Shown here: piece after piece, positions 1-64,000 of the stretch
Position numbering within the stretch: position 1 is the first letter of the stretch
Layout: each line of letters opens with the position of its first letter
Assembly: GCA_018268955.1 (NCBI GenBank)
Contig: JAFDVO010000003.1
Location: 202,580 to 266,579 of the forward strand
Reading direction: 5' to 3'
From: Acidobacteriota bacterium
Lineage (GTDB): Bacteria; Acidobacteriota; Vicinamibacteria; Vicinamibacterales; CAVVIG01
Length of the DNA: 64,000 bases
The notes under the pieces: model-generated
The model's input: only the letters and a program-made list of their open reading frames with translations
Told to the model about the DNA's origin: nothing
Databases searched by the model: none
Made by a program: the position numbers and the translations under genes

Positions 1-902
1 TGTACGGCATCGCCCGCCGGCTGAGCGCCCCGAACAACTGGCGCATCGAGCACCTGATGGACCGCATCAAGGTGCTGCCGGGCGACCTGCTCGATCAGCT
101 CTCGCTGCTGAAGGTCATCGACGAGGTGAGGCCGCACGAGGTCTACAACCTTGCGGCGATGTCCTTCGTGCCGGCCTCGTGGGACCAGCCGATGCTGACC
201 GGCGAGTTCAACTCGCAGGGGGTCACGCGCATGCTGGACGCGATCCGCCGCGTGGACCCGACAATCCGCTTCTACCAGGCCTCCTCGAGCGAGATGTACG
301 GCAAGGTCCGCGAGGTGCCGCAGAGCGAGATGACGCCGTTCTACCCGCGCAGCCCCTACGGCGTGTCGAAGGTGTTCGGCCACTACATCACCGTGAACTA
401 CCGCGAGAGCTACAACCTGTTCGCGGTGTCCGGCATCCTCTTCAACCACGAGTCGCCGCGTCGCGGCCTCGAGTTCGTCACCCGCAAGGTGACCGACGGC
501 GTGGCCCGCATCAAGCTGGGGCTCACGGACAAGCTCTCGATCGGCAACCTCGACGCGCATCGCGACTGGGGCTTCTCGGGCGACTACGTCTACGCGATGT
601 GGCTGATGCTGCAGCAGGACCAGCCGGACGACTTCGTCATCTCCACCGGCATCGCCCACTCGGTGAAGGAGCTGATCGAGATCGCATTCGCCCGTGTCGA
701 TCTCGACTGGCAGAAGCACGTGTACCAGGATCCCGCGCTGCTCCGCCCGGCCGAAGTGGACCACCTGCTCGGGGACTGCACGAAGGCCAAGAAGGTGCTC
801 GGCTGGGAGCCGAAGGTGGACTTCAAGGGGCTCGTCGAGATGATGGTCGATGCGGACGTCGAGCGCCTGAGCAGGGCGTTGCCGGTGGGTCGCCCGCGAT
901 GA
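1..902 (+). CDS. gmd: GDP-mannose 4,6-dehydratase, 5' end outside window
   Basis: Converts GDP-D-mannose to GDP-4-keto-6-deoxy-D-mannose, the precursor of fucose- and rhamnose-type sugars for surface glycans. The reading frame is open from the first bases (codons start at position 3), and the first residues, YGIARR...RIEHL, match an internal Gmd segment, so roughly 40 N-terminal residues with the Rossmann glycine motif lie upstream. The SSSEMYG segment and the YGVSK (Y-x3-K) pair form the short-chain dehydrogenase active site, and NHESPRRG is typical of Gmd. The TGA stop overlaps the ATG of the next gene by 4 bases, so the two are probably co-translated. Confidence 0.93.
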
Positions 903-2206
903 GCACACCGGCGCAACAGCTCCTCGATCGCATTCGTGCCACGCAGGCACGGATCGGCATCATCGGCCTCGGCTACGTCGGGCTGCCGCTGGCCGTGGAG
1001 TTCGCGAAGGCCGGGTTCGACGTGACCGGCTTCGACGTCGACGAGTCGAAGAACACAGCCATCAACGCCGGCACGAGCTACATCCCGGACGTTCCCGAGA
1101 GTGAACTCGGCGAGGTCGTGCGCGCCGGGAAGCTGCGGGCGACAAGCGACATGTCGAAGCTCGGCGACATGGACGTCGTCGACATCTGCGTCCCGACGCC
1201 GCTGCGCAAGACCAAGGACCCGGACCTCTCCTACGTCGTCAAGGCGGTTGAAGCGACCGCCAAGACGTTGAAGGCGGGGCAGCTCATCATCCTCGAGTCG
1301 ACGACGTACCCGGGGACGACAGACGAAGTCGTGCAGCCGATGCTCGAGGCGCGTGGCTTCAAGGCGGGCGAGGACTTCCTGCTCGCGTTCTCGCCGGAAC
1401 GCGTGGACCCGGGGAACGCGCAGTACACCACGCGGCAGATTCCCAAGGTCGTCGGCGGCCACGGTGCAGCCAGCACGGAAGTCGCCTGCGCGCTCTACTC
1501 GCGCGTCGTCGCGGCGGTCGTGCCGGTCACTTCCACGCGCGTCGCGGAGATGGTGAAGCTGCTCGAGAACACCTTCCGTGCGGTGAACATCGGGCTCGTC
1601 AACGAGATCGCGTTGATGAGCCACAAGATGGACATCGACGTGTGGGAAGTGATCGACGCGGCCAAGACCAAGCCCTTCGGCTTCATGCCGTTCTATCCCG
1701 GCCCCGGCCTGGGTGGCCACTGCATCCCGATCGACCCGTTCTACCTCTCGTGGAAGGCGCGGCAGAGCGGGTTCGAGTGCCGCTTCATCGAGCTCGCCGG
1801 CCAGGTGAACGGCTCGATGCCAGAGTACGTGGTGCAGCGGGTAGCCGATGCGCTGAACTCGGTGAAGAAGCCGATCAACGGCTCGCGCATCCACCTGTTC
1901 GGCATCGCCTACAAGAAGGACGTCAACGACATGCGCGAGTCGCCGGCGCTCGACGTCCTCGAACTGCTGAAGCGGCGTGGGGCAGAGGTCACGTATTCGG
2001 ATCCATGGGTGCCGACGGTCGATGAAGGTCATCATCAGCTGACGGCGCTCGACTTCGACACGGCCGTCACCACGCCGTACGATTGCGCTGTGATCACGAC
2101 CGACCACGCCGCCTTTGACTACGCCCGCATTGCGGCCATGCCGCTCGTGGTCGACACCCGTAACGCGCTGAAGGGCAGGGCCGGCTCGCACATCTGGCGT
2201 CTCTGA
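899..2206 (+). CDS. Nucleotide-sugar 6-dehydrogenase (UDP-GlcNAc/UDP-ManNAc dehydrogenase type)
   Basis: A 435-residue NAD-dependent enzyme that oxidises C6 of a UDP-sugar to a uronic acid. The N-terminal Rossmann motif is [11 protein letters not shown] (about residues 20-30). [11 protein letters not shown] and [10 protein letters not shown] are family signatures, and the catalytic cysteine lies in [12 protein letters not shown], a wording usual for WbpA/WecC-like UDP-HexNAc dehydrogenases rather than for UDP-glucose dehydrogenase. The C-terminal domain contains [16 protein letters not shown]. The ATG at 899 overlaps the gmd stop. Its role is probably to supply a uronic or HexNAcA sugar for the neighbouring glycosyltransferases. 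The exact substrate cannot be read from the sequence. Confidence 0.9.
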
Positions 2207-2229
2207 CGCCGGAGCGGGCCGGGTTCGAC

Positions 2230-4167
2230 GTGGACCGCGCTTCCAAGCTCCTCCTCACCGGCTGGGCCGTCGCTGCCCTGCTCGCGGAGTTCTACTACGT
2301 CAAGGGAGCGTGGCACGCGGTTACCCTGATTGGCCCGATCGTCGTCCTGCTTGTTGCCGGTGCGGTCGCACTGGACCGTCGGACGGTCGCGGTGGTCGCG
2401 CTCGTCTCGTACCTGTTTCCCGTTCTGATCTGGCTGGGCAACGGCCGAGTGCCGTATCACGTGCACTACTCGGTCGTGTGGCTGGGAGCCGTGCTGGCCG
2501 CAGTATTCCCTGACGCGGTTCGTGGCGGCTGGCGGATGCCTGTCCGCTGGCGTGTGCCCTTGGTGTGCTGGGCTGCCGGCGTGGCGCTGTCGGCGCCAGT
2601 TATTGCGTTCCGCGCCGTGGACTTCCGGACGGAGCTGCTCTTCCGTGGGCGCCTGCCCTTCGAGTCGCTCGGCGGGTTCCCGCTCCTGACGGTCGGCTGG
2701 ACGCTGCACGTCGCGCTGGTGCTCATCATCGGTGTGCTGTGGTTCGACTGGATCTGTGGCCAGGACGAGGGCTTCTTCCTGCGATGGGTGGCGATGCCCA
2801 TGGGAATCGGGGCGATCCTGCTCGCCACGGTCGCCATGTACCAGATGTTCGTGGATGTCGGCTTCCTGAATCCGACCGTCTACGCGGGGATCCACCGCGC
2901 GTCGGGGACGATGATGGACGCGAACGTCAGCGGAGTGCTTGCTGCACTGTGGATCGGCGGATGGGGAGCGCTCGCCGCTCGCGCCAATCGCCCGACCGCG
3001 GCAATTGGCGCACTGCTGCTGCTCTGGTGTGCCGTGTGGGCCACCGGGTCGCGGACGGCATTCGGGTCAGCCGTGATCATCTCGGCGCTCACGCCGGTGA
3101 TCTTCCTCCGCTCGAGAGTGTCCAGTCGCGTCGTCGTGGGGGCGTCGGCTGTGGTTTTGGTCGCCACTGTGGCGCTTGTTGCTGCGAACCGGCACAACCC
3201 ACGTGTCGTTGGCCCACTTGCCAGACTGACGGCAGAGCTCTCGAGTCCCTCCGATGGCGGGCTTCGAGGCGTGCTGGAGGAACTGTGGAACCGGAACGGG
3301 TACGGACTTGCGGCCACTCGGGCAATCGAGGCGTATCCAGCGTTCGGCATCGGGGTAGGGGCCTTTCATGAGATGGCGAGCGAGTTCGGTGGATGGCTGC
3401 CGCCGGATAACGCGCAGAACTGGTATCGTCATCAACTGGTCGAGCTCGGGCTCGTGGGCAGCGTCGGGTGGATCGTATTCGTCGTCTCGTTTGGCTGGTG
3501 GGTGATCCGCCGCCACGCCGGCGAGCAGCCCTCTGCCTGGGGACCGAGGGCGTCCATTCTTGGCATTGCAACGATCAGTCTCCTGGGGATGCCGGGCCAG
3601 GACCCTGCCGTCTCCCTGACGTTTTGGACCTTCTGTGGCTGGTTCCTCCTCGCGTCTGCCCGTCCGGCGGGCGCAATGAAGACGCCTCCGGCGTGGGCGT
3701 ATGCGGCTGCAGGAGTGCTCGTGATCGCGTTCGTTGCCGGGACGACCGTGAGCGCGACGGGGCCGCTCCGGTTCCCTGCCCGCATCCAGCGGGCCGGCGG
3801 TGACTACCTGTATGGGTTCTATTGGCCAGAGCCCGATGGTGAGGGTGGGGAGTACAGGTGGGCGCGCCGGGTGGCGACGGCTGTCGTGCCCGTCGAGACG
3901 CGATCCCTCGAGCTCACCTTGCGCGTGAACCACGCCGACCTCGCGGCGGATCCGGTTACGGTCAAGGCGTGGGTCGACGGTCGCAAGGTGATCGACACGG
4001 CATTGACTGCCGGCGCGGATTCGGTGACGGTGCCCGTCCTGCTGCCCGAACGGGAAACGCGGATGCTCGTCGACACACAGACGTCTCGCGTCGTTGTCGC
4101 ACCACCTCCGGACGGACGCGAACTGGGGGTGATGGTGCGCTGGCGATTCAGGCAGACGTCACGCTAG
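2230..4167 (+). CDS. O-antigen ligase/polymerase (Wzy/WaaL-like) membrane protein
   Basis: A 645-residue polytopic inner-membrane protein with a GTG start 23 bases after the dehydrogenase stop. It has many hydrophobic segments, a periplasmic-loop region with FGIGVGAF and NWYRHQLVELGLVG (about residues 375-410), the pattern of the O-antigen ligase family, and GSRTAF in an earlier helix. The last ~140 residues form a soluble C-terminal domain after a final membrane segment (AYAAAGVLVIAFVAGTTV). The expected role is polymerising or ligating the lipid-linked glycan at the periplasmic face. Polymerase and ligase cannot be told apart by sequence alone. It ends 49 bases from the convergent GT4 gene. 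Confidence 0.8.
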   Translation: MDRASKLLLTGWAVAALLAEFYYVKGAWHAVTLIGPIVVLLVAGAVALDRRTVAVVALVSYLFPVLIWLGNGRVPYHVHYSVVWLGAVLAAVFPDAVRGGWRMPVRWRVPLVCWAAGVALSAPVIAFRAVDFRTELLFRGRLPFESLGGFPLLTVGWTLHVALVLIIGVLWFDWICGQDEGFFLRWVAMPMGIGAILLATVAMYQMFVDVGFLNPTVYAGIHRASGTMMDANVSGVLAALWIGGWGALAARANRPTAAIGALLLLWCAVWATGSRTAFGSAVIISALTPVIFLRSRVSSRVVVGASAVVLVATVALVAANRHNPRVVGPLARLTAELSSPSDGGLRGVLEELWNRNGYGLAATRAIEAYPAFGIGVGAFHEMASEFGGWLPPDNAQNWYRHQLVELGLVGSVGWIVFVVSFGWWVIRRHAGEQPSAWGPRASILGIATISLLGMPGQDPAVSLTFWTFCGWFLLASARPAGAMKTPPAWAYAAAGVLVIAFVAGTTVSATGPLRFPARIQRAGGDYLYGFYWPEPDGEGGEYRWARRVATAVVPVETRSLELTLRVNHADLAADPVTVKAWVDGRKVIDTALTAGADSVTVPVLLPERETRMLVDTQTSRVVVAPPPDGRELGVMVRWRFRQTSR

Positions 4168-4216
4168 CCCTGCGGCCTGCGGGCTCCGCTTCCCGAGTGC
4201 CGAGCCACACGCGAGA

Positions 4217-5407
4217 CTAGCGCGCGTCGCCCCGCTTCCGGCTCACTTCACGCTCATAGAGCGTCTCGATGTCCGAGACCAGGCGATGGTGCGAGTACCG
4301 CTCGCGCGCACGAGCGCGGCCCGCGGTTCCCATGGCCTCCCGCAGCGCCTGGTCCTCCGCGAGACGAACGAGCGCTGAGGCGAAGGCCTCGACGTCGCCC
4401 GCAGGCGTGAGCAGTCCGGTGGAACCGTGCTCCACCACGTCAGGCACTCCGCCGACGGCGGTGGCCACCACCGGCCTGCCGGCAGCCATGGCCTCGATCG
4501 CCGCCACTGGCGTCCCTTCGTTCAGGGATGTGAGGGCGAAGAGATCGACCCCACCGAAGAAGCGGGCGAGGTCGTCGACCCACCCGAGGAAGTGCACCCG
4601 TTCCGCGACACCAAGGTCCGCGGCGAGTACTTCGAGCGACGCCCGTTCAGGGCCACCGCCCGCAAGCACGAGGCGCAGCTCCGGGACTGACGAGACCGCT
4701 CGCGCGAAGGAGCGGACCAGGGTGGCAAGGTCCTTTACAGGCACGAGCCGTCCGGCGTAGCCGACGAGCAGGTCTCCCGCCTCAGCGCCGATCGTCCGGC
4801 GCAGTCCGTCCAGTTCACGTGCGACACCGAAGAGGGGGTCGAGGTCGAGCCCGAGCGGGACGACCACGGTCCGGTCCGCCGCGGCGATCCTGAACCTGGT
4901 GACAATGTCCTCGCGCTGACGCGGTGAGATGGTGATGATGAGGTCTGCGATGCGCGCGAGGGCACGCTCCGTGGCCCGCACGAGTCGACTGATGCGATCG
5001 GAGAAGTAGCCCTCGAACACGTGGCCATGGAACGTGTGCAGGACGAGCGCTTGACGCGCCCGCCGCCGTGTCGCGTTGTAGAGGAGCGCTGCAATGCGAC
5101 CGAGCGTGCCCGCCTTCGCGGTGTGCGTGTGAATGACGTCGGGCTGTTCGCGGAACATGAGGCGCGTGAGGGTGACCAGTGCGCGCAGGTCGCCAGCCGC
5201 GTCCACGCGGCGGCCCAGACCCGCAATGCGAACGACCGGAATGCCGCGCTCCACCGCTGCTGATTCGAGCGAGGCCTCGCCCACGTCGAGACTGCCGAAT
5301 GCGAGGAGTGTATCGTGGCCGCGTTCCTGGAGGCCCGCGTTGAGCAGCGAGACATGGCGAGCCGGACCGCCCACGTTGAGTCGGGCGATGATGCGAAGGA
5401 TCTTCAC
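4217..5407 (-). CDS. Glycosyltransferase family 4
   Basis: A 396-residue GT-B fold enzyme adding a sugar to the growing glycan in the cytoplasm. The N-terminus MKILRIIARLNVGGPARHV and the C-terminal EGTPVAAIEAMAAGRPVVA block (the E-x7-E donor site) are standard GT4. I place the start at the GTG at 5407 because homology begins there; the open frame runs much further upstream but that part is the antisense of the next gene. A TATAAA-like -10 element on the minus strand (5423-5418) lies about 10 bases before the GTG. It is the only glycosyltransferase here on the minus strand, divergent from the GT4 gene at 5552. Confidence 0.88.
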   Translation of the reverse strand: MKILRIIARLNVGGPARHVSLLNAGLQERGHDTLLAFGSLDVGEASLESAAVERGIPVVRIAGLGRRVDAAGDLRALVTLTRLMFREQPDVIHTHTAKAGTLGRIAALLYNATRRRARQALVLHTFHGHVFEGYFSDRISRLVRATERALARIADLIITISPRQREDIVTRFRIAAADRTVVVPLGLDLDPLFGVARELDGLRRTIGAEAGDLLVGYAGRLVPVKDLATLVRSFARAVSSVPELRLVLAGGGPERASLEVLAADLGVAERVHFLGWVDDLARFFGGVDLFALTSLNEGTPVAAIEAMAAGRPVVATAVGGVPDVVEHGSTGLLTPAGDVEAFASALVRLAEDQALREAMGTAGRARARERYSHHRLVSDIETLYEREVSRKRGDAR

Positions 5408-5417
5408 GGGCTCATGA

Positions 5418-5423
5418 TTTATA
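5418..5423 (-). promoter_or_regulatory. Candidate -10 element of the minus-strand GT4 gene
   Basis: The minus strand reads TATAAA, 10 bases before the GTG at 5407, implying a leader of only a few bases. A second candidate, TAGAAT at 5485-5490 on the plus strand, could serve the divergent GT4 gene. No convincing -35 hexamer is seen for either. Confidence 0.35.
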
Positions 5424-5551
5424 CCGTAGGTGTGCGTGCCGGCGCCCAGAGGAGGGCGGCGAGGCTGTGCCGCCTGCGCTCTGATAGAATTCGAACGTAA
5501 CCCGGCCGCCCACCGCCAGTGCGGGCGTTCCCTCATTCCAGTGATCCTCAC

Positions 5552-6721
5552 GTGAGCCAGCGCACGTCGAACGGCCCGATCCCTGTGCTGTTCGTCATCG
5601 GCAGTCTCGAGATAGGCGGCGCCGAGAAGCAGCTGGTCGAGATCGCGGTCGGCCTCGACCGAAGCCGATTTGCGCCGGTGGTCTGCAGCCTCGCCGCGGG
5701 CGGTCCGCTTGCGACTGTACTCGGGCGACATGGCATCCCTGTTGTGTCCGCCGGGTTCGAGGGCGTGTCGCGCGTTGGCGTGGCGCGTGCGCTCGTGGCC
5801 GTTCCAACATCGTTGTGGCGTTTTTTCGGGATGCTCAGACGGGCGCGGCCAGTCGTCCTGCACGCGATGCTCTTCCACGCCTACGTCCTCGGAGCGATCG
5901 CAGCGACCCTTGCTCAGGTGCCGGTGGTGGTGACGAGCCGCCGGAGCCTGGCGCATTTCAAGAAGGGACGCCTGCACTACAGGGCGCTCGAGTTGATCAC
6001 CAACAGACTCACCGACTGCATCGTTGCCAATTCTGAGGCTGTTCGACAGGACACGCTCGCGTCGGAAGGTCTTCGCCCGGACGACGTGCTGGTCATCCAC
6101 AACGGTATCGAGGCGGGCAGGTACCACGGGGAGCGCGACACGGGAGTCCGCGAGCAGCTCGGGGCCGAGGGTGACAGTCCGGTCGCGGTGGTGCTGGCAA
6201 ACCTGATTCACTACAAGGGGCACCGCTACTTCTTCGAAGCCTGGTCTGCCGTCCTGCGCTCGCATCCACGTGCCGTCGCATGGCTCGTGGGCGACGGGCC
6301 ATTGCGCAGCGCGTTTGAAGCGGAGTTGGGAGCACGCGGGCTGTCTTCCTCCGTGCGTGTGCTGGGCACCCGGACCGACGTGCCGCGGCTGCTCGCATCG
6401 GCCGACGTGTTGGTGCACCCGTCGCTCGAGGAGGGGTTCAGCAACGCGCTGCTCGAGGGCATGGCGGCAGGGCTCCCGGTGGTCGCGACCGACGTGGGCG
6501 GAAACCCCGAGGCGGTCCTCGACGGCAAGACCGGTTATCTCGTGCCCGCTCGAGACGCCGCAGCGCTGGCGCATGCCATCGGGCAGGTCTTCAGTCGACC
6601 GGACCTTGGCAGGTCGATGGGAGAGGCAGGCCGGAGGCGGGTGATGCAGGAGTTCCAGCTCGGCACGATGATTCGACGCTATGAGGATCTCTACCTGAGG
6701 CTCCTCGGGGAACGGCACTAA
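5552..6721 (+). CDS. Glycosyltransferase family 4
   Basis: A 389-residue GT4 enzyme with N-terminal VLFVIGSLEIGGAEKQLVEI and the C-terminal donor-binding EEGFSNALLEGMAAGLPVV block. It is a second cytoplasmic retaining glycosyltransferase for the polysaccharide. The GTG at 5552 is preferred because homology starts a few residues after it; a GTG at 5519 in the same frame would add 11 residues and neither has a clear ribosome binding site. It ends 6 bases before asnB, so the two are likely co-transcribed with the flippase downstream. The minus-strand GT4 is a distant relative, not a recent copy. Confidence 0.88.
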   Translation: MSQRTSNGPIPVLFVIGSLEIGGAEKQLVEIAVGLDRSRFAPVVCSLAAGGPLATVLGRHGIPVVSAGFEGVSRVGVARALVAVPTSLWRFFGMLRRARPVVLHAMLFHAYVLGAIAATLAQVPVVVTSRRSLAHFKKGRLHYRALELITNRLTDCIVANSEAVRQDTLASEGLRPDDVLVIHNGIEAGRYHGERDTGVREQLGAEGDSPVAVVLANLIHYKGHRYFFEAWSAVLRSHPRAVAWLVGDGPLRSAFEAELGARGLSSSVRVLGTRTDVPRLLASADVLVHPSLEEGFSNALLEGMAAGLPVVATDVGGNPEAVLDGKTGYLVPARDAAALAHAIGQVFSRPDLGRSMGEAGRRRVMQEFQLGTMIRRYEDLYLRLLGERH

Positions 6722-6727
6722 GCAGAT

Positions 6728-8650
6728 ATGTGTGGAATCGCCGGCCGCGTCAACTTCCGTACGGGTCGCCCAGTCGATCGCGCCTCGCTCGCCGCGATGT
6801 GCGATCTCATCCGTCATCGTGGACCCGACGGTGAGGGTACTTGGGCCAACGGCGCCGTCGGCTTCGGGCATCGGCGCCTCGCCATCATCGACCTGTCACC
6901 CGGCGGACACCAGCCGATGTTGACCTCCGACGACCGGCTGACGATCACGTTCAACGGGGAGATTTACAATTTCGAGGAGTTGCGAGGCACCCTCGAAGCG
7001 CGTGGGCACCGATTCCGATCGCGTTCCGATACGGAGGTGATTCTCCACGCGTACGACGCATACGGGGTGAAGTGCGTCGACCACCTCCGCGGGATGTTCG
7101 CGTTCGCGATCTGGGATGCTCGTGAGCGCTGCCTGTTCGCCGCTCGAGACCGAGCGGGCAAGAAGCCGCTCTACTACCGTGAGGACGCGGACGGCCTGGC
7201 CTTCGCGTCAGAGCCAAAGGCGTTCCTCGCTGAGCCCTCGTTCGTGCCGCAGGCTGACCCGAACGCGCTGTTCCATTACCTCAGCCTGCAATACGTCCCC
7301 GGGTCGGAGTCTGCGTTCGCCGGCGTGAAGCGCCTGCCGCCCGGCCACTATCTCCTGGTGCAGGACGGGCGTATTGCGGTTGAGCGCTACTGGACCCTGC
7401 GCTACTCGCCGAAGCAGCGGGTGTCAGACGCCGAGGCGGAGGAACAGACGCTCGACCTTCTGCGCGAGGCGACGAAGCTGCGCCTCATCAGCGATGTGCC
7501 GCTTGGTGCGTTCCTGAGCGGCGGCGTGGACTCGAGCCTCGTCGTCGCGCTAATGGCCGAGACCGGCGGCGCACAGGTGAAGACCTTCTCGATCGGGTTC
7601 GAGGAGCAGGCCTACAACGAGCTGCCGTACGCCCGCCTCGTTGCGCAGCGCTACGGAACGGATCATCACGAAGACATCGTACGGCCCGACGCCCTTGCGC
7701 TGCTGCCCACGCTGATCTGGCACTACAACGAACCGTTCGCGGACTCGTCTGCAGTGCCAACCATGTACCTCGCGCAGATGACGCGGCGTCACGTGACGGT
7801 CGCCCTGAACGGTGACGCCGGGGACGAGAACTTCGCCGGATACAGCCGCTACGTGGCGAGTCTGCTCGCGGCACGCGTGGACCGCATTCCGCTGTCCCTG
7901 CGGCGCGTCCTCGCGACGCTTGCGGGCGGTGCGGCCGTGCCCAACACGCTGATCTCGCGGGCCCGCCGCTTCCTGCAGGCTGCGGCGGAGACCCCTGAGC
8001 GCCGCTACGCCAGGTGGATGTTCCACTTCTTCGACGTGCACAAGCGGCAGCTCTGCACCCCCGAGTTTCTGGCGCGCGTGTCCGCCCCCGATTCATCCAC
8101 GCTCTTCGAGCAGTGGTTTGCCGAGTCTCGCGGTGAGGCGTTCCTGGACGCCACGTTGTCTGTCGACGTGCGGAGTTACCTGCCCGACGACCTTCTGGTC
8201 AAGGTGGACATCGCGACGATGGCGCATGGCCTGGAGGGGCGGTCTCCGCTGCTCGATCACAAGGTGATGGAACATGCGGCGACCCTGCCCACGTCCCTGA
8301 AGCTGAGGGGGAGGGACAAGAAGTACCTGCTGAAGCGGATCGCGCGACGGTACCTGCCCGCAGACGTCATCGACCGGCCGAAGATGGGTTTTGGCGTGCC
8401 ACTCGATCACTGGTTTCGTGGCGAGCTCAACGGCCTCGCGCACGACGTACTGCTCGGCACCCAGGCGCGGCAGCGGGGATACTTCCGGACGTCTGAAGTC
8501 GAGCGTCTGCTTCGCGAGCACGAGCAGCGCGTTCACAACTGGCACTACCAGCTCTGGAACCTGCTCGTGTTCGAGTTGTGGCACCAGATGTTCATCGACA
8601 CGAGGCCGACGTGTGCTCCAGCCGGGCTCGCCGCCGGGGCCGCTGCGTGA
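6728..8650 (+). CDS. asnB: Asparagine synthase (glutamine-hydrolysing), AsnB-like
   Basis: A 640-residue two-domain amidotransferase. Cys2 of MCGIAG is the N-terminal nucleophile of the glutaminase domain, followed by RGPDGEG and NGEIYN. The synthetase domain has the ATP pyrophosphatase loop SGGVDSS at residues 264-270 and a C-terminal RSPLLDH segment. In primary metabolism it makes asparagine from aspartate and glutamine. Inside polysaccharide loci close relatives (WbpS-type) amidate uronic acid sugars, which would fit the nucleotide-sugar dehydrogenase at 899. Which role applies cannot be read here. The GTG of the flippase overlaps its stop codon. Confidence 0.9.
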   Translation: MCGIAGRVNFRTGRPVDRASLAAMCDLIRHRGPDGEGTWANGAVGFGHRRLAIIDLSPGGHQPMLTSDDRLTITFNGEIYNFEELRGTLEARGHRFRSRSDTEVILHAYDAYGVKCVDHLRGMFAFAIWDARERCLFAARDRAGKKPLYYREDADGLAFASEPKAFLAEPSFVPQADPNALFHYLSLQYVPGSESAFAGVKRLPPGHYLLVQDGRIAVERYWTLRYSPKQRVSDAEAEEQTLDLLREATKLRLISDVPLGAFLSGGVDSSLVVALMAETGGAQVKTFSIGFEEQAYNELPYARLVAQRYGTDHHEDIVRPDALALLPTLIWHYNEPFADSSAVPTMYLAQMTRRHVTVALNGDAGDENFAGYSRYVASLLAARVDRIPLSLRRVLATLAGGAAVPNTLISRARRFLQAAAETPERRYARWMFHFFDVHKRQLCTPEFLARVSAPDSSTLFEQWFAESRGEAFLDATLSVDVRSYLPDDLLVKVDIATMAHGLEGRSPLLDHKVMEHAATLPTSLKLRGRDKKYLLKRIARRYLPADVIDRPKMGFGVPLDHWFRGELNGLAHDVLLGTQARQRGYFRTSEVERLLREHEQRVHNWHYQLWNLLVFELWHQMFIDTRPTCAPAGLAAGAAA

Positions 8651-10137
8651 GGTTGTCTCTCGGCGAACACGTCTCACGCGCGCGAGCCACCGCCGGTTCT
8701 TCGGCCCTCTACTTCTCCACGATCATCGCGTCGCAGCTGACGTCGCTCCTGCTGCTGCCAATTCTCACGCGGTACCTCGGTCCGGAGGCGTTCGGCGAGT
8801 ACTCGCTCGTGCTGGCCGTCACCGGACTACTGGGGACCTTCGGCTCGGTGTGGGTCCGTAACGTCGGCATGCGGCTGTATTTCGACCACGTTGCCGACGG
8901 CCGGACGCGCACGTTCTTCTGGACCGCCGCAATGCTGCAGGCCGCCTCGATGGCCGCCGTACTGCTCCTGGCCTATCCGGTCGTCCGGCTGGCGGGCACC
9001 GCTGTTCCCCCGATGTTGTACGCATCGGCGGGGGCCAGCGTCATCGTCACCGACTTCTACTCGCTGGGCCTCAACACGTTGCGCGCCGGGCACCGGCCCG
9101 TCAGCTTCGGTGTCGCCGAGTGGACGAATTCCCTCGGGCGGCTGGCGATCACGTGGGCCGGACTCGCGGCCGGCTACCGGACGGCGACGATGCTCTTCGT
9201 CTGTGTGACCGCTGGCATGCTGCTGGCGTCCGCCGTGGCGGCGCACGGGCTGAGAGACCTACTAGTGGGGCGCGGCGGGCTCGACCGCTCGATGGCACGG
9301 GAGCTCGTCGTGCTGGGGATTCCGTCGATCCCGGGGTCGTTCGGCGGGTGGTTGATCTCGCTCTCCGATCGCGTGCTGATCGCGTACTTCCTCGACGTGC
9401 GGGCGGTCGGCATCTATTCCGCGGCGTACGGCGTGGCCGACCGTGCGGTGAACGGCCTGGCATCCGGCCTCTACATGTCTGCGGGCCCGGCCATTCTCCG
9501 CCGATGGGCGGAGGCTGGCGAGGACGCGGCAGAGACGATCGCCAGCTACCTGGCCCTCTACGTCTCGCTCAGCGTCGGCCCGTGCGTGCTGCTCGTGCTG
9601 CAGCGCGAGTTCGTCCTGCGGCTCCTCGCCGGAACCGAGTTCGGCGCGGCCGCTGCCGTGGTTCCGTGGGTTGTGGCAGGAACGTGGCTGGGCGGCGCGG
9701 CAACGTACCTGAATCGTCCGCTCGAGCTCTCGAAGCGCTTCGCGACGCTGTCGGGGCTCGCCACGGCCTCCGCCGTGGTGAATGTCCTGCTGAACCTCGC
9801 GCTCATCCCGACGTTCGGCGTCACTGGCGCTGCTGCTGGAACCTGTGGTGCGTTCGTCGGCCTGGCGTTGTTCTCGCGGTATCTCGCCGGCCAGTCACTT
9901 GTCATACCCCTTCCCTGGCGTGCCATCGTGCGGGCGCTTGTCGCGACCCTTGTCGCAGCGGGTGCCTCCACACTGTTCGCCTCGCCCTGGCTCGCCATCA
10001 CGGCCTTCTCGGCGATCTATGTCGGGGTGATGGCCATGCTGTGGCTCCGTGACCCTCGCTTTTCCGATTCGACGATGACCCTACGGCGGCAGAACGAGAA
10101 GGCTCGCGTCGAGCCCGACACAGACGCCCGACGCTGA
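8647..10137 (+). CDS. Oligosaccharide flippase (Wzx/MOP superfamily)
   Basis: A 496-residue protein of about 14 hydrophobic segments, beginning STIIASQLTSLLLLPILTR after a short basic N-terminus, the usual look of Wzx-like polysaccharide flippases. It would move undecaprenyl-linked oligosaccharides from the cytoplasmic to the periplasmic face. The GTG at 8647 overlaps the asnB stop (GTGA), which decides the start over longer in-frame choices inside asnB. It works upstream of the ligase/polymerase at 2230. The C-terminus is a charged cytoplasmic tail. Confidence 0.87.
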   Translation: MRLSLGEHVSRARATAGSSALYFSTIIASQLTSLLLLPILTRYLGPEAFGEYSLVLAVTGLLGTFGSVWVRNVGMRLYFDHVADGRTRTFFWTAAMLQAASMAAVLLLAYPVVRLAGTAVPPMLYASAGASVIVTDFYSLGLNTLRAGHRPVSFGVAEWTNSLGRLAITWAGLAAGYRTATMLFVCVTAGMLLASAVAAHGLRDLLVGRGGLDRSMARELVVLGIPSIPGSFGGWLISLSDRVLIAYFLDVRAVGIYSAAYGVADRAVNGLASGLYMSAGPAILRRWAEAGEDAAETIASYLALYVSLSVGPCVLLVLQREFVLRLLAGTEFGAAAAVVPWVVAGTWLGGAATYLNRPLELSKRFATLSGLATASAVVNVLLNLALIPTFGVTGAAAGTCGAFVGLALFSRYLAGQSLVIPLPWRAIVRALVATLVAAGASTLFASPWLAITAFSAIYVGVMAMLWLRDPRFSDSTMTLRRQNEKARVEPDTDARR

Positions 10138-10170
10138 CGAATCCGAGCCTCCCGATCTCGCGGCGAAGGG

Positions 10171-10237
10171 GACGTCGCATTGCGGTGCGTGATGGGGCCT
10201 CGGCCTTCCCAGCCGATAGCCGCACCCGCAATACGTC
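10171..10237. other. Bulged inverted repeat between convergent flippase and FkbM genes
   Basis: The left arm GACGT-cgc-ATTGCGGTGCG (10171-10189) pairs with CGCACCCGCAATACGTC (10221-10237) apart from small bulges. The enclosed ~30 bases contain smaller GC hairpins. It sits between two converging gene ends, where a factor-dependent terminator or processing hairpin would be expected. It has no T-tract. Confidence 0.35.
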
Positions 10238-10282
10238 AGGACCAGGTGAGGTGACGTGGGGCAGCTGGCTCCCCGTGATTCG

Positions 10283-11191
10283 CTATGCCGTAGGCGCGAG
10301 GAGGTCCAGTGTGCGGCCCGTGCGCCGCTCGAATACGCCCCTGTCGCGTACGGCGAGCAGATCCTCGCATCGAGTGGACACATAGCCCGGTCCAACCTCG
10401 GTCAGGTGCTGCTGATCGAAGCGAAAGAGCCGAAAACCCGCCTGGCGCAGGCGGGCATGCACGTCCGCGCAGGAGTAGCCGTACTTCGCGAAGTGCTCCT
10501 CCCAGGTCTCGATGAAGACGCACTGGACGCGAGGCAGCAGTCCGGTCGCTCCGTCGAGGACGAACTTCTCATAGCCTTCGACGTCGATCTTCAGGAGTGC
10601 GATCTCGGCCCCCGCGATCGGGAGGTCATCGAGCCGCACCACGCGGACCGTGTGTCCAGTCCCGGCGTCTGTTATGCGGTTGCGATCGTCCTGGCTCTCG
10701 TCCGAGAAGTGAAGCGTGGCTTCGTGCTCACCGAGAGCCACATTGAGTACCTCCACCTGCGACGCGCGATTCAGCCGCACGTTTCCCGAGAGATAGCCCG
10801 CAACGCGTGGGGACGGTTCGATCGCATAGACCCTCCCCGTCGGCCCTACCGCCACCGCACACGCGAGCGTGTACAGGCCGACGTTGGCACCGACGTCTAC
10901 GACGGTGTCACCGGGCCGCAGGTAGGAGCGAAACAGGTGCTCAACGTCGTTGCGCGTCTCGCCGGCATGGAGCCACAGCTCGAGCGAGATCGACGACGGG
11001 TAGAACCTGAGAGCGAACCCATGGCGCTGAATGGTGACCAGTGGAGAGAGGCCGGTGGCCATCAGGATCCGACCGAGCAGGAACCAGAACGGCTGTTCGT
11101 GGTGCCGCAGGGCCCACCAGTAGCGAACCAGTCGCGGAGCCGAACGGATGGTCTCTGCCTCGGCTGCCAGGGTGTCAGGAACGGAAGGCAT
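10283..11191 (-). CDS. FkbM family SAM-dependent methyltransferase
   Basis: A 302-residue enzyme with the SAM-binding motif VVDVGANVGLYTLA, an acidic EPSPRV segment and the FkbM signature LLKIDVEGYEKFVL. The family O-methylates sugars or other hydroxyls, so glycan methylation is the likely job in this locus. The ATG at 11191 is chosen because a minus-strand TATAGT box (11204-11199) lies 7 bases before it, which would give a leaderless message. A GTG at 11248 would add 19 residues of low-homology sequence and would place the promoter inside the gene. Confidence 0.85.
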   Translation of the reverse strand: MPSVPDTLAAEAETIRSAPRLVRYWWALRHHEQPFWFLLGRILMATGLSPLVTIQRHGFALRFYPSSISLELWLHAGETRNDVEHLFRSYLRPGDTVVDVGANVGLYTLACAVAVGPTGRVYAIEPSPRVAGYLSGNVRLNRASQVEVLNVALGEHEATLHFSDESQDDRNRITDAGTGHTVRVVRLDDLPIAGAEIALLKIDVEGYEKFVLDGATGLLPRVQCVFIETWEEHFAKYGYSCADVHARLRQAGFRLFRFDQQHLTEVGPGYVSTRCEDLLAVRDRGVFERRTGRTLDLLAPTA

Positions 11192-11198
11192 CCCATAG

Positions 11199-11204
11199 AC
11201 TATA
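11199..11204 (-). promoter_or_regulatory. -10 element of the FkbM gene, leaderless spacing
   Basis: The minus strand reads TATAGT, then 7 bases, then the ATG at 11191, so transcription would begin at or next to the start codon. The plus strand over the same bases reads TAGACTATAG, which could also serve the divergent GT2 gene at 11251. Confidence 0.45.
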
Positions 11205-11250
11205 GCCGGGGCCACGACGCGGGTGCGCGCTGGCCCACCCGAGTCCACAC

Positions 11251-12192
11251 GTGCACACGTCGCCTGTCAGCATAGGCATTACGACCTACAACCGCGCGCA
11301 CCTCGTCACTCGCGCGATAGACAGCGTACTGGCACAGGATTATCCCGTGCTGGATGTCGTAGTGGTGGACGACGGTTCAACGGATGGGACGCTCGGCGTC
11401 CTTCAGCGATACGACGGGGACCCGCGCGTGCGAGTGATTGCGCTGGGGCGCAATGGCGGAATCCCGGTGGCAAAGAACGCCGCGCTGGACGCGCTCACCG
11501 GCGAGTTCGGCGGCCTGCTCGACAGCGATGACGAACTGCTGCCGGGCGCCATTCGCTCGTGCGTCGAAGCGTTTCAGCAACTTGGGGATGCGGTTTCACA
11601 GGTGTTCGGGCACTGCGTCAGCAGTTCGACGGGCGCCGCTACCGGGTACGTCTCTCGGGCGCCCGGCTTCATCACCTATGAGGATGGCCTGTGTGACCGC
11701 TTTGGCGGTGAACACTGGCATCTGTTCCGCCGTGCCGATCTTGGGAGCCTGCGGTTCCACGCGGAAGCGCTGACGTCGGAGACATATGTGTGGCATGCGA
11801 TGCTGCGCCAGAAGCCCGCGTATCACGTTGGCGCTCCGCTCCGCCTCTACCATCAGAGTGGCGACGACCGGATTTCATCCGCTGCTGTCACCGCACGCCT
11901 GGCACGCGGCCGCATGATGGCCTACCGCGTGTACCTCGAGCGGTTCGGAGACGACGTTCGAGCGGCGTGTCCGCGCCGCTATTCGGAACTCGCGCAGGAG
12001 CTTGCCAAGTGGGAGAGTTGGTGCGGGGAGCGTCGCCGCGCCGTCAGAACACTGATTAGCGTGATGCGTGCCGGACCTGCAAGGGGATTCATGGGCGCCG
12101 TGGCAGTGACGGTGTTTCCCGCTGGCCTGCGTGACGCGGCCTATCGGTGGCGTGCCACGGTACGACCGCGGAAGGACAGTGCGGCCGGATGA
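11251..12192 (+). CDS. Glycosyltransferase family 2 (paralogue 1 of 3)
   Basis: A 313-residue GT-A fold inverting glycosyltransferase. It begins SPVSIGITTYNRAHLV, has the nucleotide-sugar motif VVVVDDGSTDGT and the metal-binding LDSDDELLPGA (DSDD). GTG start. It has no membrane helix, so it is cytosolic or peripheral. Its stop codon overlaps the ATG of the next GT2 gene (ATGA). It resembles the proteins at 12189 and 14229 in length and in the C-terminal half (GEHWHLFRRADLG; YLERFGDD), so the three arose by duplication; this one is the most diverged. Confidence 0.88.
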   Translation: MHTSPVSIGITTYNRAHLVTRAIDSVLAQDYPVLDVVVVDDGSTDGTLGVLQRYDGDPRVRVIALGRNGGIPVAKNAALDALTGEFGGLLDSDDELLPGAIRSCVEAFQQLGDAVSQVFGHCVSSSTGAATGYVSRAPGFITYEDGLCDRFGGEHWHLFRRADLGSLRFHAEALTSETYVWHAMLRQKPAYHVGAPLRLYHQSGDDRISSAAVTARLARGRMMAYRVYLERFGDDVRAACPRRYSELAQELAKWESWCGERRRAVRTLISVMRAGPARGFMGAVAVTVFPAGLRDAAYRWRATVRPRKDSAAG

Positions 12193-13103
12193 TCCCACCG
12201 CTGGTCAGTATCGTCATTCCGACGTTCAATCGGGCCTCCCTCGTGACCCGCGCGATCGAGAGCCTGCTCGCACAGACCTACGGCCCCCTCGACGTCATCG
12301 TCGTTGACGACGGCTCGACAGATGATACGGCGGCCGCTCTGGCGCCGTACGTGGCGCGCCGCCAGGTACGCGTGGTCAGGCATCCGAGCAATCTGGGCGC
12401 GACGGCGGCGAAGAACGCGGGCCTCGATGCAGTGCGTGGTGACTACGCCTCCATTCTCGACAGTGATGATGAGTTGGTCCCCGAGGCGGTACAGACGATC
12501 ATGGATGCGTTCGCGCAGGGTGGCGCCGGGGTCGGGATGGTGTTCGCGAACTGCGTGGATGCGGACACGGGCGAGTGGACCGGGACTGGCCTGGAGGCGT
12601 CCGGCCCCGTGACGTTTGCCGACGCCGTGAGCGAACGATTCAGGGGAGAGTTCTGGGGCATCTGGCGCACGGAGGTGCTCGGCGCGCGACGGTTCGATAC
12701 GCGCCTCGCTGGCGGCGAGTCGCTGGTATGGCACGACATGTACCGATCGACTCGCGTGTGGTACCTCCACGCCGCGCTGCGTCGGTACTACCGCGGATCA
12801 GCGGATCGGGTGTCGCGCCGCCAGCTCGACCCGGATCAGGCCGCACGGACCCGGCTGATTTACGAGTTGTACCTCGAACGTTTTGGTGAAGACCTGAAAC
12901 GCCTGGCACCGCACGTGTACGCCAAGAATCTTCAGGCGATTGCCCTGTGGCACATCCTGGGCGGCGAACGCTCCAGGGCGCTCGCGCCCCTGGCCGGCTC
13001 CCTCCGATACACGCATTCCCCGAAGCAGTGGCTCATGGCGATTGGAATGTGTGTGGTGCCTCGCTCGGTGCTGCAGCGTGAAGCGGAACGGCGTCGTGGC
13101 TGA
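12189..13103 (+). CDS. Glycosyltransferase family 2 (paralogue 2 of 3)
   Basis: A 304-residue GT-A enzyme with PLVSIVIPTFNRASLVTRAI, VIVVDDGSTDDT and ILDSDDELVPEA. The ATG at 12189 overlaps the preceding stop by 4 bases, and the end overlaps the next gene by 8, so translation is probably coupled across the whole run. The protein matches the 14229 product closely from end to end, including GEFWGIWR, SLVWHDMYR, YLERFGED and ALWHILGGERS. It would act as a cytoplasmic sugar transferase in repeat-unit assembly; donor and acceptor are unknown. Confidence 0.88.
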   Translation: MIPPLVSIVIPTFNRASLVTRAIESLLAQTYGPLDVIVVDDGSTDDTAAALAPYVARRQVRVVRHPSNLGATAAKNAGLDAVRGDYASILDSDDELVPEAVQTIMDAFAQGGAGVGMVFANCVDADTGEWTGTGLEASGPVTFADAVSERFRGEFWGIWRTEVLGARRFDTRLAGGESLVWHDMYRSTRVWYLHAALRRYYRGSADRVSRRQLDPDQAARTRLIYELYLERFGEDLKRLAPHVYAKNLQAIALWHILGGERSRALAPLAGSLRYTHSPKQWLMAIGMCVVPRSVLQREAERRRG

Positions 13104-14232
13104 AAGCGTGCCACACAGCGCCAGGCGCCTCACCCTCGTGGTCACATCCCTGGAAGCCGGCGGGGCCGAGCGAGTGATGGCGGCGCTGGCCAACGCGTGG
13201 TCTCAGGAAGGCCGTGACGTGACGCTCATCACCCTCCATCACGCGCGCAAGGATTTCTTCGCGCTCTCGCCCGCCGTCACCCGCCTCCAGCTCGATGTGC
13301 TCGGATCATCACAGGGGGTCGCCGACGCCGTGATGAGCAATATCCGTCGCGTGCGGGCGCTGCGGCAAGCGATCCGTTCCTCTGCACCGCATGCGGTCAT
13401 CGCCTTCACGGACCAGACAAACGTGCTGACGCTGCTTGCCACGCGCGGACTGCGGGTGCCCGTCGTCGTCTCCGAACGGATCGATCCGACGAGCCACGAC
13501 ATCGGACGCGCGTGGAAGGCCGCCAGGCGATGGGCGTATCCGATGGCGCGTGCCGTCGTGGTGCAGACCGAGTCGGTGGCGAACTGGGCGAGGACCATCG
13601 TTCCGGCCGCGCGCGTGCGTGTCATCCCGAATCCGGTTGCTTCCATCCGCCCAGCGGCCATTGGCGCTCGATCGCTGATGCCCCTCCCTGAGCTGCCAGC
13701 GAACTTCGTCGCCGCAATGGGAAGCCTCGGCGTGCGCAAGGGGTTCGATCGCCTGCTGCGCGCATTCGCGACAGCCACGTCGGATCGGCCGGGCTGGTCT
13801 CTCGTCATTCTCGGGGAGGGTGAGGAGCGGACCGCGCTGGAGGCTCAGGCAGCTTCGCTCGGCATCAGCACTCGCGTCATGCTCCCCGGGCTCATCGAGT
13901 ACCCAGGGCGTGTGCTCGAGCGGGCGGGGCTCTTCGCGCTCTCCTCGAGCAGCGAGGGTTTTCCGAACGCGCTGCTCGAAGCCATGAGCTGTGGCTGTGC
14001 TGTCGTCAGCTTCGACTGCCCGAGCGGACCGGCCGATCTCGTTCAGCAGGGCATCAACGGCGTGCTGGTTCCGCCAAACGATGAAGACGCGCTCGCCGCG
14101 GCGATCCGCTCCCTGATCGATGATCCTGCGCGACGGGCGGCGCTGGGGGCGGCTGCCCGGGACGTGAATCGCAGGTACTCGCTGGCGGCAGTGATGCACC
14201 AGTGGAATACGCTTCTGGAGTCGCTGGCATGA
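13096..14232 (+). CDS. Glycosyltransferase family 4
   Basis: A 378-residue GT-B enzyme with N-terminal LTLVVTSLEAGGAERVMAAL and the donor-site block SSEGFPNALLEAMSCGCAVV. The domain order and length are standard GT4. The GTG at 13096 is preferred because it overlaps the preceding GT2 gene by only 8 bases and homology begins about 10 residues later. It is sandwiched between two paralogous GT2 genes and its stop overlaps the ATG of the next (ATGA). Confidence 0.88.
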   Translation: MAESVPHSARRLTLVVTSLEAGGAERVMAALANAWSQEGRDVTLITLHHARKDFFALSPAVTRLQLDVLGSSQGVADAVMSNIRRVRALRQAIRSSAPHAVIAFTDQTNVLTLLATRGLRVPVVVSERIDPTSHDIGRAWKAARRWAYPMARAVVVQTESVANWARTIVPAARVRVIPNPVASIRPAAIGARSLMPLPELPANFVAAMGSLGVRKGFDRLLRAFATATSDRPGWSLVILGEGEERTALEAQAASLGISTRVMLPGLIEYPGRVLERAGLFALSSSSEGFPNALLEAMSCGCAVVSFDCPSGPADLVQQGINGVLVPPNDEDALAAAIRSLIDDPARRAALGAAARDVNRRYSLAAVMHQWNTLLESLA

Positions 14233-15176
14233 GCGCGCAGGAGGTGCCTCTCGTCAGCATCGCAATCCCGACGTTCAACCGCTCCTCGCTCGTGAGGCGC
14301 GCGATCGACAGCGTGCTCACGCAGACCTACCCCAACATCCAGGTCATCGTTGTCGACGACGGATCGTCCGACGACACCGTCGACAGGCTCGCCCCGTACG
14401 TCGAACGTCACCACGTCACGGTGATTCGGCATTCCCGGAACCGTGGAACGATGGCGGCCAAGAACACGGGAATTGACGCCATGCGCGGTGCGTTTGGCGG
14501 CATCCTCGACAGCGATGATGAATTGCTGCCGAATGCGGTCGAACGTCTAATGCACGTGTTCGACGTGTATGGAGGTGGGGTAGGGCTTGTGTTCGGCAAC
14601 TGCGTCGACCCGTCGACGGGAACGTGGACGGGGCTCGGCCTTCACGAGTCGTGCGAGGTGACGTTCGCGGACGTGGTGACCGGGAGGGTCTCTGGCGAAT
14701 TCTGGGGCCTCTGGCGTCAGGCCGTGCTCGGGCCGCGCCGGTTCGACCCGGAGTTGCCAGGCGGCAGCGAGTCCCTCGTCTGGCACGAACTCTACCGGCA
14801 CAGCCGCGCGTTTTACGTGCACGAAGTGGTTCGGCGGTACTCGCGCGGTGGTGCGGACAGTGTCTCGCGCGCGAACCTCGATCCGGTGCGTCTCGCACGC
14901 ACGCGGGCGATGTACGAGCGGTACCTCGAGCAGTTCGGCGATGACATGCGGCGGCTGGCGCCAGAGGCGTACGTGAAGCAACGGCAGCTGATCGCGCTCT
15001 GGCACCTGCTGGCGGGCGAGCGGCGCGCGGGCATTCGCCAGCTGTGGCTGGCGCGGCGCGCGGGAGGCGCCCTGCGGCAGCACCTGCTCGGGGCGGCGAT
15101 GGCGTGTCTGCCTGCGCCGGTGCTGCGTCGGGCGTTTCTCTGGCGATACGAACGCAACCTCAACCGTACCCGATAG
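14229..15176 (+). CDS. Glycosyltransferase family 2 (paralogue 3 of 3)
   Basis: A 315-residue GT-A enzyme. PLVSIAIPTFNRSSLVRRAI, VIVVDDGSSDDT and ILDSDDELLPNA are the family motifs, and GEFWGLWR, SLVWHELYR, YLEQFGDD and ALWHLLAGERR pair it with the 12189 protein. The ATG overlaps the GT4 stop. It is the last gene of the tightly overlapped glycosyltransferase run. The small differences from paralogue 2 suggest a different donor sugar or linkage in the same repeat unit. Confidence 0.88.
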   Translation: MSAQEVPLVSIAIPTFNRSSLVRRAIDSVLTQTYPNIQVIVVDDGSSDDTVDRLAPYVERHHVTVIRHSRNRGTMAAKNTGIDAMRGAFGGILDSDDELLPNAVERLMHVFDVYGGGVGLVFGNCVDPSTGTWTGLGLHESCEVTFADVVTGRVSGEFWGLWRQAVLGPRRFDPELPGGSESLVWHELYRHSRAFYVHEVVRRYSRGGADSVSRANLDPVRLARTRAMYERYLEQFGDDMRRLAPEAYVKQRQLIALWHLLAGERRAGIRQLWLARRAGGALRQHLLGAAMACLPAPVLRRAFLWRYERNLNRTR

Positions 15177-15235
15177 CGACCCCAGTCGGTTTCGTGAGCG
15201 AACGCTTGGCAGCGTGCCTGTAGTATGGAGGCCCG

Positions 15236-17458
15236 ATGATCTCGCTGCTCGCGGCCGCACTGCGCCTGCTCGCCATTGCCGCGGTGCTGGTGTGGCTGCC
15301 AGGTGTCATTGCCGCACGTCGTCCCCTTCGGCCGGTGCGCCTGCTGCACGTGCTCACGCTCGGTGCGTTCGTCCACGTTCTCGCCCTGGTGCTCACCGCG
15401 TTCGTCGCCGGCAGTGTGGCGACTGCGACGTGGCTGCTGCCGACCCTGACGTTCCCATGTGCGTTCCTCTTGCGCGCGATGCGACGGGTGGACGACACCT
15501 GGGATCCGCCGTCCCTGCGCGTCTGGCCTGCGCTCGGCGTCACCGGCATCGTGCTGCTTGCCGGCCTGATGCGGTGGTTCCACAACTTTCACTATGACGA
15601 CACGGCGCACCTCCTTTACCTGACGGAGCTGACACGCGAGGATCTGCCCTTTCCAGACCAGTTCTTCCTGCAGCTCAGCGCACTCAGGGTCCCGGGGCTG
15701 GGTGACGGTGCACTGATTCTCAGCCGCTATCCGTTCTGGGCGCTCTCGTACACGGTGCTCGCGCATCTGGCTCATGTAGTGCCGGGAGACGCCTACCTGT
15801 TGGTGGGACTCGGCGTGCTCGCACTCACGGCCGGACAGATCACGGCGCTCGCGTCGCGAGCCTGGTCACCAGCGGCAGGCGTGCTGTGGTTGCTGGGGGT
15901 GCTCGCGTCCGGGTTGTACTTCAGCGACAACCTCCTCAACTTCGGCGGCTATCCCTTTCAGATAGGGAAGCTGTTCCTGCTGCTCGCAGGCACCGCCTTC
16001 GTCACGGCGTGGGTGACGGGGGAGGCGGCTGTGCTCGAGAGTCTGTGGGTCGGCGTGTTCATTGCCCCGCTGGTGCATCCGAACAACGCCATCGGCGCCG
16101 TCTCCCTGATGGTGTTGGCCTCCGGTTTCGCGCTTGCGCGTCCGCACATCCGTCGGCCGTTTGCGATGGCGGCGGTCCTGGCTGGTGCGCTCCTGTGTGC
16201 GGCGACCGCCGGATCGCTGGCAACGGGCGGATTCCTGCAGTGGAGCGGCGCCGGCGGTCGCGAACGCGTGTACGACATCGTGCTCGCTCCAGAGCCTCCC
16301 GACTTATCGGCGGCGCCGCCACTGACGGGGATACAGCCCTCGCCATCCAGGCAGCCCCCCGTCCACGGCGCGCGGGACGCCGTGTTGCGGCGCATGCGGC
16401 TCTTCGTGCACCGAGGCGTGCCCTTCGAAGTCGTCGTGCCGATGATCGTCGCGATCTGCCTGTCGTTCGCAGCGACCCGCCTTCCCTGGCTCCCGCGGAC
16501 CATCCCGCCCGTGATGGCGGTGCTGATCGCGCTGGTGATCGTGGCCAGCGTCGCGGAGTGCGCCAGCGCGGTGCTGACGTCGGCCTACAAGCCCGGGTAC
16601 TTCATCATGCGGCACGCGCTCCAGGCGGTCGCACCCCAGCTGCCGGTCGATCGGCCGGTCGTCACCGATCCGATCACCGACATCCTCGGCCGGGCCGCAG
16701 GGTGGCCACTGATCGGGGAGCCACGGATCTCGCTCGAAGAGCAGACGGCGCTGATTGCGTTGTTCCGACCCGACGTCACGGGCCAGGCGCTCGCGGCGGT
16801 CCTCCGCAGTGTGGGTCGCTCGACGATTGTCGCCAACGAATGGATCCTCGGTCCAGAGCCGTCGCGGAAGCTCCTCGCGAGCGAGGCTGTGGTCGCGCGA
16901 AGCCATACCGGTGCGATCGGATTGCCCTCCGATCCGCTCGATGCGCCGCTCGCGGCGCTTGCGCGTGATGTGCGCGGCGGACGCATCCGCACGGCCATCG
17001 ACCAGGTCATGTCACTCGCACCACGCGCGCTGGGGCAGATCTCCAGAAACGCGGCGGTGGTGGTGTTCACCTACGATGCCGACACGACGGCGCCCCTGAA
17101 CGTCGCGACGCTGGGCCCACTGGTCCGCCAGTCGTCGAGCGATTCCGGTGATGGTGCGTTCATGAACGGCTTCGTGCTCACGGTCCCCGGGCCCTCGACG
17201 TGCGCGTCCCGCCTCTCCATCGACGTCGACAACGCAGCCTCGTTCCACTCGCGACTGCTGGTCGTGCCGCTCGACAGCTTGCCTCGCGCAGGGCGCCTGG
17301 CATTCGACCTCGGGCCGGGACGGTCCACGCTGCGGATGCGGCTGGACGCCCCCAACTGCGACGCTGCGCCAAAGTCCTTCCTGCTGCACACCGACTTCTG
17401 GTGGGACGCCAGGTTCACAGTCGAGTCGGCGCGCTGGGAAGTCGCCACCGCGCCCTGA
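15236..17458 (+). CDS. Large polytopic membrane protein, possibly GT-C-like
   Basis: A 740-residue protein with about 11-12 hydrophobic helices in the first ~450 residues and a soluble C-terminal part. The first large loop carries FHNFHYDDTAHLLYLTEL, an acidic motif placed where GT-C glycosyltransferases have their catalytic Asp. No family name is certain. The ATG at 15236 follows a GGAGG ribosome site with 4-base spacing. It lies between the glycosyltransferase run and the WecA-like gene, so polyprenyl-phosphate-sugar-dependent glycosylation in the periplasm is a reasonable guess, no more. Confidence 0.7.
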   Translation: MISLLAAALRLLAIAAVLVWLPGVIAARRPLRPVRLLHVLTLGAFVHVLALVLTAFVAGSVATATWLLPTLTFPCAFLLRAMRRVDDTWDPPSLRVWPALGVTGIVLLAGLMRWFHNFHYDDTAHLLYLTELTREDLPFPDQFFLQLSALRVPGLGDGALILSRYPFWALSYTVLAHLAHVVPGDAYLLVGLGVLALTAGQITALASRAWSPAAGVLWLLGVLASGLYFSDNLLNFGGYPFQIGKLFLLLAGTAFVTAWVTGEAAVLESLWVGVFIAPLVHPNNAIGAVSLMVLASGFALARPHIRRPFAMAAVLAGALLCAATAGSLATGGFLQWSGAGGRERVYDIVLAPEPPDLSAAPPLTGIQPSPSRQPPVHGARDAVLRRMRLFVHRGVPFEVVVPMIVAICLSFAATRLPWLPRTIPPVMAVLIALVIVASVAECASAVLTSAYKPGYFIMRHALQAVAPQLPVDRPVVTDPITDILGRAAGWPLIGEPRISLEEQTALIALFRPDVTGQALAAVLRSVGRSTIVANEWILGPEPSRKLLASEAVVARSHTGAIGLPSDPLDAPLAALARDVRGGRIRTAIDQVMSLAPRALGQISRNAAVVVFTYDADTTAPLNVATLGPLVRQSSSDSGDGAFMNGFVLTVPGPSTCASRLSIDVDNAASFHSRLLVVPLDSLPRAGRLAFDLGPGRSTLRMRLDAPNCDAAPKSFLLHTDFWWDARFTVESARWEVATAP

Positions 17459-17501
17459 GGACTCGCGTAATCCTTGGTAGTATGTGGGCGCGCTCGCGCT
17501 C

Positions 17502-19295
17502 ATGTTCCACCTGATCACCGCCTCGCTCGCCGCGTTCGCGCTCTCACTCGTGCTGGTGCCGCTCTGCCGCACCCTCGCACGCGGCTACGGGTTCGTTGCA
17601 ACCCCAAGGGCCGACCGCTGGCACGCCAGGCCCACGGCCCTGCTCGGCGGTGTCGCCATTGCGACGACGGTGCTGGCGCTGCATGTGACGTTCATTGGCG
17701 TCACCGGGCTTCCAATCCTGCTCGTCGCTGGCCTGGCGATGTTTGCCATCGGCCTCATCGACGACATCGTCTCGCTCAAGCCGGCGACGAAGCTGGTCTT
17801 CGAGATCGCCGTCGCCTCGTTCCTGGCGTTCTTCGGGTATCGCCTCGGCTGGGTGCAGTCGCAGACACTCGACACGCTGATCACCGTCTTCTGGATCGTC
17901 GGCCTGACGAACGCCTTCAACCTGCTCGACAACATGGACGGCCTGTGCGCCGGCCTTGCCGTCGTCGCCGGGACGGGCGTGCTGGCGGCGCTCTGGCTGA
18001 ACGGGGTGGCGGGCCCGATTGCGATCCACCTGGCCCTCCTGACCGGCGCCGCAGCCGGGTTTCTCGTCTACAACTTCAACCCGGCGTCCATCTTCATGGG
18101 CGACAGCGGCAGCCTCTTCCTCGGGCTGAACCTGTCGGTGATGACGCTGTCCTCACCGTCGACGGCGCACGTGTCGTCGAGCCTGATCTCGATCGTCGCC
18201 GCGCCGCTGCTCATCCTGCTCGTGCCGATCCTCGACACGACGCTGGTCACGGTGTCGCGCATCCTCGCCGGCCGCAGTGCGGCGCAGGGCGGCCGCGACC
18301 ACTCCTCGCACCGCCTCGTCGCCATCGGCCTCTCGGAGCGCAGTGCCGTGCTGGTCCTCTGGGCGCTTGGCGCTCTGGGTGGACTGCTCGGCGTCTCGCT
18401 CAAGCACTATCGCGGGGATCTGCCGAGCCTGGTCTCCGCGGTGTTCGTCATCGCCGCGATCATCTTCGGCGTCTACCTCGCGCACGTGAGGGTGTACGCG
18501 GAAGACGAGGCGACCCTGCAGCGCGCCGGACGCGTGACGCCGCTCGTCGTCCACTTCGTCTACCGCCGCCGTATCGCAGAGGTGCTGCTCGACCTCTGCC
18601 TCACCGCGATCGCGTACTACAGCGCGTATCGGCTGCGCTTCGGGAATCCCGGCGAGTTCGGCGGCTACTTCCCGCAGTTCCTGCAGTCGCTCCCGCTCGT
18701 GATGGGCGTGCAGCTAGTCAGCCTCTTCGCCGTCGGCGGCTACCGCGGCGTCTGGCAGTACTTCGGGCTGATGGACGGCGTCACGTTCGCGAAGGGCGTT
18801 GGGCTCGGGACGCTGCTGAATATCGCGGTGCTGACCTACGTGTACCGCTTCGAAGCCTACTCACGCGGCGTGTTCGTCATCTACGCGGCGCTGCTGATGC
18901 TGCTGCTGGCTGGGTCCCGCGCGTCCTTCCGCCTGATGAGCGAGTTCGCGCATCGACGCAACCAGCGTGGGTTGCGCGTCGTCATCTACGGCGCCGGCGA
19001 CGTCGCCGCCAGCGCCGTTCGCGACATCCTGAGCCGCCGCGAAGGGGCGTACCGGATGCTCGGCTTCATCCTCGAGGACCCGTCGATGGAGCGAGCCCAG
19101 ATGCAGGGTTACCCGGTCATCGGTAACTACCAGGCGCTGCTCGGCATGGTGGACGAGGGCGGAGTCGACCTGGTCGTGATCACGCAGCTGATCGACGTCG
19201 AACGCCTCGAGGCCCTGCGCGCCCGTTGCGTAGACCGCGGCGTGTCACTCGAACGTCTGCACTTCAGGCTGGACCAGCTCGTCGCGGCGTCCTGA
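17502..19295 (+). CDS. WecA/MraY-type sugar-phosphate transferase fused to a CapD-like region
   Basis: A ~597-residue membrane protein in two parts. Residues 1 to ~320 are a polyprenyl-phosphate HexNAc-1-phosphate transferase with IGLIDDIVSL, NLLDNMDGL, IFMGDSGSLFLG and DHSSHRLV, the motifs that bind metal, UDP-sugar and lipid. From ~345 on, four helices (from RRRIAEVLLDLCLTAIAYYS) and a nucleotide-binding fold (VVIYGAGDVAASAV) resemble the N-terminal half of FlaA1/CapD dehydratases, but the catalytic dehydratase domain is missing. It would start lipid-linked glycan synthesis. A TAGTAT box at 17478-17483 favours the ATG at 17502 over the GTG at 17484. Confidence 0.85.
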   Translation: MFHLITASLAAFALSLVLVPLCRTLARGYGFVATPRADRWHARPTALLGGVAIATTVLALHVTFIGVTGLPILLVAGLAMFAIGLIDDIVSLKPATKLVFEIAVASFLAFFGYRLGWVQSQTLDTLITVFWIVGLTNAFNLLDNMDGLCAGLAVVAGTGVLAALWLNGVAGPIAIHLALLTGAAAGFLVYNFNPASIFMGDSGSLFLGLNLSVMTLSSPSTAHVSSSLISIVAAPLLILLVPILDTTLVTVSRILAGRSAAQGGRDHSSHRLVAIGLSERSAVLVLWALGALGGLLGVSLKHYRGDLPSLVSAVFVIAAIIFGVYLAHVRVYAEDEATLQRAGRVTPLVVHFVYRRRIAEVLLDLCLTAIAYYSAYRLRFGNPGEFGGYFPQFLQSLPLVMGVQLVSLFAVGGYRGVWQYFGLMDGVTFAKGVGLGTLLNIAVLTYVYRFEAYSRGVFVIYAALLMLLLAGSRASFRLMSEFAHRRNQRGLRVVIYGAGDVAASAVRDILSRREGAYRMLGFILEDPSMERAQMQGYPVIGNYQALLGMVDEGGVDLVVITQLIDVERLEALRARCVDRGVSLERLHFRLDQLVAAS

Positions 19296-19392
19296 AATTG
19301 CAGATTGCAGATTTGAGATTGCAGATTGGAAACTCGTCAACCGCGGAACAGCGACAAGTCCCGGCCTTCCAGGCCCTCTAGGCCTTCCCTGT
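19296..19392. repeat. Heptamer array (GATTGCA type) plus nonamer array
   Basis: Bases 19296-19330 are five 7-base units around GATTGCA. Bases 19362-19388 are three 9-base units (CGGCCTTCC, AGGCCCTCT, AGGCCTTCC). The pair fills the gap between the convergent WecA-like and thiG genes. The same nonamer type, read on the other strand, occurs inside the gene at 23052. Confidence 0.75.
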
Positions 19393-19409
19393 CTCAGTAG
19401 CCGTTTCTT

Positions 19410-20183
19410 CTACCGTCCCACCAACCCCTCGACCGGGCTGCTTGCGGTGGCGTAGGCCTTCTTCGGAATCCGCCCTGACGTAAACGCCAGCCGGCCGGCG
19501 AGCACGGCGTGCTTCATCGCCTCCGCCATGGCGACGGGGTTCTGGGCGCCCGCAATTGCCGTGTTCATCAGCACACCGTCTGCGCCCAGCTCCATCGCGA
19601 GCGCGGCATCAGACGCCGTGCCGACACCCGCATCCACGATGAGCGGCACGCTGATGAACTCGCGGATGATCCGGATGTTGTTCGGGTTCTGGACGCCGAG
19701 CCCTGAGCCGATCGGCGCACCGAGTGGCATCACTGCGGCGGCACCGGCGTCCACGAGCTTCCGACACACGATCAGGTCGTCCGTGGTGTAAGGCAGGACG
19801 ACGAACCCTTCCTTGACGAGCGTCTTCGTGGCCTCGATGAGCGCCTCGTTGTCCGGGAAGAGCGTCCGCTCGTCACCGATGACCTCGAGCTTCACCCAGT
19901 TCGACAGCCCGGCCTCGCGACCCAGGAACGCCGTGCGCACCGCTTCGTCGGCGGTGTAGCAGCCCGCAGTGTTCGGCAGCAGGAAAATCTTCGACGTGTC
20001 GACGTAGTCGAGCAGTGATTCCTTGGAGCGATCGGAGATGTTCACGCGACGGACCGCCACGGTCGCCATGTCGGCACCAGACGCCTCGTGCGCGGCTTTC
20101 ATGATCGCGTGCGACGGGTACTTGCCCGTGCCGACGATGAGCCTCGAGGAGAAGATGCGTCCCGCAATGACCAGGTTGTCCAT
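19410..20183 (-). CDS. thiG: Thiazole synthase ThiG
   Basis: A 257-residue TIM-barrel enzyme that joins 1-deoxy-D-xylulose 5-phosphate, dehydroglycine and ThiS-thiocarboxylate to make the thiazole phosphate of thiamine. The N-terminus [13 protein letters not shown], the Schiff-base lysine in WVKLEVIGD and the phosphate-binding loops [12 protein letters not shown] and [11 protein letters not shown] are all present, so it looks intact. It starts 9 bases after the stop of the GT-C-like gene at 20193, so the two may share a message. Its partner ThiS lies about 1.8 kb upstream on the same strand with an unrelated gene between. Confidence 0.95.
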
Positions 20184-20192
20184 CCGTCGATC

Positions 20193-21686
20193 TTAGCGCA
20201 TGGGCGACGGCCGTCTCTGGACGACGCAGGCCTCGCCGAACTGGTAGAGCGGCAGGAGTCCTGCGGCGATCATGCGGGCGCACTCATCCGCGCCGAGCCC
20301 CACGCCGTGGGTCACGTGATAGGCATCAGCGGTGGCGTTGAACGTGTCGAGGTGCCCGTCGTGAATGGCCGCGAGCATCCTGTCACGTGCGGCAACCCGC
20401 GGTTCATTCGGCACATACGGGTTCGACCAGGTTGGGTTGACGCCCACGACGCGGTGGCCAGAGGGCGCGATCACCTCGAGCGTCAACCCTCTCGACCCAA
20501 GCACCACGGCATCGTCTGGAAGGGACTTGCGGAGGAACGTGGCTGTGGCATTCAGGTCGGCGCTGCGTTGCGCGGCGATCCCGCGGCCATAGACGAAGTC
20601 GAAGCGGTTGCGGTAGTGCGGCAGTCTCCAGGCGACCAGCGCCAACACGATCGCAGGTACGAGGACCGCCAACCACTGCCGCGCGACCCGCTCAGCGACC
20701 CAGGCGAGCGCAGCCCCAGCGTACAGCGTGCACGCCGCAAGCGTGTAGCGCCAGAAGTGGAACGTCGGCACGAAGGCCGGCAAAGTCGTCCCCTCCCGCA
20801 ACAGTCCGTAGAGTGTCAGCACGCTTGCCGTCGCCAGCCACGCGTAGGCCACTCGTCGTCTTGTGATCACGATGCCTGCGGCGGCTGCTGCGAGCACCAG
20901 ACCGTTGGCGGCGAACGTGGCCGGCATGCCAGCGCGCGTTGTCGGCGCCCAGGTCCACGCCATCGGCGCAGCGTTGACCACGTGGAGGTGGTAGTGCACG
21001 ACGATCGACCAGAGAAACGGGCTGGCCACGAGCGCAGCGGCCACGCCTGCAAGCGCAAGACGACGAGGTTGAAGCATGGCGACGGCGATGCCGCCAAGCA
21101 CGATCGCGGGCGCGGTGTGTGCCAGGAAGGTGAGCCCGGCGAGTGCGCCGGCGCCAATGGCGGCAGTGTCCGTGTCGGCCACCGCTGCGGCATCGAGCGC
21201 AATCACGCCGAGGAAGAAGAGCCCCTGGCTGAAGGTCGCGACGAACAGCCAGGGGGAGTACGTCGCGCAGGTGAGCGCCGGGTCGGTGTCGCAGTTGACG
21301 AAGACGAGCAGGAAGAGCGACAGGAGCGCGGCGGGACGACCGGCGACCCGTGCACAGAGGAGGTAGAACGCGATCGGCCCGAGCAGGTTCAGCCACGGGC
21401 CGCCCTGCACGTGCACGAGCGGTGCGGTCGCGCGGGTCGCGAGCGAGACCAGTGCGACGAGCCACGGCACGAGCGGGTTGTACCAGACCCACTCTCCCCG
21501 GTAGAACGGGTCGCTCAGCGGATGGCCGTTGAGCGTCGCCTGTGCCTGCGCGATGTCCCGGAAGTGATCCCCGTCGTACGGCCACGTGAGCCCGGCGACC
21601 GTGGCAACCGCCATGGACAGCGCCGCCGCAATCACCACGGCAGCGGCGACATCGACCAGGAGCTGAAGAAGACGGCCTCGCCGCAC
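20193..21686 (-). CDS. Polytopic membrane protein, probable GT-C glycosyltransferase
   Basis: A 497-residue protein with around ten hydrophobic helices. The first periplasmic loop after helix 1 has WPYDGDHFRDIAQAQ, an acidic pattern like that of GT39/GT83-type GT-C enzymes, followed by the WYNPLVPWL segment common to such proteins. The C-terminal ~130 residues are soluble. It would use polyprenyl-phosphate sugars at the outer face of the membrane, but substrate and target are unknown. GTG start. It is placed between thiS and thiG with no obvious link to thiamine, so its presence there looks accidental. Confidence 0.7.
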   Translation of the reverse strand: MRRGRLLQLLVDVAAAVVIAAALSMAVATVAGLTWPYDGDHFRDIAQAQATLNGHPLSDPFYRGEWVWYNPLVPWLVALVSLATRATAPLVHVQGGPWLNLLGPIAFYLLCARVAGRPAALLSLFLLVFVNCDTDPALTCATYSPWLFVATFSQGLFFLGVIALDAAAVADTDTAAIGAGALAGLTFLAHTAPAIVLGGIAVAMLQPRRLALAGVAAALVASPFLWSIVVHYHLHVVNAAPMAWTWAPTTRAGMPATFAANGLVLAAAAAGIVITRRRVAYAWLATASVLTLYGLLREGTTLPAFVPTFHFWRYTLAACTLYAGAALAWVAERVARQWLAVLVPAIVLALVAWRLPHYRNRFDFVYGRGIAAQRSADLNATATFLRKSLPDDAVVLGSRGLTLEVIAPSGHRVVGVNPTWSNPYVPNEPRVAARDRMLAAIHDGHLDTFNATADAYHVTHGVGLGADECARMIAAGLLPLYQFGEACVVQRRPSPMR

Positions 21687-21694
21687 GGCTCGTG

Positions 21695-21736
21695 CAGAAC
21701 GCAGAACTGAGAAGTCAGAAGTCAGAAGTCAATCCG
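21695..21736. repeat. Heptamer array (CAGAAGT type)
   Basis: At least five 7-base units in one phase: CAGAACG, CAGAACT, GAGAAGT, CAGAAGT, CAGAAGT. It lies just upstream of the GT-C-like gene start at 21686 and is the first element of a repeat-filled gap reaching to thiS. Confidence 0.75.
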
Positions 21737-21792
21737 CCTCATGCGTGATGCATGCGTTCGGAATTGTCGTCGGCGGCGTCAGTCAAGAGTGC

Positions 21793-21902
21793 GTTTCAAA
21801 TACAACAGCGCCACCGCGGAGTGCGCGGAGCTCGCGGAGATCCGATTTGAAAACAGTGTGGCTCCGTGTGCTCAGTGATCTCCGTGGTGGAGCTTTTGAA
21901 AC
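21793..21902. repeat. 110-base inverted repeat with nonamer arms (CACGGAG type)
   Basis: The ends are GTTTCAAA (21793-21800) and its complement TTTGAAAC (21895-21902). Inside, the left arm has nonamers ACCGCGGAG, TGCGCGGAG, CTCGCGGAG (21813-21839) and the right arm the opposite-strand units GGCTCCGTG, TGCTCAGTG, ATCTCCGTG (21860-21886). It looks like a small palindromic element without coding capacity; related arms occur near 42.6, 44.1, 52.0 and 60.4 kb. Confidence 0.7.
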
Positions 21903-21907
21903 AGGCT

Positions 21908-21977
21908 CTTAAGTCTTCAACTTCTGACTTCAGAATTCCAAGTTCTAAGTTCTGAAGTCTAACGTCTCACGTCCGTG
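21908..21977. repeat. Ten-unit heptamer array overlapping the 3' end of thiS
   Basis: Ten 7-base units stay in one phase, such as TTCTGAC, TTCAGAA, TTCCAAG, TTCTAAG, TTCTGAA, GTCTAAC and GTCTCAC. The array runs into thiS and supplies its last ten codons and its TAG stop. Confidence 0.8.
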
Positions 21978-22178
21978 AGATCCGCCTCCCACGAAGTTCA
22001 CGATCTCCACCTGGTCGCCGGCGTTGATGGTGGTCGTCTCGTACGCGGCGCGACGGACGACAAGGAGGTTGTGTTCGACAGCGACCCGGCGAGGGTCGAT
22101 CTGCAGGTGCGCCAGGAGTTCGGAGACGGTGGTCGGGGAGGCGAGCTCGTAGGGCTCGCCGTTCAGCATGATCGTCAC
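21945..22178 (-). CDS. thiS: Sulfur carrier protein ThiS with a C-terminal extension
   Basis: A 77-residue ubiquitin-fold sulfur carrier for the thiazole moiety of thiamine. The body matches ThiS (IMLNGEPYEL; AVEHNLLVVRR; AGDQVEIVNFVGGG). ThiS normally ends at Gly-Gly, the residue adenylated by ThiF. Here the frame runs eleven residues further (SHGRETLDFRT), and ten of them are encoded by an intergenic heptamer array, so the natural stop seems to have been lost. Either the tail is cleaved or the protein is impaired. GTG start (an ATG follows 3 codons later), 13 bases after the DUF3108 stop. Confidence 0.88.
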   Translation of the reverse strand: MTIMLNGEPYELASPTTVSELLAHLQIDPRRVAVEHNLLVVRRAAYETTTINAGDQVEIVNFVGGGSHGRETLDFRT

Positions 22179-22191
22179 GGCTGGTGTCGCG

Positions 22192-23025
22192 TCATTGGGC
22201 GCTGCGGAGCGCGAGGGCGAAGTTGCCGACCGGCAGGTCGGCCTGGAGTTTCAGCGGCAGCCGCCGCGCGTCGGTCGAAATCCACGCCGCGACATTCTGC
22301 CCGACCGGCTGGTTGGACGCATCCCGAATGGTGACCCGGAGCGGCCACGCCTCCACCTGCCCGATCGGCACCTTGAGCGGCGCCGGCGCACCGACGTCGA
22401 AGCGCACGGAGTAGAGCGACCCCTCGTCGGCAACCGGCACGGTGAGCGAATCGCCCGCCGTGAATGTCCGTGACCGCAGCGTGTACAGGGTCGCCAGGCC
22501 GTCCTGCACGTTGGCCGGCACCGTGAGCTGCACGGCCGCCTGGTTCTGCTCCTCGTACGTGGCACGGCCAGCGCTGCGATTGAAGAGCGTCGACGCGAAG
22601 CTCCGGCGGCTGCCCTCCTCGGAGTAGAGCGAGCTGCGCTGCGACAGCGTGGAGTAGCTGTCGAGCAGCGAATCCATCTTGTAGTAGACCTGGTAGAAGC
22701 GCTCCACCAGCGGAATGGGACGGCCCTCCGCCACGATGTAATACGCGGTGGAGTTGTACGACGACCGCTTCTCGACAACACGGCTCGTCGCCGTGCCGGC
22801 CACGAGGTAGTTGGACCACGCGACGTCGAACGTCAGGGTCTCACCGACCCGGAACGGCACGGCGGCTTCCTGCCTGGGTGCAGGTGCCGGTGCGGGTGCC
22901 GCCTTCTTCGTGGGTGGCGCGGGTCGGCGTGACGGCTGACGTGCCCCGCCCTGCGCCGCAGCAGCGACCAGATGAAGCGTCGCGACGAGGGCCATGGCCC
23001 CTGCGCAGAGTGAAACAGCACGCAT
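22192..23025 (-). CDS. DUF3108 domain secreted protein
   Basis: A 277-residue protein with an N-terminal signal peptide (hydrophobic run LCAGAMALVATLHLVAAAA), a Pro/Ala/Lys-rich linker (about residues 27-52), then a DUF3108 domain starting PFRVGETLTFDVAWSNYLVAGTAT. The family is periplasmic or outer-membrane associated and has no established function. The ATG at 23025 is preceded at 6 bases by a minus-strand TAGAAT box, giving a probable leaderless message. It is divergent from the fused flavoprotein gene and probably co-transcribed with thiS. Confidence 0.82.
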   Translation of the reverse strand: MRAVSLCAGAMALVATLHLVAAAAQGGARQPSRRPAPPTKKAAPAPAPAPRQEAAVPFRVGETLTFDVAWSNYLVAGTATSRVVEKRSSYNSTAYYIVAEGRPIPLVERFYQVYYKMDSLLDSYSTLSQRSSLYSEEGSRRSFASTLFNRSAGRATYEEQNQAAVQLTVPANVQDGLATLYTLRSRTFTAGDSLTVPVADEGSLYSVRFDVGAPAPLKVPIGQVEAWPLRVTIRDASNQPVGQNVAAWISTDARRLPLKLQADLPVGNFALALRSAQ

Positions 23026-23030
23026 GGCGC

Positions 23031-23041
23031 TATTCTATGGT
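23031..23041. promoter_or_regulatory. Overlapping divergent -10 elements (DUF3108 / flavoprotein)
   Basis: The minus strand reads TAGAAT (23037-23032), 6 bases before the DUF3108 ATG. The plus strand reads TATTCT (23031-23036) and TATGGT (23036-23041), 10-15 bases before the flavoprotein ATG at 23052. The whole gap between the two genes is only 26 bases, so promoter and starts must overlap. Confidence 0.45.
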
Positions 23042-23051
23042 GATACCAGCC

Positions 23052-26000
23052 ATGACGAATACGACGGATACCCCTGTACCGCAGATGCCGCTTGGCATTG
23101 CCGGGTTCACATACGCCGACCTCTACGATGCCGACCGCCTTGCCTCGCTCTACGAGCGATTCTGCGAGGAGGTCCAGGCGGCCGACGCGCCGTTCTGGGC
23201 CGAATGGGACGCGTATCGCCAGGCGCCCGACGCGCCCCGGCCTGCGACGGCGATTTCCAGCCTGCTGACGCGGATGGCCCCGTACGTGAGCGGTTTCGTC
23301 GAGCGATTATTCGACGTGGGCTCGGCGACCTCGGCCATTCGCCAGGTCACGCGCGACCAGGACGACCTCTTCCGCTTCAAGGTGGACTTCGTCCGGCGCC
23401 GGGCTCTCCCGCTGATCAAGGGTCACTCGCACGTCGAATCGAACGCGGCGGACGATGCCGTGGTGGCGCGGTTGGCTGGTGTGGATCTTGACGCACCGGA
23501 GCGGGCGAGTGGTGCGGATGTCGAACTGGCGGTCGCGCGCGCGGGATGCCTGCTGCTCGATCGCGAGAAGACGGAGAAGGCGGCGGTCGCCGAGGACATC
23601 GAGGCGTTGAAGCGCTGGTGCGCGGCCCGCATTCACCATCCGGCGTATCGCGGGTGGGTCGTGTTCCGGTTCCCGGAGAACCTCGAGCCGTGGAACCTCG
23701 TTCCGGTGCAGCGCGTGAACGCGGCCGTGCCCGAGCAGATGATCGGGCCGGACGAGAAGCTGCGGCGCCGAGATGGGTTCAAGCTCACGGACCCGCGTGC
23801 GATGAACCGCGAGGTGCTGAGCGAGATCCACTACTGCGTCCTCTGCCACGAGCGCGACAAGGACTCCTGCTCGAAGGGCTACAAGGAACCGGCCGCGAAG
23901 GGGAACGTCGATGTCCCGGTGAAGATCGCGGTGAATGCGCTCGGCATCGAGCTGAATGGCTGTCCACTCGACGAGAAGATCTCCGAGATGCACACGCTGC
24001 GCAAGGGCGGCGATGCGATTGGTGCGCTCGCGCTGGTGACCATCGACAACCCCATGTGCCCCGGCACCGGCCACCGCATCTGCAACGACTGCATGAAGGG
24101 GTGCATCTACCAGAAGCAGGAACCGGTCAACATCCCGCAGATCGAAACCGGCGTGCTCACCGACGTCCTCAAGATGCCGTGGGGCGTGGAGATCTACGGC
24201 TTCCTCACCAGGTGGAACCCGCTCAACGTCCGGCGTCCCCACGCGCTGCCGTACAACGGCCGCAACATCCTCGTGGTCGGACTCGGCCCGGCCGGCTATA
24301 CGCTGGCGCATTACCTCGTGAACGAGGGCTTTGGCGTCGTGGGCGTGGACGGCCTCAAGATCGAGCCGCTGCCCGAGGCACTGGTTGGGACCGAAACGAC
24401 CGCCCCTCAGCCTATCCGGGACTGGAGCGAGATCTACAACCAGCTCGATGAGCGCGTGCTCGAGGGCTTCGGCGGCGTCTCTGAGTACGGCATCACCGTG
24501 CGGTGGGACAAGAACTTCCTCACGCTGCTTCACCTCACGCTGGCGCGTCGCCGCGGGCTGCGCATCTACGGCGGCATCCGGTTCGGCGGCACCCTGCCGA
24601 TCGAGGACGCGTGGACGTACGGGTTCGATCACGTCGCGATTGCCGCCGGCGCCGGCCGGCCGACGATCATCGACATGAAGAACAACCTGATTCGGGGCAT
24701 CCGGAAGGCGAGCGACTTCCTGATGGCGCTGCAGCTGCAGGGCGCGTTCAAGCGTGAGGCGCTGCCGAACCTGCAGGTCCGGCTGCCCGCGGTCGTCATC
24801 GGCGGCGGCTTGACCGCGATCGACACGGCGACCGAGCTGATGGCCTACTACCCGGTGCAGGTGGAGAAGATCCTCCACCAGTACGAGGCGCTCGTCGCCG
24901 TGAAGGGCGAGGCCGCGGTGCGCGCGCAGTACGACGCCGAGGAACTGGGCACGCTCGACGAGTTCTGCGCGCACGGGCGTGCGGTGCGTGCGGAACGGGC
25001 CCGTGCGGCGGATGCCGGCGAGGCACCGAACTTCGTGCCGCTGCTGCGCTCGTGGGGGGGCGTCACCGTGGCCTACCGCAAGCGCATGGTCGATTCGCCG
25101 GCCTACCGCCTGAACCACGAGGAGATCATCAAGGCGCTCGAGGAGGGGATCTCGTTCACCGAGAACGTGAACCCGATCGAGGCGGTGCCCGACGAGTTCG
25201 GGGCGCTCAGGGAGGTGATCTTCAGCCGGGAAGGCCGGGAAGGGCAGGTAGGGCAGGAGGGGCAGGTGGGGCTGACGATCACGCTGCCCGCGCGGTCGTT
25301 GATGGTGGCTGCGGGCACTTCGCCGAACGTGACGTACGAGAAGGAAGCGCCGGGGCATTTCAAGCTCGATGCGAAGAAGAAGTTCTTCCAGCCGCATCGC
25401 GTGGAGAAGGGTGAGAACGGCAAGCTGCAGTTGGTCGAGGACAGCAAGGGGTTCTTCACCTCGTACGAGAACGGCGGCCGGTTCGTCAGCTACTACGGCG
25501 ACAACCACCCGCGCTTTGCCGGCAACGTCGTGAAGGCGATGGCATCTGCGAAACATGGCTACTCGAAGGTCGTGGCTCTCTTCGAAGACGAGCTGAAGGC
25601 GCTGAACCCGGCAAACCAGGCGGCACGCGATCGCGCATGGAAGGCGTTTGGCGATCGGCTGGATCAGGAGTTCAACGCCGAGGTCGTCGACATCGTCCGG
25701 CTCACGCCGACGATCGTCGAGGTGATCGTGAAGGCGCCGGCGGCCGCACGGCACTTCGAGCCGGGCCAGTTCTATCGGCTGCAGAACTTCGAGGCGATCG
25801 CGGCGCGTGCGCGCGACGAGGGCCGTCGGATTCCGCTGCTCATGGAAGGGCTCGCGCTGACGGGCGCGTGGGTCGACAAGGAGAAGGGGCTGCTCTCGAT
25901 GATTGCGCTCGAGATGGGCGCCTCGAGCCGTCTCGTCGCCTACCTGAAGAAGGGCGAGCCGGTGGTCGTCATGGGGCCGACCGGCGCGCCGACCGAGATC

Positions 26001-26657
26001 CCGGAGAACCAGAACGTCCTGCTGCTCGGCGGCGGCCTTGGCAACGCGGTGCTCTTCTCGATCGCGAAGGCGATGCGGAGCCAGGGCAACCGCGTGCTCT
26101 ACTTCGCCGGCTACAAGAACGGCGCGGACATGTTCAAGCGCGAGGAGATCGAGGCGGCCACCGACCAAGTGATCTGGAGCACGGACATGGGCGTCGAGAT
26201 TCCTCCTGGGCGCCCGCAGGACGCGCACTTCCGCGGCAACATCGTCCAGGCGATGCTCGCGTACAACGCGGGGCAGCTTGGGGAGCAGCTCGTGCCGCTG
26301 CCGAGCGTCGACCGCATCATCGCGATCGGCTCGGACCGCATGATGGCGGCCGTGAAGGCGGCGCGTCACACGACGCTCGCCCCGTACCTGAAGAAGGAGC
26401 ACGTCGGCATCGGCAGCATCAACTCGCCGATGCAGTGCATGATGAAGGAGGTCTGCGCGCAGTGCCTGCAGAAGCACGTCGATCCGGTCACCGGCAAGGA
26501 GACCGTCATCTTCTCGTGCTTCAACCAGGACCAGGAACTGGATCGCGTGGACTTCCCGAACCTCGCCGCGCGGCTGCGCCAGAACACGGTGCAGGAGAAG
26601 CTGTCGAACCAGTGGTTCGACCATCTCATGGCGAGCACCGAGCTGACGCACGTCTAG
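23052..26657 (+). CDS. Fused NfnB/GltD-like and NfnA-like FAD/NAD iron-sulfur oxidoreductase
   Basis: A 1201-residue single-chain flavoprotein. After ~230 unrecognised residues comes a GltD-type Fe-S region (CVLCHERDKDSC, CPGTGHRICNDCMKGCIYQ), then FAD- and NAD(P)-binding folds (ILVVGLGPAGYTLAHYL; AVVIGGGLTAID). The last third is an NfnA/DHOD electron-transfer module: an FNR-like barrel, NAD site LLLGGGLGNAVLF and a C-terminal [2Fe-2S] set (CMMKEVCAQC...SC). Transfer of electrons between NAD(P)H pools, as in NfnAB, is the likely role. About two-thirds in, a low-complexity REG/QVG tripeptide insert is encoded by a nonamer array. An ATG at 23037 would add five residues. Confidence 0.85.
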   Translation: MTNTTDTPVPQMPLGIAGFTYADLYDADRLASLYERFCEEVQAADAPFWAEWDAYRQAPDAPRPATAISSLLTRMAPYVSGFVERLFDVGSATSAIRQVTRDQDDLFRFKVDFVRRRALPLIKGHSHVESNAADDAVVARLAGVDLDAPERASGADVELAVARAGCLLLDREKTEKAAVAEDIEALKRWCAARIHHPAYRGWVVFRFPENLEPWNLVPVQRVNAAVPEQMIGPDEKLRRRDGFKLTDPRAMNREVLSEIHYCVLCHERDKDSCSKGYKEPAAKGNVDVPVKIAVNALGIELNGCPLDEKISEMHTLRKGGDAIGALALVTIDNPMCPGTGHRICNDCMKGCIYQKQEPVNIPQIETGVLTDVLKMPWGVEIYGFLTRWNPLNVRRPHALPYNGRNILVVGLGPAGYTLAHYLVNEGFGVVGVDGLKIEPLPEALVGTETTAPQPIRDWSEIYNQLDERVLEGFGGVSEYGITVRWDKNFLTLLHLTLARRRGLRIYGGIRFGGTLPIEDAWTYGFDHVAIAAGAGRPTIIDMKNNLIRGIRKASDFLMALQLQGAFKREALPNLQVRLPAVVIGGGLTAIDTATELMAYYPVQVEKILHQYEALVAVKGEAAVRAQYDAEELGTLDEFCAHGRAVRAERARAADAGEAPNFVPLLRSWGGVTVAYRKRMVDSPAYRLNHEEIIKALEEGISFTENVNPIEAVPDEFGALREVIFSREGREGQVGQEGQVGLTITLPARSLMVAAGTSPNVTYEKEAPGHFKLDAKKKFFQPHRVEKGENGKLQLVEDSKGFFTSYENGGRFVSYYGDNHPRFAGNVVKAMASAKHGYSKVVALFEDELKALNPANQAARDRAWKAFGDRLDQEFNAEVVDIVRLTPTIVEVIVKAPAAARHFEPGQFYRLQNFEAIAARARDEGRRIPLLMEGLALTGAWVDKEKGLLSMIALEMGASSRLVAYLKKGEPVVVMGPTGAPTEIPENQNVLLLGGGLGNAVLFSIAKAMRSQGNRVLYFAGYKNGADMFKREEIEAATDQVIWSTDMGVEIPPGRPQDAHFRGNIVQAMLAYNAGQLGEQLVPLPSVDRIIAIGSDRMMAAVKAARHTTLAPYLKKEHVGIGSINSPMQCMMKEVCAQCLQKHVDPVTGKETVIFSCFNQDQELDRVDFPNLAARLRQNTVQEKLSNQWFDHLMASTELTHV
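25226..25270. repeat. In-frame nonamer array inside the flavoprotein gene
   Basis: Five 9-base units (CCGGGAAGG twice, then GCAGGTAGG, GCAGGAGGG, GCAGGTGGG) encode five tripeptides of the form (R/Q)(E/V)G. The same unit type, on either strand, occurs in gaps at 19362 and 38020. Confidence 0.75.
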
Positions 26658-26669
26658 GTGCACTCTCCG

Positions 26670-26768
26670 GGGCTCTGGGCTTCAGGCTCTGGGCTCCGGG
26701 CTTGTCGGCTTCAGTCCGCGGGCCCGGTCGGCTTCAGGTCGGGCACCAGGCTATGGGCGCTGGGCAAC
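26670..26768. repeat. Heptamer array (GGGCTCT type)
   Basis: Five units at 26670-26704 (GGGCTCT, GGGCTTC, AGGCTCT, GGGCTCC, GGGCTTG) and three more at 26748-26768 (AGGCTAT, GGGCGCT, GGGCAAC). In between, TCGGCTTC occurs twice. The second block contains the stop codon of the RES toxin gene. The array lies between convergent genes. Confidence 0.75.
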
Positions 26769-27305
26769 TTCCCGCATCGTCTGCGCTAGGTGTCGTACTC
26801 GCTCGAGCACGCGCGCTGGTGGTGAACCGCGGTCGACCACCTGCCAGCCTGTCAGCGCGGCCGGATCGCCGAAGATGACGATGGCGAGGCCATCGCGGGG
26901 AGTGGCGGGGAGTTCGCCATGCTCGACGCGAACGCCGGTGGCACCGCCAGGCTGCAACGCCGCTGAGGGCGCAAGGAGCCGCCTCACGCCTCTGGCGCGC
27001 TGGCGCGTCGCGTAGGCCTGGCACGCGTCATACGTGTCGTCGCCGGTGGCGACGGCATGTTCGAGGCGAACGCGCGCCGCCTTCTCGTCACCGAGATCGA
27101 CGGCCCACAGGGCGCGACGGATGGTCGGCAGGTCGTCGGCGTCGACGATTTCCTCGTGGCGGAGCAACTCCGCCCAGGCCCCGTCTGGCGTGTCGGCGAA
27201 GTAGTGGGCCGGCCCCTCGCCCTCCGCATGCCACCGGCCGGCCGGCTGCGTGCTGGCCTCCCAGAGAAAGGGGAAGCGCGGGTCGGCGTGGCGGAACGCG
27301 ATCAT
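26751..27305 (-). CDS. RES-domain toxin of a RES/Xre toxin-antitoxin system
   Basis: A 184-residue RES-family protein. The three residues that name the family are visible: Arg24 in GRW, Glu46 in AWAELLRHE and Ser114 in LLAPSAAL. Characterised RES toxins (ParT, MbcT, Res) consume or transfer ADP-ribose from NAD+, stopping growth. The ATG overlaps the antitoxin stop (ATGA), so the pair is translationally coupled with the antitoxin first. The last codons and the TAG stop lie in a heptamer array, so the natural C-terminus may have been altered slightly. Confidence 0.88.
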   Translation of the reverse strand: MIAFRHADPRFPFLWEASTQPAGRWHAEGEGPAHYFADTPDGAWAELLRHEEIVDADDLPTIRRALWAVDLGDEKAARVRLEHAVATGDDTYDACQAYATRQRARGVRRLLAPSAALQPGGATGVRVEHGELPATPRDGLAIVIFGDPAALTGWQVVDRGSPPARVLERVRHLAQTMREVAQRP

Positions 27306-27925
27306 GCGCCTGCGAGCGTCACGAGCGAGGCGGCCAGCGCACGGACCCGTTGGGGCCCCGGGTCGTCCGGGTCCCAGTTCCGGCCCAGCACTGCCGCGGG
27401 TGCGCGCCCATCGAGCTGGGTGCGCTTGCGCTGGAACCAGCGGCGGATGCCGATCTCGTTGTAGGCGCCGGCGAGGTCGCCAATGACCAGTGCCACGAAA
27501 TGCAGCCGGGCCGCTACGTCATCCGGGGTCTCTCGTTCGCCGGACTGGTAGCGCCTGAGGCTCGATACGGAGATGTCGAGCAGGTCGGCGAGCTGCTCTG
27601 CCTCGAATACTCGCGAGACGCTCTGCCACTCGAACTTCGGCACGGGCGACTGCTCGAGTGCGGTGATCAGGGTGCGGAGCATGGCCTGCACGTCAGCTGC
27701 ACTCGGGCTCTCGACATTCGCCAGTGCAGCGGCTGACGTCCGACCGATCCCTGCCGCACGTGCGCGTGCGGCCACGTGCCGTGCCCCCTCTGCATCGAAG
27801 TGTCCCACGTCCGCGCTGTCCAGAATGCCCATGGCATCTGCCCGCCGCGCCGCTTCGAAGACGAGCCTCGCGGTCGCCGGAGAGTCCGTCGGACGTCTGT
27901 CGGATGCATGTTGGACAAACGGCAT
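27302..27925 (-). CDS. Xre/MbcA/ParS-type antitoxin
   Basis: A 207-residue partner of the RES toxin. The central part is a helix-turn-helix-like region (EAEQLADLLDISVSSLRRYQ) and the C-terminus is the MbcA/ParS toxin-binding domain (IGIRRWFQRKRTQLDGRAPAAVLG). It neutralises the toxin by plugging its NAD site and usually represses its own operon. It is preceded by a near-consensus promoter with the ATG 7 bases after the -10 box and by a direct repeat suited to autoregulation. The first ~85 residues are an N-terminal extension I do not recognise. Confidence 0.85.
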   Translation of the reverse strand: MPFVQHASDRRPTDSPATARLVFEAARRADAMGILDSADVGHFDAEGARHVAARARAAGIGRTSAAALANVESPSAADVQAMLRTLITALEQSPVPKFEWQSVSRVFEAEQLADLLDISVSSLRRYQSGERETPDDVAARLHFVALVIGDLAGAYNEIGIRRWFQRKRTQLDGRAPAAVLGRNWDPDDPGPQRVRALAASLVTLAGA

Positions 27926-27942
27926 AGTCCGATGCTAGTCCG
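27925..27942 (-). promoter_or_regulatory. Candidate antitoxin operator (phased direct repeat)
   Basis: The minus strand has CGGACTA twice, 11 bases apart (27942-27936 and 27931-27925). The first copy overlaps the -10 box and the second the start codon. One-turn spacing over the promoter is what a self-repressing Xre antitoxin would need. Inference only. Confidence 0.45.
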
Positions 27943-27960
27943 GTCGTCCTGGCCCGTCAA
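27926..27960 (-). promoter_or_regulatory. Promoter of the RES/Xre operon, leaderless
   Basis: On the minus strand TTGACG (27960-27955), a 17-base spacer and TAGCAT (27937-27932) form a good sigma-70-type promoter. Only 6 bases separate the -10 box from the antitoxin ATG at 27925, so the message should start at the start codon without a leader. Confidence 0.7.
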
Positions 27961-27966
27961 GCGTCG

Positions 27967-28935
27967 CTACAACCCGGCCGCGAAGACGGCGGCGCCGAGC
28001 AACCCCGCTTCGGCGTTGAGGATCACCTTCACCGGCATGCGCTCGACGAGCGGGTGCATCGCACCCTTGTCGCGGAACGCGCGGAGGAAGCGGCCGTCAG
28101 TGAGCGCGGGGAGGATCTTCGGGGCGATGCCGCCACCAATGAAGAGCCCCGCCGTCGCCATCGCACGCAGCCCGAGGTTGCCAGCCTCGGCGCCGTAGGC
28201 ATCGACGAAGATTTCGAGCGCCTGGATGCACTGCGGGCACCGGCGGTCGAGCGCGGCGGACGTGATCGCGGCGGGCGCACCGGGCGCGTCAGGGGCGATG
28301 CCGGCCGCGCACGGGCTCGAGTGCGTCGCGCGGTGCAGGTTGGGCAGCCCCTTTCCAGATACGACATCTTCGACCTCGGCACGTCCGCGCTCCTCGCGGA
28401 GCATCCTGAGCACCGCAATGTCGCGGTCGGTCCGAGGCGCCCAGTCCGCGTGCCCCGCTTCGGTGGGTGACGGGATGAACCGCCCCTCCACGTTGTGCAG
28501 GATCGCCTGGCCGAGTCCGGTACCCGCAGCAATCAACCCCATGTTGCCGCCGCGCAGGGCAACGCCCGCCTGCAGCACGTGCAGCTCGTCGCCCTCGAGC
28601 ACCGGCACTGCGTACGCCATCGCCTCCAGATCGTTGAGCAGCTTCACGTGCGTGATGCCGAACCGCTGGCTCACGTCGAGCGCGTCGATCGTGAAGGGCA
28701 CGTTCGTCAGCTCCGCCTGCGATCCGAGCACGGGACCGGCGACGCCAAACGCCGCCGCCCCGATGCGCGCCTGCCTGACGTGCTCATCGGCGGCGAAGGC
28801 CGCAATCATCTCGCTCAGGCTCTCGAACTCGGTCGTGCTGAACGAGCGAACGTGCAGCGGCTCCGGCCTGACGGGCTGCGGGTCGAATAGGCCCAGGAGC
28901 GTCTTGGTCCCGCCGACATCACCCGCGAGGATCAT
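27967..28935 (-). CDS. glk: Glucokinase (Glk family)
   Basis: A 322-residue ATP-dependent glucokinase of the proteobacterial Glk type. The phosphate-1 motif LAGDVGGTKT is at the N-terminus, AAGTGLGQA is the adenosine/phosphate-2 region, and EAGHADWAPR is the family glucose-binding loop. GLFIGGGIAPKILP near the C-terminus is also typical. It phosphorylates glucose to glucose 6-phosphate for glycolysis and for nucleotide-sugar synthesis. Its stop lies 6 bases from the -35 box of the RES/Xre promoter, so read-through into that system is possible. ATG at 28935. Confidence 0.93.
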   Translation of the reverse strand: MILAGDVGGTKTLLGLFDPQPVRPEPLHVRSFSTTEFESLSEMIAAFAADEHVRQARIGAAAFGVAGPVLGSQAELTNVPFTIDALDVSQRFGITHVKLLNDLEAMAYAVPVLEGDELHVLQAGVALRGGNMGLIAAGTGLGQAILHNVEGRFIPSPTEAGHADWAPRTDRDIAVLRMLREERGRAEVEDVVSGKGLPNLHRATHSSPCAAGIAPDAPGAPAAITSAALDRRCPQCIQALEIFVDAYGAEAGNLGLRAMATAGLFIGGGIAPKILPALTDGRFLRAFRDKGAMHPLVERMPVKVILNAEAGLLGAAVFAAGL

Positions 28936-28969
28936 GCGAATGGCTCTCTGGGAGGCAGCAGCGCGCAGG

Positions 28970-28998
28970 TTGACATGGCTGCCATTCTCGCATCATCT
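28970..28998 (+). promoter_or_regulatory. Candidate promoter of the BRCT-TPR gene
   Basis: A consensus TTGACA (28970-28975) is followed at 15-18 bases by weak -10 candidates (CATCAT, TCATCT). The predicted start would give a ~30-base leader to the ATG at 29034. Confidence 0.35.
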
Positions 28999-29033
28999 TG
29001 GAACCGGCAGTCCCCACCGACACAGGCACACAG

Positions 29034-30146
29034 ATGGCTACTCCGTCGCCCGAGCCACACACGTCCCGTTCGCTTGCGGGTGAGCTGGTCGTCTTCACCG
29101 GCAAGCTGAGCACGCTCGGCCGGAAGGCCGCCCGGCACTTGGTGGAGCGTCTCGGTGGTGCCACGGCAGACGACGTGAACGCGCGCGTGACGATGCTGGT
29201 GATCGGAGACGAAGGCTTTGCGGGCGGCGCAAGCACGAGCAACAAGATCAAGCGCGTCGAGGAGCTCAACGCGCAGCACGGCCTGTCGATTAAGGTGCTG
29301 ACCGAAGCGCAGTTCTGCGAGTGCACGGGGCAGCCAACCCCCGCCGAGCTGACAGGGCAGTACTACGCGACGCGCGATCTGCTCGCGCGGTATCGCTCGC
29401 TGCGCGAGGACCATCTCCGGTACCTGGCGAAGTACGGGATCATCAAGCCGGTCCTCAGGACGAACGCCGACACGTTCTTCGCCTTCCAGGATCTCGCGCC
29501 CATCCGGCAGGCCAACGAGGAGATGGGGCAGGGCGCCTCGTTCAGGAGCGTGCTCCGTTCTCTGCTGGCGTCACGGCAGGGGCAGCTGGCCTTCGACTTC
29601 AGCCTCGAAGCCGCCCCCGCTCGCATCGTCACGCTGCAGCCGAGGCCGCCGCGGCAACGACCGGACGCACAGCCCGCGCGCGACACCCATGCGGCTGAGG
29701 AGTACTTCCGGCAGGCCTCCGCGCTGGACGATGGCAACGAGGCAACGCTGGAACAGGCCGCCGAGCTGTACCGCAAGGCGCTCGAGGCCGACCCGCACCT
29801 GGTCGCCGCGATCATCAACCTCGCGAACATCCACTACACGCATCAGGAGATCGCCGAAGCGCAGGCGCTCTACGAGCGCGCGATTGGACTCGAGGCGGAC
29901 TTCTTCGAGGCGCACTTCAACCTCGGGAACATCCACCACGACCTCGGCGAGTTCGACGAGGCGCGTGCCTGCTACGACCAGGCGCTGCTGCTGAACCCGT
30001 ACTACGCGGACACGCACTTCTACATGGCGGTGACGCTCGAGAAGATGGGGCTGTCACAGGAGGCGAAGCCGCACTGGCGCTCGTACCAGCAGCTGGCGCC
30101 GCAGGGCGAGTGGGTCGAGCTCGCGCGCGAGTTCTCGGAATCGTGA
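29034..30146 (+). CDS. BRCT domain protein with MerR-like middle and TPR repeats
   Basis: A 370-residue protein. Residues ~15-95 form a BRCT domain (LAGELVVFTGKLSTLGRKAA; LVIGDEG), as in NAD-dependent DNA ligase. Residues ~110-185 look like a MerR-type winged helix (HLRYLAKYGIIKPVL; FAFQDLAPIRQANEEMGQG). The C-terminal ~150 residues are TPR repeats (AAELYRKALEADPHLVAAI; FFEAHFNLGNIHHDLGEFDEA). No catalytic motif is visible, so I suggest a scaffold or regulator recognising DNA or a phosphoprotein. ATG 29034 is preferred over a TTG at 28998. Confidence 0.8.
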   Translation: MATPSPEPHTSRSLAGELVVFTGKLSTLGRKAARHLVERLGGATADDVNARVTMLVIGDEGFAGGASTSNKIKRVEELNAQHGLSIKVLTEAQFCECTGQPTPAELTGQYYATRDLLARYRSLREDHLRYLAKYGIIKPVLRTNADTFFAFQDLAPIRQANEEMGQGASFRSVLRSLLASRQGQLAFDFSLEAAPARIVTLQPRPPRQRPDAQPARDTHAAEEYFRQASALDDGNEATLEQAAELYRKALEADPHLVAAIINLANIHYTHQEIAEAQALYERAIGLEADFFEAHFNLGNIHHDLGEFDEARACYDQALLLNPYYADTHFYMAVTLEKMGLSQEAKPHWRSYQQLAPQGEWVELAREFSES

Positions 30147-30148
30147 CA

Positions 30149-30385
30149 CTGCAGATGGCAGGATTCAGATTGCAGGTCGTGCTCGGTGCACACGCGGGTG
30201 GCTGTGAACGGGCGCCCGCTCGGGCGCGGAGCGCACACCCGTGACAAGTGCCCTCGTCGCGAGCACCCAAGGGGGCTGTTCACGGACAGGACCCGCCATG
30301 GGCTCACATGAAAAACGGCGGGCTCGCACCCGCCGTCAATCTGCGATCGCAGTTTCAATCTGCAATCTGCAATCAGGAACCTGAA
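30149..30385. repeat. Inverted pair of heptamer arrays (TGCAATC type)
   Basis: Left block 30149-30176: CTGCAGA, TGGCAGG, ATTCAGA, TTGCAGG. Right block 30337-30385: seven units including CAATCTG, ATCTGCA twice and ATCAGGA, in the opposite orientation. They flank ~160 bases that contain the terminator at 30311, between convergent genes. Confidence 0.7.
30311..30336 (-). terminator. Rho-independent terminator of the infA operon
   Basis: On the minus strand an 8-bp perfect stem ACGGCGGG/CCCGCCGT with a 6-base loop is followed directly by TTTTT. It lies 55 bases downstream of the last gene of the infA-helicase-small protein operon. This is the clearest intrinsic terminator in the window. Confidence 0.85.
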
Positions 30386-30391
30386 ACTTCC

Positions 30392-30637
30392 CTAGTAGCC
30401 GTACTCGCGCTTTTTCGGTGTGCGGCGCAGCTTGAAGAACTGGCAGTCCGGGCACCAGGCGTCGGGGTTGAAGCTGGTGCCGGCAATCGGGAGCACGTCG
30501 CGGTGCCCGCAGCACTCGGGCCCGTCTTCGGGTGGGCGGCGCCAGCGGCACGACTTGAACTTGATGACAGCCGCCGAGACCGTCGGGGTTTCAGCGGGTT
30601 TTTCGTCGGGAGGAGCAGGCGAAAACGTATCTGACAT
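30392..30637 (-). CDS. Small putative zinc-binding protein
   Basis: An 81-residue protein with cysteines at 30, 42, 43, 62 and 65 plus His45, ending in a basic tail (KLRRTPKKREYGY). CPDC at 62-65 and the upstream Cys/His group look like a small zinc ribbon. The function is not recognised. It starts 6 bases after the helicase stop and is followed by a strong terminator, so it is the last gene of the infA-helicase operon, which suggests a role near translation or RNA metabolism. Confidence 0.7.
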   Translation of the reverse strand: MSDTFSPAPPDEKPAETPTVSAAVIKFKSCRWRRPPEDGPECCGHRDVLPIAGTSFNPDAWCPDCQFFKLRRTPKKREYGY

Positions 30638-30643
30638 CGCCTC

Positions 30644-31921
30644 TCATTCTAAGGCAACGCCGACGGACTTTTCCATGCTGGTCCACACATCACGCTCTGC
30701 TGGAGTGACGAGCGTGATCGCGTTGCCAACCTCGTCCGCACGTCCCGTGCGACCCACGCGATGCACGTAGGTTTCCGGTGAGTCGGGCAGTTCGTAGTTG
30801 ATCACGGTGTGGATGCCGGAGATGTCCAGCCCGCGCGCGGCGATGTCGGTGGCGACGAGGACCTTGTAGCGACCGCCCTTGAATCCTTCGACGGCCACAC
30901 GCCGCTGATCCTGCGTGCGATCGGCGTGCAGCGCCGCACAGCGGATGCCCGCGGCCTGCAGACGCTGCGCGAGCCGGTCGGCGCCGATCTTCGTGCGCGA
31001 GAAAACGAGGACGGGGCCTTCAGGGCGTCGCAGGTGTTGGATGAGCCACTCGAGCTTGCCCGATTCCTCGACGAACTCGGCGCGGTGCGTGATCGACTTC
31101 GCCGCGCGGCTCCGCTGGCCGACCTGGATGTACTTCGGGTCGCGCTGGATTTCCCTGGCCTGCTTGACGATCTCCTCGGGCACGGTGGCCGAGAACAGGA
31201 GCGTCTGTCGCTCCGCAGGCAGTGCGTCGATGATGCGGCGGACGTCGGGCCAGAAGCCCATGTCCATCATGCGATCCGCCTCATCGAGAATCAGCAGCTC
31301 GATGCCGCTCAGGTTCGCGTTCTGCTGCCGCATGTGATCCATCAGTCGGCCGGGCGTGGCCACGATGATGTCGACACCGGCCTTGAGGGCACGCTCCTGG
31401 CCACCCATCTCGACGCCGCCGTAGATCGCGGCGCTCGTGACGTTCGTGTGATACGCGAGGCCGTGGATCTCGTCCTCGATCTGCACGGCCAGCTCACGCG
31501 TGGGCGCAAGCACGAGCACGCGGCTGCGTGGACCGCCGGGAGCACCGTCCGCGTGGGCGTGCCGCGCGGGCTTCGTGAGCAGGTGCTGCAGCGTGGGGAC
31601 CACGAAGGCGCAGGTCTTGCCGGTGCCGGTCTCAGCGCAGCCGATCAGATCCTCGCCCGCGAGCGCCAGGTGGATGACGGCGCTCTGGATCGGGCGCGTC
31701 TCCTTGTACCCGAGATCGCGTGTGCCTTCGAGGAGGCGGTGGTCGAGCCCGAGCGACGCGAACGCGACGGGGGCCGTATCGACCGAGGTCGGCTGGAGCG
31801 AAATCGGCGTGGGGCTCGCCATCGGCGCGAACGTGCGTGTGCGCGGGCGCCGTGGGCCCGACCGCGGCTTGCCGCCGCGGCGCCGTGAGGAATGACGGGA
31901 CTCTGTTGTCTTGGGTTGCAA
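30644..31921 (-). CDS. DEAD-box ATP-dependent RNA helicase
   Basis: A helicase of the RhlE/DeaD type with all motifs: Q motif (GYKETRPIQ), I (AETGTGKT), Ia (PTRELA), Ib (TPGR), II (DEAD), III (SAT), V (ATDIAARGLD) and VI (HRVGRTGR). It unwinds RNA duplexes in ribosome assembly or decay. The frame opens with a TTG at 31921, giving an Arg-rich N-terminal tail (RRRGGKPRSGPRRPRTRT) that may bind RNA; an ATG at 31822 is a shorter alternative. It lies 11 bases after infA, a sensible pairing for cold or translation stress. Confidence 0.93.
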   Translation of the reverse strand: MQPKTTESRHSSRRRGGKPRSGPRRPRTRTFAPMASPTPISLQPTSVDTAPVAFASLGLDHRLLEGTRDLGYKETRPIQSAVIHLALAGEDLIGCAETGTGKTCAFVVPTLQHLLTKPARHAHADGAPGGPRSRVLVLAPTRELAVQIEDEIHGLAYHTNVTSAAIYGGVEMGGQERALKAGVDIIVATPGRLMDHMRQQNANLSGIELLILDEADRMMDMGFWPDVRRIIDALPAERQTLLFSATVPEEIVKQAREIQRDPKYIQVGQRSRAAKSITHRAEFVEESGKLEWLIQHLRRPEGPVLVFSRTKIGADRLAQRLQAAGIRCAALHADRTQDQRRVAVEGFKGGRYKVLVATDIAARGLDISGIHTVINYELPDSPETYVHRVGRTGRADEVGNAITLVTPAERDVWTSMEKSVGVALE

Positions 31922-31932
31922 ATCGTTCGTGG

Positions 31933-32151
31933 CTAGCGTGCGCGGAACGTGATGATGCCCCGGACCGGGTCGTACGGCGAAACGCCGACGGTCACGCGGT
32001 CGCCCGGCACCACCTTGATGCGGAAACGCCGCATGCGGCCGCTGAGCTGAGCGAGCACCTCGTGACCGGCGTCACACTGCACGCGGTAGAGACCGCCCGA
32101 GTGAACCGCCACCACGGTGCCCTGCATGTCGATGAGATCGTCCTTGCTCAA
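31933..32151 (-). CDS. infA: Translation initiation factor IF-1
   Basis: A 72-residue S1/OB-fold protein that binds the ribosomal A site during initiation. DLIDMQGTVVAVHSGGLYRVQ, HEVLAQLSGRMRR and VPGDRVTVGVSPYD match IF-1 along its length. The start codon is TTG, preceded at 9 bases by AAAGGA, which fixes the start. It is the first gene of an operon with the helicase and the small zinc protein. The upstream 129 bases hold a heptamer array and no other gene. Confidence 0.93.
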   Translation of the reverse strand: MSKDDLIDMQGTVVAVHSGGLYRVQCDAGHEVLAQLSGRMRRFRIKVVPGDRVTVGVSPYDPVRGIITFRAR

Positions 32152-32243
32152 ACGCCAGCAATCCTTTCAGAAATGACTTTCGTTACGCCAAGCATTGTGC
32201 CACAAGGGGCGGATCAATCCCTAAAGCGCTAACCACCCCCAAT

Positions 32244-32278
32244 GCGAATTGCCAATCGCTGAATGCTGATTGCCAGAG
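32244..32278. repeat. Heptamer array (GCTAATC type)
   Basis: Five 7-base units in phase: GCGAATT, GCCAATC, GCTGAAT, GCTGATT, GCCAGAG. It touches the 3' end of the acyl-ligase gene (stop at 32281). Related arrays lie at 39417 and 59339. Confidence 0.7.
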
Positions 32279-32280
32279 GG

Positions 32281-34821
32281 TTACAGGTCGCGGACCGCCT
32301 GCTCGACCTGCCGGGCGAGCTGCTCGTAGTCGTCACCGCCGAGGTGGAGCGGCGCGCCGAACGCGACGCGCGCAGGGCCGGATTTCGGCCATTTCCACGT
32401 GTGGTGAAGGATCCGGTCAAGGCCCTCGACCCGCACGGGCACGACCGGCACGTCCAGCCTGGAAGCAATCATGCCGATCCCGGCCTTGAACGGCCGTATC
32501 TCACCCGCGTCGGTCCGCTGGCCCTCGGGGAAGATCAGCACCGAATAGCCGTCCTGCAGCACATCCCCGATGTAGCGGAGCGTCTGGCGCGTGCCCGCTT
32601 CCCGCTGCGGCAGCGGGAACGCGTTGAAGAACAGCGCGGCCAGGTAGTAATTGAGGCTGTTCGTCGCCCATGCGCTGCGGCTGAACTGCTCAGGGAAGAA
32701 GTGCGCCTTGAAGAACTCCTTCGCCATGGCCGGCGCCACGCGGTATCGCAGCCGTGGCGGCAGAGCCATCAGCACGACCGGCACGTCGAAGTGGCTCTGG
32801 TGGTTCACCGCAAAGATGACGGGCCGCTCGAGTGACCGGAGATGTTCGAGCCCTTCGACCTTCAGGCGCACGAAGAGGCGGCCGAGCGGCAGGATCCACG
32901 TCGGCAGGCTGATCCGCCGGAGGAACGTTGCCGGCCCCGAGCGGTTCCAGCGCGGGAAGTCCACCGGCTCGCCGGCGCCAGACGGGGCCGCCTCGGCACC
33001 CTGTTCGACGATCGCCTTCAGGTCCGACACGCTGCGCGCAGCGGCGAAGCGCCCTTCGTCGATCCGGGCGCCGAAGGCGTCCTCGAGCGCGACCATCAGC
33101 TCGACCCGCTCGAGCGAGCTGAGACCGAGTTCATCGATAGTGGCCGTGGGCGATACGGCGTCCCGACCGGCATACTTCGCGACGAGCGCAGCCAGTGCAT
33201 CGCTCGTCCCCTGCACATGGCGCGAGGTCGCGCCGCCGCTCTTCACCCACTCCCGGACGACCGCCCGCTTCAGCTTCCGCGTCCCCTCGGTGCGCGGCAG
33301 CTCCGGCTCGGGCCAGGCGAAGCCGCGCCTGATCTTCTGGTGATCGTCCAGCCGCGCATTCGCCTCGCGCACGACGGCATCGACATCAACGCCAGCATCC
33401 AGCACGAGCACGGCATTCACGCGCTCGTTGCCGCCGCCGGCGGCGCTGACGCCGACAACCGCCGAGTCGCGCACCCCTGGGACGGCGTTGAGCACCTTCT
33501 CGACATCCTCGGGGAAGACGTTCAGCCCCTCGGGCGTGACGATCATCTCCTTCTTGCGCCCGCGGATGAACACCTGGCCGTCGGGGCCGATCTCGCCGAT
33601 GTCCCCCGTGTGGAACCAGCCGTCCTCGAAAGCCTTCGCCGTTTCGTCCGCTGCGTTGAAGTACCCCTGCGTGACGTTCTCGCCCCGGACGAGGATCTCG
33701 CCGTCCTCGGCCACCTTCATCTCGACGCCGGCAATCGCCTTCCCGACCGACCCGCGCTGCGTCCCGAATGGATGGTTGAGCGTGACGATGGGCGCCGTCT
33801 CGGTGAGGCCGTATCCCTGGATGACCGCGAACCCGAGGTCGCCCCACCACTTCTCGAGCTCCGCATCGAGCGGCGCCGCGCCGACCACGAAGGCCCAGAA
33901 CTTCGCGCCGAACAACCGATGCACATCGCGGTGGTGCCACCATCGCCCTGCGATGCGGGTGACCGCGCGGAGCGCGCCGCTCCCCTGCAGCCCTGGTGTG
34001 CGCACACGCCCCGCATCCTTCGACGTGGCCGCGGCCCGCAGGGCGTAGTCGCGCAGCACGTCGAGGATCTTCGGCACTGAGACCAGGACGGACACACGGC
34101 GTTTCCTGATCTGCTCGGTGATCTCCACCGGGTTGTAGCCGCGCATGAACACGACGACGCCGGCGAGCATCGGCGGGATGAACGTCGCCATCGCCTGGCC
34201 GAACATGTGGCTCAGGGGGAGCAGGTTCAGGAACCGCAGGGGATTGAACGGCGTGGCGTACTTGCGGTACTTCAGGACCTCGGTCTCGACCGGGACGATG
34301 TTCGCGAGGACATTGCGGTGGGTGATGACCACGCCCTTCGGATCGGCGGTCGCACCCGACGTGAAGATGATCTCCGCCACATCGTCGCGCACGATCTCGA
34401 CCGTCGGTGGGGTGCCCGTCGCTGCCCAGTCCAGCTCATGCAACTGCCGCGTTGGCGTAGGGGCGAGCCCCCGAACTGGCGGAACGTCCTGTCCGACAAG
34501 GACGAGCTTCGCCTCCACGATGTCGGCGACGCGCACCAGAAAATCCGGTGAGGATCGGTAGTCGATCGGGACGACAATCACGCCGACGAGCAGGCAGCCC
34601 CAGAACGCGACGATCCATTCGGGCCGGTTCTCGCTGAAGATGACGACCTTGTCGCCCTTCGTGAGCCCTGCCGCAGCGAGCTGCGCCGCGAAGGCGCGGG
34701 AGGCGCGGCCGACCTCCTCGTAGGTGAACGTACGTGTGCGGAACGAATCGTCGTGCACCACGAAGTCGCCGTGTGAGGCGGCGAGGTCCTCGAAGAAGTC
34801 GATGAGCGTGGTGCGGCGCAC
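32281..34821 (-). CDS. Acyl-AMP ligase / acyl carrier protein / PlsC acyltransferase fusion
   Basis: An 846-residue three-domain enzyme. Residues 1 to ~525 form an AMP-dependent acyl ligase (P-loop TSGATADPKG at 154-163, YGLTE at 337-341, TGD at 406-408). Residues ~535-610 form an acyl carrier domain with the phosphopantetheine serine near 569 in DELGLSSLERVEL. From ~640 comes a PlsC-type acyltransferase (NHQSHFD at 673-679, FPEGQRT). It would activate a fatty acid, load it on its own carrier and transfer it to a lysophospholipid or another acceptor. The GTG at 34821 lies 6 bases after a CATAAT box. Confidence 0.9.
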   Translation of the reverse strand: MRRTTLIDFFEDLAASHGDFVVHDDSFRTRTFTYEEVGRASRAFAAQLAAAGLTKGDKVVIFSENRPEWIVAFWGCLLVGVIVVPIDYRSSPDFLVRVADIVEAKLVLVGQDVPPVRGLAPTPTRQLHELDWAATGTPPTVEIVRDDVAEIIFTSGATADPKGVVITHRNVLANIVPVETEVLKYRKYATPFNPLRFLNLLPLSHMFGQAMATFIPPMLAGVVVFMRGYNPVEITEQIRKRRVSVLVSVPKILDVLRDYALRAAATSKDAGRVRTPGLQGSGALRAVTRIAGRWWHHRDVHRLFGAKFWAFVVGAAPLDAELEKWWGDLGFAVIQGYGLTETAPIVTLNHPFGTQRGSVGKAIAGVEMKVAEDGEILVRGENVTQGYFNAADETAKAFEDGWFHTGDIGEIGPDGQVFIRGRKKEMIVTPEGLNVFPEDVEKVLNAVPGVRDSAVVGVSAAGGGNERVNAVLVLDAGVDVDAVVREANARLDDHQKIRRGFAWPEPELPRTEGTRKLKRAVVREWVKSGGATSRHVQGTSDALAALVAKYAGRDAVSPTATIDELGLSSLERVELMVALEDAFGARIDEGRFAAARSVSDLKAIVEQGAEAAPSGAGEPVDFPRWNRSGPATFLRRISLPTWILPLGRLFVRLKVEGLEHLRSLERPVIFAVNHQSHFDVPVVLMALPPRLRYRVAPAMAKEFFKAHFFPEQFSRSAWATNSLNYYLAALFFNAFPLPQREAGTRQTLRYIGDVLQDGYSVLIFPEGQRTDAGEIRPFKAGIGMIASRLDVPVVPVRVEGLDRILHHTWKWPKSGPARVAFGAPLHLGGDDYEQLARQVEQAVRDL

Positions 34822-34827
34822 GTGTGA

Positions 34828-34835
34828 ATTATGAT
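34828..34835. promoter_or_regulatory. Shared divergent -10 element (acyl-ligase / M18 peptidase)
   Basis: The bases ATTATGAT read TATGAT on the plus strand (34830-34835) and CATAAT on the minus strand (34833-34828). The minus box is 6 bases from the ligase GTG; the plus box is 16 bases from the M18 ATG at 34852. Both messages would have almost no leader. Confidence 0.5.
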
Positions 34836-34851
34836 GGAACGCAGGTTCAGG

Positions 34852-36276
34852 ATGACAGCTCGCCTCACACTCGCCGCCTGCGCGTTCGCGTTCGCCTCCG
34901 CGGCAGCCGTTGCCACCGCGCAGGAAGGGGTCGGTCCCGTGTGGCCGAAGCTCAGTGGCGCGCAGCGCACCGAGGTGATGACCTTCGGGGAGGACTTCAA
35001 GCGCTTCATCGGCGCCGCGAAGTCGGAGACGCAGTTCGTTCGTGAAGCGGCGCGTCTCGTCGAAGCGGCCGGCTTCAGGCGGTGGCCCGCGTCACCGACG
35101 AAGGCCGATGTGGCACCGGGGTCCAGGTGGTACGCCGTCAACCGCGGCCGCTCCATTGTCGCCTTCGTCGTGGGCACGGAGCCCGCGGTGTCGGGTCTGC
35201 GGATCGTGAACACGCACAACGACGCCGTCCGGATCGAGCTGAAGCCCAAGCCCTTCCGCGAGTCGTTCGACATCGCGATGCTCGACACGACGACGCATGG
35301 CGGGCTGAAGAACTACCAGTGGGTGAATCGCCCCCTGGCGCTGATCGGCCGGGTGACGAAGATGGACGGCACCGAGGTCGACGTGAACATCGGGCATGCG
35401 GCTGACGACCCGGTGCTGATGATTACGGACCTCGCGCCGCATGTGGACAACGACTTCCGCGAGCGGCGCAACCGCGACGTGATCCAGACCGAGGAACTCG
35501 ATCCGCTGCTGGCGCTCACGCGCGATGCGGCCCTGAAGGCGCTCAAGGACAAGTACAATCTGGTGCCCGACGACTTCCTCTCTGCGGACCTGCAGATCGT
35601 GCCGGCGCAGATGCCGGTCGACATCGGCCTCGATCACCAGCTGATTGGCGCGTACGGCCACGACGACCGCTCGAACGGCTTCGCGGCATTTCGTGCCATC
35701 ACCGAGGTGAAGGGGCCGCAGAAGACCGCGGTGGCGTACGGCGTGAACAACGAGGAGGTCGGCTCCTGGACGACGGGGGTCGAATCCGAGTGGTTTCGGA
35801 CACTGGCCGCAGAGATCATCGCGGCTCAGGAACCCTCGTACAACGACCTGATGCTGCGGCATGCCCTTGCGGCGTCGCAGGCGCTGGTGTCAGACTGCAC
35901 GACCGCGCTGGATCCCGGGTTCCCGCAACCGTACCTGCCGAACGGGTCGGCGCGGCTCGGGTGGGGGCTCGCCTTCAAGGAATACGGCGCGGGCCGCGAA
36001 GCGGACGCCGAGTATTTTGCACGGGTCCGGAAGATCTTCACGGATGCCGATGTGCACTGGCAGGTGCACGCCTACCGCGCGGGCTACGGAGGCGGTACTA
36101 TTGCGCAGTGGTTCGCGAACGCGAACATCGACACGATCGACGTCGGCATCGGAATCCTGAGCATGCACTCACCGATGGATGTCTCGGCGAAAGTGGACCT
36201 CTGGGAACTGTACCGGGGGTTCAAGGCATTCTGGAGTGCCCCCTCGCGTCCGGCTGCGGTGCCGTCGGCGCGCTAA
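34852..36276 (+). CDS. Secreted M18-family aminopeptidase
   Basis: A 474-residue zinc aminopeptidase. Its signal peptide MTARLTLAACAFAFASAAAV ends near ATAQE. M18 features in order are NTHNDAV (metal His/Asp), AYGHDDRSNGF (bridging Asp), NNEEVGS (catalytic Glu and metal Glu), DCTTALDPGFP and ILSMHSPMDV (C-terminal metal His). A signal peptide is unusual for M18 enzymes, which are mostly cytoplasmic. ATGs at 34831 and 34834 overlap the predicted -10 box, so the ATG at 34852 is preferred. Confidence 0.85.
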   Translation: MTARLTLAACAFAFASAAAVATAQEGVGPVWPKLSGAQRTEVMTFGEDFKRFIGAAKSETQFVREAARLVEAAGFRRWPASPTKADVAPGSRWYAVNRGRSIVAFVVGTEPAVSGLRIVNTHNDAVRIELKPKPFRESFDIAMLDTTTHGGLKNYQWVNRPLALIGRVTKMDGTEVDVNIGHAADDPVLMITDLAPHVDNDFRERRNRDVIQTEELDPLLALTRDAALKALKDKYNLVPDDFLSADLQIVPAQMPVDIGLDHQLIGAYGHDDRSNGFAAFRAITEVKGPQKTAVAYGVNNEEVGSWTTGVESEWFRTLAAEIIAAQEPSYNDLMLRHALAASQALVSDCTTALDPGFPQPYLPNGSARLGWGLAFKEYGAGREADAEYFARVRKIFTDADVHWQVHAYRAGYGGGTIAQWFANANIDTIDVGIGILSMHSPMDVSAKVDLWELYRGFKAFWSAPSRPAAVPSAR

Positions 36277-36293
36277 CGTAACCTGAACTGTTC

Positions 36294-37214
36294 ATGCGAA
36301 TCTTTCTGACCGGCGCGACCGGTTACATCGGCAGTGCTGTACTCGACGCGCTCGTGCGGGCCGGGCACCAGGTCACGGCGCTGGTCCGCGACAACGAGAA
36401 AGCGGCGCGCGTCGCCGCACGCGGCGCGCACCCGGTGGTGGGCAGCCTGAGCGACCCAGAGTCGTATCGGGCGATGGCCGACGCGCAGGATGGCTACATC
36501 CACACGGCGTTCGACACGTCCAGCACCGGCGTCGCGAACGATCGCCAGACGATCGACGCGTTGCTTGCGGCAGCCCGTCGGCCGCGCACGTCGAACGGGC
36601 TGAACGGCGCCCCGCGTTTCTTCATCTACACGTCGGGCATCTGGGTCATCGGTCGCACCTCTGAGCCGGCTGACGAGAGCACGCCGCTCAACCCCATTCA
36701 GCTTGTCGCGTGGCGCGTCGAACACGAGCGCCTCGTCCTCGAGGCGAACGACGCGCAACTGCGCACGGCGGTCGTGCGCCCCGGCGTCGTGTACGGCGGC
36801 GGCACCGGCATCATGAGCGACCTGTTCAAGATGGCGTGGAATGGGTTGGTGCGCGTGATTGGGGATGGCAACAATCACTGGCCCACGGTGTACGACCGGG
36901 ACCTTGCCGATCTGTACGCGCGGCTCGCGGCAGACGACTCCGCATCCGGGGTCTTCCATGCGAACGACGAAGGCGACGAGACGGTCAACGACATCGTGTC
37001 GGCGATCAGCCCGTACCTGCCGCACAAGCCGGACGTGCGGTATGTGCCGATCGAGGAAGCCCGCACGAAGATGGGCCCCTACGCGGACGCCCTCGCCCTT
37101 GACCAGATCGTCCGCAGCACCCGCTCACGCGCCCTCGGCTGGAACCCGAGCCTCCACTCGGTCGGCGGCAATGCCGCACGGCTGCTGGAAGAATGGCGGG
37201 CGTCCCGAAGTTAG
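36294..37214 (+). CDS. NAD-dependent epimerase/dehydratase family protein
   Basis: A 306-residue extended short-chain dehydrogenase fold. The N-terminus MRIFLTGATGYIGSAVLDAL is the NAD(P) site, and a second-half segment GVFHANDEGDETVNDIV resembles the substrate domain. The usual Y-x3-K pair is absent: the corresponding stretch is VAWRVEHERLVLEA. It may therefore act as a reductase with another acid or as a binding protein. It lies 17 bases after the M18 gene, so both are probably on one message. The TAG stop is inside the repeat motif AGTTAGACG. Confidence 0.82.
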   Translation: MRIFLTGATGYIGSAVLDALVRAGHQVTALVRDNEKAARVAARGAHPVVGSLSDPESYRAMADAQDGYIHTAFDTSSTGVANDRQTIDALLAAARRPRTSNGLNGAPRFFIYTSGIWVIGRTSEPADESTPLNPIQLVAWRVEHERLVLEANDAQLRTAVVRPGVVYGGGTGIMSDLFKMAWNGLVRVIGDGNNHWPTVYDRDLADLYARLAADDSASGVFHANDEGDETVNDIVSAISPYLPHKPDVRYVPIEEARTKMGPYADALALDQIVRSTRSRALGWNPSLHSVGGNAARLLEEWRASRS

Positions 37215-37287
37215 ACGTGAGAATTCAGAAGTCAGAAGTTGCGCATCGTCACTTCTGCGTTCTGACTTCTGCATTCTGACTTCACGA
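37211..37287. repeat. Inverted heptamer arrays between convergent genes
   Basis: Left units GAATTCA, GAAGTCA, GAAGTTG (37221-37241) face right units ACTTCTG, CGTTCTG, ACTTCTG, CATTCTG, ACTTCAC (37251-37285). The two blocks can pair as a long hairpin bounded by CGTGA and TCACG. The stop codons of both convergent genes (37212 and 37284) lie in the element. Confidence 0.75.
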
Positions 37288-37992
37288 AGTGATCGGCGGT
37301 TCCGCCGGCGGGATGGTGGTCGGCCCGGCCACTTCCCGCCGCTGCTCCACCTCCGGCGGCCGCACTTCCTCGACCCCCGCGTTCTTCGGCAGCGGCAGTT
37401 CTCCCGCAACCACCTCATCGATCAGTCCGTACTCCATCGCCTTGTAGGCGTCCAGGTAGAAGTCGGTCCGCTTCGTGTCCTTGATGATCTGCCGCAGCGG
37501 CTTGCCCGAGCGCGAGGAGAGGATCCGGTAGATCTGATCCTGCATCTGCTTGAGCCGCTCGAGGTGCTGTGCCGCCGCGCTGGTGGACTGCCACCCTGCC
37601 CACTTCGCCGGCTCGTGAATCATGATCCACGAGTGCGGGAAGGCGAGCCGTCGGCGCTCGCTCGCGGCCTGCAGCACGATTGACCCCATCGAGTAGGCCA
37701 TCCCCTGGACGACGATCGTCACCTCGATGCCGCGCGACACGATGTGGCGGATGGAGTCGTGGATGGCGAGGCCGTCCGTGACGTTGCCGCCGGCGCTGTT
37801 GATGTACAGGTTGATCGGCCGGTTGCCGTCGGCAGCCAGCTCGCGCAGGCGCTCGATCGTGCTGCGCGCGTTGTCTTTCTCGATGTCACCGATCAGGTAG
37901 ACGTCGCGGAGCCGTTCGCCCTGCTCGCGGCGCAACTGCGCGCGCACGGCGTCGACCAGCTCGGCTACGAGCCGCTCGTTCAGGTCGCCCAT
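37282..37992 (-). CDS. clpP: ATP-dependent Clp protease proteolytic subunit (ClpP-like)
   Basis: A 236-residue serine peptidase of the ClpP family. The oxyanion segment INSAGGNVTDGLAIHD is followed by the catalytic Ser in AYSMGS (usually ASMG), His in HSWIMIHEPA and Asp in TDFYLDAYKAMEYGLID. It would form the barrel degrading proteins fed by Clp ATPases. The ~25-residue C-terminal tail (PPEVEQRREVAGPTTIPPAE) is longer than usual. ATG at 37992 chosen; a TTG at 38010 adds six residues. No clpX or tig is adjacent, so this may be a second ClpP. Confidence 0.87.
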   Translation of the reverse strand: MGDLNERLVAELVDAVRAQLRREQGERLRDVYLIGDIEKDNARSTIERLRELAADGNRPINLYINSAGGNVTDGLAIHDSIRHIVSRGIEVTIVVQGMAYSMGSIVLQAASERRRLAFPHSWIMIHEPAKWAGWQSTSAAAQHLERLKQMQDQIYRILSSRSGKPLRQIIKDTKRTDFYLDAYKAMEYGLIDEVVAGELPLPKNAGVEEVRPPEVEQRREVAGPTTIPPAEPPITS

Positions 37993-38019
37993 GCGGTGAA
38001 TGCGTGGCAAGTATCATGA

Positions 38020-38060
38020 CAGCCCCGCCAGCCCTGCCTGCCCAGCCCCGCCCAGCCTGC
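38020..38060. repeat. Nonamer array (CAGCCCTGC type)
   Basis: Units CAGCCCCGC, CAGCCCTGC and CTGCCCAGC followed by degenerate copies. It lies between the clpP start and the 3' end of the Ca2+/H+ exchanger gene. On the other strand it reads GCAGGGCTG, close to the nonamer inside the flavoprotein gene. Confidence 0.6.
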
Positions 38061-38067
38061 CCCCAAG

Positions 38068-39165
38068 TCAGGGAATGAAGTAGAACGCGAGCGCGATGAT
38101 GGCGTACACGGAGATGAGCTGGAGCCCTTCCACCCAGTTGCTCTCGCCGTCGACGACCACCATCGACGTGGCGAGCACGGAGAGCGCGATGGCGGTGATC
38201 TCGAACGGGTTGAAGATGAGCGACATCGGGTGGCCGATGGCGAACGAGTAGAGGATCACCGCCGGTGCGACGAGCAGGGCGATCTGCGCGCTGCTGCCGA
38301 CCGAAATCTCGACGGCCAGTGTCATCTGGTCGCGCCGGGCGGCCGCGATTGCCGAATAGTGTTCCGCCGCATTGCCGATGATGGCTACGAGCACCACGCC
38401 GACGAACAGCTCTGTGAACCCGAACTGCTTCAATGCCGGCTCGAGCGCACCGACGAGCAGCTCCGCCTGCACCGTCGTGAGCAGGGTGCCGCTCGCGAGG
38501 AGGCCGATCGCCGTGCCCGTACTCAACCCACCGTGGCCGTGCGACGTCGTCGACTGCGTGGGCCTGAAGAGATCGCGCTCGGCGGTCAGCGCGTAGATGA
38601 GGCTGCCTGCATAGGCGACCATCAGCACGATCGCGGTGCCGAGGCTCAGGCGGTTGATGGCAGGCGGTCGCGCTTGCAGCGATCCGTAGAGCGACAGGTC
38701 GAACACCGCCGGCATGACCAGGGCGACGACCGCGAGGAAGAGCATCGCGGCCGTGTTGGTGGCGGCCGTGCGGTTGAACTTCTGCGAACGCCGGCCGAGG
38801 CCGCCGAGGAAGAACGAGAAGCCGAGGACCAGCAGCAGGTTGCCGATGATGCTGCCGGAAATCGACGCTTTCACCAGCTCGACGTGTCCCTGGTTCAGCG
38901 CCACCATCGCGATGATGAGCTCGGCCGCGTTGCCGAAGGTCGCGTTCAGGAACCCGCCGAGCGCCGGGCCCGACCGCTCAGCCAGCGCCTCGGTGCCGAG
39001 GCCGATCACACCCGCCAGCGGGATCAGGGACGCGGACGCGGTGATGAAGACCCACGGTGAGCCTGGCGCGAGCACGTCCAGCACCCAGGAGATCGGCGCA
39101 AAGACGATCAGTACGTTCAGCCGGTTGTCGAGGAGCGCCTTCAAGGCGGCGCGGGCACCGTGCAC
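38068..39165 (-). CDS. Calcium/proton exchanger (CAX family)
   Basis: A 365-residue, 11-helix antiporter of the cation/Ca2+ exchanger superfamily. The two alpha-repeat signatures are LNATFGNAAELIIAM in the first half and AIIGNAAEHYSAIAAA in the second. It expels Ca2+ (or Mn2+) in exchange for H+. A short cytoplasmic His-containing loop (TSHGHGGLS) sits between the halves. The GTG at 39165 follows the stop of the small upstream gene by one base; longer in-frame starts would overlap that gene. Confidence 0.92.
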   Translation of the reverse strand: MHGARAALKALLDNRLNVLIVFAPISWVLDVLAPGSPWVFITASASLIPLAGVIGLGTEALAERSGPALGGFLNATFGNAAELIIAMVALNQGHVELVKASISGSIIGNLLLVLGFSFFLGGLGRRSQKFNRTAATNTAAMLFLAVVALVMPAVFDLSLYGSLQARPPAINRLSLGTAIVLMVAYAGSLIYALTAERDLFRPTQSTTSHGHGGLSTGTAIGLLASGTLLTTVQAELLVGALEPALKQFGFTELFVGVVLVAIIGNAAEHYSAIAAARRDQMTLAVEISVGSSAQIALLVAPAVILYSFAIGHPMSLIFNPFEITAIALSVLATSMVVVDGESNWVEGLQLISVYAIIALAFYFIP

Positions 39166-39166
39166 G

Positions 39167-39397
39167 TCAGTCCGCGAACTGCTCGAGGTCTTCCTCATCT
39201 GCCCCGGGAAGGAGATCGAAGAACGCGTCGAGGCTGCGGTCGAGTGCACGGCGCAGTTGAGGGATGGTTCCGTCGATGGTGTGCAGCGTCACATGCGCGC
39301 TCGTGCCGTCCTTCAAGGCGAGCTGCGCATGGTCCAGCTTGTCGAGGCTGCCTTCAGGGATCAGACGTACGCCGTAGACGAGAGTGTAGCGAGCCAT
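39167..39397 (-). CDS. Small acidic protein, unknown function
   Basis: A 76-residue protein, MARYTLVYGVRL at the N-terminus and strongly acidic at the C-terminus (DLLPGADEEDLEQFAD). No motif is recognised. Support for it being real: an ATG start, a start-to-stop fit with the exchanger gene (1 base apart, the typical spacing of coupled genes) and a protein-like composition. It may be a partner or regulator of the exchanger. Confidence 0.6.
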   Translation of the reverse strand: MARYTLVYGVRLIPEGSLDKLDHAQLALKDGTSAHVTLHTIDGTIPQLRRALDRSLDAFFDLLPGADEEDLEQFAD

Positions 39398-39416
39398 CAG
39401 GGGATCTTAGAACATT

Positions 39417-39500
39417 GCTAATCGCTAAACGCTAATCGCTAAACGCTAATCGCTAAACGCTAATCGCTGAACGCTAAACGCTGATCTGCACTCGCTAACC
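39417..39500. repeat. Twelve-unit heptamer array (GCTAATC/GCTAAAC)
   Basis: Twelve 7-base units in perfect phase. The first eight alternate GCTAATC and GCTAAAC with one change, and the last four decay (GCTAAAC, GCTGATC, TGCACTC, GCTAACC). It is the most regular array in the window and lies between divergent genes. Confidence 0.85.
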
Positions 39501-39535
39501 GCACACGCGCTGGCGCGGAGGTAGTGGCAGACACA

Positions 39536-39567
39536 CCAACTCACCAATTCACCAGATCACCAATTGC
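39536..39567. repeat. Octamer array (CCAACTCA type), left of M16 gene
   Basis: Four 8-base units: CCAACTCA, CCAATTCA, CCAGATCA, CCAATTGC. The same octamer in inverted orientation lies just after the M16 gene at 42543, so the gene is bracketed by the pair. Confidence 0.75.
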
Positions 39568-39576
39568 ACGAGTGTC

Positions 39577-39611
39577 GAGTCCCCGGTCCCGAGTCCCCAG
39601 TCCCGGCTCCC
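39577..39611. repeat. Heptamer array (GAGTCCC type)
   Basis: Five 7-base units with a fixed TCCC end: GAGTCCC, CGGTCCC, GAGTCCC, CAGTCCC, GGCTCCC. It is the third distinct array in the same 290-base gap; a related opposite-strand set lies at 59233. Confidence 0.75.
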
Positions 39612-39684
39612 GTCCCTCGTCCCAGGCAACCGGCGGTCCCGGTGTTTCGTCTCAAGGGAAATGCCGGTAAGGTGGAGTGTGTCG

Positions 39685-42528
39685 ATGAGGGGCCTTCGCA
39701 TGACTGGATTCCGTATGCGCCGCGTGATCGCGGCTGTGGTGGCGACGATCGGGCTGGTGGCGTCTCCGGCTGGTGTGCTGCTGCGTGCGCAAGGACGCGT
39801 CGCGCCTCCAGCGGCGGATGTGCCGGACATCACCTTCGAGAAGTACACCCTGAAGAACGGCCTCGAGGTGATCCTGTCGGAGGACCATCGGCTGCCGCTC
39901 GTGGCGGTGAACGTCTGGTACCACGTGGGTCCGGCGAATGAGGAGCCTGGGCGCACCGGGTTCGCACACCTGTTCGAGCACATGATGTTCAACGGGTCGA
40001 AGCACGTGCCGGGCGACTCGCACTTCAAGTACGTCGAGGGGGCCGGCGCAAGCGACGTGAATGGGACCACCGGGTTCGACCGCACCAACTACTTCGAGAC
40101 GCTCCCGTCCAACCAGCTCGAACTCGGACTCTGGCTCGAGTCCGACCGCATGGGCTACCTGCTCGACAACCTGACGCAGGAGGTCCTCTCGAACCAGCAG
40201 GACGTTGTGCGCAACGAGCGCCGGCAATCCTTCGAGAGTCGCCCCTACGGCATCGTCAACGAGGCGGTCTTCCACAACCTGTTTCCGAAGAGCCACCCCT
40301 ACTACGCCAACATCATCGGTTCGCACGCGGACATCCAGGCGGCGCAGCTTGACGATGTGAAGAGCTTCTTCAAGAAGTACTACGCGCCGAACAACGCCAC
40401 GATCGCCATCGTCGGGGACTTCGACCCGAAGGCGACCAAGGCGATGGTGGAAAAGTACTTCGGACCCTTGAAGTCCGGCCCGCCGGTCGCGAAGCCCTCG
40501 GTGCAGGCGCCACCGATCACGGCCGAGCGGCGGGTGACGGTGACCGACCGCATCCAGTTGCCGCGCGTGTACATCTCCTGGCAGTCGCCGAAGATCTACA
40601 CGCAGGAGGACGCGGACGCGGATGTGGCGGCCAGTGCCCTCGGCGGCGGCAAGTTCAGCCGTCTCTACAAGGCCCTCGTCTACGACCGGCAGATCGCGCA
40701 GGATGTCGTCGCCTTCCAGCAGTCGATGATGCTGGTCTCGGCGTTTACCATCCAGGCGACCGCTCGCCCCGGACACACGGCGGAAGAACTCGAGGCGGCG
40801 ATCGATCAGGAGCTGGCGAAGTTCCAGGAGTCCGGCCCGGAACCGGCCGAGATCGAACTGGCGCGCAACACGGCCGAAACCCAGATCACGCGTGCGCTCG
40901 AGCGCCTCGGCGGATTCGGCGGCGTTGCTGACCGGCTCAACGACTACAACCACTACCTTGGGGATCCCGGATTTCTCCGCAAGGATCTGGGCCGCTATCG
41001 TAACGTCACGCCCGCCCGCGTCAAGGCGTTCGCGCAGACACTGAAGAAGAGCGCGCGGGTGGTTGTGTACGGCCTGCCCGGCGCGCAGAACCTTGGTCCG
41101 GATGTCCCCCGGCCGACGCCCACGTCATCGACGAGTGCGGGTGAAGCGGTGAATGCGGACGCACCGTGGCGAGCCACGCCCCCGAAGGCTGGCGCGCTGC
41201 GCGCCCTCACGGTTCCGGTTCCGAAGTCGTTCACGCTGCCCAACGGCCTGACCGTGCTCCTCAACGAGCGCGCGGGCGTGCCGGTCGTCTCCGCCACGCT
41301 GGCCCTGAAGACCGGCAGCGGTGCGAGCCCGGCCGACCGTCCCGGGCTGGCGAACTTCACCGCCGCGATGATCGACGAGGGAACGACGACGCGGTCTTCG
41401 CTCCAGATTGCGAATGAGGTCGCCACGCTTGGCGGCACGTTGAACACCGGGTCGGGACCCGACTCGACGCAGGCCTCGGTAACTTCGCTGACGCGCACCT
41501 TCCCGCAGATGCTGGCGTTGATGGCGGACGTCGTGCGCAACCCGAGCTTCCCGACCGAGGAGGTCGATCGGCAGCGCGCGTCGCGCCTCGCCCAACTGGT
41601 GCAGCAGCGCGAGAACATCAACCAGATCGCCAGCGCCGTCACGGCTGCAGCACTCTATGGGGCGTCCCACCCGTACGGGCAGACGGAGCTCGGTACCGAA
41701 GCCTCGAACAAGGCGATGACTGCTGAGGAGATGCGCGCGTTCTGGAAACGTAACTACGTGCCGAACAACGCGGCGCTCGTCGTCTCCGGGCATATTACCG
41801 AAGCGGAATTGCGCCCGCTCGTCGAGAAGGCGTTCGGGGACTGGCAACGCGGCACGCCAGACGCGGCTCGCGACATCGCACCCGCGACAACTCGCGCTCG
41901 GATCGTGCTGGTGGACAAGCCTGGTGCGCCGCAGACGCAGCTGCGAGCGGTGTCGGTGGCGGCGCCCCGCACGACGCCGGATTACGAGGCGATGCGGCTC
42001 CTGAACGATCTGTTCGGCGGACTGTTCTCGAGCCGCCTGAACCTCAACCTGCGCGAAGAGCATGGGTACACGTACGGCGCCAATTCACAGTTCGTCTTCA
42101 GGCGCGCCCCCGGCTTCTTCGTCGCAGCCTCTGGCGTTCGGACGGACGTCACTGCACCCGCCCTGTCGGAGATGTCCAAGGAGATCGCGAAGCTGCGCGA
42201 CGGCATCTCCCCTGAGGAGCTCGCGCTCGCGAGGGACGCGATCGTTCGCTCGCTGGCGTCCGACTTCGAGACGAGCAGCATCGTGACCACCACGACGGCG
42301 AACCTGTTTCTCTACGGGTTGCCGATGGACTACTACGTCGGCGCGCAGTCGCGCTTTACTGCGGTCACGCCCACCCAGGTTGTGGATGCCGCCCGCAAGT
42401 ACCTGCAGCCCGACCGCATGCTCTACATCGTCGTTGGTGACAGATCGAAGATCGAGAGCGATATCGAGAAGCTCGGTCTCGGCACGGTGGAGCATTGGAC
42501 GGTCGACGCGACGAGGGCTGCGAACTGA
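39685..42528 (+). CDS. Secreted M16-family zinc peptidase, two-repeat form
   Basis: A 947-residue protein with a signal peptide (hydrophobic run VIAAVVATIGLVASPAGVLL). The first M16 unit has the inverted zinc motif HLFEH at residues 95-99 and the downstream glutamate region VVRNERRQSFE. The second unit (from ~500, SFTLPNGLTVLLNERAGVPV) keeps the fold but lacks HxxEH (FTAAMIDEGTTT), as in many fused M16 pairs where only one half is catalytic. It would degrade peptides in the periplasm or outside. The ATG at 39685 has GGTGGAG 7 bases upstream, which fixes the start. Confidence 0.92.
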   Translation: MRGLRMTGFRMRRVIAAVVATIGLVASPAGVLLRAQGRVAPPAADVPDITFEKYTLKNGLEVILSEDHRLPLVAVNVWYHVGPANEEPGRTGFAHLFEHMMFNGSKHVPGDSHFKYVEGAGASDVNGTTGFDRTNYFETLPSNQLELGLWLESDRMGYLLDNLTQEVLSNQQDVVRNERRQSFESRPYGIVNEAVFHNLFPKSHPYYANIIGSHADIQAAQLDDVKSFFKKYYAPNNATIAIVGDFDPKATKAMVEKYFGPLKSGPPVAKPSVQAPPITAERRVTVTDRIQLPRVYISWQSPKIYTQEDADADVAASALGGGKFSRLYKALVYDRQIAQDVVAFQQSMMLVSAFTIQATARPGHTAEELEAAIDQELAKFQESGPEPAEIELARNTAETQITRALERLGGFGGVADRLNDYNHYLGDPGFLRKDLGRYRNVTPARVKAFAQTLKKSARVVVYGLPGAQNLGPDVPRPTPTSSTSAGEAVNADAPWRATPPKAGALRALTVPVPKSFTLPNGLTVLLNERAGVPVVSATLALKTGSGASPADRPGLANFTAAMIDEGTTTRSSLQIANEVATLGGTLNTGSGPDSTQASVTSLTRTFPQMLALMADVVRNPSFPTEEVDRQRASRLAQLVQQRENINQIASAVTAAALYGASHPYGQTELGTEASNKAMTAEEMRAFWKRNYVPNNAALVVSGHITEAELRPLVEKAFGDWQRGTPDAARDIAPATTRARIVLVDKPGAPQTQLRAVSVAAPRTTPDYEAMRLLNDLFGGLFSSRLNLNLREEHGYTYGANSQFVFRRAPGFFVAASGVRTDVTAPALSEMSKEIAKLRDGISPEELALARDAIVRSLASDFETSSIVTTTTANLFLYGLPMDYYVGAQSRFTAVTPTQVVDAARKYLQPDRMLYIVVGDRSKIESDIEKLGLGTVEHWTVDATRAAN

Positions 42529-42542
42529 CTGGCAGCGATCGG

Positions 42543-42582
42543 TGAATTGGCGAGTTGGCGAGTTGGTGAGTTGGTGAGTTGG
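42543..42582. repeat. Octamer array (TGAGTTGG type), right of M16 gene
   Basis: Five 8-base units: TGAATTGG, CGAGTTGG twice, TGAGTTGG twice. On the other strand it equals the CCAACTCA units at 39536. It begins 15 bases after the M16 stop. Confidence 0.8.
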
Positions 42583-42607
42583 TGCACCCCTACAGAGTGA
42601 AGCTGTG

Positions 42608-42650
42608 CCCCTCCGTGCTGAACTCGGTGTGCTCCGTGGTCGTGCGTTTG
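42608..42650. repeat. Degenerate nonamer arm (CTCCGTG type)
   Basis: CTCCGTG, CTCGGTG and CTCCGTGG copies resemble the right arm of the element at 21793. It lies at the 3' side of the cca gene. Confidence 0.5.
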
Positions 42651-42674
42651 TTGACGTGATCGCAGCGTGAGCCG

Positions 42675-44030
42675 TCAGGTACCGAGCAGGGCCCGGGCGG
42701 CTGCCAGTCCTTCGTCGACCGTCGTGACCGAGCCGTCGAGCTGCTGCTCGTAGACTGCTTTGAGGATCTCGCCCATACGAGGACCGGGCTTGACGCCGAG
42801 TGCGATGAGGTGGCGGCCCAGGAGGATCGGCTGCGGCGGCGCGTGCTGGACGCCGAGTGCGCGGGCGCGCTCGAGAAACCAGTCCATGGCCTGGCAGTTG
42901 AAGGTGCCAGGCTCCCGTCCGAGGCAGTCCGACTTGGCGACGCGCGCAAGCAGTTCGAGGTCGACCTTCTGCGCGAGCCGCCTGAAGGCACCGTCACCAA
43001 CCGGCGTTGGCGCCTTGAACCACATGCCCGGCTTCAGGTGCTGCTCAGTGACGCCGAGCACTTGCGCCCGCACGTCGTAGCCGTCGAACGAGTGCACGTT
43101 CAGCCGGTCCAGGAACGCGGACGCGGGCGCGACGCCCTGCGCCTCGTGGTCGATCGAGCGGATCCGCCCGTCCAGGAACGCCGTTGTCGCCGGCTTGCCG
43201 AAGTCGTGACAGACCGCTCCGAGCATGACTGCCAGTTGCTGCGGACGCGGCAGATCGTCAATGCGCGTGCGCGCCTGGTCCACGACCTGTAGCGTGTGCA
43301 CCCACACGTCCCCTTCCGGGTGCCACTCCGGCTCCTGCACGCACCCCACGAGCGCGAACAGTTCTGGCCACAGCCGCTCGACGACCCCAAGCTCCAGCGC
43401 GAGTGCGAGGCCGGTGGACGGCTTCGGTGCGAACAGCAGCTTCTCGACTTCGCCCCAGATGCGTTCGGCTGGCAGGTCGTCCAGCGGGATGCTGCGGCAG
43501 ATCTCGCGCGTCTGATCGTCGAGGGTCAGGTTGAAGCGCGCGGCGAACTGGATGCCCCGCAGCACGCGCAGGCTGTCGTCCGCGAAGGTGCCTGCGTCGA
43601 CTATGCGGAGCAGTCGACGCTCGAGATCGTCGCGCCCCTCGAACGGGTCGATGTACTCGCCGGTCAGCGGATCGAACGAAATCGCATTGATCGTGAAGTC
43701 CCGCCGGCGCGCGGCATCCTCGAACGACATCGACGGATCGCCAGTGACCACGAAGGCGCGATGGCCGCGGCCGGATTTCGACTCGCGCCTCGGCAGTGAG
43801 ACATCGATGTCCCCGCACTTGTAGACCTGGAAGCTCTCGCCGACCGTTTCGACCCGACCGATGGACTCGAGGATCGCGCGCAGGCGTTCTGGCTGTATGC
43901 CGAACACCTCGATGTCGATGTCCTTCGACTCATGGCCGAGCAGGCGATCCCGCACCCATCCGCCAACAATCAACGCACGCCCACCGTCCCGCTGCACGGC
44001 ACGCGCAATGTCCAGAGCCCGTTCGTTCAT
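42675..44030 (-). CDS. cca: CCA tRNA nucleotidyltransferase / poly(A) polymerase family with HD domain
   Basis: A 451-residue class II nucleotidyltransferase. The head has LIVGGWVRDRLLG and the metal pair in SKDIDIEVFG; RRDFTINAISFDP and DDSLRVLRGIQFAARF follow in the neck. An HD phosphohydrolase motif VCHDFGKP is in the C-terminal half, as in bifunctional Cca proteins. It adds or repairs the CCA end of tRNAs. ATG at 44030. Repeat arms lie on both sides of the gene. Confidence 0.9.
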   Translation of the reverse strand: MNERALDIARAVQRDGGRALIVGGWVRDRLLGHESKDIDIEVFGIQPERLRAILESIGRVETVGESFQVYKCGDIDVSLPRRESKSGRGHRAFVVTGDPSMSFEDAARRRDFTINAISFDPLTGEYIDPFEGRDDLERRLLRIVDAGTFADDSLRVLRGIQFAARFNLTLDDQTREICRSIPLDDLPAERIWGEVEKLLFAPKPSTGLALALELGVVERLWPELFALVGCVQEPEWHPEGDVWVHTLQVVDQARTRIDDLPRPQQLAVMLGAVCHDFGKPATTAFLDGRIRSIDHEAQGVAPASAFLDRLNVHSFDGYDVRAQVLGVTEQHLKPGMWFKAPTPVGDGAFRRLAQKVDLELLARVAKSDCLGREPGTFNCQAMDWFLERARALGVQHAPPQPILLGRHLIALGVKPGPRMGEILKAVYEQQLDGSVTTVDEGLAAARALLGT

Positions 44031-44055
44031 TCAGTCACGCTGCGATCGGATCGAC

Positions 44056-44104
44056 GAAAAGCGCCACCACGGATACCATGGTGATTGCACGGAGGACACG
44101 GCAC
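44056..44104. repeat. Degenerate nonamer arm (CACGGAG type)
   Basis: GCGCCACCACGGA followed by GCACGGAGGACACGG resembles the left arm of the element at 21793. It lies directly upstream of the cca start and just before a heptamer array. Confidence 0.5.
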
Positions 44105-44110
44105 ATTCTT

Positions 44111-44166
44111 CACTTCTGACTTCTAAGTTCTAATTTCTAAAGTCTTACGTCTAACGTCTAACTTCC
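44111..44166. repeat. Eight-unit heptamer array overlapping the SDR gene end
   Basis: Eight 7-base units ending in TCT or TCC: CACTTCT, GACTTCT, AAGTTCT, AATTTCT, AAAGTCT, TACGTCT, AACGTCT, AACTTCC. The last five codons and the TAG stop of the gene at 44151 are read from it. Confidence 0.8.
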
Positions 44167-44945
44167 CTTACCGGTTCGCGCCGCCAGCGGTTCGTCAGCC
44201 GGTCGCAGAAACCGGGCGCGATGGCGGCGAGCACGGCGAGCCCCTTCGAGAGCCGATAGGGGTACACCTCTGGAACTGGGCGGTCGATCGCGCGTGCGAT
44301 CGCACCAGCCACCACCTCCGGCGACTGCCTCGGTCCGCTCGCGCGGGTGGCGAAGCCCGAGTGGTCCATCATCACGCCGTGGAACTCGGTCTCCGTCGAG
44401 ATCGGATAGACGACGCTGACGTGGATGTTCGAGCCGTGGAGTTCGGCGCGGAGGCACTCGGCGAGGCCGACCTGCGCGAACTTGGTCGCGGCATACGGGC
44501 CCATGAACGGGATCCCGCGCCGGCCGACGATCGAGGAGACCACGATGATATGGCCGGACCCCTGCGCGCGGAAGTGGGGCAGCGCCGCGCGGGCGGCGAG
44601 GAACGTCCCGTTGAAGTTGACGTCCATCAGTTGCTGCATCTGCGCCGGCGTGATCCGATCGATCTCGCCGTAGATGCCGAAGCCGGCATTGCAGATCATC
44701 GCGTCGAGCCGTCCGAACTGCGTCACGGCCGCCGCGACGAGCCGTTCCATGTCGTGCGCGCGCGTCACGTCACCGGGGACGGCGAGCACGCGACCGCCAA
44801 CGTCGGTGATGGACCTCGCGGCCTCTTCGAGCTTGTCCGGGCGTCTCGCGCAAATGACGACCGCGGATCCCGATCGCGCAAGGTGCAGGGCGGTGGCCCG
44901 CCCGATGCCGGCGGAGGCTCCAGTGATGGCGACGACTCTGCTCAT
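44151..44945 (-). CDS. Short-chain dehydrogenase/reductase
   Basis: A 264-residue classical SDR: cofactor loop TGASAGIG at the N-terminus, NAG in the core, catalytic Ser in VVSSIVG and YAATK (Y-x3-K). ARRPDKL after strand 2 suggests NADP(H). The C-terminus has a hydrophobic stretch (GLAVLAAIAPGF), so it may be membrane-associated. The substrate is unknown. The last residues EVRR and the stop come from a heptamer array. A perfect 10-base palindrome AGCTATAGCT (44950-44959) sits 5 bases before the ATG and may include the promoter. Confidence 0.87.
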   Translation of the reverse strand: MSRVVAITGASAGIGRATALHLARSGSAVVICARRPDKLEEAARSITDVGGRVLAVPGDVTRAHDMERLVAAAVTQFGRLDAMICNAGFGIYGEIDRITPAQMQQLMDVNFNGTFLAARAALPHFRAQGSGHIIVVSSIVGRRGIPFMGPYAATKFAQVGLAECLRAELHGSNIHVSVVYPISTETEFHGVMMDHSGFATRASGPRQSPEVVAGAIARAIDRPVPEVYPYRLSKGLAVLAAIAPGFCDRLTNRWRREPVREVRR

Positions 44946-44949
44946 GCTG

Positions 44950-44959
44950 AGCTATAGCT
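44950..44959. promoter_or_regulatory. Palindrome at the SDR start, possible symmetric -10
   Basis: AGCTATAGCT is its own complement and lies 4-14 bases upstream of the ATG at 44945. Both strands read TATAGC. A -35 partner is not evident. Confidence 0.3.
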
Positions 44960-45059
44960 AATCACAACTGGATCGACCTGAGGCGGCGCGTCGTGCGCGA
45001 GGGGGCGGTCCAGGCTGAGTAGACGAGACTACGTGTGGACCTGGAAAGGAGACCGGCCT

Positions 45060-45533
45060 GTGCATCTCACGACTAGCGCGACTGCAAAGCATGCCGCTCA
45101 CCGTATCTTTCTCCTGCTGCTGTTGCTGGGGAGGGCAGTCGGTGCGCAAGGCGATGCGTGGATGTCGTTGGCGAGCCAGACCTCTGCGAACCGTGTGACG
45201 GTGGAGTTGCGCCAGGGAACGCCCGTCGTCGGGACGATTCGGCGGGTGGATCCGCAGAGGATGGTCGTTGATGGGCCCGCTGGGGAAGTCACTGTGGAGC
45301 GCGCAGATGTCCTCCGTGTCACCCGGCCACGGCCGAAAGACGTTCGCGGTGCCATGCGTCGCGGCTTTCTCTGGGGCGCAGCCGCAGGCGGTGGCGTGAG
45401 TCTGGTGACCGTGAAGACGAACAGACCTCAGTGGTTTCTCTTCATGTCGGCTGGTTGGGGCGCTGTTGGATCCCTCATTTCTGGGGTGAGCGCTGCGGTC
45501 GATACACCTGTAGAAGTCCTGTACCGACGTTGA
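45060..45533 (+). CDS. Secreted protein of unknown function
   Basis: A 157-residue protein with a signal peptide (HRIFLLLLLLGRAVGAQG). A short beta-rich part follows (VTVELRQGTPVVGTIRRVDP; GEVTVERADVLRV), reminiscent of an LSm/SH3-like barrel, and then Gly/Ala-rich hydrophobic stretches (GFLWGAAAGGGVSLV; AGWGAVGSLISGVSAAV) of the kind seen in glycine-zipper membrane proteins. The GTG at 45060 has AAAGGAG 8 bases upstream, which favours it over a GTG at 45033. No close family is recognised. Confidence 0.65.
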   Translation: MHLTTSATAKHAAHRIFLLLLLLGRAVGAQGDAWMSLASQTSANRVTVELRQGTPVVGTIRRVDPQRMVVDGPAGEVTVERADVLRVTRPRPKDVRGAMRRGFLWGAAAGGGVSLVTVKTNRPQWFLFMSAGWGAVGSLISGVSAAVDTPVEVLYRR

Positions 45534-45587
45534 GCGTGGCGCGCCTGCCCATCTTCCGCATGCTCGTTCCAAGATGGCGCGGACGCG

Positions 45588-45815
45588 TCACGCAAGCCGC
45601 CGCGTGGGCAGGTGAAGGACGTGCGCCGGCCCGGTGGTGTCGGGCGGCTGCTGCTCATGGGCCGGCCGCGTCTTCAGGTCCCATCCTGGTGTTTCGTGCC
45701 CGCACGAAACGCACTTCAGACTGAGACGACCGCGCCCGAACTCCAGCAGGCTGTCATGGCCGTGCAGGCCGCAGACGAACTGCCGCACCCGCGTGCCGAA
45801 CGTCATCGTCGCCAT
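45588..45815 (-). CDS. Small putative zinc-ribbon protein
   Basis: A 75-residue protein. Cys15, His20, Cys35 and Cys38 (QFVCGLHGHD; CVSCGHETPGW) form a probable zinc site, and the segment between is compact and protein-like. The C-terminal 25 residues are polar and probably disordered. Function unknown. It stands alone between the secreted protein gene and the repeat-rich gap upstream of proline dehydrogenase's 3' end. Confidence 0.65.
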   Translation of the reverse strand: MATMTFGTRVRQFVCGLHGHDSLLEFGRGRLSLKCVSCGHETPGWDLKTRPAHEQQPPDTTGPAHVLHLPTRRLA

Positions 45816-46122
45816 ACCTCGCGCTCCTCTTTCACTGTGGCGCCGCGGTCCGTGTGGCGCCGCCGGTGACCGGCGGAAACGCAGAGATCAATTGGCGTGC
45901 CGGGCTCAGCCGGGAAACTTCTCAGGAAGTCAGAAGTTAGAAGTCAGAAGTCAGAAGTGAACTTCTGAGTTCTGAGTTGTGAGTTCTAAGTTCGGAACGC
46001 CATTACCCACTGATCGGAGGCTGGAGGCTGGAGGTTGGGGATGGGAGGTTGGGGAGGTTCGAGGTTGGAAGCAGAGTTGAACTTCTGAATTCCGAATTCC
46101 AAGTTCTGAGTTCGGAACGCAC
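45816..46122. other. Gene-free gap filled largely by heptamer arrays
   Basis: No open frame with coding character is seen on either strand. About 195 of the 307 bases (45925-46120) are heptamer-phased repeat sequence. The first ~110 bases are ordinary GC-rich sequence upstream of the small zinc-ribbon gene and could hold its promoter, but no clear -35/-10 pair is visible. Confidence 0.6.
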
Positions 46123-46134
46123 CTACCCACGATC
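45925..46134. repeat. 210-base compound heptamer array with a duplicated block
   Basis: Block 1 (45925-45994) is ten units in one phase, five AGAAGTC-like then five GAGTTCT-like, i.e. an inverted pair. Block 2 (46016-46071) is eight units around GGAGGTT. Block 3 (46079-46120) has units such as TGAATTC, CAAGTTC and TGAGTTC. The motif GTTCGGAACGC followed by TACCCAC and GATCGG occurs twice, about 120 bases apart, and the second copy contains the stop codon of proline dehydrogenase. Confidence 0.8.
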
Positions 46135-47064
46135 GGCAGCAAGGCCGCGCAGGACGAACATGAGGTTGGCGGGGCGCTCGCCAAGGCGGCGCATGAAGTA
46201 GGGGAACCACTGGCGTCCGAACGGGACGTAGACGCGCACGCGGTAGCCGTCGTTGACCAGCGCCTGCTGCAGATCGCGACGGATCCCGTACAGCATCTGG
46301 AACTCGAACGCGTCCTTCGCAAGGCCGAGCTTCGCGGCGTGCTCGCGCGCGACGGTGATCATGTTGATGTCGTGCGTGGCGATAGCGGGGTAGGTCCCTC
46401 GCTCGAGCAGCCGCCGCGTGAGCTTGGCGTACTGGGCATCGACATCCGCCTTGCGCTGGTAGGCCACGTCCTTCTTCTCCCGGTAGGCCCCCTTGACGAG
46501 GCGGACCCGTGCGCCGAGCGCGCTGATGCGCTCTTCGTCAGCTTCGGTGCGATAGAGATCCGCCTGCAGCACGACGCCGATGTTGCGGTAGCCCTGATCC
46601 CAGAGCACTTCGAAGATGTCGAGCGTGACCTGCGTGTACGCGGAGCTCTCCATGTCGATGCGAATGAAGAACCCCTCCGTGCGTTCCAGGATCTTGCGCA
46701 GGTTGTCGACGGCCGTGGCGCGGTCCACGTCAAGGCCGAGCTGGGTCAGCTTCAGTGAGATGTTCCGGATGATGCCGGCGTCGGTGATGGCACGTGCGAC
46801 ATCGAGGTAGCTGCGCGTGGCGGCGTCGGCCTCCGCGAACGACGTGACGCTCTCGCCAAGCAGGTCCAGCGTGTGGAGCAGCCCACGGGCCTCGATCGCC
46901 CGCGCCGCGACGATGGCTTCCTCGATCGTTTCGCCGGCGATGAAGCGGCGCGCGAACGCGCGCTCGTGACGCATGCCGTAGCGGGAGGCGACAGTGCGCA
47001 GATGACGGCTGGCCGCGAGGAGATGAAAGAGCGCCTTGGACGCGTTGTCGAGCATGCGGATCAC
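46123..47064 (-). CDS. Proline dehydrogenase
   Basis: A 313-residue monofunctional PRODH with a TIM-barrel fold that oxidises proline to pyrroline-5-carboxylate using FAD. Visible motifs are ISLKLTQLG, RIDMESSAYTQVTLDIF, VRLVKGAYREK, AIATHD, FEFQMLYGI and YVPFGRQWFPYFMRRLGERPAN, the last with the paired arginines that hold the substrate. It passes electrons to the quinone pool at the membrane. No P5C dehydrogenase gene is next to it. Start is GTG at 47064 or ATG at 47055. The stop lies in a heptamer array. Confidence 0.93.
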   Translation of the reverse strand: MIRMLDNASKALFHLLAASRHLRTVASRYGMRHERAFARRFIAGETIEEAIVAARAIEARGLLHTLDLLGESVTSFAEADAATRSYLDVARAITDAGIIRNISLKLTQLGLDVDRATAVDNLRKILERTEGFFIRIDMESSAYTQVTLDIFEVLWDQGYRNIGVVLQADLYRTEADEERISALGARVRLVKGAYREKKDVAYQRKADVDAQYAKLTRRLLERGTYPAIATHDINMITVAREHAAKLGLAKDAFEFQMLYGIRRDLQQALVNDGYRVRVYVPFGRQWFPYFMRRLGERPANLMFVLRGLAADRG

Positions 47065-47134
47065 CAGCCCGGGCTGACGTCACTCTCTAGGACAGCCGGT
47101 GTATCGGGCTGGTTGCAGCCGTGCTGCAGGCGCG

Positions 47135-48256
47135 TCAGTGTGCGCGGCCGGGAGTGACGAGCAGGTGCTCGATCGACCGCGCGTAGAACTTGAGCACGTT
47201 GCGTTCCCGCACCCGGAACCGGCCACCTTCCAGCACGACAATGCCGCGGGTCTCGAGCGGCTCGGCCGCCTCATCCATGGCCTGGCGGCCGGTGGTGACG
47301 GCGAGGTTCGCGTGACGCGCGGCAAGTTCCTCGATGATCCGGTCGATCCGCTGCTCGAGATCGCGCCGCGTGATTGACGGGCGCATCGCGGCGGCGAACA
47401 GCGCCGTGGGGAGGACCTTCACCTGGGAGCCGATGCGCGTGCGCACGAGCCGGCTCAGTTCGAGCACCTCGGTGCGCGAGTTGGGATCGCACCCGGCGGC
47501 CGAGATCGGCGCGCCGAAGGTGACGAACGCGCGCGATCGGTAGCCGACCGCATAGCGCACCATCTCGGCGACCTCACGCGAGAACGGCCGCTGGCGCTTC
47601 TTCGTCCCCTGCTTCGCGAGGATGTGGTCCTCGAGGACCAGGTCGTAGGCGATCGCGACCGGCACGATGAGCAGGTTGGGGCACTCCGCCTGCAGCGCGG
47701 CGTGGATGAGCCCGGTCTTCGAGGGCTTCAGTTCACCGCTGTAGCTGCGGCCCCCCTCTGGGTAGAAGAAGATGTCGTGCTTCTTCAGGATCTCGGCGAC
47801 GTACGCCTTGAGCGTGATCAGGTACGCGGGATCCTTGGTGTTCCGACGGATGGGAATCGCGCCGGTGACGTGCTTGTGGATCAGCCCCAGTGGACCGCCG
47901 AAGAGGTTGATGCCGGCAGCAATGAGCGGCGGACGGATGCCGTTGTCGTCGAGCACGAGCGGCTCGACGAGGTAGTCCGTGTGGCTCTTGTGATTCGACG
48001 CGTAGACCAGGCGATGGCCGCGCACCGCGTTCTCGACGTGGTGCAGGTTCTCGTGGCGCCGTTCGATCTTGCGGAGAATCGGGTAGAGCGGGTGCTGCAG
48101 CGCCCGGTAAATCGCCGGACGCTGCGTGGTGCGCAGCTCTTCGAGGTAGGCGTAGATCCGCTCGCGGGCCTGATCACCGCGTTCACCGAGGCCGCCCCGG
48201 AGGTACTTGACGACCTCCTCACGCGCAAGGACGGCCTGGCCGATCTCGTCCAGCAT
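47135..48256 (-). CDS. PlsB-like glycerol-3-phosphate/1-acyl acyltransferase
   Basis: A 373-residue acyltransferase. Block I NHKSHTDYL (H-x4-D), IPIRRNTKD and block III YPEGGRSYSGELKPSKTG resemble the catalytic part of PlsB rather than PlsC, but the protein lacks the long flanking regions of E. coli PlsB. It would put a fatty acid on glycerol 3-phosphate or a related acceptor in phospholipid synthesis at the membrane. The ATG at 48256 is preceded at 11 bases by a TATAGT box, so the message should have a leader of only a few bases. Confidence 0.85.
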   Translation of the reverse strand: MLDEIGQAVLAREEVVKYLRGGLGERGDQARERIYAYLEELRTTQRPAIYRALQHPLYPILRKIERRHENLHHVENAVRGHRLVYASNHKSHTDYLVEPLVLDDNGIRPPLIAAGINLFGGPLGLIHKHVTGAIPIRRNTKDPAYLITLKAYVAEILKKHDIFFYPEGGRSYSGELKPSKTGLIHAALQAECPNLLIVPVAIAYDLVLEDHILAKQGTKKRQRPFSREVAEMVRYAVGYRSRAFVTFGAPISAAGCDPNSRTEVLELSRLVRTRIGSQVKVLPTALFAAAMRPSITRRDLEQRIDRIIEELAARHANLAVTTGRQAMDEAAEPLETRGIVVLEGGRFRVRERNVLKFYARSIEHLLVTPGRAH

Positions 48257-48267
48257 GGATTCTTCGG

Positions 48268-48273
48268 ACTATA
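48268..48273 (-). promoter_or_regulatory. -10 element of the PlsB-like gene
   Basis: The minus strand reads TATAGT, 11 bases before the ATG at 48256, in the 25-base gap after the isocitrate dehydrogenase gene. The predicted leader is ~4 bases. No clear -35 box. Confidence 0.4.
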
Positions 48274-48281
48274 GCACGGGC

Positions 48282-49283
48282 TCAGGCGATAGCCCGGCAG
48301 ACCGCGTCGGCGAACTCGAAGGTGGACGTCGTGCCGCCCAGGTCGCGCGTACGCGACTGCCCCTTCTCCAGCACCTGATGCAGGGCCGCGGTGATGCGAT
48401 CGGCCGCCTCTCCCTCGCCGATGTGGCGCAGCATCAGGAGTGCGGACAGCAGCAGCGCGGTCGGGTTCGCGAAGTTCTTTCCGGCAATGTCCGGCGCGCT
48501 GCCGTGCACCGCCTCGAACACACCGACATCCGCGCCGAGGTTCGCGGCGCCGACCACGCCGAGACCACCGACGAGACCGGCGCAGAGATCCGACACGATG
48601 TCGCCATACAGGTTCGGCATCACGAGCACGTCGAACTGTTCCGGGCGCATCACGAGGTGCATGCACGCGGCGTCGACGATCTTCTCCTCGTACGCGATGT
48701 CCGGAAAGTCCCGCGCGACGGCGCGCGCGCTCTCGATGAACAGGCCATCACTCAGCTTCATGATGTTGGCCTTGTGAATCGAGGTGACCTTCTTGCGGCC
48801 ATTCGCCTGCGCGAACTCGAACGCGAAGCGGGCGATGCGCGTGGACGCCTTCTCGGTGATGATCTTCAGGCTCTCGACGACGCCGGGCACCACCTGGTGC
48901 TCGAGACCGGCGTAGAGGTCCTCGGTGTTCTCGCGCACGATGACCATGTCGATGCCGGTGTAGCGGCTCGTGATGCCCGGCAGGTTGGTCACGGGACGGA
49001 GGTTCGCGAACAGGTCCAGCGCCTTGCGCAGGCCGACGTTCACGCTCGTGAAGCCGGTGCCAATCGGGGTCGTCACCGGCCCCTTCAGCGCCACCTTGTT
49101 GCGACGGATCGAGTCGAGCAGTTCGATCGGGAGCGGCACGCGCCCCTTCTCGACGGCGAGGACGCCCGCGTCGTGACGATCCCAGTCGATCGACACGCCG
49201 GACGCCGCAAGGATACGCACGACAGCTTCGGTGACTTCCGGGCCGATGCCGTCACCGGGAATGAGGGTGATGGTGTGGGTCAT
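48282..49283 (-). CDS. Isocitrate dehydrogenase, NAD-dependent type
   Basis: A 333-residue beta-decarboxylating dehydrogenase converting isocitrate to 2-oxoglutarate. LIPGDGIGPEV, SVNVGLRKALDLFANLRP (substrate loop), IVRENTEDLYAGLEH, MPNLYGDIVSDLCAGLVGG and GSAPDIAGKNFANPTAL match the short IDH3-like class; the last motif indicates NAD rather than NADP. 3-Isopropylmalate or homoisocitrate dehydrogenase is less likely given NTEDLYAG. The ATG at 49283 is preceded at 12 bases by a perfect TATAAT, shared as a palindrome with the divergent gene. Confidence 0.9.
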   Translation of the reverse strand: MTHTITLIPGDGIGPEVTEAVVRILAASGVSIDWDRHDAGVLAVEKGRVPLPIELLDSIRRNKVALKGPVTTPIGTGFTSVNVGLRKALDLFANLRPVTNLPGITSRYTGIDMVIVRENTEDLYAGLEHQVVPGVVESLKIITEKASTRIARFAFEFAQANGRKKVTSIHKANIMKLSDGLFIESARAVARDFPDIAYEEKIVDAACMHLVMRPEQFDVLVMPNLYGDIVSDLCAGLVGGLGVVGAANLGADVGVFEAVHGSAPDIAGKNFANPTALLLSALLMLRHIGEGEAADRITAALHQVLEKGQSRTRDLGGTTSTFEFADAVCRAIA

Positions 49284-49295
49284 CGCGATGCCCTC

Positions 49296-49303
49296 ATTAT
49301 AAT
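49296..49303. promoter_or_regulatory. Perfectly palindromic shared -10 (ATTATAAT)
   Basis: ATTATAAT is its own complement, so each strand reads a consensus TATAAT (49298-49303 plus, 49301-49296 minus). The start of isocitrate dehydrogenase is 12 bases away on one side and the GTG of the divergent gene 6 bases away on the other. One site could drive both genes with almost no leader. Confidence 0.6.
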
Positions 49304-49309
49304 TTGCCG

Positions 49310-50041
49310 GTGATTCGCGCCGCGATCGATTGGGCCCGGCGGACCGTCCTGGCCGGGAATCCCGCCGAGTCCACCCCGGGGACGCTGCACTTCCTGCTTC
49401 AGGAGTGCACGCGTCACGACGATCCCGCGTTGCGGCACGCCATCGAACGCGGCCTGACCCACGCCCTCGATGCAGGACCGGCTGACGCCGATCCCTGCCG
49501 CCGGATCGAGTGGCTGCACCTGCTGGCGACCGCGGCGCCGCTGTGCGACGACGAGCGCCTCGAGGCCGTGGCCCGGCGCGCGTTGCCGGACGCCATCGAT
49601 CGGCTCGAGCACCACGTGCGCCGCAGTTACGAACCGGGCGACGGCCTGGTCGGCGCCGACCGGCTGGCACACCTGCGCTGTGCGCGCGCCCTGCTTGCCG
49701 CCTTCGACATGTCTGGTCGGCTGCCGTACGCGATGCTGGCGGAGGAACTGCTGCGGTACACCACGCGTGTGTGGGGACACGCGCAACGGCTCCAGTCGGG
49801 GGGAGCGGATGGGTTCCTCTCGGACTGCGCGGAACTGGACGTCGCCACACGCCTGGCTGTGTTGCACGCCGACCCGGACTACGCCGCAGCGGCTGTGACC
49901 GCCCCCGGCCGGATTCTTGCGGCGGATCTGCGGCAGCATGCAGAGGCGACCGCCGCCACGGCGCAGCAGTTTCCGGACCATGCGGGAGAGGCAGGCCACG
50001 CGCTCTCAGCGTGGTTCGCGTTCGAGGCCGATCTGCACTAG
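49310..50041 (+). CDS. Protein of unknown function
   Basis: A ~243-residue soluble, probably helical protein rich in Ala, Arg, His and Asp (MIRAAIDWARRTVL at the N-terminus; LEHHVRRSYEPGDGLVG and LAEELLRYTTRVWG in the middle). No signal peptide, membrane segment or known motif is recognised; the texture recalls all-alpha proteins such as alpha/alpha toroids. The GTG at 49310 is preferred because the TATAAT box ends 6 bases before it; a TTG at 49304 would lie against the box. It is divergent from isocitrate dehydrogenase. Confidence 0.65.
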   Translation: MIRAAIDWARRTVLAGNPAESTPGTLHFLLQECTRHDDPALRHAIERGLTHALDAGPADADPCRRIEWLHLLATAAPLCDDERLEAVARRALPDAIDRLEHHVRRSYEPGDGLVGADRLAHLRCARALLAAFDMSGRLPYAMLAEELLRYTTRVWGHAQRLQSGGADGFLSDCAELDVATRLAVLHADPDYAAAAVTAPGRILAADLRQHAEATAATAQQFPDHAGEAGHALSAWFAFEADLH

Positions 50042-50073
50042 AATTCGAAGGCTCATCTGTACCTGCCTGCGCT

Positions 50074-50101
50074 GAACCTGCAATCTGAAATCTGAAATCT
50101 C
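50074..50101. repeat. Short heptamer array upstream of transketolase
   Basis: Four 7-base units: GAACCTG, CAATCTG, AAATCTG, AAATCTC. It ends 9 bases before the transketolase ATG, where a ribosome binding site would normally be; none is visible. Confidence 0.65.
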
Positions 50102-50110
50102 ATAACTTCG

Positions 50111-51979
50111 ATGTCCCAGATGGATCGTTCCGTTCTCGTTCCGGCCCTCACCAACATCGCCACGCGGCTCCGCATCGACTCGGTGGTGGCGACCTCGGCA
50201 ACCGGCACCGGTCACCCGACCAGCTGTGCCTCGGCCGCTGACATCATCGCGGCCCTGTTCTTCGCCGAGCTCCGGTTCGATCCGAAGGACCCGCAGCACC
50301 CGGGCGCGGATCGCTTCGTTCTCTCCAAGGGGCACGCGGCGCCGATTCTCTATGCCGCCTGGGCCGAGGCAGGGCTGTTCGATCGATCAGAACTCCTGAA
50401 GGTCCGCGACATCAGCTCGGACCTCGAAGGGCATCCCACGCCACGGCTCTCGTTCGTGGATGTGGCCACGGGGTCGCTCGGTCAGGGCATCTGCGCTGCC
50501 ATCGGTAGCGCGTTGAACGCACGCCGCATCGGCTCCGACTACCGCACGTACTGCCTGATTGGCGACGGTGAGTCGGCCGAAGGCTCGGTGTGGGAAGCCG
50601 CCGAAGTGGCGGCGCAGGATCAGCTCGACAACCTCTGCTGCATCACGGACGTGAACGCGCTCGGCCAGAGCCGCGCGACCATGTGGCAGCACGACCTCGA
50701 GCAGTTCGCGCGCCGCTGGCGCGCGTTCGGCTGGCACACGATCGCGATCGACGGCCACGACCTCAACCAGATCCTCGACGCGTTCGCCGAAGCCCGCGCC
50801 ACCAAGGGGCAGCCGACGATGATCGTGGCGCGCACGCTGAAGGGGAAGGGCATGGCCTTCGCCGAAGCCAAGGACAACTGGCACGGCAAGGCGTTCAAGA
50901 AGGGCGAGGAGATGGACTCGATCCTCGCCACGCTGAACACGCAGTTCGTTCCGCAGCAGGACGGCCTCGATCTCGCACAGCAGATCGCCCGTCCGGCGTC
51001 ACGCCCGGCGGATCCGCCGGCGCCGAAGGCGCTGGCAGCGCCCGAGTACAAGCTGGGTGAGCAGGTCGCGACGCGCGAAGCGTATGGTGCGGCCCTCGCA
51101 AAGCTCGGTGCGGCCGACATCCGCGTCGTCGCGCTCGACGCCGACGTGAAGAACTCCACGTTCAGCGACAAGTTCGAGAAGGTCTTCCCGCAGCGCTTCT
51201 ACCAGAACTTCATCGCCGAGCAGGTGATGGTCGGCTCCGCGATGGGGTTGGCCGCCCGCGGTGCGATTCCGTTCCCGTCCACCTTTGCGGCGTTTCTGAC
51301 CCGTGCGGCCGACTTCGTCCGCATGGCGGCCATCAGCAACGTCAACGTGAAGCTGGCCGGCTCGCACGCGGGCGTGTCAATCGGCGAGGACGGCCCGTCG
51401 CAGATGGCGCTCGAGGACCTCGGGATGTTCCGCGCGCAGCCGAACTTCGTCGTGCTCTACCCGTCGGACGGCGTGAGCACGGAGAAGCTGGTCGCGGCGA
51501 TGGCGTGGCACAAGGGCCCGGCCTATATGCGCACCAGCCGCCCGAAGACACCGGTGATCTACGGGCCGAACGAGACGTTCGAGATCGGTGGGCTGAAGGT
51601 GCTGCGCGAGAGCGCGAACGATGTGGCGACGGTTGTCGGCGCCGGCGTCACCCTGTTCGAGGCCCTCAAGGCGTACGACACGCTGAAGGCCGAGGGCCTC
51701 AGCATCCGCGTCATCGACCTCTACTCGCTGCAGCCGGTCGACAAGAACGCGCTCGTGGCGGCGGGCCGGGCAACGAAGGGGCAGATCGTCACGGTCGAGG
51801 ATCACTACGCGGCCGGCGGCATCGGCGACGCCGTGTCAGAGGCGGTGAGCGAAGCCGGGATCAAGGTCCACCGCATCGCGGTCCGCGAGATCCCCCGCAG
51901 CGGCAAGCCGGACGAACTGCTGGACCGCTACGGCATCTCCGCCAGCCACATCGTCTCCGCGGTCAAGGGCCTGAAGTAG
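50111..51979 (+). CDS. tkt: Transketolase
   Basis: A 622-residue thiamine diphosphate enzyme of the pentose phosphate pathway, complete in one chain. TGTGHPTSCASAAD, SKGHAAPILYAAW and the ThDP motif GDGESAEGSVWEA are in the N-terminal domain; the pyrimidine domain has FIAEQVMVGSAMGLA and SIGEDGPSQMALED; a transketolase C-terminal domain follows. Its length and the VATGSLGQG wording fit the shorter transketolases found in animals and many non-enteric bacteria. ATG at 50111 without a clear ribosome site because a heptamer array occupies the leader. Confidence 0.93.
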   Translation: MSQMDRSVLVPALTNIATRLRIDSVVATSATGTGHPTSCASAADIIAALFFAELRFDPKDPQHPGADRFVLSKGHAAPILYAAWAEAGLFDRSELLKVRDISSDLEGHPTPRLSFVDVATGSLGQGICAAIGSALNARRIGSDYRTYCLIGDGESAEGSVWEAAEVAAQDQLDNLCCITDVNALGQSRATMWQHDLEQFARRWRAFGWHTIAIDGHDLNQILDAFAEARATKGQPTMIVARTLKGKGMAFAEAKDNWHGKAFKKGEEMDSILATLNTQFVPQQDGLDLAQQIARPASRPADPPAPKALAAPEYKLGEQVATREAYGAALAKLGAADIRVVALDADVKNSTFSDKFEKVFPQRFYQNFIAEQVMVGSAMGLAARGAIPFPSTFAAFLTRAADFVRMAAISNVNVKLAGSHAGVSIGEDGPSQMALEDLGMFRAQPNFVVLYPSDGVSTEKLVAAMAWHKGPAYMRTSRPKTPVIYGPNETFEIGGLKVLRESANDVATVVGAGVTLFEALKAYDTLKAEGLSIRVIDLYSLQPVDKNALVAAGRATKGQIVTVEDHYAAGGIGDAVSEAVSEAGIKVHRIAVREIPRSGKPDELLDRYGISASHIVSAVKGLK

Positions 51980-51981
51980 CA

Positions 51982-52088
51982 GGCACTGCCACGGAGGACT
52001 CCGCGTTCAGACGGAGGACACTGCGCGATTCACATGAATGCCGCAGTGCCCTCGTCGTGCCCGGGAGCCTTCCGTGGTAGCGCTCTTG
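51982..52088. repeat. Inverted element (CACGGAG type) between convergent genes
   Basis: GGCACTGC (51982-51989) pairs with GCAGTGCC (52043-52050), and CACTGCG (52019-52025) with CGCAGTG (52042-52048), allowing alternative hairpins. CCACGGA and TCCGTGG copies frame the element. It touches the 3' ends of transketolase and of the Spy-like gene. Confidence 0.6.
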
Positions 52089-52091
52089 CGA

Positions 52092-52673
52092 CTAGCGCTG
52101 GCCGCGACCGCCGCGGCCGCGTGGGCCGGCGTCGTTCGGACGCTGCCCTTGGCGCTGCTTCAGCTCTGCCTGTTGCTGCTTCAGCTTCGTCTGCTGTTCG
52201 GGCGTGAGGATCTGGTAGACCTCGCTGTAGATCCGACCCTGCAGCACCGCCATGTCCGCGTCGACCGCCGCCACGTCTGCCGCGCGCGCGCGGATTCCGC
52301 CTTCGTCGAAGGTGCCGGTGATCGCCTCCTGCAGCGCCTGGTGCGCCTTCATCGCGCGGTCACCGATCGCCTTCTGATCATCACGGTGTGAGTCGAGAAT
52401 CTGCTTCACGCGATCGCGCTGATCGTTCGTGAGGTCGAGCCTGCCGAGCATCATCGGGCCGAGCCCGAGCGGTCCCCCGGGACCTCCTGGTCCACCACGT
52501 CGCCCCATCGGTCCGCCGGGGCCGGGGCCGAAGTCGCCGCGGCCTGCCCGAGGTCCCGGTCCACCTGGTCCGGGCCCCTGCGCGCTAAGATGCTGATACC
52601 CTGCGCCCGCAACCAGCACGGCGATCGCCGCCGCACCGAACCCGAGTGTCATGCGCCTGAAAACCTTCGTCAT
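52092..52673 (-). CDS. Spy/CpxP-like periplasmic protein
   Basis: A 193-residue protein with a signal peptide (GFGAAAIAVLVAGAGYQHLSAQG), a Gly/Pro-rich stretch (about residues 33-75), then a helical LTxxQ domain: LTNDQRDRVKQIL near 80 and LTPEQQTKLKQQQ near 160. The family includes Spy and CpxP, periplasmic chaperones and envelope-stress sensors. A GGAGG ribosome site lies 5 bases before the ATG. It is divergent from an OmpR-type regulator, as cpxP is from cpxR in E. coli, though the sequences are not close. Confidence 0.8.
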   Translation of the reverse strand: MTKVFRRMTLGFGAAAIAVLVAGAGYQHLSAQGPGPGGPGPRAGRGDFGPGPGGPMGRRGGPGGPGGPLGLGPMMLGRLDLTNDQRDRVKQILDSHRDDQKAIGDRAMKAHQALQEAITGTFDEGGIRARAADVAAVDADMAVLQGRIYSEVYQILTPEQQTKLKQQQAELKQRQGQRPNDAGPRGRGGRGQR

Positions 52674-52783
52674 GGGTGCCTCCGTCTATGGTGTGTGTGT
52701 GCCTGTCTGAACCTATTGGACGGGTGCGCCGTGGCGAGGTGATGGTGGATGTGTGAACAAACAATGACACCCGGAGCCGACCG

Positions 52784-53503
52784 ATGACTCAGGAACAGGT
52801 CCGAGTGCTGGTCGTCGAAGACGAGCCGAACATCCGTGAGCTCGTCTGCCTGCACCTGCGCCACGAGGGCTACACGTGCGAGGGGGCCGCCGACGGGCAG
52901 GAAGGGTTGAAGAAAGCGCAGGCCGAGCGCTACGACCTGCTCGTGCTGGACCTGATGCTTCCCGGGCTCGACGGCCTGTCGCTCTGTCGCGCCGTGCGCA
53001 ATGGGCGCCTCAACGCGGACGTGCCGATCCTGATGCTCACGGCGAAGCGCGAAGAGGCCGACAAGGTCGTTGGGCTCGAGAGCGGTGCGGACGACTACCT
53101 GACCAAGCCGTTCGGCGTACGCGAGTTCGTCGCACGTGCCCGCGCGCTGCTCCGGCGCCCGCGTGTGTCCGCGGCACAGCAGGAGGCGAGCGGCGGGAGC
53201 GAGGTCCTCCGCAGCCAGGGTATCGAGATCGATCTTCCCCGCCGCAAGGTCACCGTGTTCGGCCGCGAGGTCGAGCTGACGGACCAGGAGTTCCGGCTTC
53301 TCCACCTGCTGGCCACGCACCCCGGCATCGTCTTCAGCCGCGAAGCGCTGCTCTCGAAGATCTGGCGCGGCGACACGTTCGTGACGGTCCGCAGCGTCGA
53401 CACGCTCGTGAAGCGCCTCCGGCGCCGCATCGAGACCGACCCCGCCAACCCCACGTTCGTCCAGACGGTGTGGGGCGTGGGATACAAGTTTGCTGACGCG
53501 TGA
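52784..53503 (+). CDS. OmpR/PhoB-type response regulator
   Basis: A 239-residue two-domain regulator. The receiver domain has the acidic pair in VVEDEP, the phosphorylated Asp56 in LLVLDLMLPGLDG and the lysine in DDYLTKPFG. The C-terminal winged helix (from ELTDQEFRLLHLLATHPG; VDTLVKRLRRRIE; VWGVGYKFAD) binds DNA. GGAG lies 8 bases before the ATG. There is no sensor kinase gene next to it, so it is an orphan in this window. The divergent Spy-like gene is its most likely local target. Confidence 0.93.
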   Translation: MTQEQVRVLVVEDEPNIRELVCLHLRHEGYTCEGAADGQEGLKKAQAERYDLLVLDLMLPGLDGLSLCRAVRNGRLNADVPILMLTAKREEADKVVGLESGADDYLTKPFGVREFVARARALLRRPRVSAAQQEASGGSEVLRSQGIEIDLPRRKVTVFGREVELTDQEFRLLHLLATHPGIVFSREALLSKIWRGDTFVTVRSVDTLVKRLRRRIETDPANPTFVQTVWGVGYKFADA

Positions 53504-53516
53504 CGCGGCGACAGCC

Positions 53517-53608
53517 AGCAATGCAGAAATGCTGCAATGCACGAATGCCAGCCTGAGACGCAAGAGTCCGACGACTGTGTGCGTTTCTGCATTCCGCGTT
53601 TGTGCGTT
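53517..53608. repeat. Inverted octamer arrays (GAAATGCA type)
   Basis: The left block has AGCAATGC, AGAAATGC, TGCAATGC, ACGAATGC (53517-53548). The right block has TGTGCGTT, TCTGCATT, CCGCGTT, TGTGCGTT (53578-53608), i.e. similar words on the other strand. They lie between the regulator and the DUF72 gene, whose TAA stop is in the last unit. Confidence 0.75.
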
Positions 53609-54353
53609 ACGGGCGAGCGTCGCGCGCCTGGTGACCCAGCATCGAGCGCAGGCGTGCCGCGTCGCTCGGTGCGTGCCCGCCGACGTCATTGTTGAAGTAC
53701 GCGTAGACCGGCGTGCCTGACGCGGCGCGTGGGGCGAGCCACTCGGCCCAGCGCGCGAGCTGGTCGTCCGCGTAGCTGCCGCTGTAGCGCTGCGTGCCGT
53801 GGAAGCGGACGTAGGCAATCGGGCCGACCTGGATCTGGCCGCTCGCCGAACCGGCCATGTCGTGCAGGCAGAGCGAGACGCGATGGCGATCCAGCAGCGC
53901 GAGCGCCCGGTCGTCGTACCAGCTCGGATCGCGGAACTCGATGACGTGCTGGCGTCGCGGCGGAAGCGCGTCGAGGAACTGTTCGAGGCGTTCGAGATTG
54001 AGCGGCCACTTCGGCGGGAGCTGATACAGGACGGGGCCCAGCGTGCGCCCGAGTTCCCGCGCGCGTGAGAAGAACAGCTCGAGCGGTGCCTCGGGATCCT
54101 TGAGCTTCTTCATATGCGTGAGGAAGCGGCTCGCCTTCACGGCGAAGACGAACCCGTGCGGCGCTCGCGCCCGCCACGAACGGAACACTGGCGTGTCAGG
54201 CAGGCGATAGAAGGTGTTGTTGATCTCGACCGTGTCGAATCGTTCTGCGTAGAACGGGAACCACTGGCTGACCGGCAGTTCCGCCGGATAGAAATCCCCG
54301 CGCCAGTGCCGATACTGCCACCCCGAACAGCCGACACGCACCGTCGCCATCAT
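53607..54353 (-). CDS. DUF72 family protein
   Basis: A 248-residue TIM-barrel protein of the DUF72 (YecE) family. VRVGCSGWQYRHWRGDFYP at the N-terminus, FDTVEINNTFYRLP, KLKDPEAPLELFF, LYQLPPKWPLNLERL, IEFRDPSWY and YVRFHGTQRYSGSY are the family's conserved blocks. No activity is established for the family. ATG at 54353 chosen (a second ATG follows; a TTG at 54368 is possible). Its stop codon lies in an octamer array. Confidence 0.9.
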   Translation of the reverse strand: MMATVRVGCSGWQYRHWRGDFYPAELPVSQWFPFYAERFDTVEINNTFYRLPDTPVFRSWRARAPHGFVFAVKASRFLTHMKKLKDPEAPLELFFSRARELGRTLGPVLYQLPPKWPLNLERLEQFLDALPPRRQHVIEFRDPSWYDDRALALLDRHRVSLCLHDMAGSASGQIQVGPIAYVRFHGTQRYSGSYADDQLARWAEWLAPRAASGTPVYAYFNNDVGGHAPSDAARLRSMLGHQARDARP

Positions 54354-54410
54354 GCCCGACCTGAGCAAAGCCAGGGCCGCTCACCTGACGTCGACAGACG
54401 CAGACACGCG

Positions 54411-54608
54411 GAAATGCAGAAATGCAGGAATGCAGAAATGCACGAAAGCAGGAATGCAGCACGCGTGAGGCAGAAACGCTGCAACGCAAGAACGCCGCGG
54501 ATCAGTTCATCTCATGGTTGGCCGCCTGCGTTGCGCCGCCCGAACGGCGGTCTTGGCCTGTTCGCGTGTTGCGTCCTTGCACTCTTGCGTTCGTGCATTG
54601 TTGCGTTA
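54411..54608. repeat. Large inverted octamer element (GGAATGCA type)
   Basis: Left block 54411-54490: ten in-phase 8-base units beginning GAAATGCA, GAAATGCA, GGAATGCA. Right block 54561-54608: six units such as TTGCGTCC, TTGCACTC, TTGCGTTC on the opposite strand. The ~70 bases between include GCCGCC/GGCGG hairpins. It lies between the TonB receptor stop and the DUF72 start. Confidence 0.75.
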
Positions 54609-54620
54609 CCACCGTCGGGT

Positions 54621-57137
54621 TCAAAACCTGACCCTGACCCCCGCGTAGACGCTGCGCGGTGCGCCAGGCGCGAGGAACGTGCTCTGCTGCAGCGGGTACT
54701 CGCCGTTGATAGGTGGGAACGGACGCGCGACGAATGCGCCGGTGACGTCCAGCCCGGTGGGGCCAAGCTGTGCAGCGGTCGCGTACGTCCGATCGAAGAG
54801 GTTTGTGGCCTGCGCGAAGAGCTGGAGGCGCGGTGCCAGCGCGTAGCGCGCGTGCGCGTTGACGACGGCGTAGGCGTCTGTGCGGCCAGGGCCGAGGTAG
54901 TAGACGCCATCCGGCTCGTGTTCGCCGTTCTCGTTGCCGCGGGCGGGCGCACCGGAGATGGCCAGCAGGTCGACATCGACGCTCAACGCGCGTGTGAGAC
55001 GCACGTCGCCAAACACCTTCAGTGTGTGACGCGGGATGAGAGGAATGTGCGTGCCGGGTTCGATCGCAATCGTGCCCTCCACACCGGGAACGCCTTGCGA
55101 CGCCGCCTCGTTCGAGCTGTTGCCGGTGCCATTGACCGTCTCTGCACTCCGGAACGTGGCGGAGAGCCAGGTATACCCGGTACCGAGTGACGCGCGTCCG
55201 AACTGGCCGCTCACGGCGCCTTCGAGCCCGCGCCGTTCCGTCCGGCCGAAGTTCCGGAAATAGCCAAAGCCGGTCGTCTCCGACGCGACGAACAGGATGT
55301 CGTCCGTGTTGCTCGCGCGAAACACGCCGGCGTTCCAGCGCAGGCGGCGGCCGGCGCGGCCGCGAACCCCGGTCTCCAGCGTTCGCGTGACGACCTGCGA
55401 CAGCGGGGGATCGCCAGCCATTGCGTTCGGCAGCTTGCACGGGAGGTCCGGGTTGGCGCACCCGAGTTCGACCGAGGTCGGCGTGCGGCTGCCCTCGCTG
55501 TACGCGGCGTATGCGGTCAGCGCAGGCGTGGCGGCGAACGTCATCCCCACGGCAGGGTTGAGCCGGCCGAACCCATGCTCGCCGCTCAGCGACGCGTCGT
55601 CGTCCGGCCTGATGTTGTCGGTGTTCCGGATGGACGTGTGGTTGTAGCGGCCGGAGAGCGTCGCATGCCATCGAGAGCCGAGGGCCAGAGTGTCCGCGGC
55701 GAAGAGGCTCCAGGTCCGCTGGGTTCCATCCAGGTTCACGCGCGTGTCGAATGGTTCACCGTCCACCACCCCGCCCGAGACGCCGTCAGCGAACGCGCCC
55801 GTCCCGACGACCGACCGATTCGGTGCGAGATACCCAAGCTCACTGGACTGCTCGAACGTGAGTCCACTCGCATCGACACCAGCCCCCGCGGTCAGCAGGT
55901 GGCCGAGCGCTCCGCGCCTGAACCGCCAGGTGCCCTGGGCGGATACGCCGACGCTCCGTTGCCGCGTCGCCGTCGTGTTGAGCAGTCCGTTGCACTTCTC
56001 GGCCGGCTCGTCGACGAGCAGCACGTTCGCGAGGCAGCGCCAGAAGGGGAAGTGCGTATTCGCGGCAGATGCTCCGCTTGCGGGCACGTCGCGGTAGCCT
56101 GCGGCGATCAGCGCCGCGCGCTCGGCAGCGGTCGGTTGATACACGGATTGATCGAGGGAGGCTTCGTTGATGTCGCCGTTCAGGGTGTCGGAGTGGATCG
56201 AGCGGAGGTACGCGCTCGCCGCGTACGCGGTGCGCTCCGAGACGACGTGCCGCGCCGAGGCCGTGATCCAGGTCGACCTGTTCTGCGTGATGTCGGGCGT
56301 GGTGTAAACGCTGGCGTAGTCGCGCGACAGCAGCCGCATTTCCTGCAGCCCGTTGCCGTGGAGGTTGTTGTTCGCGTGCCCGCCTGACACCGTCAGCGCA
56401 CTGGGACCATGCGTCCAGCCGATCTTGGCGAACACCTGCCGCACAGCCGACGGCGAGTACTCACGCCAGCCGTCGTCTCCGAAGAGTGTCCCCGCCGCGT
56501 ACCAGTTCAGTGTCCCATCCGTCCGCGCACCGCCATGTTCGAACTCGACCGACCGCCGGAGATGACTGCCGAACAGCCCCTGCACCGAGGTCCCTTTGTG
56601 CGTGAGGCCGTCCTTGGTGTGGAGCACGAGCGCGCCCCCGAGCGTGTTCAGCCCGAAGAGCGGATTGGAACCGGGCATCAGGGTGGACGATGAGATCGCG
56701 AGACGCGGAATGAGATCCCAGCTCACGACCTCCCCGAAGGGCTGGTTCATGCGCATGCCGTCGAGATACACGCTCAGCCCCTGCGGCGTGCCGAGCAGCG
56801 GCGACGCCGTGTAGCCGCGATAGTTCACGTCCGCCTGGAACGGGTTCCCCTGGATCTCGTTGATGTGGACTGCCGTCGCGCGTCGCTTCAGGAAGTCCGA
56901 GAGATCGAGTGCGTTGGCGCGGTCGATGTCGTCGGCCGTTGCGTTCTGCACCGGCGCGGGGATCTGGTCCTGCGGCACTTCCATGCCGGGCAGCACGGTC
57001 GCGCCGACCACATCGACTGTCTCCCGATATTCAGGTTGGGGTGGCGGCGTGGCTGCGGGCTGCTGCGCAGCAAGCGGACGTACGAACGTCAGCGCCACAA
57101 GCGCAGCCAGGCGAATAGTCCAGCGGGCGTCGATCAC
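54621..57137 (-). CDS. TonB-dependent outer-membrane receptor
   Basis: An 838-residue receptor: signal peptide ([16 protein letters not shown]), a plug domain ([61 protein letters not shown]) and a 22-strand-type beta barrel ending in VRVRF with a terminal aromatic residue. Two cysteine pairs (CLANVLL...[11 protein letters not shown]) lie in loops. No carboxypeptidase-like N-terminal domain is seen. The ligand is unknown; no siderophore or transporter genes are near. GTG at 57137 with GAGGAG 5 bases upstream, and a palindrome over the -10 region. Confidence 0.92.
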
Positions 57138-57168
57138 GTGTCTCCTCGAGCGGCGCTCGCGGCCGCTC

Positions 57169-57182
57169 GTCGATATTACGAC
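57169..57182 (-). promoter_or_regulatory. -10 region of the TonB receptor within a palindrome
   Basis: GTCG-ATATTA-CGAC is an interrupted palindrome whose centre reads TAATAT on the minus strand (57178-57173), about 35 bases before the receptor GTG. A second palindrome, GCTGTC-N7-GACAGC, lies at 57215-57233. Either could be a repressor site; no Fur-box match is evident. Confidence 0.35.
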
Positions 57183-57366
57183 GTGGTAGAGCTCCGATTT
57201 CCGCGTATTGCTGTGCTGTCAAATCCGGACAGCGGCCGATACACTGGGTGTGCGGCTTTGCGTCTTCGCGCGAAGCTCCCACTCACAACCCATCCGCGCG
57301 ACCAGCCGCCCCGCATGGTGTCGGCCGTTCTGTCGGCCCGTCCGGTGGCGAACACAGGAGTAGCCC

Positions 57367-59178
57367 GTGTCCGCACGTAAGTGGTTCCGTTCCCGCGCCC
57401 CGTGGATTGCCCTCACGGTGGTGTTGCTGGTCTCGATCGGCAGTGCCGCCGCGTGGCACGTCCGCCGCGTCGACCCGCGCCCGCTGCTGTTCTCCGACCT
57501 CCTGGTGAACATCGAGAAGGGAACGGTCGCGGAGCTCGTGGTCAGCGGGGACCAGCTCGACGTGAAGACCAGCGACGGGACCGCCTACCGCACGACGGCG
57601 CCGGCCAACTACGTGTCGGCCAATCCCGCCTTCCTTGCGGACCTCGCGCGGAAGAACGTTCGCATTGACGTGCGCGGGTCAGCCGCTGACGCAGCCTACG
57701 GCTACGGCGCCCTCGCGATTGGGCTCACGTTCATCGTGATGGTCGGGCTGGCGCTCTACCGCGTCACGTCCGGGCGGATCCCCGCGCTCGACGGCAAGAC
57801 GCGCGAGGCCGATCCGGAATCGTCGCCGATCACGTTCGACGACGTGGCCGGGGTGGACGAGGCGAAGGAGGAAGTGAAGGAGATCGTCGACTTCCTCCGC
57901 GAGCCGTCGCGCTTCTCGGCCATCGGCGGACGCATTCCGAAGGGCGTGCTGCTCGTCGGACCGCCCGGAACGGGCAAGACCCTGCTCGCCCGCTCGATCG
58001 CGGGTGAAGCGAAGGTGCCGTTCCTCTTCACCAGCGGCTCGGACTTCGTCGAGATGTATGCGGGCGTTGGCGCTTCGCGCATCCGCCGGCTCTTCAAGGA
58101 CGCCCGCCGCCATCCAGCCTGCATCATCTTCATCGACGAACTCGATGCCGTGGGTCGCAGCCGCGGCGGCAATTCCCTCAGCCACGAAGAACGCGAGCAG
58201 ACGCTCAATCAGCTGCTCGTCGAGATGGACGGCTTCTCACCCAACCAGGGCATCGTCGTCATCGCCGCGACGAACCGTCCGGATATCCTGGACCCCGCGC
58301 TGTTGCGGCCCGGCCGTTTCGACCGGCAGGTGACGGTCGGCGCGCCCGACGTGAAGGGGCGCGAGCAGATCCTCCGGATTCACGCGAAGAAGGTCGCCCT
58401 GGACGCGGAAGTGGACCTGCGGCAGATCGCCCGCGGCACTCCCGGCTTCTCGGGTGCCGATCTCGCCAACCTCATGAACGAAGCGGCGCTGCTCGCGGTG
58501 CGGGCGGGTCGCTCGACCATCACCGGCAACGACCTCGACCAAGCTCGCGACAAGGTGCTCATGGGGGTGGAGCGGCGCTCGCTCCAGATGACCGAGCACG
58601 AGCGCGTCACGTGCGCGTATCACGAGTCAGGCCATGCGGTGGTCGCGGCGCTGCTGCCGCATGCCGACCCGCTGCACAAGGTGACGATCGTCCCGCGCGG
58701 CCGCGCGCTGGGCGTGACGATGCAGCTGCCGGAAGGGGACCGGCATACGCACACGCGCGAGTTCCTCGAGGCGCAGATTGCGATTCTCATGGGCGGCCGC
58801 ATTGCCGAGGAACTGTTCCTGCGCCAGATGACGAGCGGTGCGGGCAACGACATCGAGCGGGCGACCGACATCGCGCGTCGGATGGTCTGCGAGTTCGGCA
58901 TGTCGCCCGCGCTGGGGCCGCTGGCGTACCGCACGCCCGGCAACCCGTGGGAGACCGACCGTGGCGTCGGCATCAGCGAGGCGACCGCGCAGCGCGTCGA
59001 CGAAGAGGTCCGCGACCTCGTGATGCGCGGGTACGAGACCGCGCGCCAGATCATCGCCAAGCACCGCGGCGCCGTGCGCGCGATGGCCGAGGAACTCCTC
59101 ACCGTCGAATCGCTGGACTCGGACGGCATCAAGGCCATCATCGCCTCGAACCTCAGCGACCAGCAGAAGACCGCCTAA
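57367..59178 (+). CDS. ftsH: ATP-dependent zinc metalloprotease FtsH
   Basis: A 603-residue membrane AAA+ protease. Two helices ([18 protein letters not shown] near residue 15 and [17 protein letters not shown] near 120) enclose a periplasmic domain. The AAA module has [19 protein letters not shown] and [14 protein letters not shown]; the protease has HESGH and the third zinc-ligand region [11 protein letters not shown]. It degrades damaged membrane proteins and regulators. GTG at 57367 with AGGAG 6 bases upstream. The second FtsH helix is followed by the usual [13 protein letters not shown]. Confidence 0.95.
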
Positions 59179-59232
59179 GGTAGGGAACACACGTTGGAGG
59201 ACGAAGGACAGAGGGCGGAGGCGACGGGTCGA

Positions 59233-59260
59233 GGTTAGGGGCTGGGAACTCGGGGCTCGG
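59233..59260. repeat. Heptamer array (GGCTCGG type)
   Basis: Four 7-base units: GGTTAGG, GGCTGGG, AACTCGG, GGCTCGG. It lies in the 232-base gap downstream of ftsH, related to the arrays at 26670 and 39577. Confidence 0.6.
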
Positions 59261-59279
59261 GCCCACCAGACCGCCGTGG

Positions 59280-59299
59280 GGTCACGCTTCGGCGTGACC
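59280..59299 (+). terminator. UUCG-tetraloop hairpin downstream of ftsH
   Basis: A perfect 8-bp stem GGTCACGC/GCGTGACC closes a TTCG loop, the very stable C(UUCG)G tetraloop. It lies about 100 bases after ftsH. No T-tract follows, so it may stabilise the 3' end or act as a factor-dependent terminator rather than a classical one. Confidence 0.45.
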
Positions 59300-59338
59300 G
59301 CAGGTCCCGTGTGAGGGAGGAGAGTTTCTTCCTTCGTC

Positions 59339-59367
59339 GATTCGCGATCAGCGATTAGCAATTCGCA
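59339..59367. repeat. Heptamer array (GCTAATC type, minus orientation)
   Basis: On the minus strand four 7-base units: GCGAATT, GCTAATC, GCTGATC, GCGAATC. They match the arrays at 32244 and 39417, here inverted, and end ~45 bases before the esterase gene. Confidence 0.65.
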
Positions 59368-59410
59368 TTTCCAGATGTGAGAGAATCTGCGCCTCATCGA
59401 GGAGACGCAG

Positions 59411-60337
59411 ATGCCCAGACGCCTGCACGTTTCGCTGTTCGCCACCGCCGCCCTCGTCACGTCGCTCGGCTACGCCACGTTGTCCGCGCAGCTCTCGCCG
59501 ACGGCCGAGTGGGCGACCCACGCGCAGAATCAGTACCAGGTCATCCCCAACGTCACCTACCTGACCGCGAACGGCTTCGAGGCCAAGCTCGACGTCTATC
59601 GTCGGCGCGACGTGCAGACGCCGCAGCCGACGCTCGTCTTCTACCACGGCGGCGGCTGGATCGGCGGGACGAAGGAATCGTCCTTCATGTCCGTGATGCC
59701 CTGGCTCGAGATGGGCTGGAACGTCGTCAACGTCGAGTACAGGATGGCGCGCGTCTCCCCGGCGCCTGCCGCGGTCGAGGACGCGCAGTGTGCGCTGAAG
59801 TTCGTCGTGAACCGCGCGAAGGACTACAACATCGACACGTCGAAGATCGTGCTGAGCGGTGAATCGGCCGGCGGCCACCTGTCGCTGACCACTGGCATGA
59901 TCCCGGCGAGCGCCGGGTTCACCAACCTCTGTGCGGCCGGCGGCTTCACGGGCAACGACGTCTCGGTGCCGAAGGTCGCCGCGATCATCAACTGGTACGG
60001 CATCACGGACGTGAACGACATGCTCGCCGGGCCGAATGCGCGTGCCTACGCGGTGCAGTGGCTTGGCTCGATCCCGAACCGGGACGCCATCGCGAAGAGC
60101 GTCTCGCCACTGACCTACGTCCGCGCGGATCTGCCGCCCATCCTCAGCATCCAGGGCGACGCGGACCCCATCGTTCCCTACTCACAGAACGTGCGGTTGA
60201 CCGATGCGCTGAAGAAAGCGGGCGCTAAGACCGAGCTGTTCACGATTCCCGGCGGGGGACACGGCAACTTCAAGGCTGACGAGCGGTCACGCGCCTACGC
60301 GAAGATCCGCGAGTTCCTCAACGCCAACGGATTGTAG
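59411..60337 (+). CDS. Secreted alpha/beta hydrolase (BD-FAE/HSL-like esterase)
   Basis: A 308-residue esterase with a signal peptide (LFATAALVTSLGYATLSAQ). The oxyanion motif HGGGWIGG, the nucleophile Ser in GESAGGH, the Asp in QGDADPIVP and the His in GGGHGNF make a complete catalytic set. The family cleaves carboxyl esters such as acetyl groups on polysaccharides or small acyl esters; the substrate is unknown. GAGGAG 6 bases before the ATG at 59411 fixes the start. It stands alone between ftsH and the convergent Hsp70 gene. Confidence 0.9.
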   Translation: MPRRLHVSLFATAALVTSLGYATLSAQLSPTAEWATHAQNQYQVIPNVTYLTANGFEAKLDVYRRRDVQTPQPTLVFYHGGGWIGGTKESSFMSVMPWLEMGWNVVNVEYRMARVSPAPAAVEDAQCALKFVVNRAKDYNIDTSKIVLSGESAGGHLSLTTGMIPASAGFTNLCAAGGFTGNDVSVPKVAAIINWYGITDVNDMLAGPNARAYAVQWLGSIPNRDAIAKSVSPLTYVRADLPPILSIQGDADPIVPYSQNVRLTDALKKAGAKTELFTIPGGGHGNFKADERSRAYAKIREFLNANGL

Positions 60338-60352
60338 GAACTCAGACAAAGC

Positions 60353-60432
60353 TCCACCACGGAGGGCACGGAGAACGCGGAGCTACACGGTTGCCAATGG
60401 AATCTCGGCGACCTCCGCGTGCTCCGCGGTGG
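60353..60432. repeat. Inverted nonamer element (CACGGAG type)
   Basis: The left arm has ACCACGGAG, GGCACGGAG, AACGCGGAG; the right arm (60411-60432) has CTCCGCG and GCTCCGCGGTGG on the other strand. It lies between convergent genes and is close to the element at 21793. Confidence 0.7.
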
Positions 60433-60463
60433 CGCGCTGCGGTCCCGCAACGCGTTTACGAAT

Positions 60464-61744
60464 TCATTGCTCCGTGCGCGCCCTGAGAGCGAGTCCGGTG
60501 GCTACTGACGTGAGCTCGTGCCCACCCGTAATCGTCGCCGTCGGGAACAGGCGCGTGAAGATCGCCCGCACCGCGGGAACGAACGACGAGCCGCCCGTCA
60601 GGAAGACGGTGTCGATCGCCTCGTGAGAGAGACGCGCCCGAGCGAAGAGCTGTTCGACCGAGCGCTCGATGAGCTGCAGGTCGCGCCGGAGCCAGTGCTC
60701 GAACGCCTCGCGCGCCACGTGCGAGCGCACCGCGTAGCCGTCGATGTCGAACCGCAGGTCGGCCTCCACGGTCGACGACAGGGCGATCTTCGTCGCATTC
60801 ACCTGCTCGTGCAGTTCATAACCGAGATCCTCCTCGATGAGGTGGAGGAGCGCGGCTACGGCCTGCTTCGCCGTTGACGTCCGCTCGATTCGTCGAAGCA
60901 TCTCCAGCGTTTCGCCCGCCTTCAGGAACGAGAGGTGATGCCAGCGTTCGAGCCGCGAGTAGATCCACTCCGGCATCGGCAGCACCTTGTCCGGGGGCGA
61001 GAGATAGTCGGATCCCTTGCCGAGTTGCGGCGCCACCGCATGACGCACGATCGCCCGGTCGAACGCGTCACCGGCGACCGCCACGCCGTCGTTGCCGAGA
61101 ATGGCGACCCCTCTGCCCGGGGTGGTGGCCGGCTCCAGCGCCAGGATCGAGAAGTCGCTGGTGCCGCCGCCGAAGTCGCCAATCAGCACGGTCGCTGGCT
61201 CGGTGAGCCGCTGCTGATAGGCGTACGCTGCAGCTACCGGCTCGTACTCGAACTCGAAGTCGGTCACGCCTGCCAGCGCGAGTGCCTCACGCATCCGCTC
61301 GAGTGCGAGCGCATCGTGCTCCTCGCTTCGCGCGACGGTGAAGTGGACCGGCCGTCCGATGACCGCGCGATGGGGCAACTCTCCCAGGTCCTGAGCCGCC
61401 GCGTGGAGCAGGCGCTGCAGGATCATCGCGATGAGCTGCGGCAGCGTCCGCTGCCGCCCGCCAATCATCGTTCCCGTAAACCCCGCATCGCCGAGGTAGG
61501 CCTTCAACGATTGAAGGAACCGGCCCTTGTGCGGAGCCTGCCGGTACCGCTCGACCGCTGCAGGACCGGCGAACGCCGATTCGGCACCGCGCACCGGCTT
61601 CGGATCGAAGTAGAGGATCGACCGGAACGTGTCCGTGCTGCCGTGTGCGGAGGGGAAGCGTGCAAGCCGCGGGGCGCCCCGCCCATCAGCCAGGGCAACT
61701 GCGCTGTTCGTTGTGCCGAAGTCGAGACCGAGTGCTGCAGCCAA
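60464..61744 (-). CDS. Hsp70 family protein (YegD-like)
   Basis: A 426-residue Hsp70-type ATPase: LGLDFGTTNSAVAL (phosphate 1), DFGGGTSDFSILAL (phosphate 2) and VFLTGGSSFVPAVR (adenosine). It stops at the end of the nucleotide-binding fold and has no DnaK-type substrate domain, as in the YegD group. Its clients are unknown. The start is taken as TTG at 61744, just after the stop of the upstream membrane protein, because homology starts at once (MAAALGLDFGTT); a GTG at 61822 would overlap that gene by 68 bases. Confidence 0.85.
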   Translation of the reverse strand: MAAALGLDFGTTNSAVALADGRGAPRLARFPSAHGSTDTFRSILYFDPKPVRGAESAFAGPAAVERYRQAPHKGRFLQSLKAYLGDAGFTGTMIGGRQRTLPQLIAMILQRLLHAAAQDLGELPHRAVIGRPVHFTVARSEEHDALALERMREALALAGVTDFEFEYEPVAAAYAYQQRLTEPATVLIGDFGGGTSDFSILALEPATTPGRGVAILGNDGVAVAGDAFDRAIVRHAVAPQLGKGSDYLSPPDKVLPMPEWIYSRLERWHHLSFLKAGETLEMLRRIERTSTAKQAVAALLHLIEEDLGYELHEQVNATKIALSSTVEADLRFDIDGYAVRSHVAREAFEHWLRRDLQLIERSVEQLFARARLSHEAIDTVFLTGGSSFVPAVRAIFTRLFPTATITGGHELTSVATGLALRARTEQ

Positions 61745-61754
61745 GCCCTCGATC

Positions 61755-62723
61755 TTACGTGATGACGGCTTCCCGGACAGGCTCTCGACGACCGAAATGG
61801 CGTTGCACCGCGGCGACCTCACCGCTCCAGAACGCCAGCTTCGTGAACACCCGTGCGGCGATGTAGGCCTGGCTCACGACGAGGCCGAACCACATGGTCC
61901 AGTCGGCGCTGCCAGCGCCCGGCGCCACGAGGAAGTAGGCCGCGAACACGCAGCCGAGCAGCAGCACGTTCAGCGCATAGACGCCGATCGCCAGCAGCGG
62001 CCGCATGCTGATGAAGACGATGGCGCTCGAGAGCGACCCCAGCACGCTGTGCCGATCTTCGATCACCATGCGAACCTTCGCGAAATCGAACAGCAGGTTC
62101 ACCGCCGCGACGACCCCGAAGAACACGATATACAGCGCAAGGCGGACGACGAACGCGGTCCGCTCGACCGTCATGTCACGCGTGACGACGCCAAAGACGT
62201 CGTCCAGCAGCGTGGCGTGAAGCCCGAAGAAGAGAGCGCCGTACACGACAGCTGAGACGATCGCGAGGCGGACCATGCGGCCCGAACAGGCGCCGCACGT
62301 GGCGAGGAACTGTCGCGCGTGCACGGGCCGATCGGCCGCGAGACGGACGATCACGCCTGGCGTGACGAACCAGACCACCCCCAGGAACACGAGCCCGGCC
62401 ACGACGGCAGGGATGGGCCTCGAACCCGTATCCGCGAGGGCGCTGGTGTTGTCGAGCACCGTTGCGAACCCAATGACATCCGGTCGAAGTGACTTGCCGA
62501 GTTCGCCAGACGAGCCGCGGAACTCCTCCATCCATATCTGGTTCACGCCGTCCGCTGCGGCATCTGCCTCGAGGCTCTGGTCCAGGTGATTGATGATCGC
62601 GTCCCGCATCGCGAGCATGGGCGGGAGCGACGCGGCCAGCGTGCAGAGCCAGACGAGGATCACCAGTGCCGGCGCGCGCCTGACACGGCGGAGCCCATCG
62701 ACCCACGCGGACACTGCGCTCAC
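61755..62723 (-). CDS. Membrane protein of unknown function, linked to M1 peptidase
   Basis: A 322-residue protein with about six hydrophobic helices (ALVILVWLCTLAASLPPMLA; VVAGLVFLGVVWFVTPGVIV; LYIVFFGVVAAVNLLFDF; LLAIGVYALNVLLLGCVFAAYF) and a soluble loop between helices 1 and 2 (residues ~45-95). The family is not recognised. The GTG at 62723 overlaps the stop of the M1 peptidase (GTGA), so the two are translationally coupled and probably work together at the membrane; the M1 protein ends in a hydrophobic tail that could contact it. Confidence 0.75.
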   Translation of the reverse strand: MSAVSAWVDGLRRVRRAPALVILVWLCTLAASLPPMLAMRDAIINHLDQSLEADAAADGVNQIWMEEFRGSSGELGKSLRPDVIGFATVLDNTSALADTGSRPIPAVVAGLVFLGVVWFVTPGVIVRLAADRPVHARQFLATCGACSGRMVRLAIVSAVVYGALFFGLHATLLDDVFGVVTRDMTVERTAFVVRLALYIVFFGVVAAVNLLFDFAKVRMVIEDRHSVLGSLSSAIVFISMRPLLAIGVYALNVLLLGCVFAAYFLVAPGAGSADWTMWFGLVVSQAYIAARVFTKLAFWSGEVAAVQRHFGRREPVREAVIT

Positions 62724-64000
62724 GCGAACAGGCCCCAGGTGAGCAGCGCATCCTGTAGCCACACGAGCCACTTCAGGCTCCACTTCGTGGCTGCATCGGC
62801 CGCGCGCGGTTCGCGCGTGCGCGAGTTGTTCGTGAAGTTCACGTCGAGCAGCAGCTGCCGCTCCGGATCGACAACGGCGGAACGGACCGCTGTCGGCTTC
62901 ACGTAGGTGAACTCACGCCAGCGCCCCTCGCCGTTCCAGTGTTCTGTCACTTCGTCGCCGTTCTCGAACGTGACCTGCACGTCCACCGGGAAGACACCGT
63001 CACCGAGCCTGCGGACCACGACGGTCGACTCCTGTTGCCCGTCGCGTGGCTGCACGTCGATGTCGCCAACGCTGTAGTCGAACACCGCGGACTGCCTGTA
63101 GGTCTGGTCGAGGAACCGGCTGACGTCCTTGTCCGTGCTTGCCTGAATGTTCGCCAGCGCCTCAGCCGGCACCGGGTGCCTGAATGCCCCGGCGCGGAAC
63201 GTGTTGCTCAGCGCGTGCTGCAGCGCGTCCCAGCCGAGCCAGGTCTCCAGCGTGGTCAGCCACACGGCCGGCTTGTCATAGGCGAAGTAGCGGACCGTGT
63301 CCTGCCGCTGTCGATACGACGGCGTGCTCATGGCGTCTTCGGTGGCGCCGCGACGATAGGCCGACACGCGGTCGTTCTCGAGCTGGAGCCGGATGTCCCG
63401 GAACGTCCAGGGCACGAAGCCCCCGAAGTAGTACCGATCGAGGTACACGTCCGGATAGTCCGCGTGCATGGCGCGCGCGGTCGCGAACGTGTTGATCCCC
63501 TCGTCCATCCACGCGTGCTCGAACTCATTGGTGCCGACGATGCCGTACCAGAACTGGTGGCCGGCTTCGTGGATGGTCACCTCCTCCGGCGTCGACATCG
63601 TCGTCTCGCGACTGATCAGCCACTGCGTGCCGGCGGTGAACAGCGTCGGGTACTCCATCCCGCCCGTGTCGCTCTGGAAGGCGGGATCGACGATGGTGAT
63701 GTGGTCGTACGGGTACGGACCGAACCAGGTGCCGTATCGACGAAGCGCACTGCGTGTAGCGGCGAAGTGGCGCTCGGCCTGAGGCAGATGCTCGGGCTGC
63801 ATCAGCAGGCGCATGTCGACCGCAGGAAGGCCGCGCTCTTCGAAGCGTGCAGTCCGCTCAACGAAGTCCGGGCTCGTCGTCCAGGCGAAGTCGTGCACAT
63901 CCTCCTGCACATAGCGATGCGTCGTCGTGCCGTTGGGGTTCGTGGTGCGTGACTGCTCGCGCCCTGTGGCGCCGACGACCCAGCCGGTCGGCACCGTCAT
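62720..64000 (-). CDS. M1-family zinc metallopeptidase, N-terminal part outside window
   Basis: At least 426 C-terminal residues of a gluzincin aminopeptidase. The zinc site HEAGHQFWYGIVGTNEFEHA(W)MDEG gives HExxH and the distal Glu of the M1 family, and DTGGMEYPTLF resembles the GxMEN exopeptidase motif, with EYP in place of EN. TVPTGWVVGATG at the window edge is an internal M1 segment, so the gene continues past 64000. The C-terminus (WSLKWLVWLQDALLTWGLF) is hydrophobic and may anchor the protein. It heads a run with the membrane protein and the Hsp70 gene. Confidence 0.9.
   Translation of the reverse strand: MTVPTGWVVGATGREQSRTTNPNGTTTHRYVQEDVHDFAWTTSPDFVERTARFEERGLPAVDMRLLMQPEHLPQAERHFAATRSALRRYGTWFGPYPYDHITIVDPAFQSDTGGMEYPTLFTAGTQWLISRETTMSTPEEVTIHEAGHQFWYGIVGTNEFEHAWMDEGINTFATARAMHADYPDVYLDRYYFGGFVPWTFRDIRLQLENDRVSAYRRGATEDAMSTPSYRQRQDTVRYFAYDKPAVWLTTLETWLGWDALQHALSNTFRAGAFRHPVPAEALANIQASTDKDVSRFLDQTYRQSAVFDYSVGDIDVQPRDGQQESTVVVRRLGDGVFPVDVQVTFENGDEVTEHWNGEGRWREFTYVKPTAVRSAVVDPERQLLLDVNFTNNSRTREPRAADAATKWSLKWLVWLQDALLTWGLFA

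Follow-up and report, generated by a model that had tools for sequence, protein, structure and literature searches.

The large monotopic phosphoglycosyltransferase WbaP and the dehydratase PglF, members of two functionally unrelated enzyme classes, share an accessory module; the WbaP study calls this sharing 'puzzling' and proposes a nucleotide feedback (PMC10942596). According to the same study, the homologous domain of WbaP is stabilised by UMP, UDP, and UTP and destabilised by UDP-Gal, the full-length enzyme is inhibited by UMP with an apparent IC50 of 4.1 uM, and most dimer contacts lie in this domain; poly-PGT domains are tabulated as 'PGT only' (PMC10942596, Table 1). Myxococcus EpsZ is reported to have a domain of the same kind without the hairpin by which WbaP dimerises; for this enzyme, a response regulator has been put forward as the factor that favours the active dimer (PMC12802240).

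The gene considered here lies in a 64,000-nucleotide stretch of Acidobacteriota DNA (assembly GCA_018268955.1, contig JAFDVO010000003.1; hereafter the window) and encodes a polytopic phosphoglycosyltransferase (polyPGT) fused to the first half of a CapD/FlaA1/PglF protein whose dehydratase domain is missing.

Architecture and conserved residues of the fused protein

The gene is a single uninterrupted frame, by open reading frame and translation (Table 1). Pfam assigns its product Glycos_transf_4 (PF00953) at residues 72-217 (E 4.7e-31, 108.4 bits against a cut-off of 27) and CoA_binding_3 (PF13727) at residues 438-561 (E 4.7e-15); the same scan of the protein returns no Polysacc_synt_2 (PF02719), no Bac_transf (PF02397), and no third domain of any kind. 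In NCBIfam, residues 10-329 match ECA_wecA and residues 362-583 match the N-terminal part of WcaJ/EPS_sugtrans, with no hit reaching its cut-off; for WecA proper (TIGR02380) the score is 100.8 bits against a cut-off of 326, which places the protein outside that family.

Table 1. Features of the fused gene and of its polysaccharide gene run, in window coordinates.
Feature	Position	Strand	Evidence
Asparagine synthetase-like amidotransferase	6728..8650	+	PF00733; TIGR03108 633 bits, below cut-off 817
Wzx-type flippase	8578..10137	+	PF01943; HfsF-like below cut-off
Four glycosyltransferases (GT2, GT2, GT4, GT2)	11251..15176	+	Pfam
Fused gene, 597 aa	17502..19295	+	ATG 17502, stop 19293-19295; alternative start GTG 17484; homologues with same length and linker
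PolyPGT half, residues 1-330, WecA/MraY fold	17502..18491	+	PF00953; MraY 5ckr
Asp pair D87-D88, polyPGT active site (presumed)	17760..17765	+	D88 in 32/32, D87 in 31/32 fused sequences
Catalytic motif N140-LLDNMDG, residues 140-147	17919..17942	+	N140, D143, D146, G147 in 32/32 fused sequences
D201 of PASIFMGD	18102..18104	+	31/32 fused sequences
H267-SSHR, variant of HxHH donor-site motif	18300..18314	+	DHxSHR in 30/31 main-clade fused sequences
Linker, residues 331-354, low model confidence	18492..18563	+	pLDDT < 50 at 337-354; 29% median pairwise identity
CapD-type four-helix membrane bundle, residues 355-488	18564..18965	+	Predicted helices 347-379, 383-410, 423-448, 455-486; tree with CapD
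YRGxWRY loop (R415, G416, W418; Q at 419 in window protein)	18744..18758	+	R415, W418 in 32/32; WRY common to CapD profile
Rossmann domain (PF13727 part), residues 489-597; gene stops here	18966..19292	+	Pfam, model, structure match
Glycine loop GAGD, residues 497-500	18990..19001	+	G497 in 32/32, G499 in 31/32, D500 in 28/32 fused sequences

The AlphaFold model (32 homologues; pLDDT 84.7, pTM 0.82) shows, in this order, ten MraY-type helices, a weak linker (337-354), four long helices (347-486), and a small terminal Rossmann domain. In VIA-align comparisons with PDB chains, residues 1-304 match MraY (5ckr; Z 30.1, 280 aligned, rmsd 2.8), residues 489-592 match 3nkl (Z 12.3, 101 aligned, rmsd 3.1), and residues 352-588 match WbaP (8t53; Z 10.9, 212 aligned, rmsd 11.7), the last of these with an rmsd so large that the relative placement of the domains must differ between the two proteins. 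The C-terminal half modelled alone (pLDDT 86.8) gives the same neighbours: 3nkl at Z 12.0, Rex chains at 9-11.7, and WbaP at 11.6. The original prediction, made from the DNA alone, of a WecA-type initiating transferase fused to a CapD-like half without its dehydratase is thus borne out by Pfam, model, structure matches, and the tree described below.

Domain score, MraY fold, and catalytic Asp, Asn, and His residues all place the N-terminal half among the polytopic PGTs (WecA/MraY, PF00953). Of 32 fused sequences, 31-32 retain each of D87/D88, N140, D143, D146, G147, D201, D245, H267, and H270, and 30 retain D266; the active-site role of D87-D88 is one we take over from MraY/WecA. Two motifs are altered: in the main fused clade (31 rows), LDNMDG is found in 29 and DHxSHR in 30, the latter in place of HxHH, which we take to be the carbohydrate (sugar donor-site) motif of WecA. 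HxHH itself is retained in all five fused rows outside the main clade and in 14 of 32 unfused rows. Since DNMDG and DHxSHR also occur in 15 of 32 unfused polyPGTs each, both changes predate the fusion.

The C-terminal module comes close to the catalytic half in conservation, with median pairwise identities of 45% for the catalytic half, 41% for the four-helix bundle, 36% for the Rossmann domain, and 29% for the linker. Its (near-)invariant positions are those of the loop YRGxWRY...D, of GSRxxFRL ending the fourth helix, of the glycine loop YGAGDgG, and of GFxDDDP after the second strand; the acidic run that ends this strand is kept among fused modules. CapD N-terminal halves have WRY, GAG, and FvDDd too, and WcaJ/WbaP-type ones less so; the window protein departs from the consensus at Q419, A502, L524, and E525. 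Among 89 full open reading frames, linker length varies from -5 to +7 aa relative to the window protein and the median length of the tail past the module is 2 aa, the tail staying at or below 73 aa in 88 of them; the remaining one carries a GT4 domain. The model has no elements after the last Rossmann strand, so that a counterpart to the β-hairpin by which WbaP dimerises appears to be absent from it.

Distribution and ancestry of the fusion

Full-length matches, among those listed, amount to 68 rows in 66 of the 396 genomes of the phylum; with G330 set aside as a fusion, this being really two neighbouring genes, 67 rows in at least 65 genomes remain, the window's own included (in one of the 65, G088, a stop codon interrupts the frame near residue 130). 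Of 80 loci kept from a scan of GTDB contigs, 62 join the two halves in a single frame, again among the matches listed, and their record titles place them in nine phyla: Acidobacteriota (21), Thermodesulfobacteriota (15), Chloroflexota (5), Planctomycetota (3), Rokuibacteriota (2), Omnitrophota (2), Nitrospirota (1), Bacteroidota (1), and Binatota (1), with five 'Deltaproteobacteria' loci labelled Myxococcota and six unlabelled loci standing outside this phylum count. Most fused loci come from metagenome bins, with a single bin each behind the Bacteroidota and the Binatota entries. The C-terminal half is missing from the other 18 kept loci, among them L110, whose contig ends there. Four frames with apparent stops in the first search (L227, L228, L229, L231) are actually intact; L230 has a genuine internal stop. 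The domain search that had been suggested along with the original prediction thus recovers the same fusion in homologues from nine phyla, and the joined form is an old, stable architecture, not a local oddity. A literature search, in which subscription papers were thinly covered, returned no description of a PF00953-PF13727 fusion; sequence databases may well list the architecture.

Variants occur among the relatives. One 1043-aa frame (L010:121-3252, minus strand) is a triple fusion of polyPGT, CapD-type module, and GT4 glycosyltransferase. Two loci of one genus, L012:1492-2964 (minus) and L020:1474-2940 (plus; this match holds two stop codons), keep the four-helix bundle and stop before the Rossmann domain; together with the unfused close relatives L047 and L053, they indicate that loss of the module is possible. 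Another type of fused polyPGT from the phylum joins a WecA-type half to a C-terminal tail of about 170-200 aa (L034:454-2034, L039:942-2489, and L049:1017-2567, all minus strand); the two tails scanned, those of L034 and L049, have no Pfam match and look faintly GAF-like by eye, and the ten rows with such tails form one clade in the polyPGT tree.

A profile built from the fused C-terminal halves, against which fused rows score high by construction, gives CapD N-terminal halves (n=28) a median score of 142 bits, with a range of 69-208, and WcaJ/WbaP-type ones (n=22) a median of 62 bits, with a range of 32-92. The ranges overlap at the low end, where four divergent CapD proteins score 69-81; the trees still separate the groups. 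In a FastTree of 143 modules, 93 fused ones fall on one side (support 96) and 22 WcaJ/WbaP-type ones on another, with 28 CapD between them. In a more careful tree of 84 rows, all 37 fused modules (hand-picked for spread from the 93) form one clade (100/98), and fused and CapD modules group together (100/98), apart from the WcaJ/WbaP-type, of which the long-branched L183, L187, and L198 were left out. Trees and medians include matches covering at least 170 profile positions, a filter that dropped 11 of 33 WcaJ/WbaP-type loci (L004, L136, L180, L181, L186, L188, L190, L195, L196, L200, L201; L188 was dropped as a duplicate of L002) as well as an incomplete CapD in L132; the profile does not pick up CapD-like proteins that lack the membrane half, and these stand outside the counts. 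As judged from these sequences, the origin of the module is on the CapD side, not on the WcaJ/WbaP side, and the C-terminal half is related to CapD as originally proposed.

The AU test rejects neither a sister position of CapD relative to the fused modules (p 0.49), to which CapD may instead be ancestral, nor a placement of the divergent fused modules (L042/L043 and L112/L121/L132, with L109) outside the main clade (p 0.26). In a tree of the polyPGT halves (36 fused, 32 unfused), 31 fused and three unfused rows share one clade (100/99), and five fused rows, L042/L043 and L112/L121/L132, group elsewhere. These stray halves would mean that the module moved onto other polyPGTs, or that halves were exchanged; they might also reflect several separate fusions, against which stands the single clade of the modules. 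Two specific sources were considered and rejected: the genome's own WcaJ/WbaP-type enzymes fall into the other clade (L002 in the careful tree), and a gene pair like that of L044:216-3311 (minus), where a polyPGT and a complete CapD adjoin as separate genes on one strand, has the order required for fusion, but its polyPGT lies outside the fused clade, on a long branch.

Genomic context and proposed function

The fused gene is the last of a run of polysaccharide genes, in the order UDP-glucose dehydrogenase, ligase/polymerase-like protein, amidotransferase (with a homologue in the loci of three of four relatives examined), flippase, four glycosyltransferases, a 740-aa protein, and the fused gene; RmlD-like and aminotransferase genes lie upstream of the window. 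Three proteins in or beside the run are without a Pfam match: 740 aa at 15236-17458 (plus), 339 aa at 10256-11275 (plus), and 497 aa at 20193-21686 (minus), of which the 740-aa and 497-aa proteins look membrane-bound by eye. The genome encodes two PF00953 proteins only, the fused one and one that is MraY-like on reading its sequence; it further encodes four PF13727 proteins, three of them WcaJ/WbaP-type, and a single strong PF02719 match, which lacks the CapD-type membrane half.

In other fused loci, the genes directly upstream (37 of 39 picks scanned, the two longest being left out) comprise 11 nucleotide-sugar epimerase/dehydratase types, 10 GT4, 6 AIRS-type, and 3 LptF/G; the 29 downstream picks, all scanned, share no sugar theme. 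Picks were made by reading-frame length, with no gene caller. In 19 fused loci the immediate upstream neighbour, on the same strand, encodes a UXS-like nucleotide-sugar enzyme: 17 of these belong to the 84 loci with 1 kb or more of upstream sequence, and the other two have a partial gene. This neighbour recurs in several phyla (for example L089, L091, L082, L090, L060), its frame often overlapping the fused gene or ending a few bases away. These neighbours are 55-70% identical across phyla to the query enzyme, and the closest solved proteins are UDP-glucuronate decarboxylases (E 4e-57); the four scanned carry no NCBIfam name above cut-off. The gene is on the opposite strand in L113 and elsewhere in L114, L086, and L094; in the window's own genome a homologue (63% identity) is located away from the fused gene, on a different contig.

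The supply of undecaprenyl phosphate is limited and peptidoglycan synthesis draws on it as well, so that the first transfer onto it must be controlled; polyPGTs also release UMP. The fused protein is the predicted initiating enzyme of a Wzx/Wzy-type polysaccharide pathway, whose N-terminal half would take a sugar-1-phosphate from a UDP-sugar, place it on undecaprenyl phosphate, and release UMP. The C-terminal half, which corresponds to a CapD-type dehydratase that has lost its catalytic domain and keeps the membrane bundle and the Rossmann domain, may have been reused for control and assembly: at the cytosolic face it would sense uridine nucleotides (the product UMP, or UDP-sugars), set the rate at which the scarce carrier is committed, and probably help to keep the enzyme in its oligomer. 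We infer uridine-nucleotide sensing because the homologous WbaP domain responds to nucleotides, and the EpsZ proposal suggests that a partner protein could also act on the module. The original suggestion that the extra half may sense a nucleotide or sugar and regulate chain start is thus in line with the published behaviour of the WbaP domain, and its alternative, a docking unit, is possible as well. Counted in favor are the union of both halves in one frame, the catalytic Asp, Asn, and His residues kept in 30-32 of 32 sequences, the conserved module with its glycine loop and acidic strand end, its single clade joined to CapD, and the position of the sole non-MraY-like PF00953 protein of the genome at the close of a polysaccharide run. 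Counted against it are the Rex NAD(H) sensors as the closest solved folds of the Rossmann part after 3nkl (Z 9-11), which make NAD(H) a possible ligand, the apparent absence of the dimer hairpin from the model, the losability of the module, and the four deviations of the window protein from consensus. We would put the chance that the C-terminal half is a regulatory and assembly module on the committing enzyme, responsive to uridine nucleotides or UDP-sugars, at about even.

Bundle and Rossmann domain could instead be a docking scaffold that holds the enzyme to itself or to the next enzymes (nucleotide-sugar enzymes, the first glycosyltransferase) and senses nothing, a reading we regard as possible, though somewhat unlikely. 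The triple fusion L010, which runs past the module into a glycosyltransferase, the close-lying UXS-like genes, and the two genomes that retain the membrane bundle alone would all fit it; the conserved glycine loop and acidic strand end, however, suggest a ligand pocket, the homologous WbaP domain responds to nucleotides (PMC10942596), and an extra domain is present in just 1 of the 89 full frames.

The candidate ligands are UMP, a UDP-sugar, or NAD(H), the last because the best solved folds for the Rossmann part after 3nkl, whose depositors named it UDP-D-quinovosamine 4-dehydrogenase, are Rex NAD(H) sensors. The glycine loop and the acidic end of the second strand would also suit an NAD(H)-binding module, acting as a Rex-like redox sensor or in a catalytic step on the lipid-linked sugar. 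Yet the Z-scores of 8-12 reached by Rex and other NAD-binding chains are common among Rossmann folds, catalytic residues were not identified in the module, and the WbaP screen pointed to uridine nucleotides (PMC10942596); we therefore consider this reading improbable.

That the module is a functionless remnant of a WecA-CapD gene fusion seems very improbable: it can be lost, and in 2 of 28 CapD loci (L044, L206; flanks of only about 1.5 kb) a polyPGT gene does immediately precede a complete CapD in the same orientation, but the L044 polyPGT is outside the fused clade, and occurrence in nine phyla, a constant linker, and conservation near the level of the catalytic half are not the pattern expected of a dead remnant. 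An artefact, be it a frameshift, a chimeric assembly, or a pair of genes mistaken for one, is ruled out for practical purposes by the one open frame, the near-constant linker, and the recurrence of the architecture at full length among the matches listed (at least 65 of 396 genomes; 62 of 80 named loci); nothing specific speaks for it beyond the proof from G330 that adjoining polyPGT and CapD genes exist.

Returning to the regulatory module, a wider proposal may be ventured, tentatively: the CapD-type module could be a general uridine-nucleotide feedback part on every class of UDP-sugar-spending enzyme that starts surface glycans (dehydratases, monotopic PGTs, polytopic PGTs), and the main fused clade, with its changed donor site (LDNMDG, DHxSHR) and recurring UXS-like neighbor, may prime its chains not with the customary N-acetylhexosamine but with another unit, such as a pentose derived from UXS.

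Comparison with known enzymes

With WecA, TagO, and MraY (PF00953), the fused protein shares its entire N-terminal half, that is, the fold, the Asp pair, NxxDxxDG, D201, and the His motif; unlike them, it continues into a 250-residue C-terminal module, and its main clade has DHxSHR for HxHH and LDNMDGL for IDGLDGL. With CapD, FlaA1, PglF, and WbpM (PF13727 and PF02719), the nearest group in both tree and profile, it shares the four-helix bundle and Rossmann domain, whereas it lacks the PF02719 dehydratase and carries the module behind a polyPGT. With the large monotopic PGTs WbaP and WcaJ (PF13727 and PF02397), it shares the combination of a PGT with an accessory module of the same kind and, as predicted, the type of reaction and the product UMP; their catalytic fold, in contrast, is unrelated and monotopic (PF02397), their module sits in front of it rather than behind, and the fused module belongs to another clade and, in the model, has no counterpart to the WbaP dimer hairpin.

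The fused polyPGT is thus a third, structurally unrelated enzyme to carry the accessory module of WbaP and PglF, and it separates the job of this module from the monotopic catalytic fold. Should control by UMP or UDP-sugars follow the module into a polyPGT, the idea of feedback would hold generally; otherwise the role of the module would be structural. As the module is cleanly separable at the linker, the question is directly testable in this protein.
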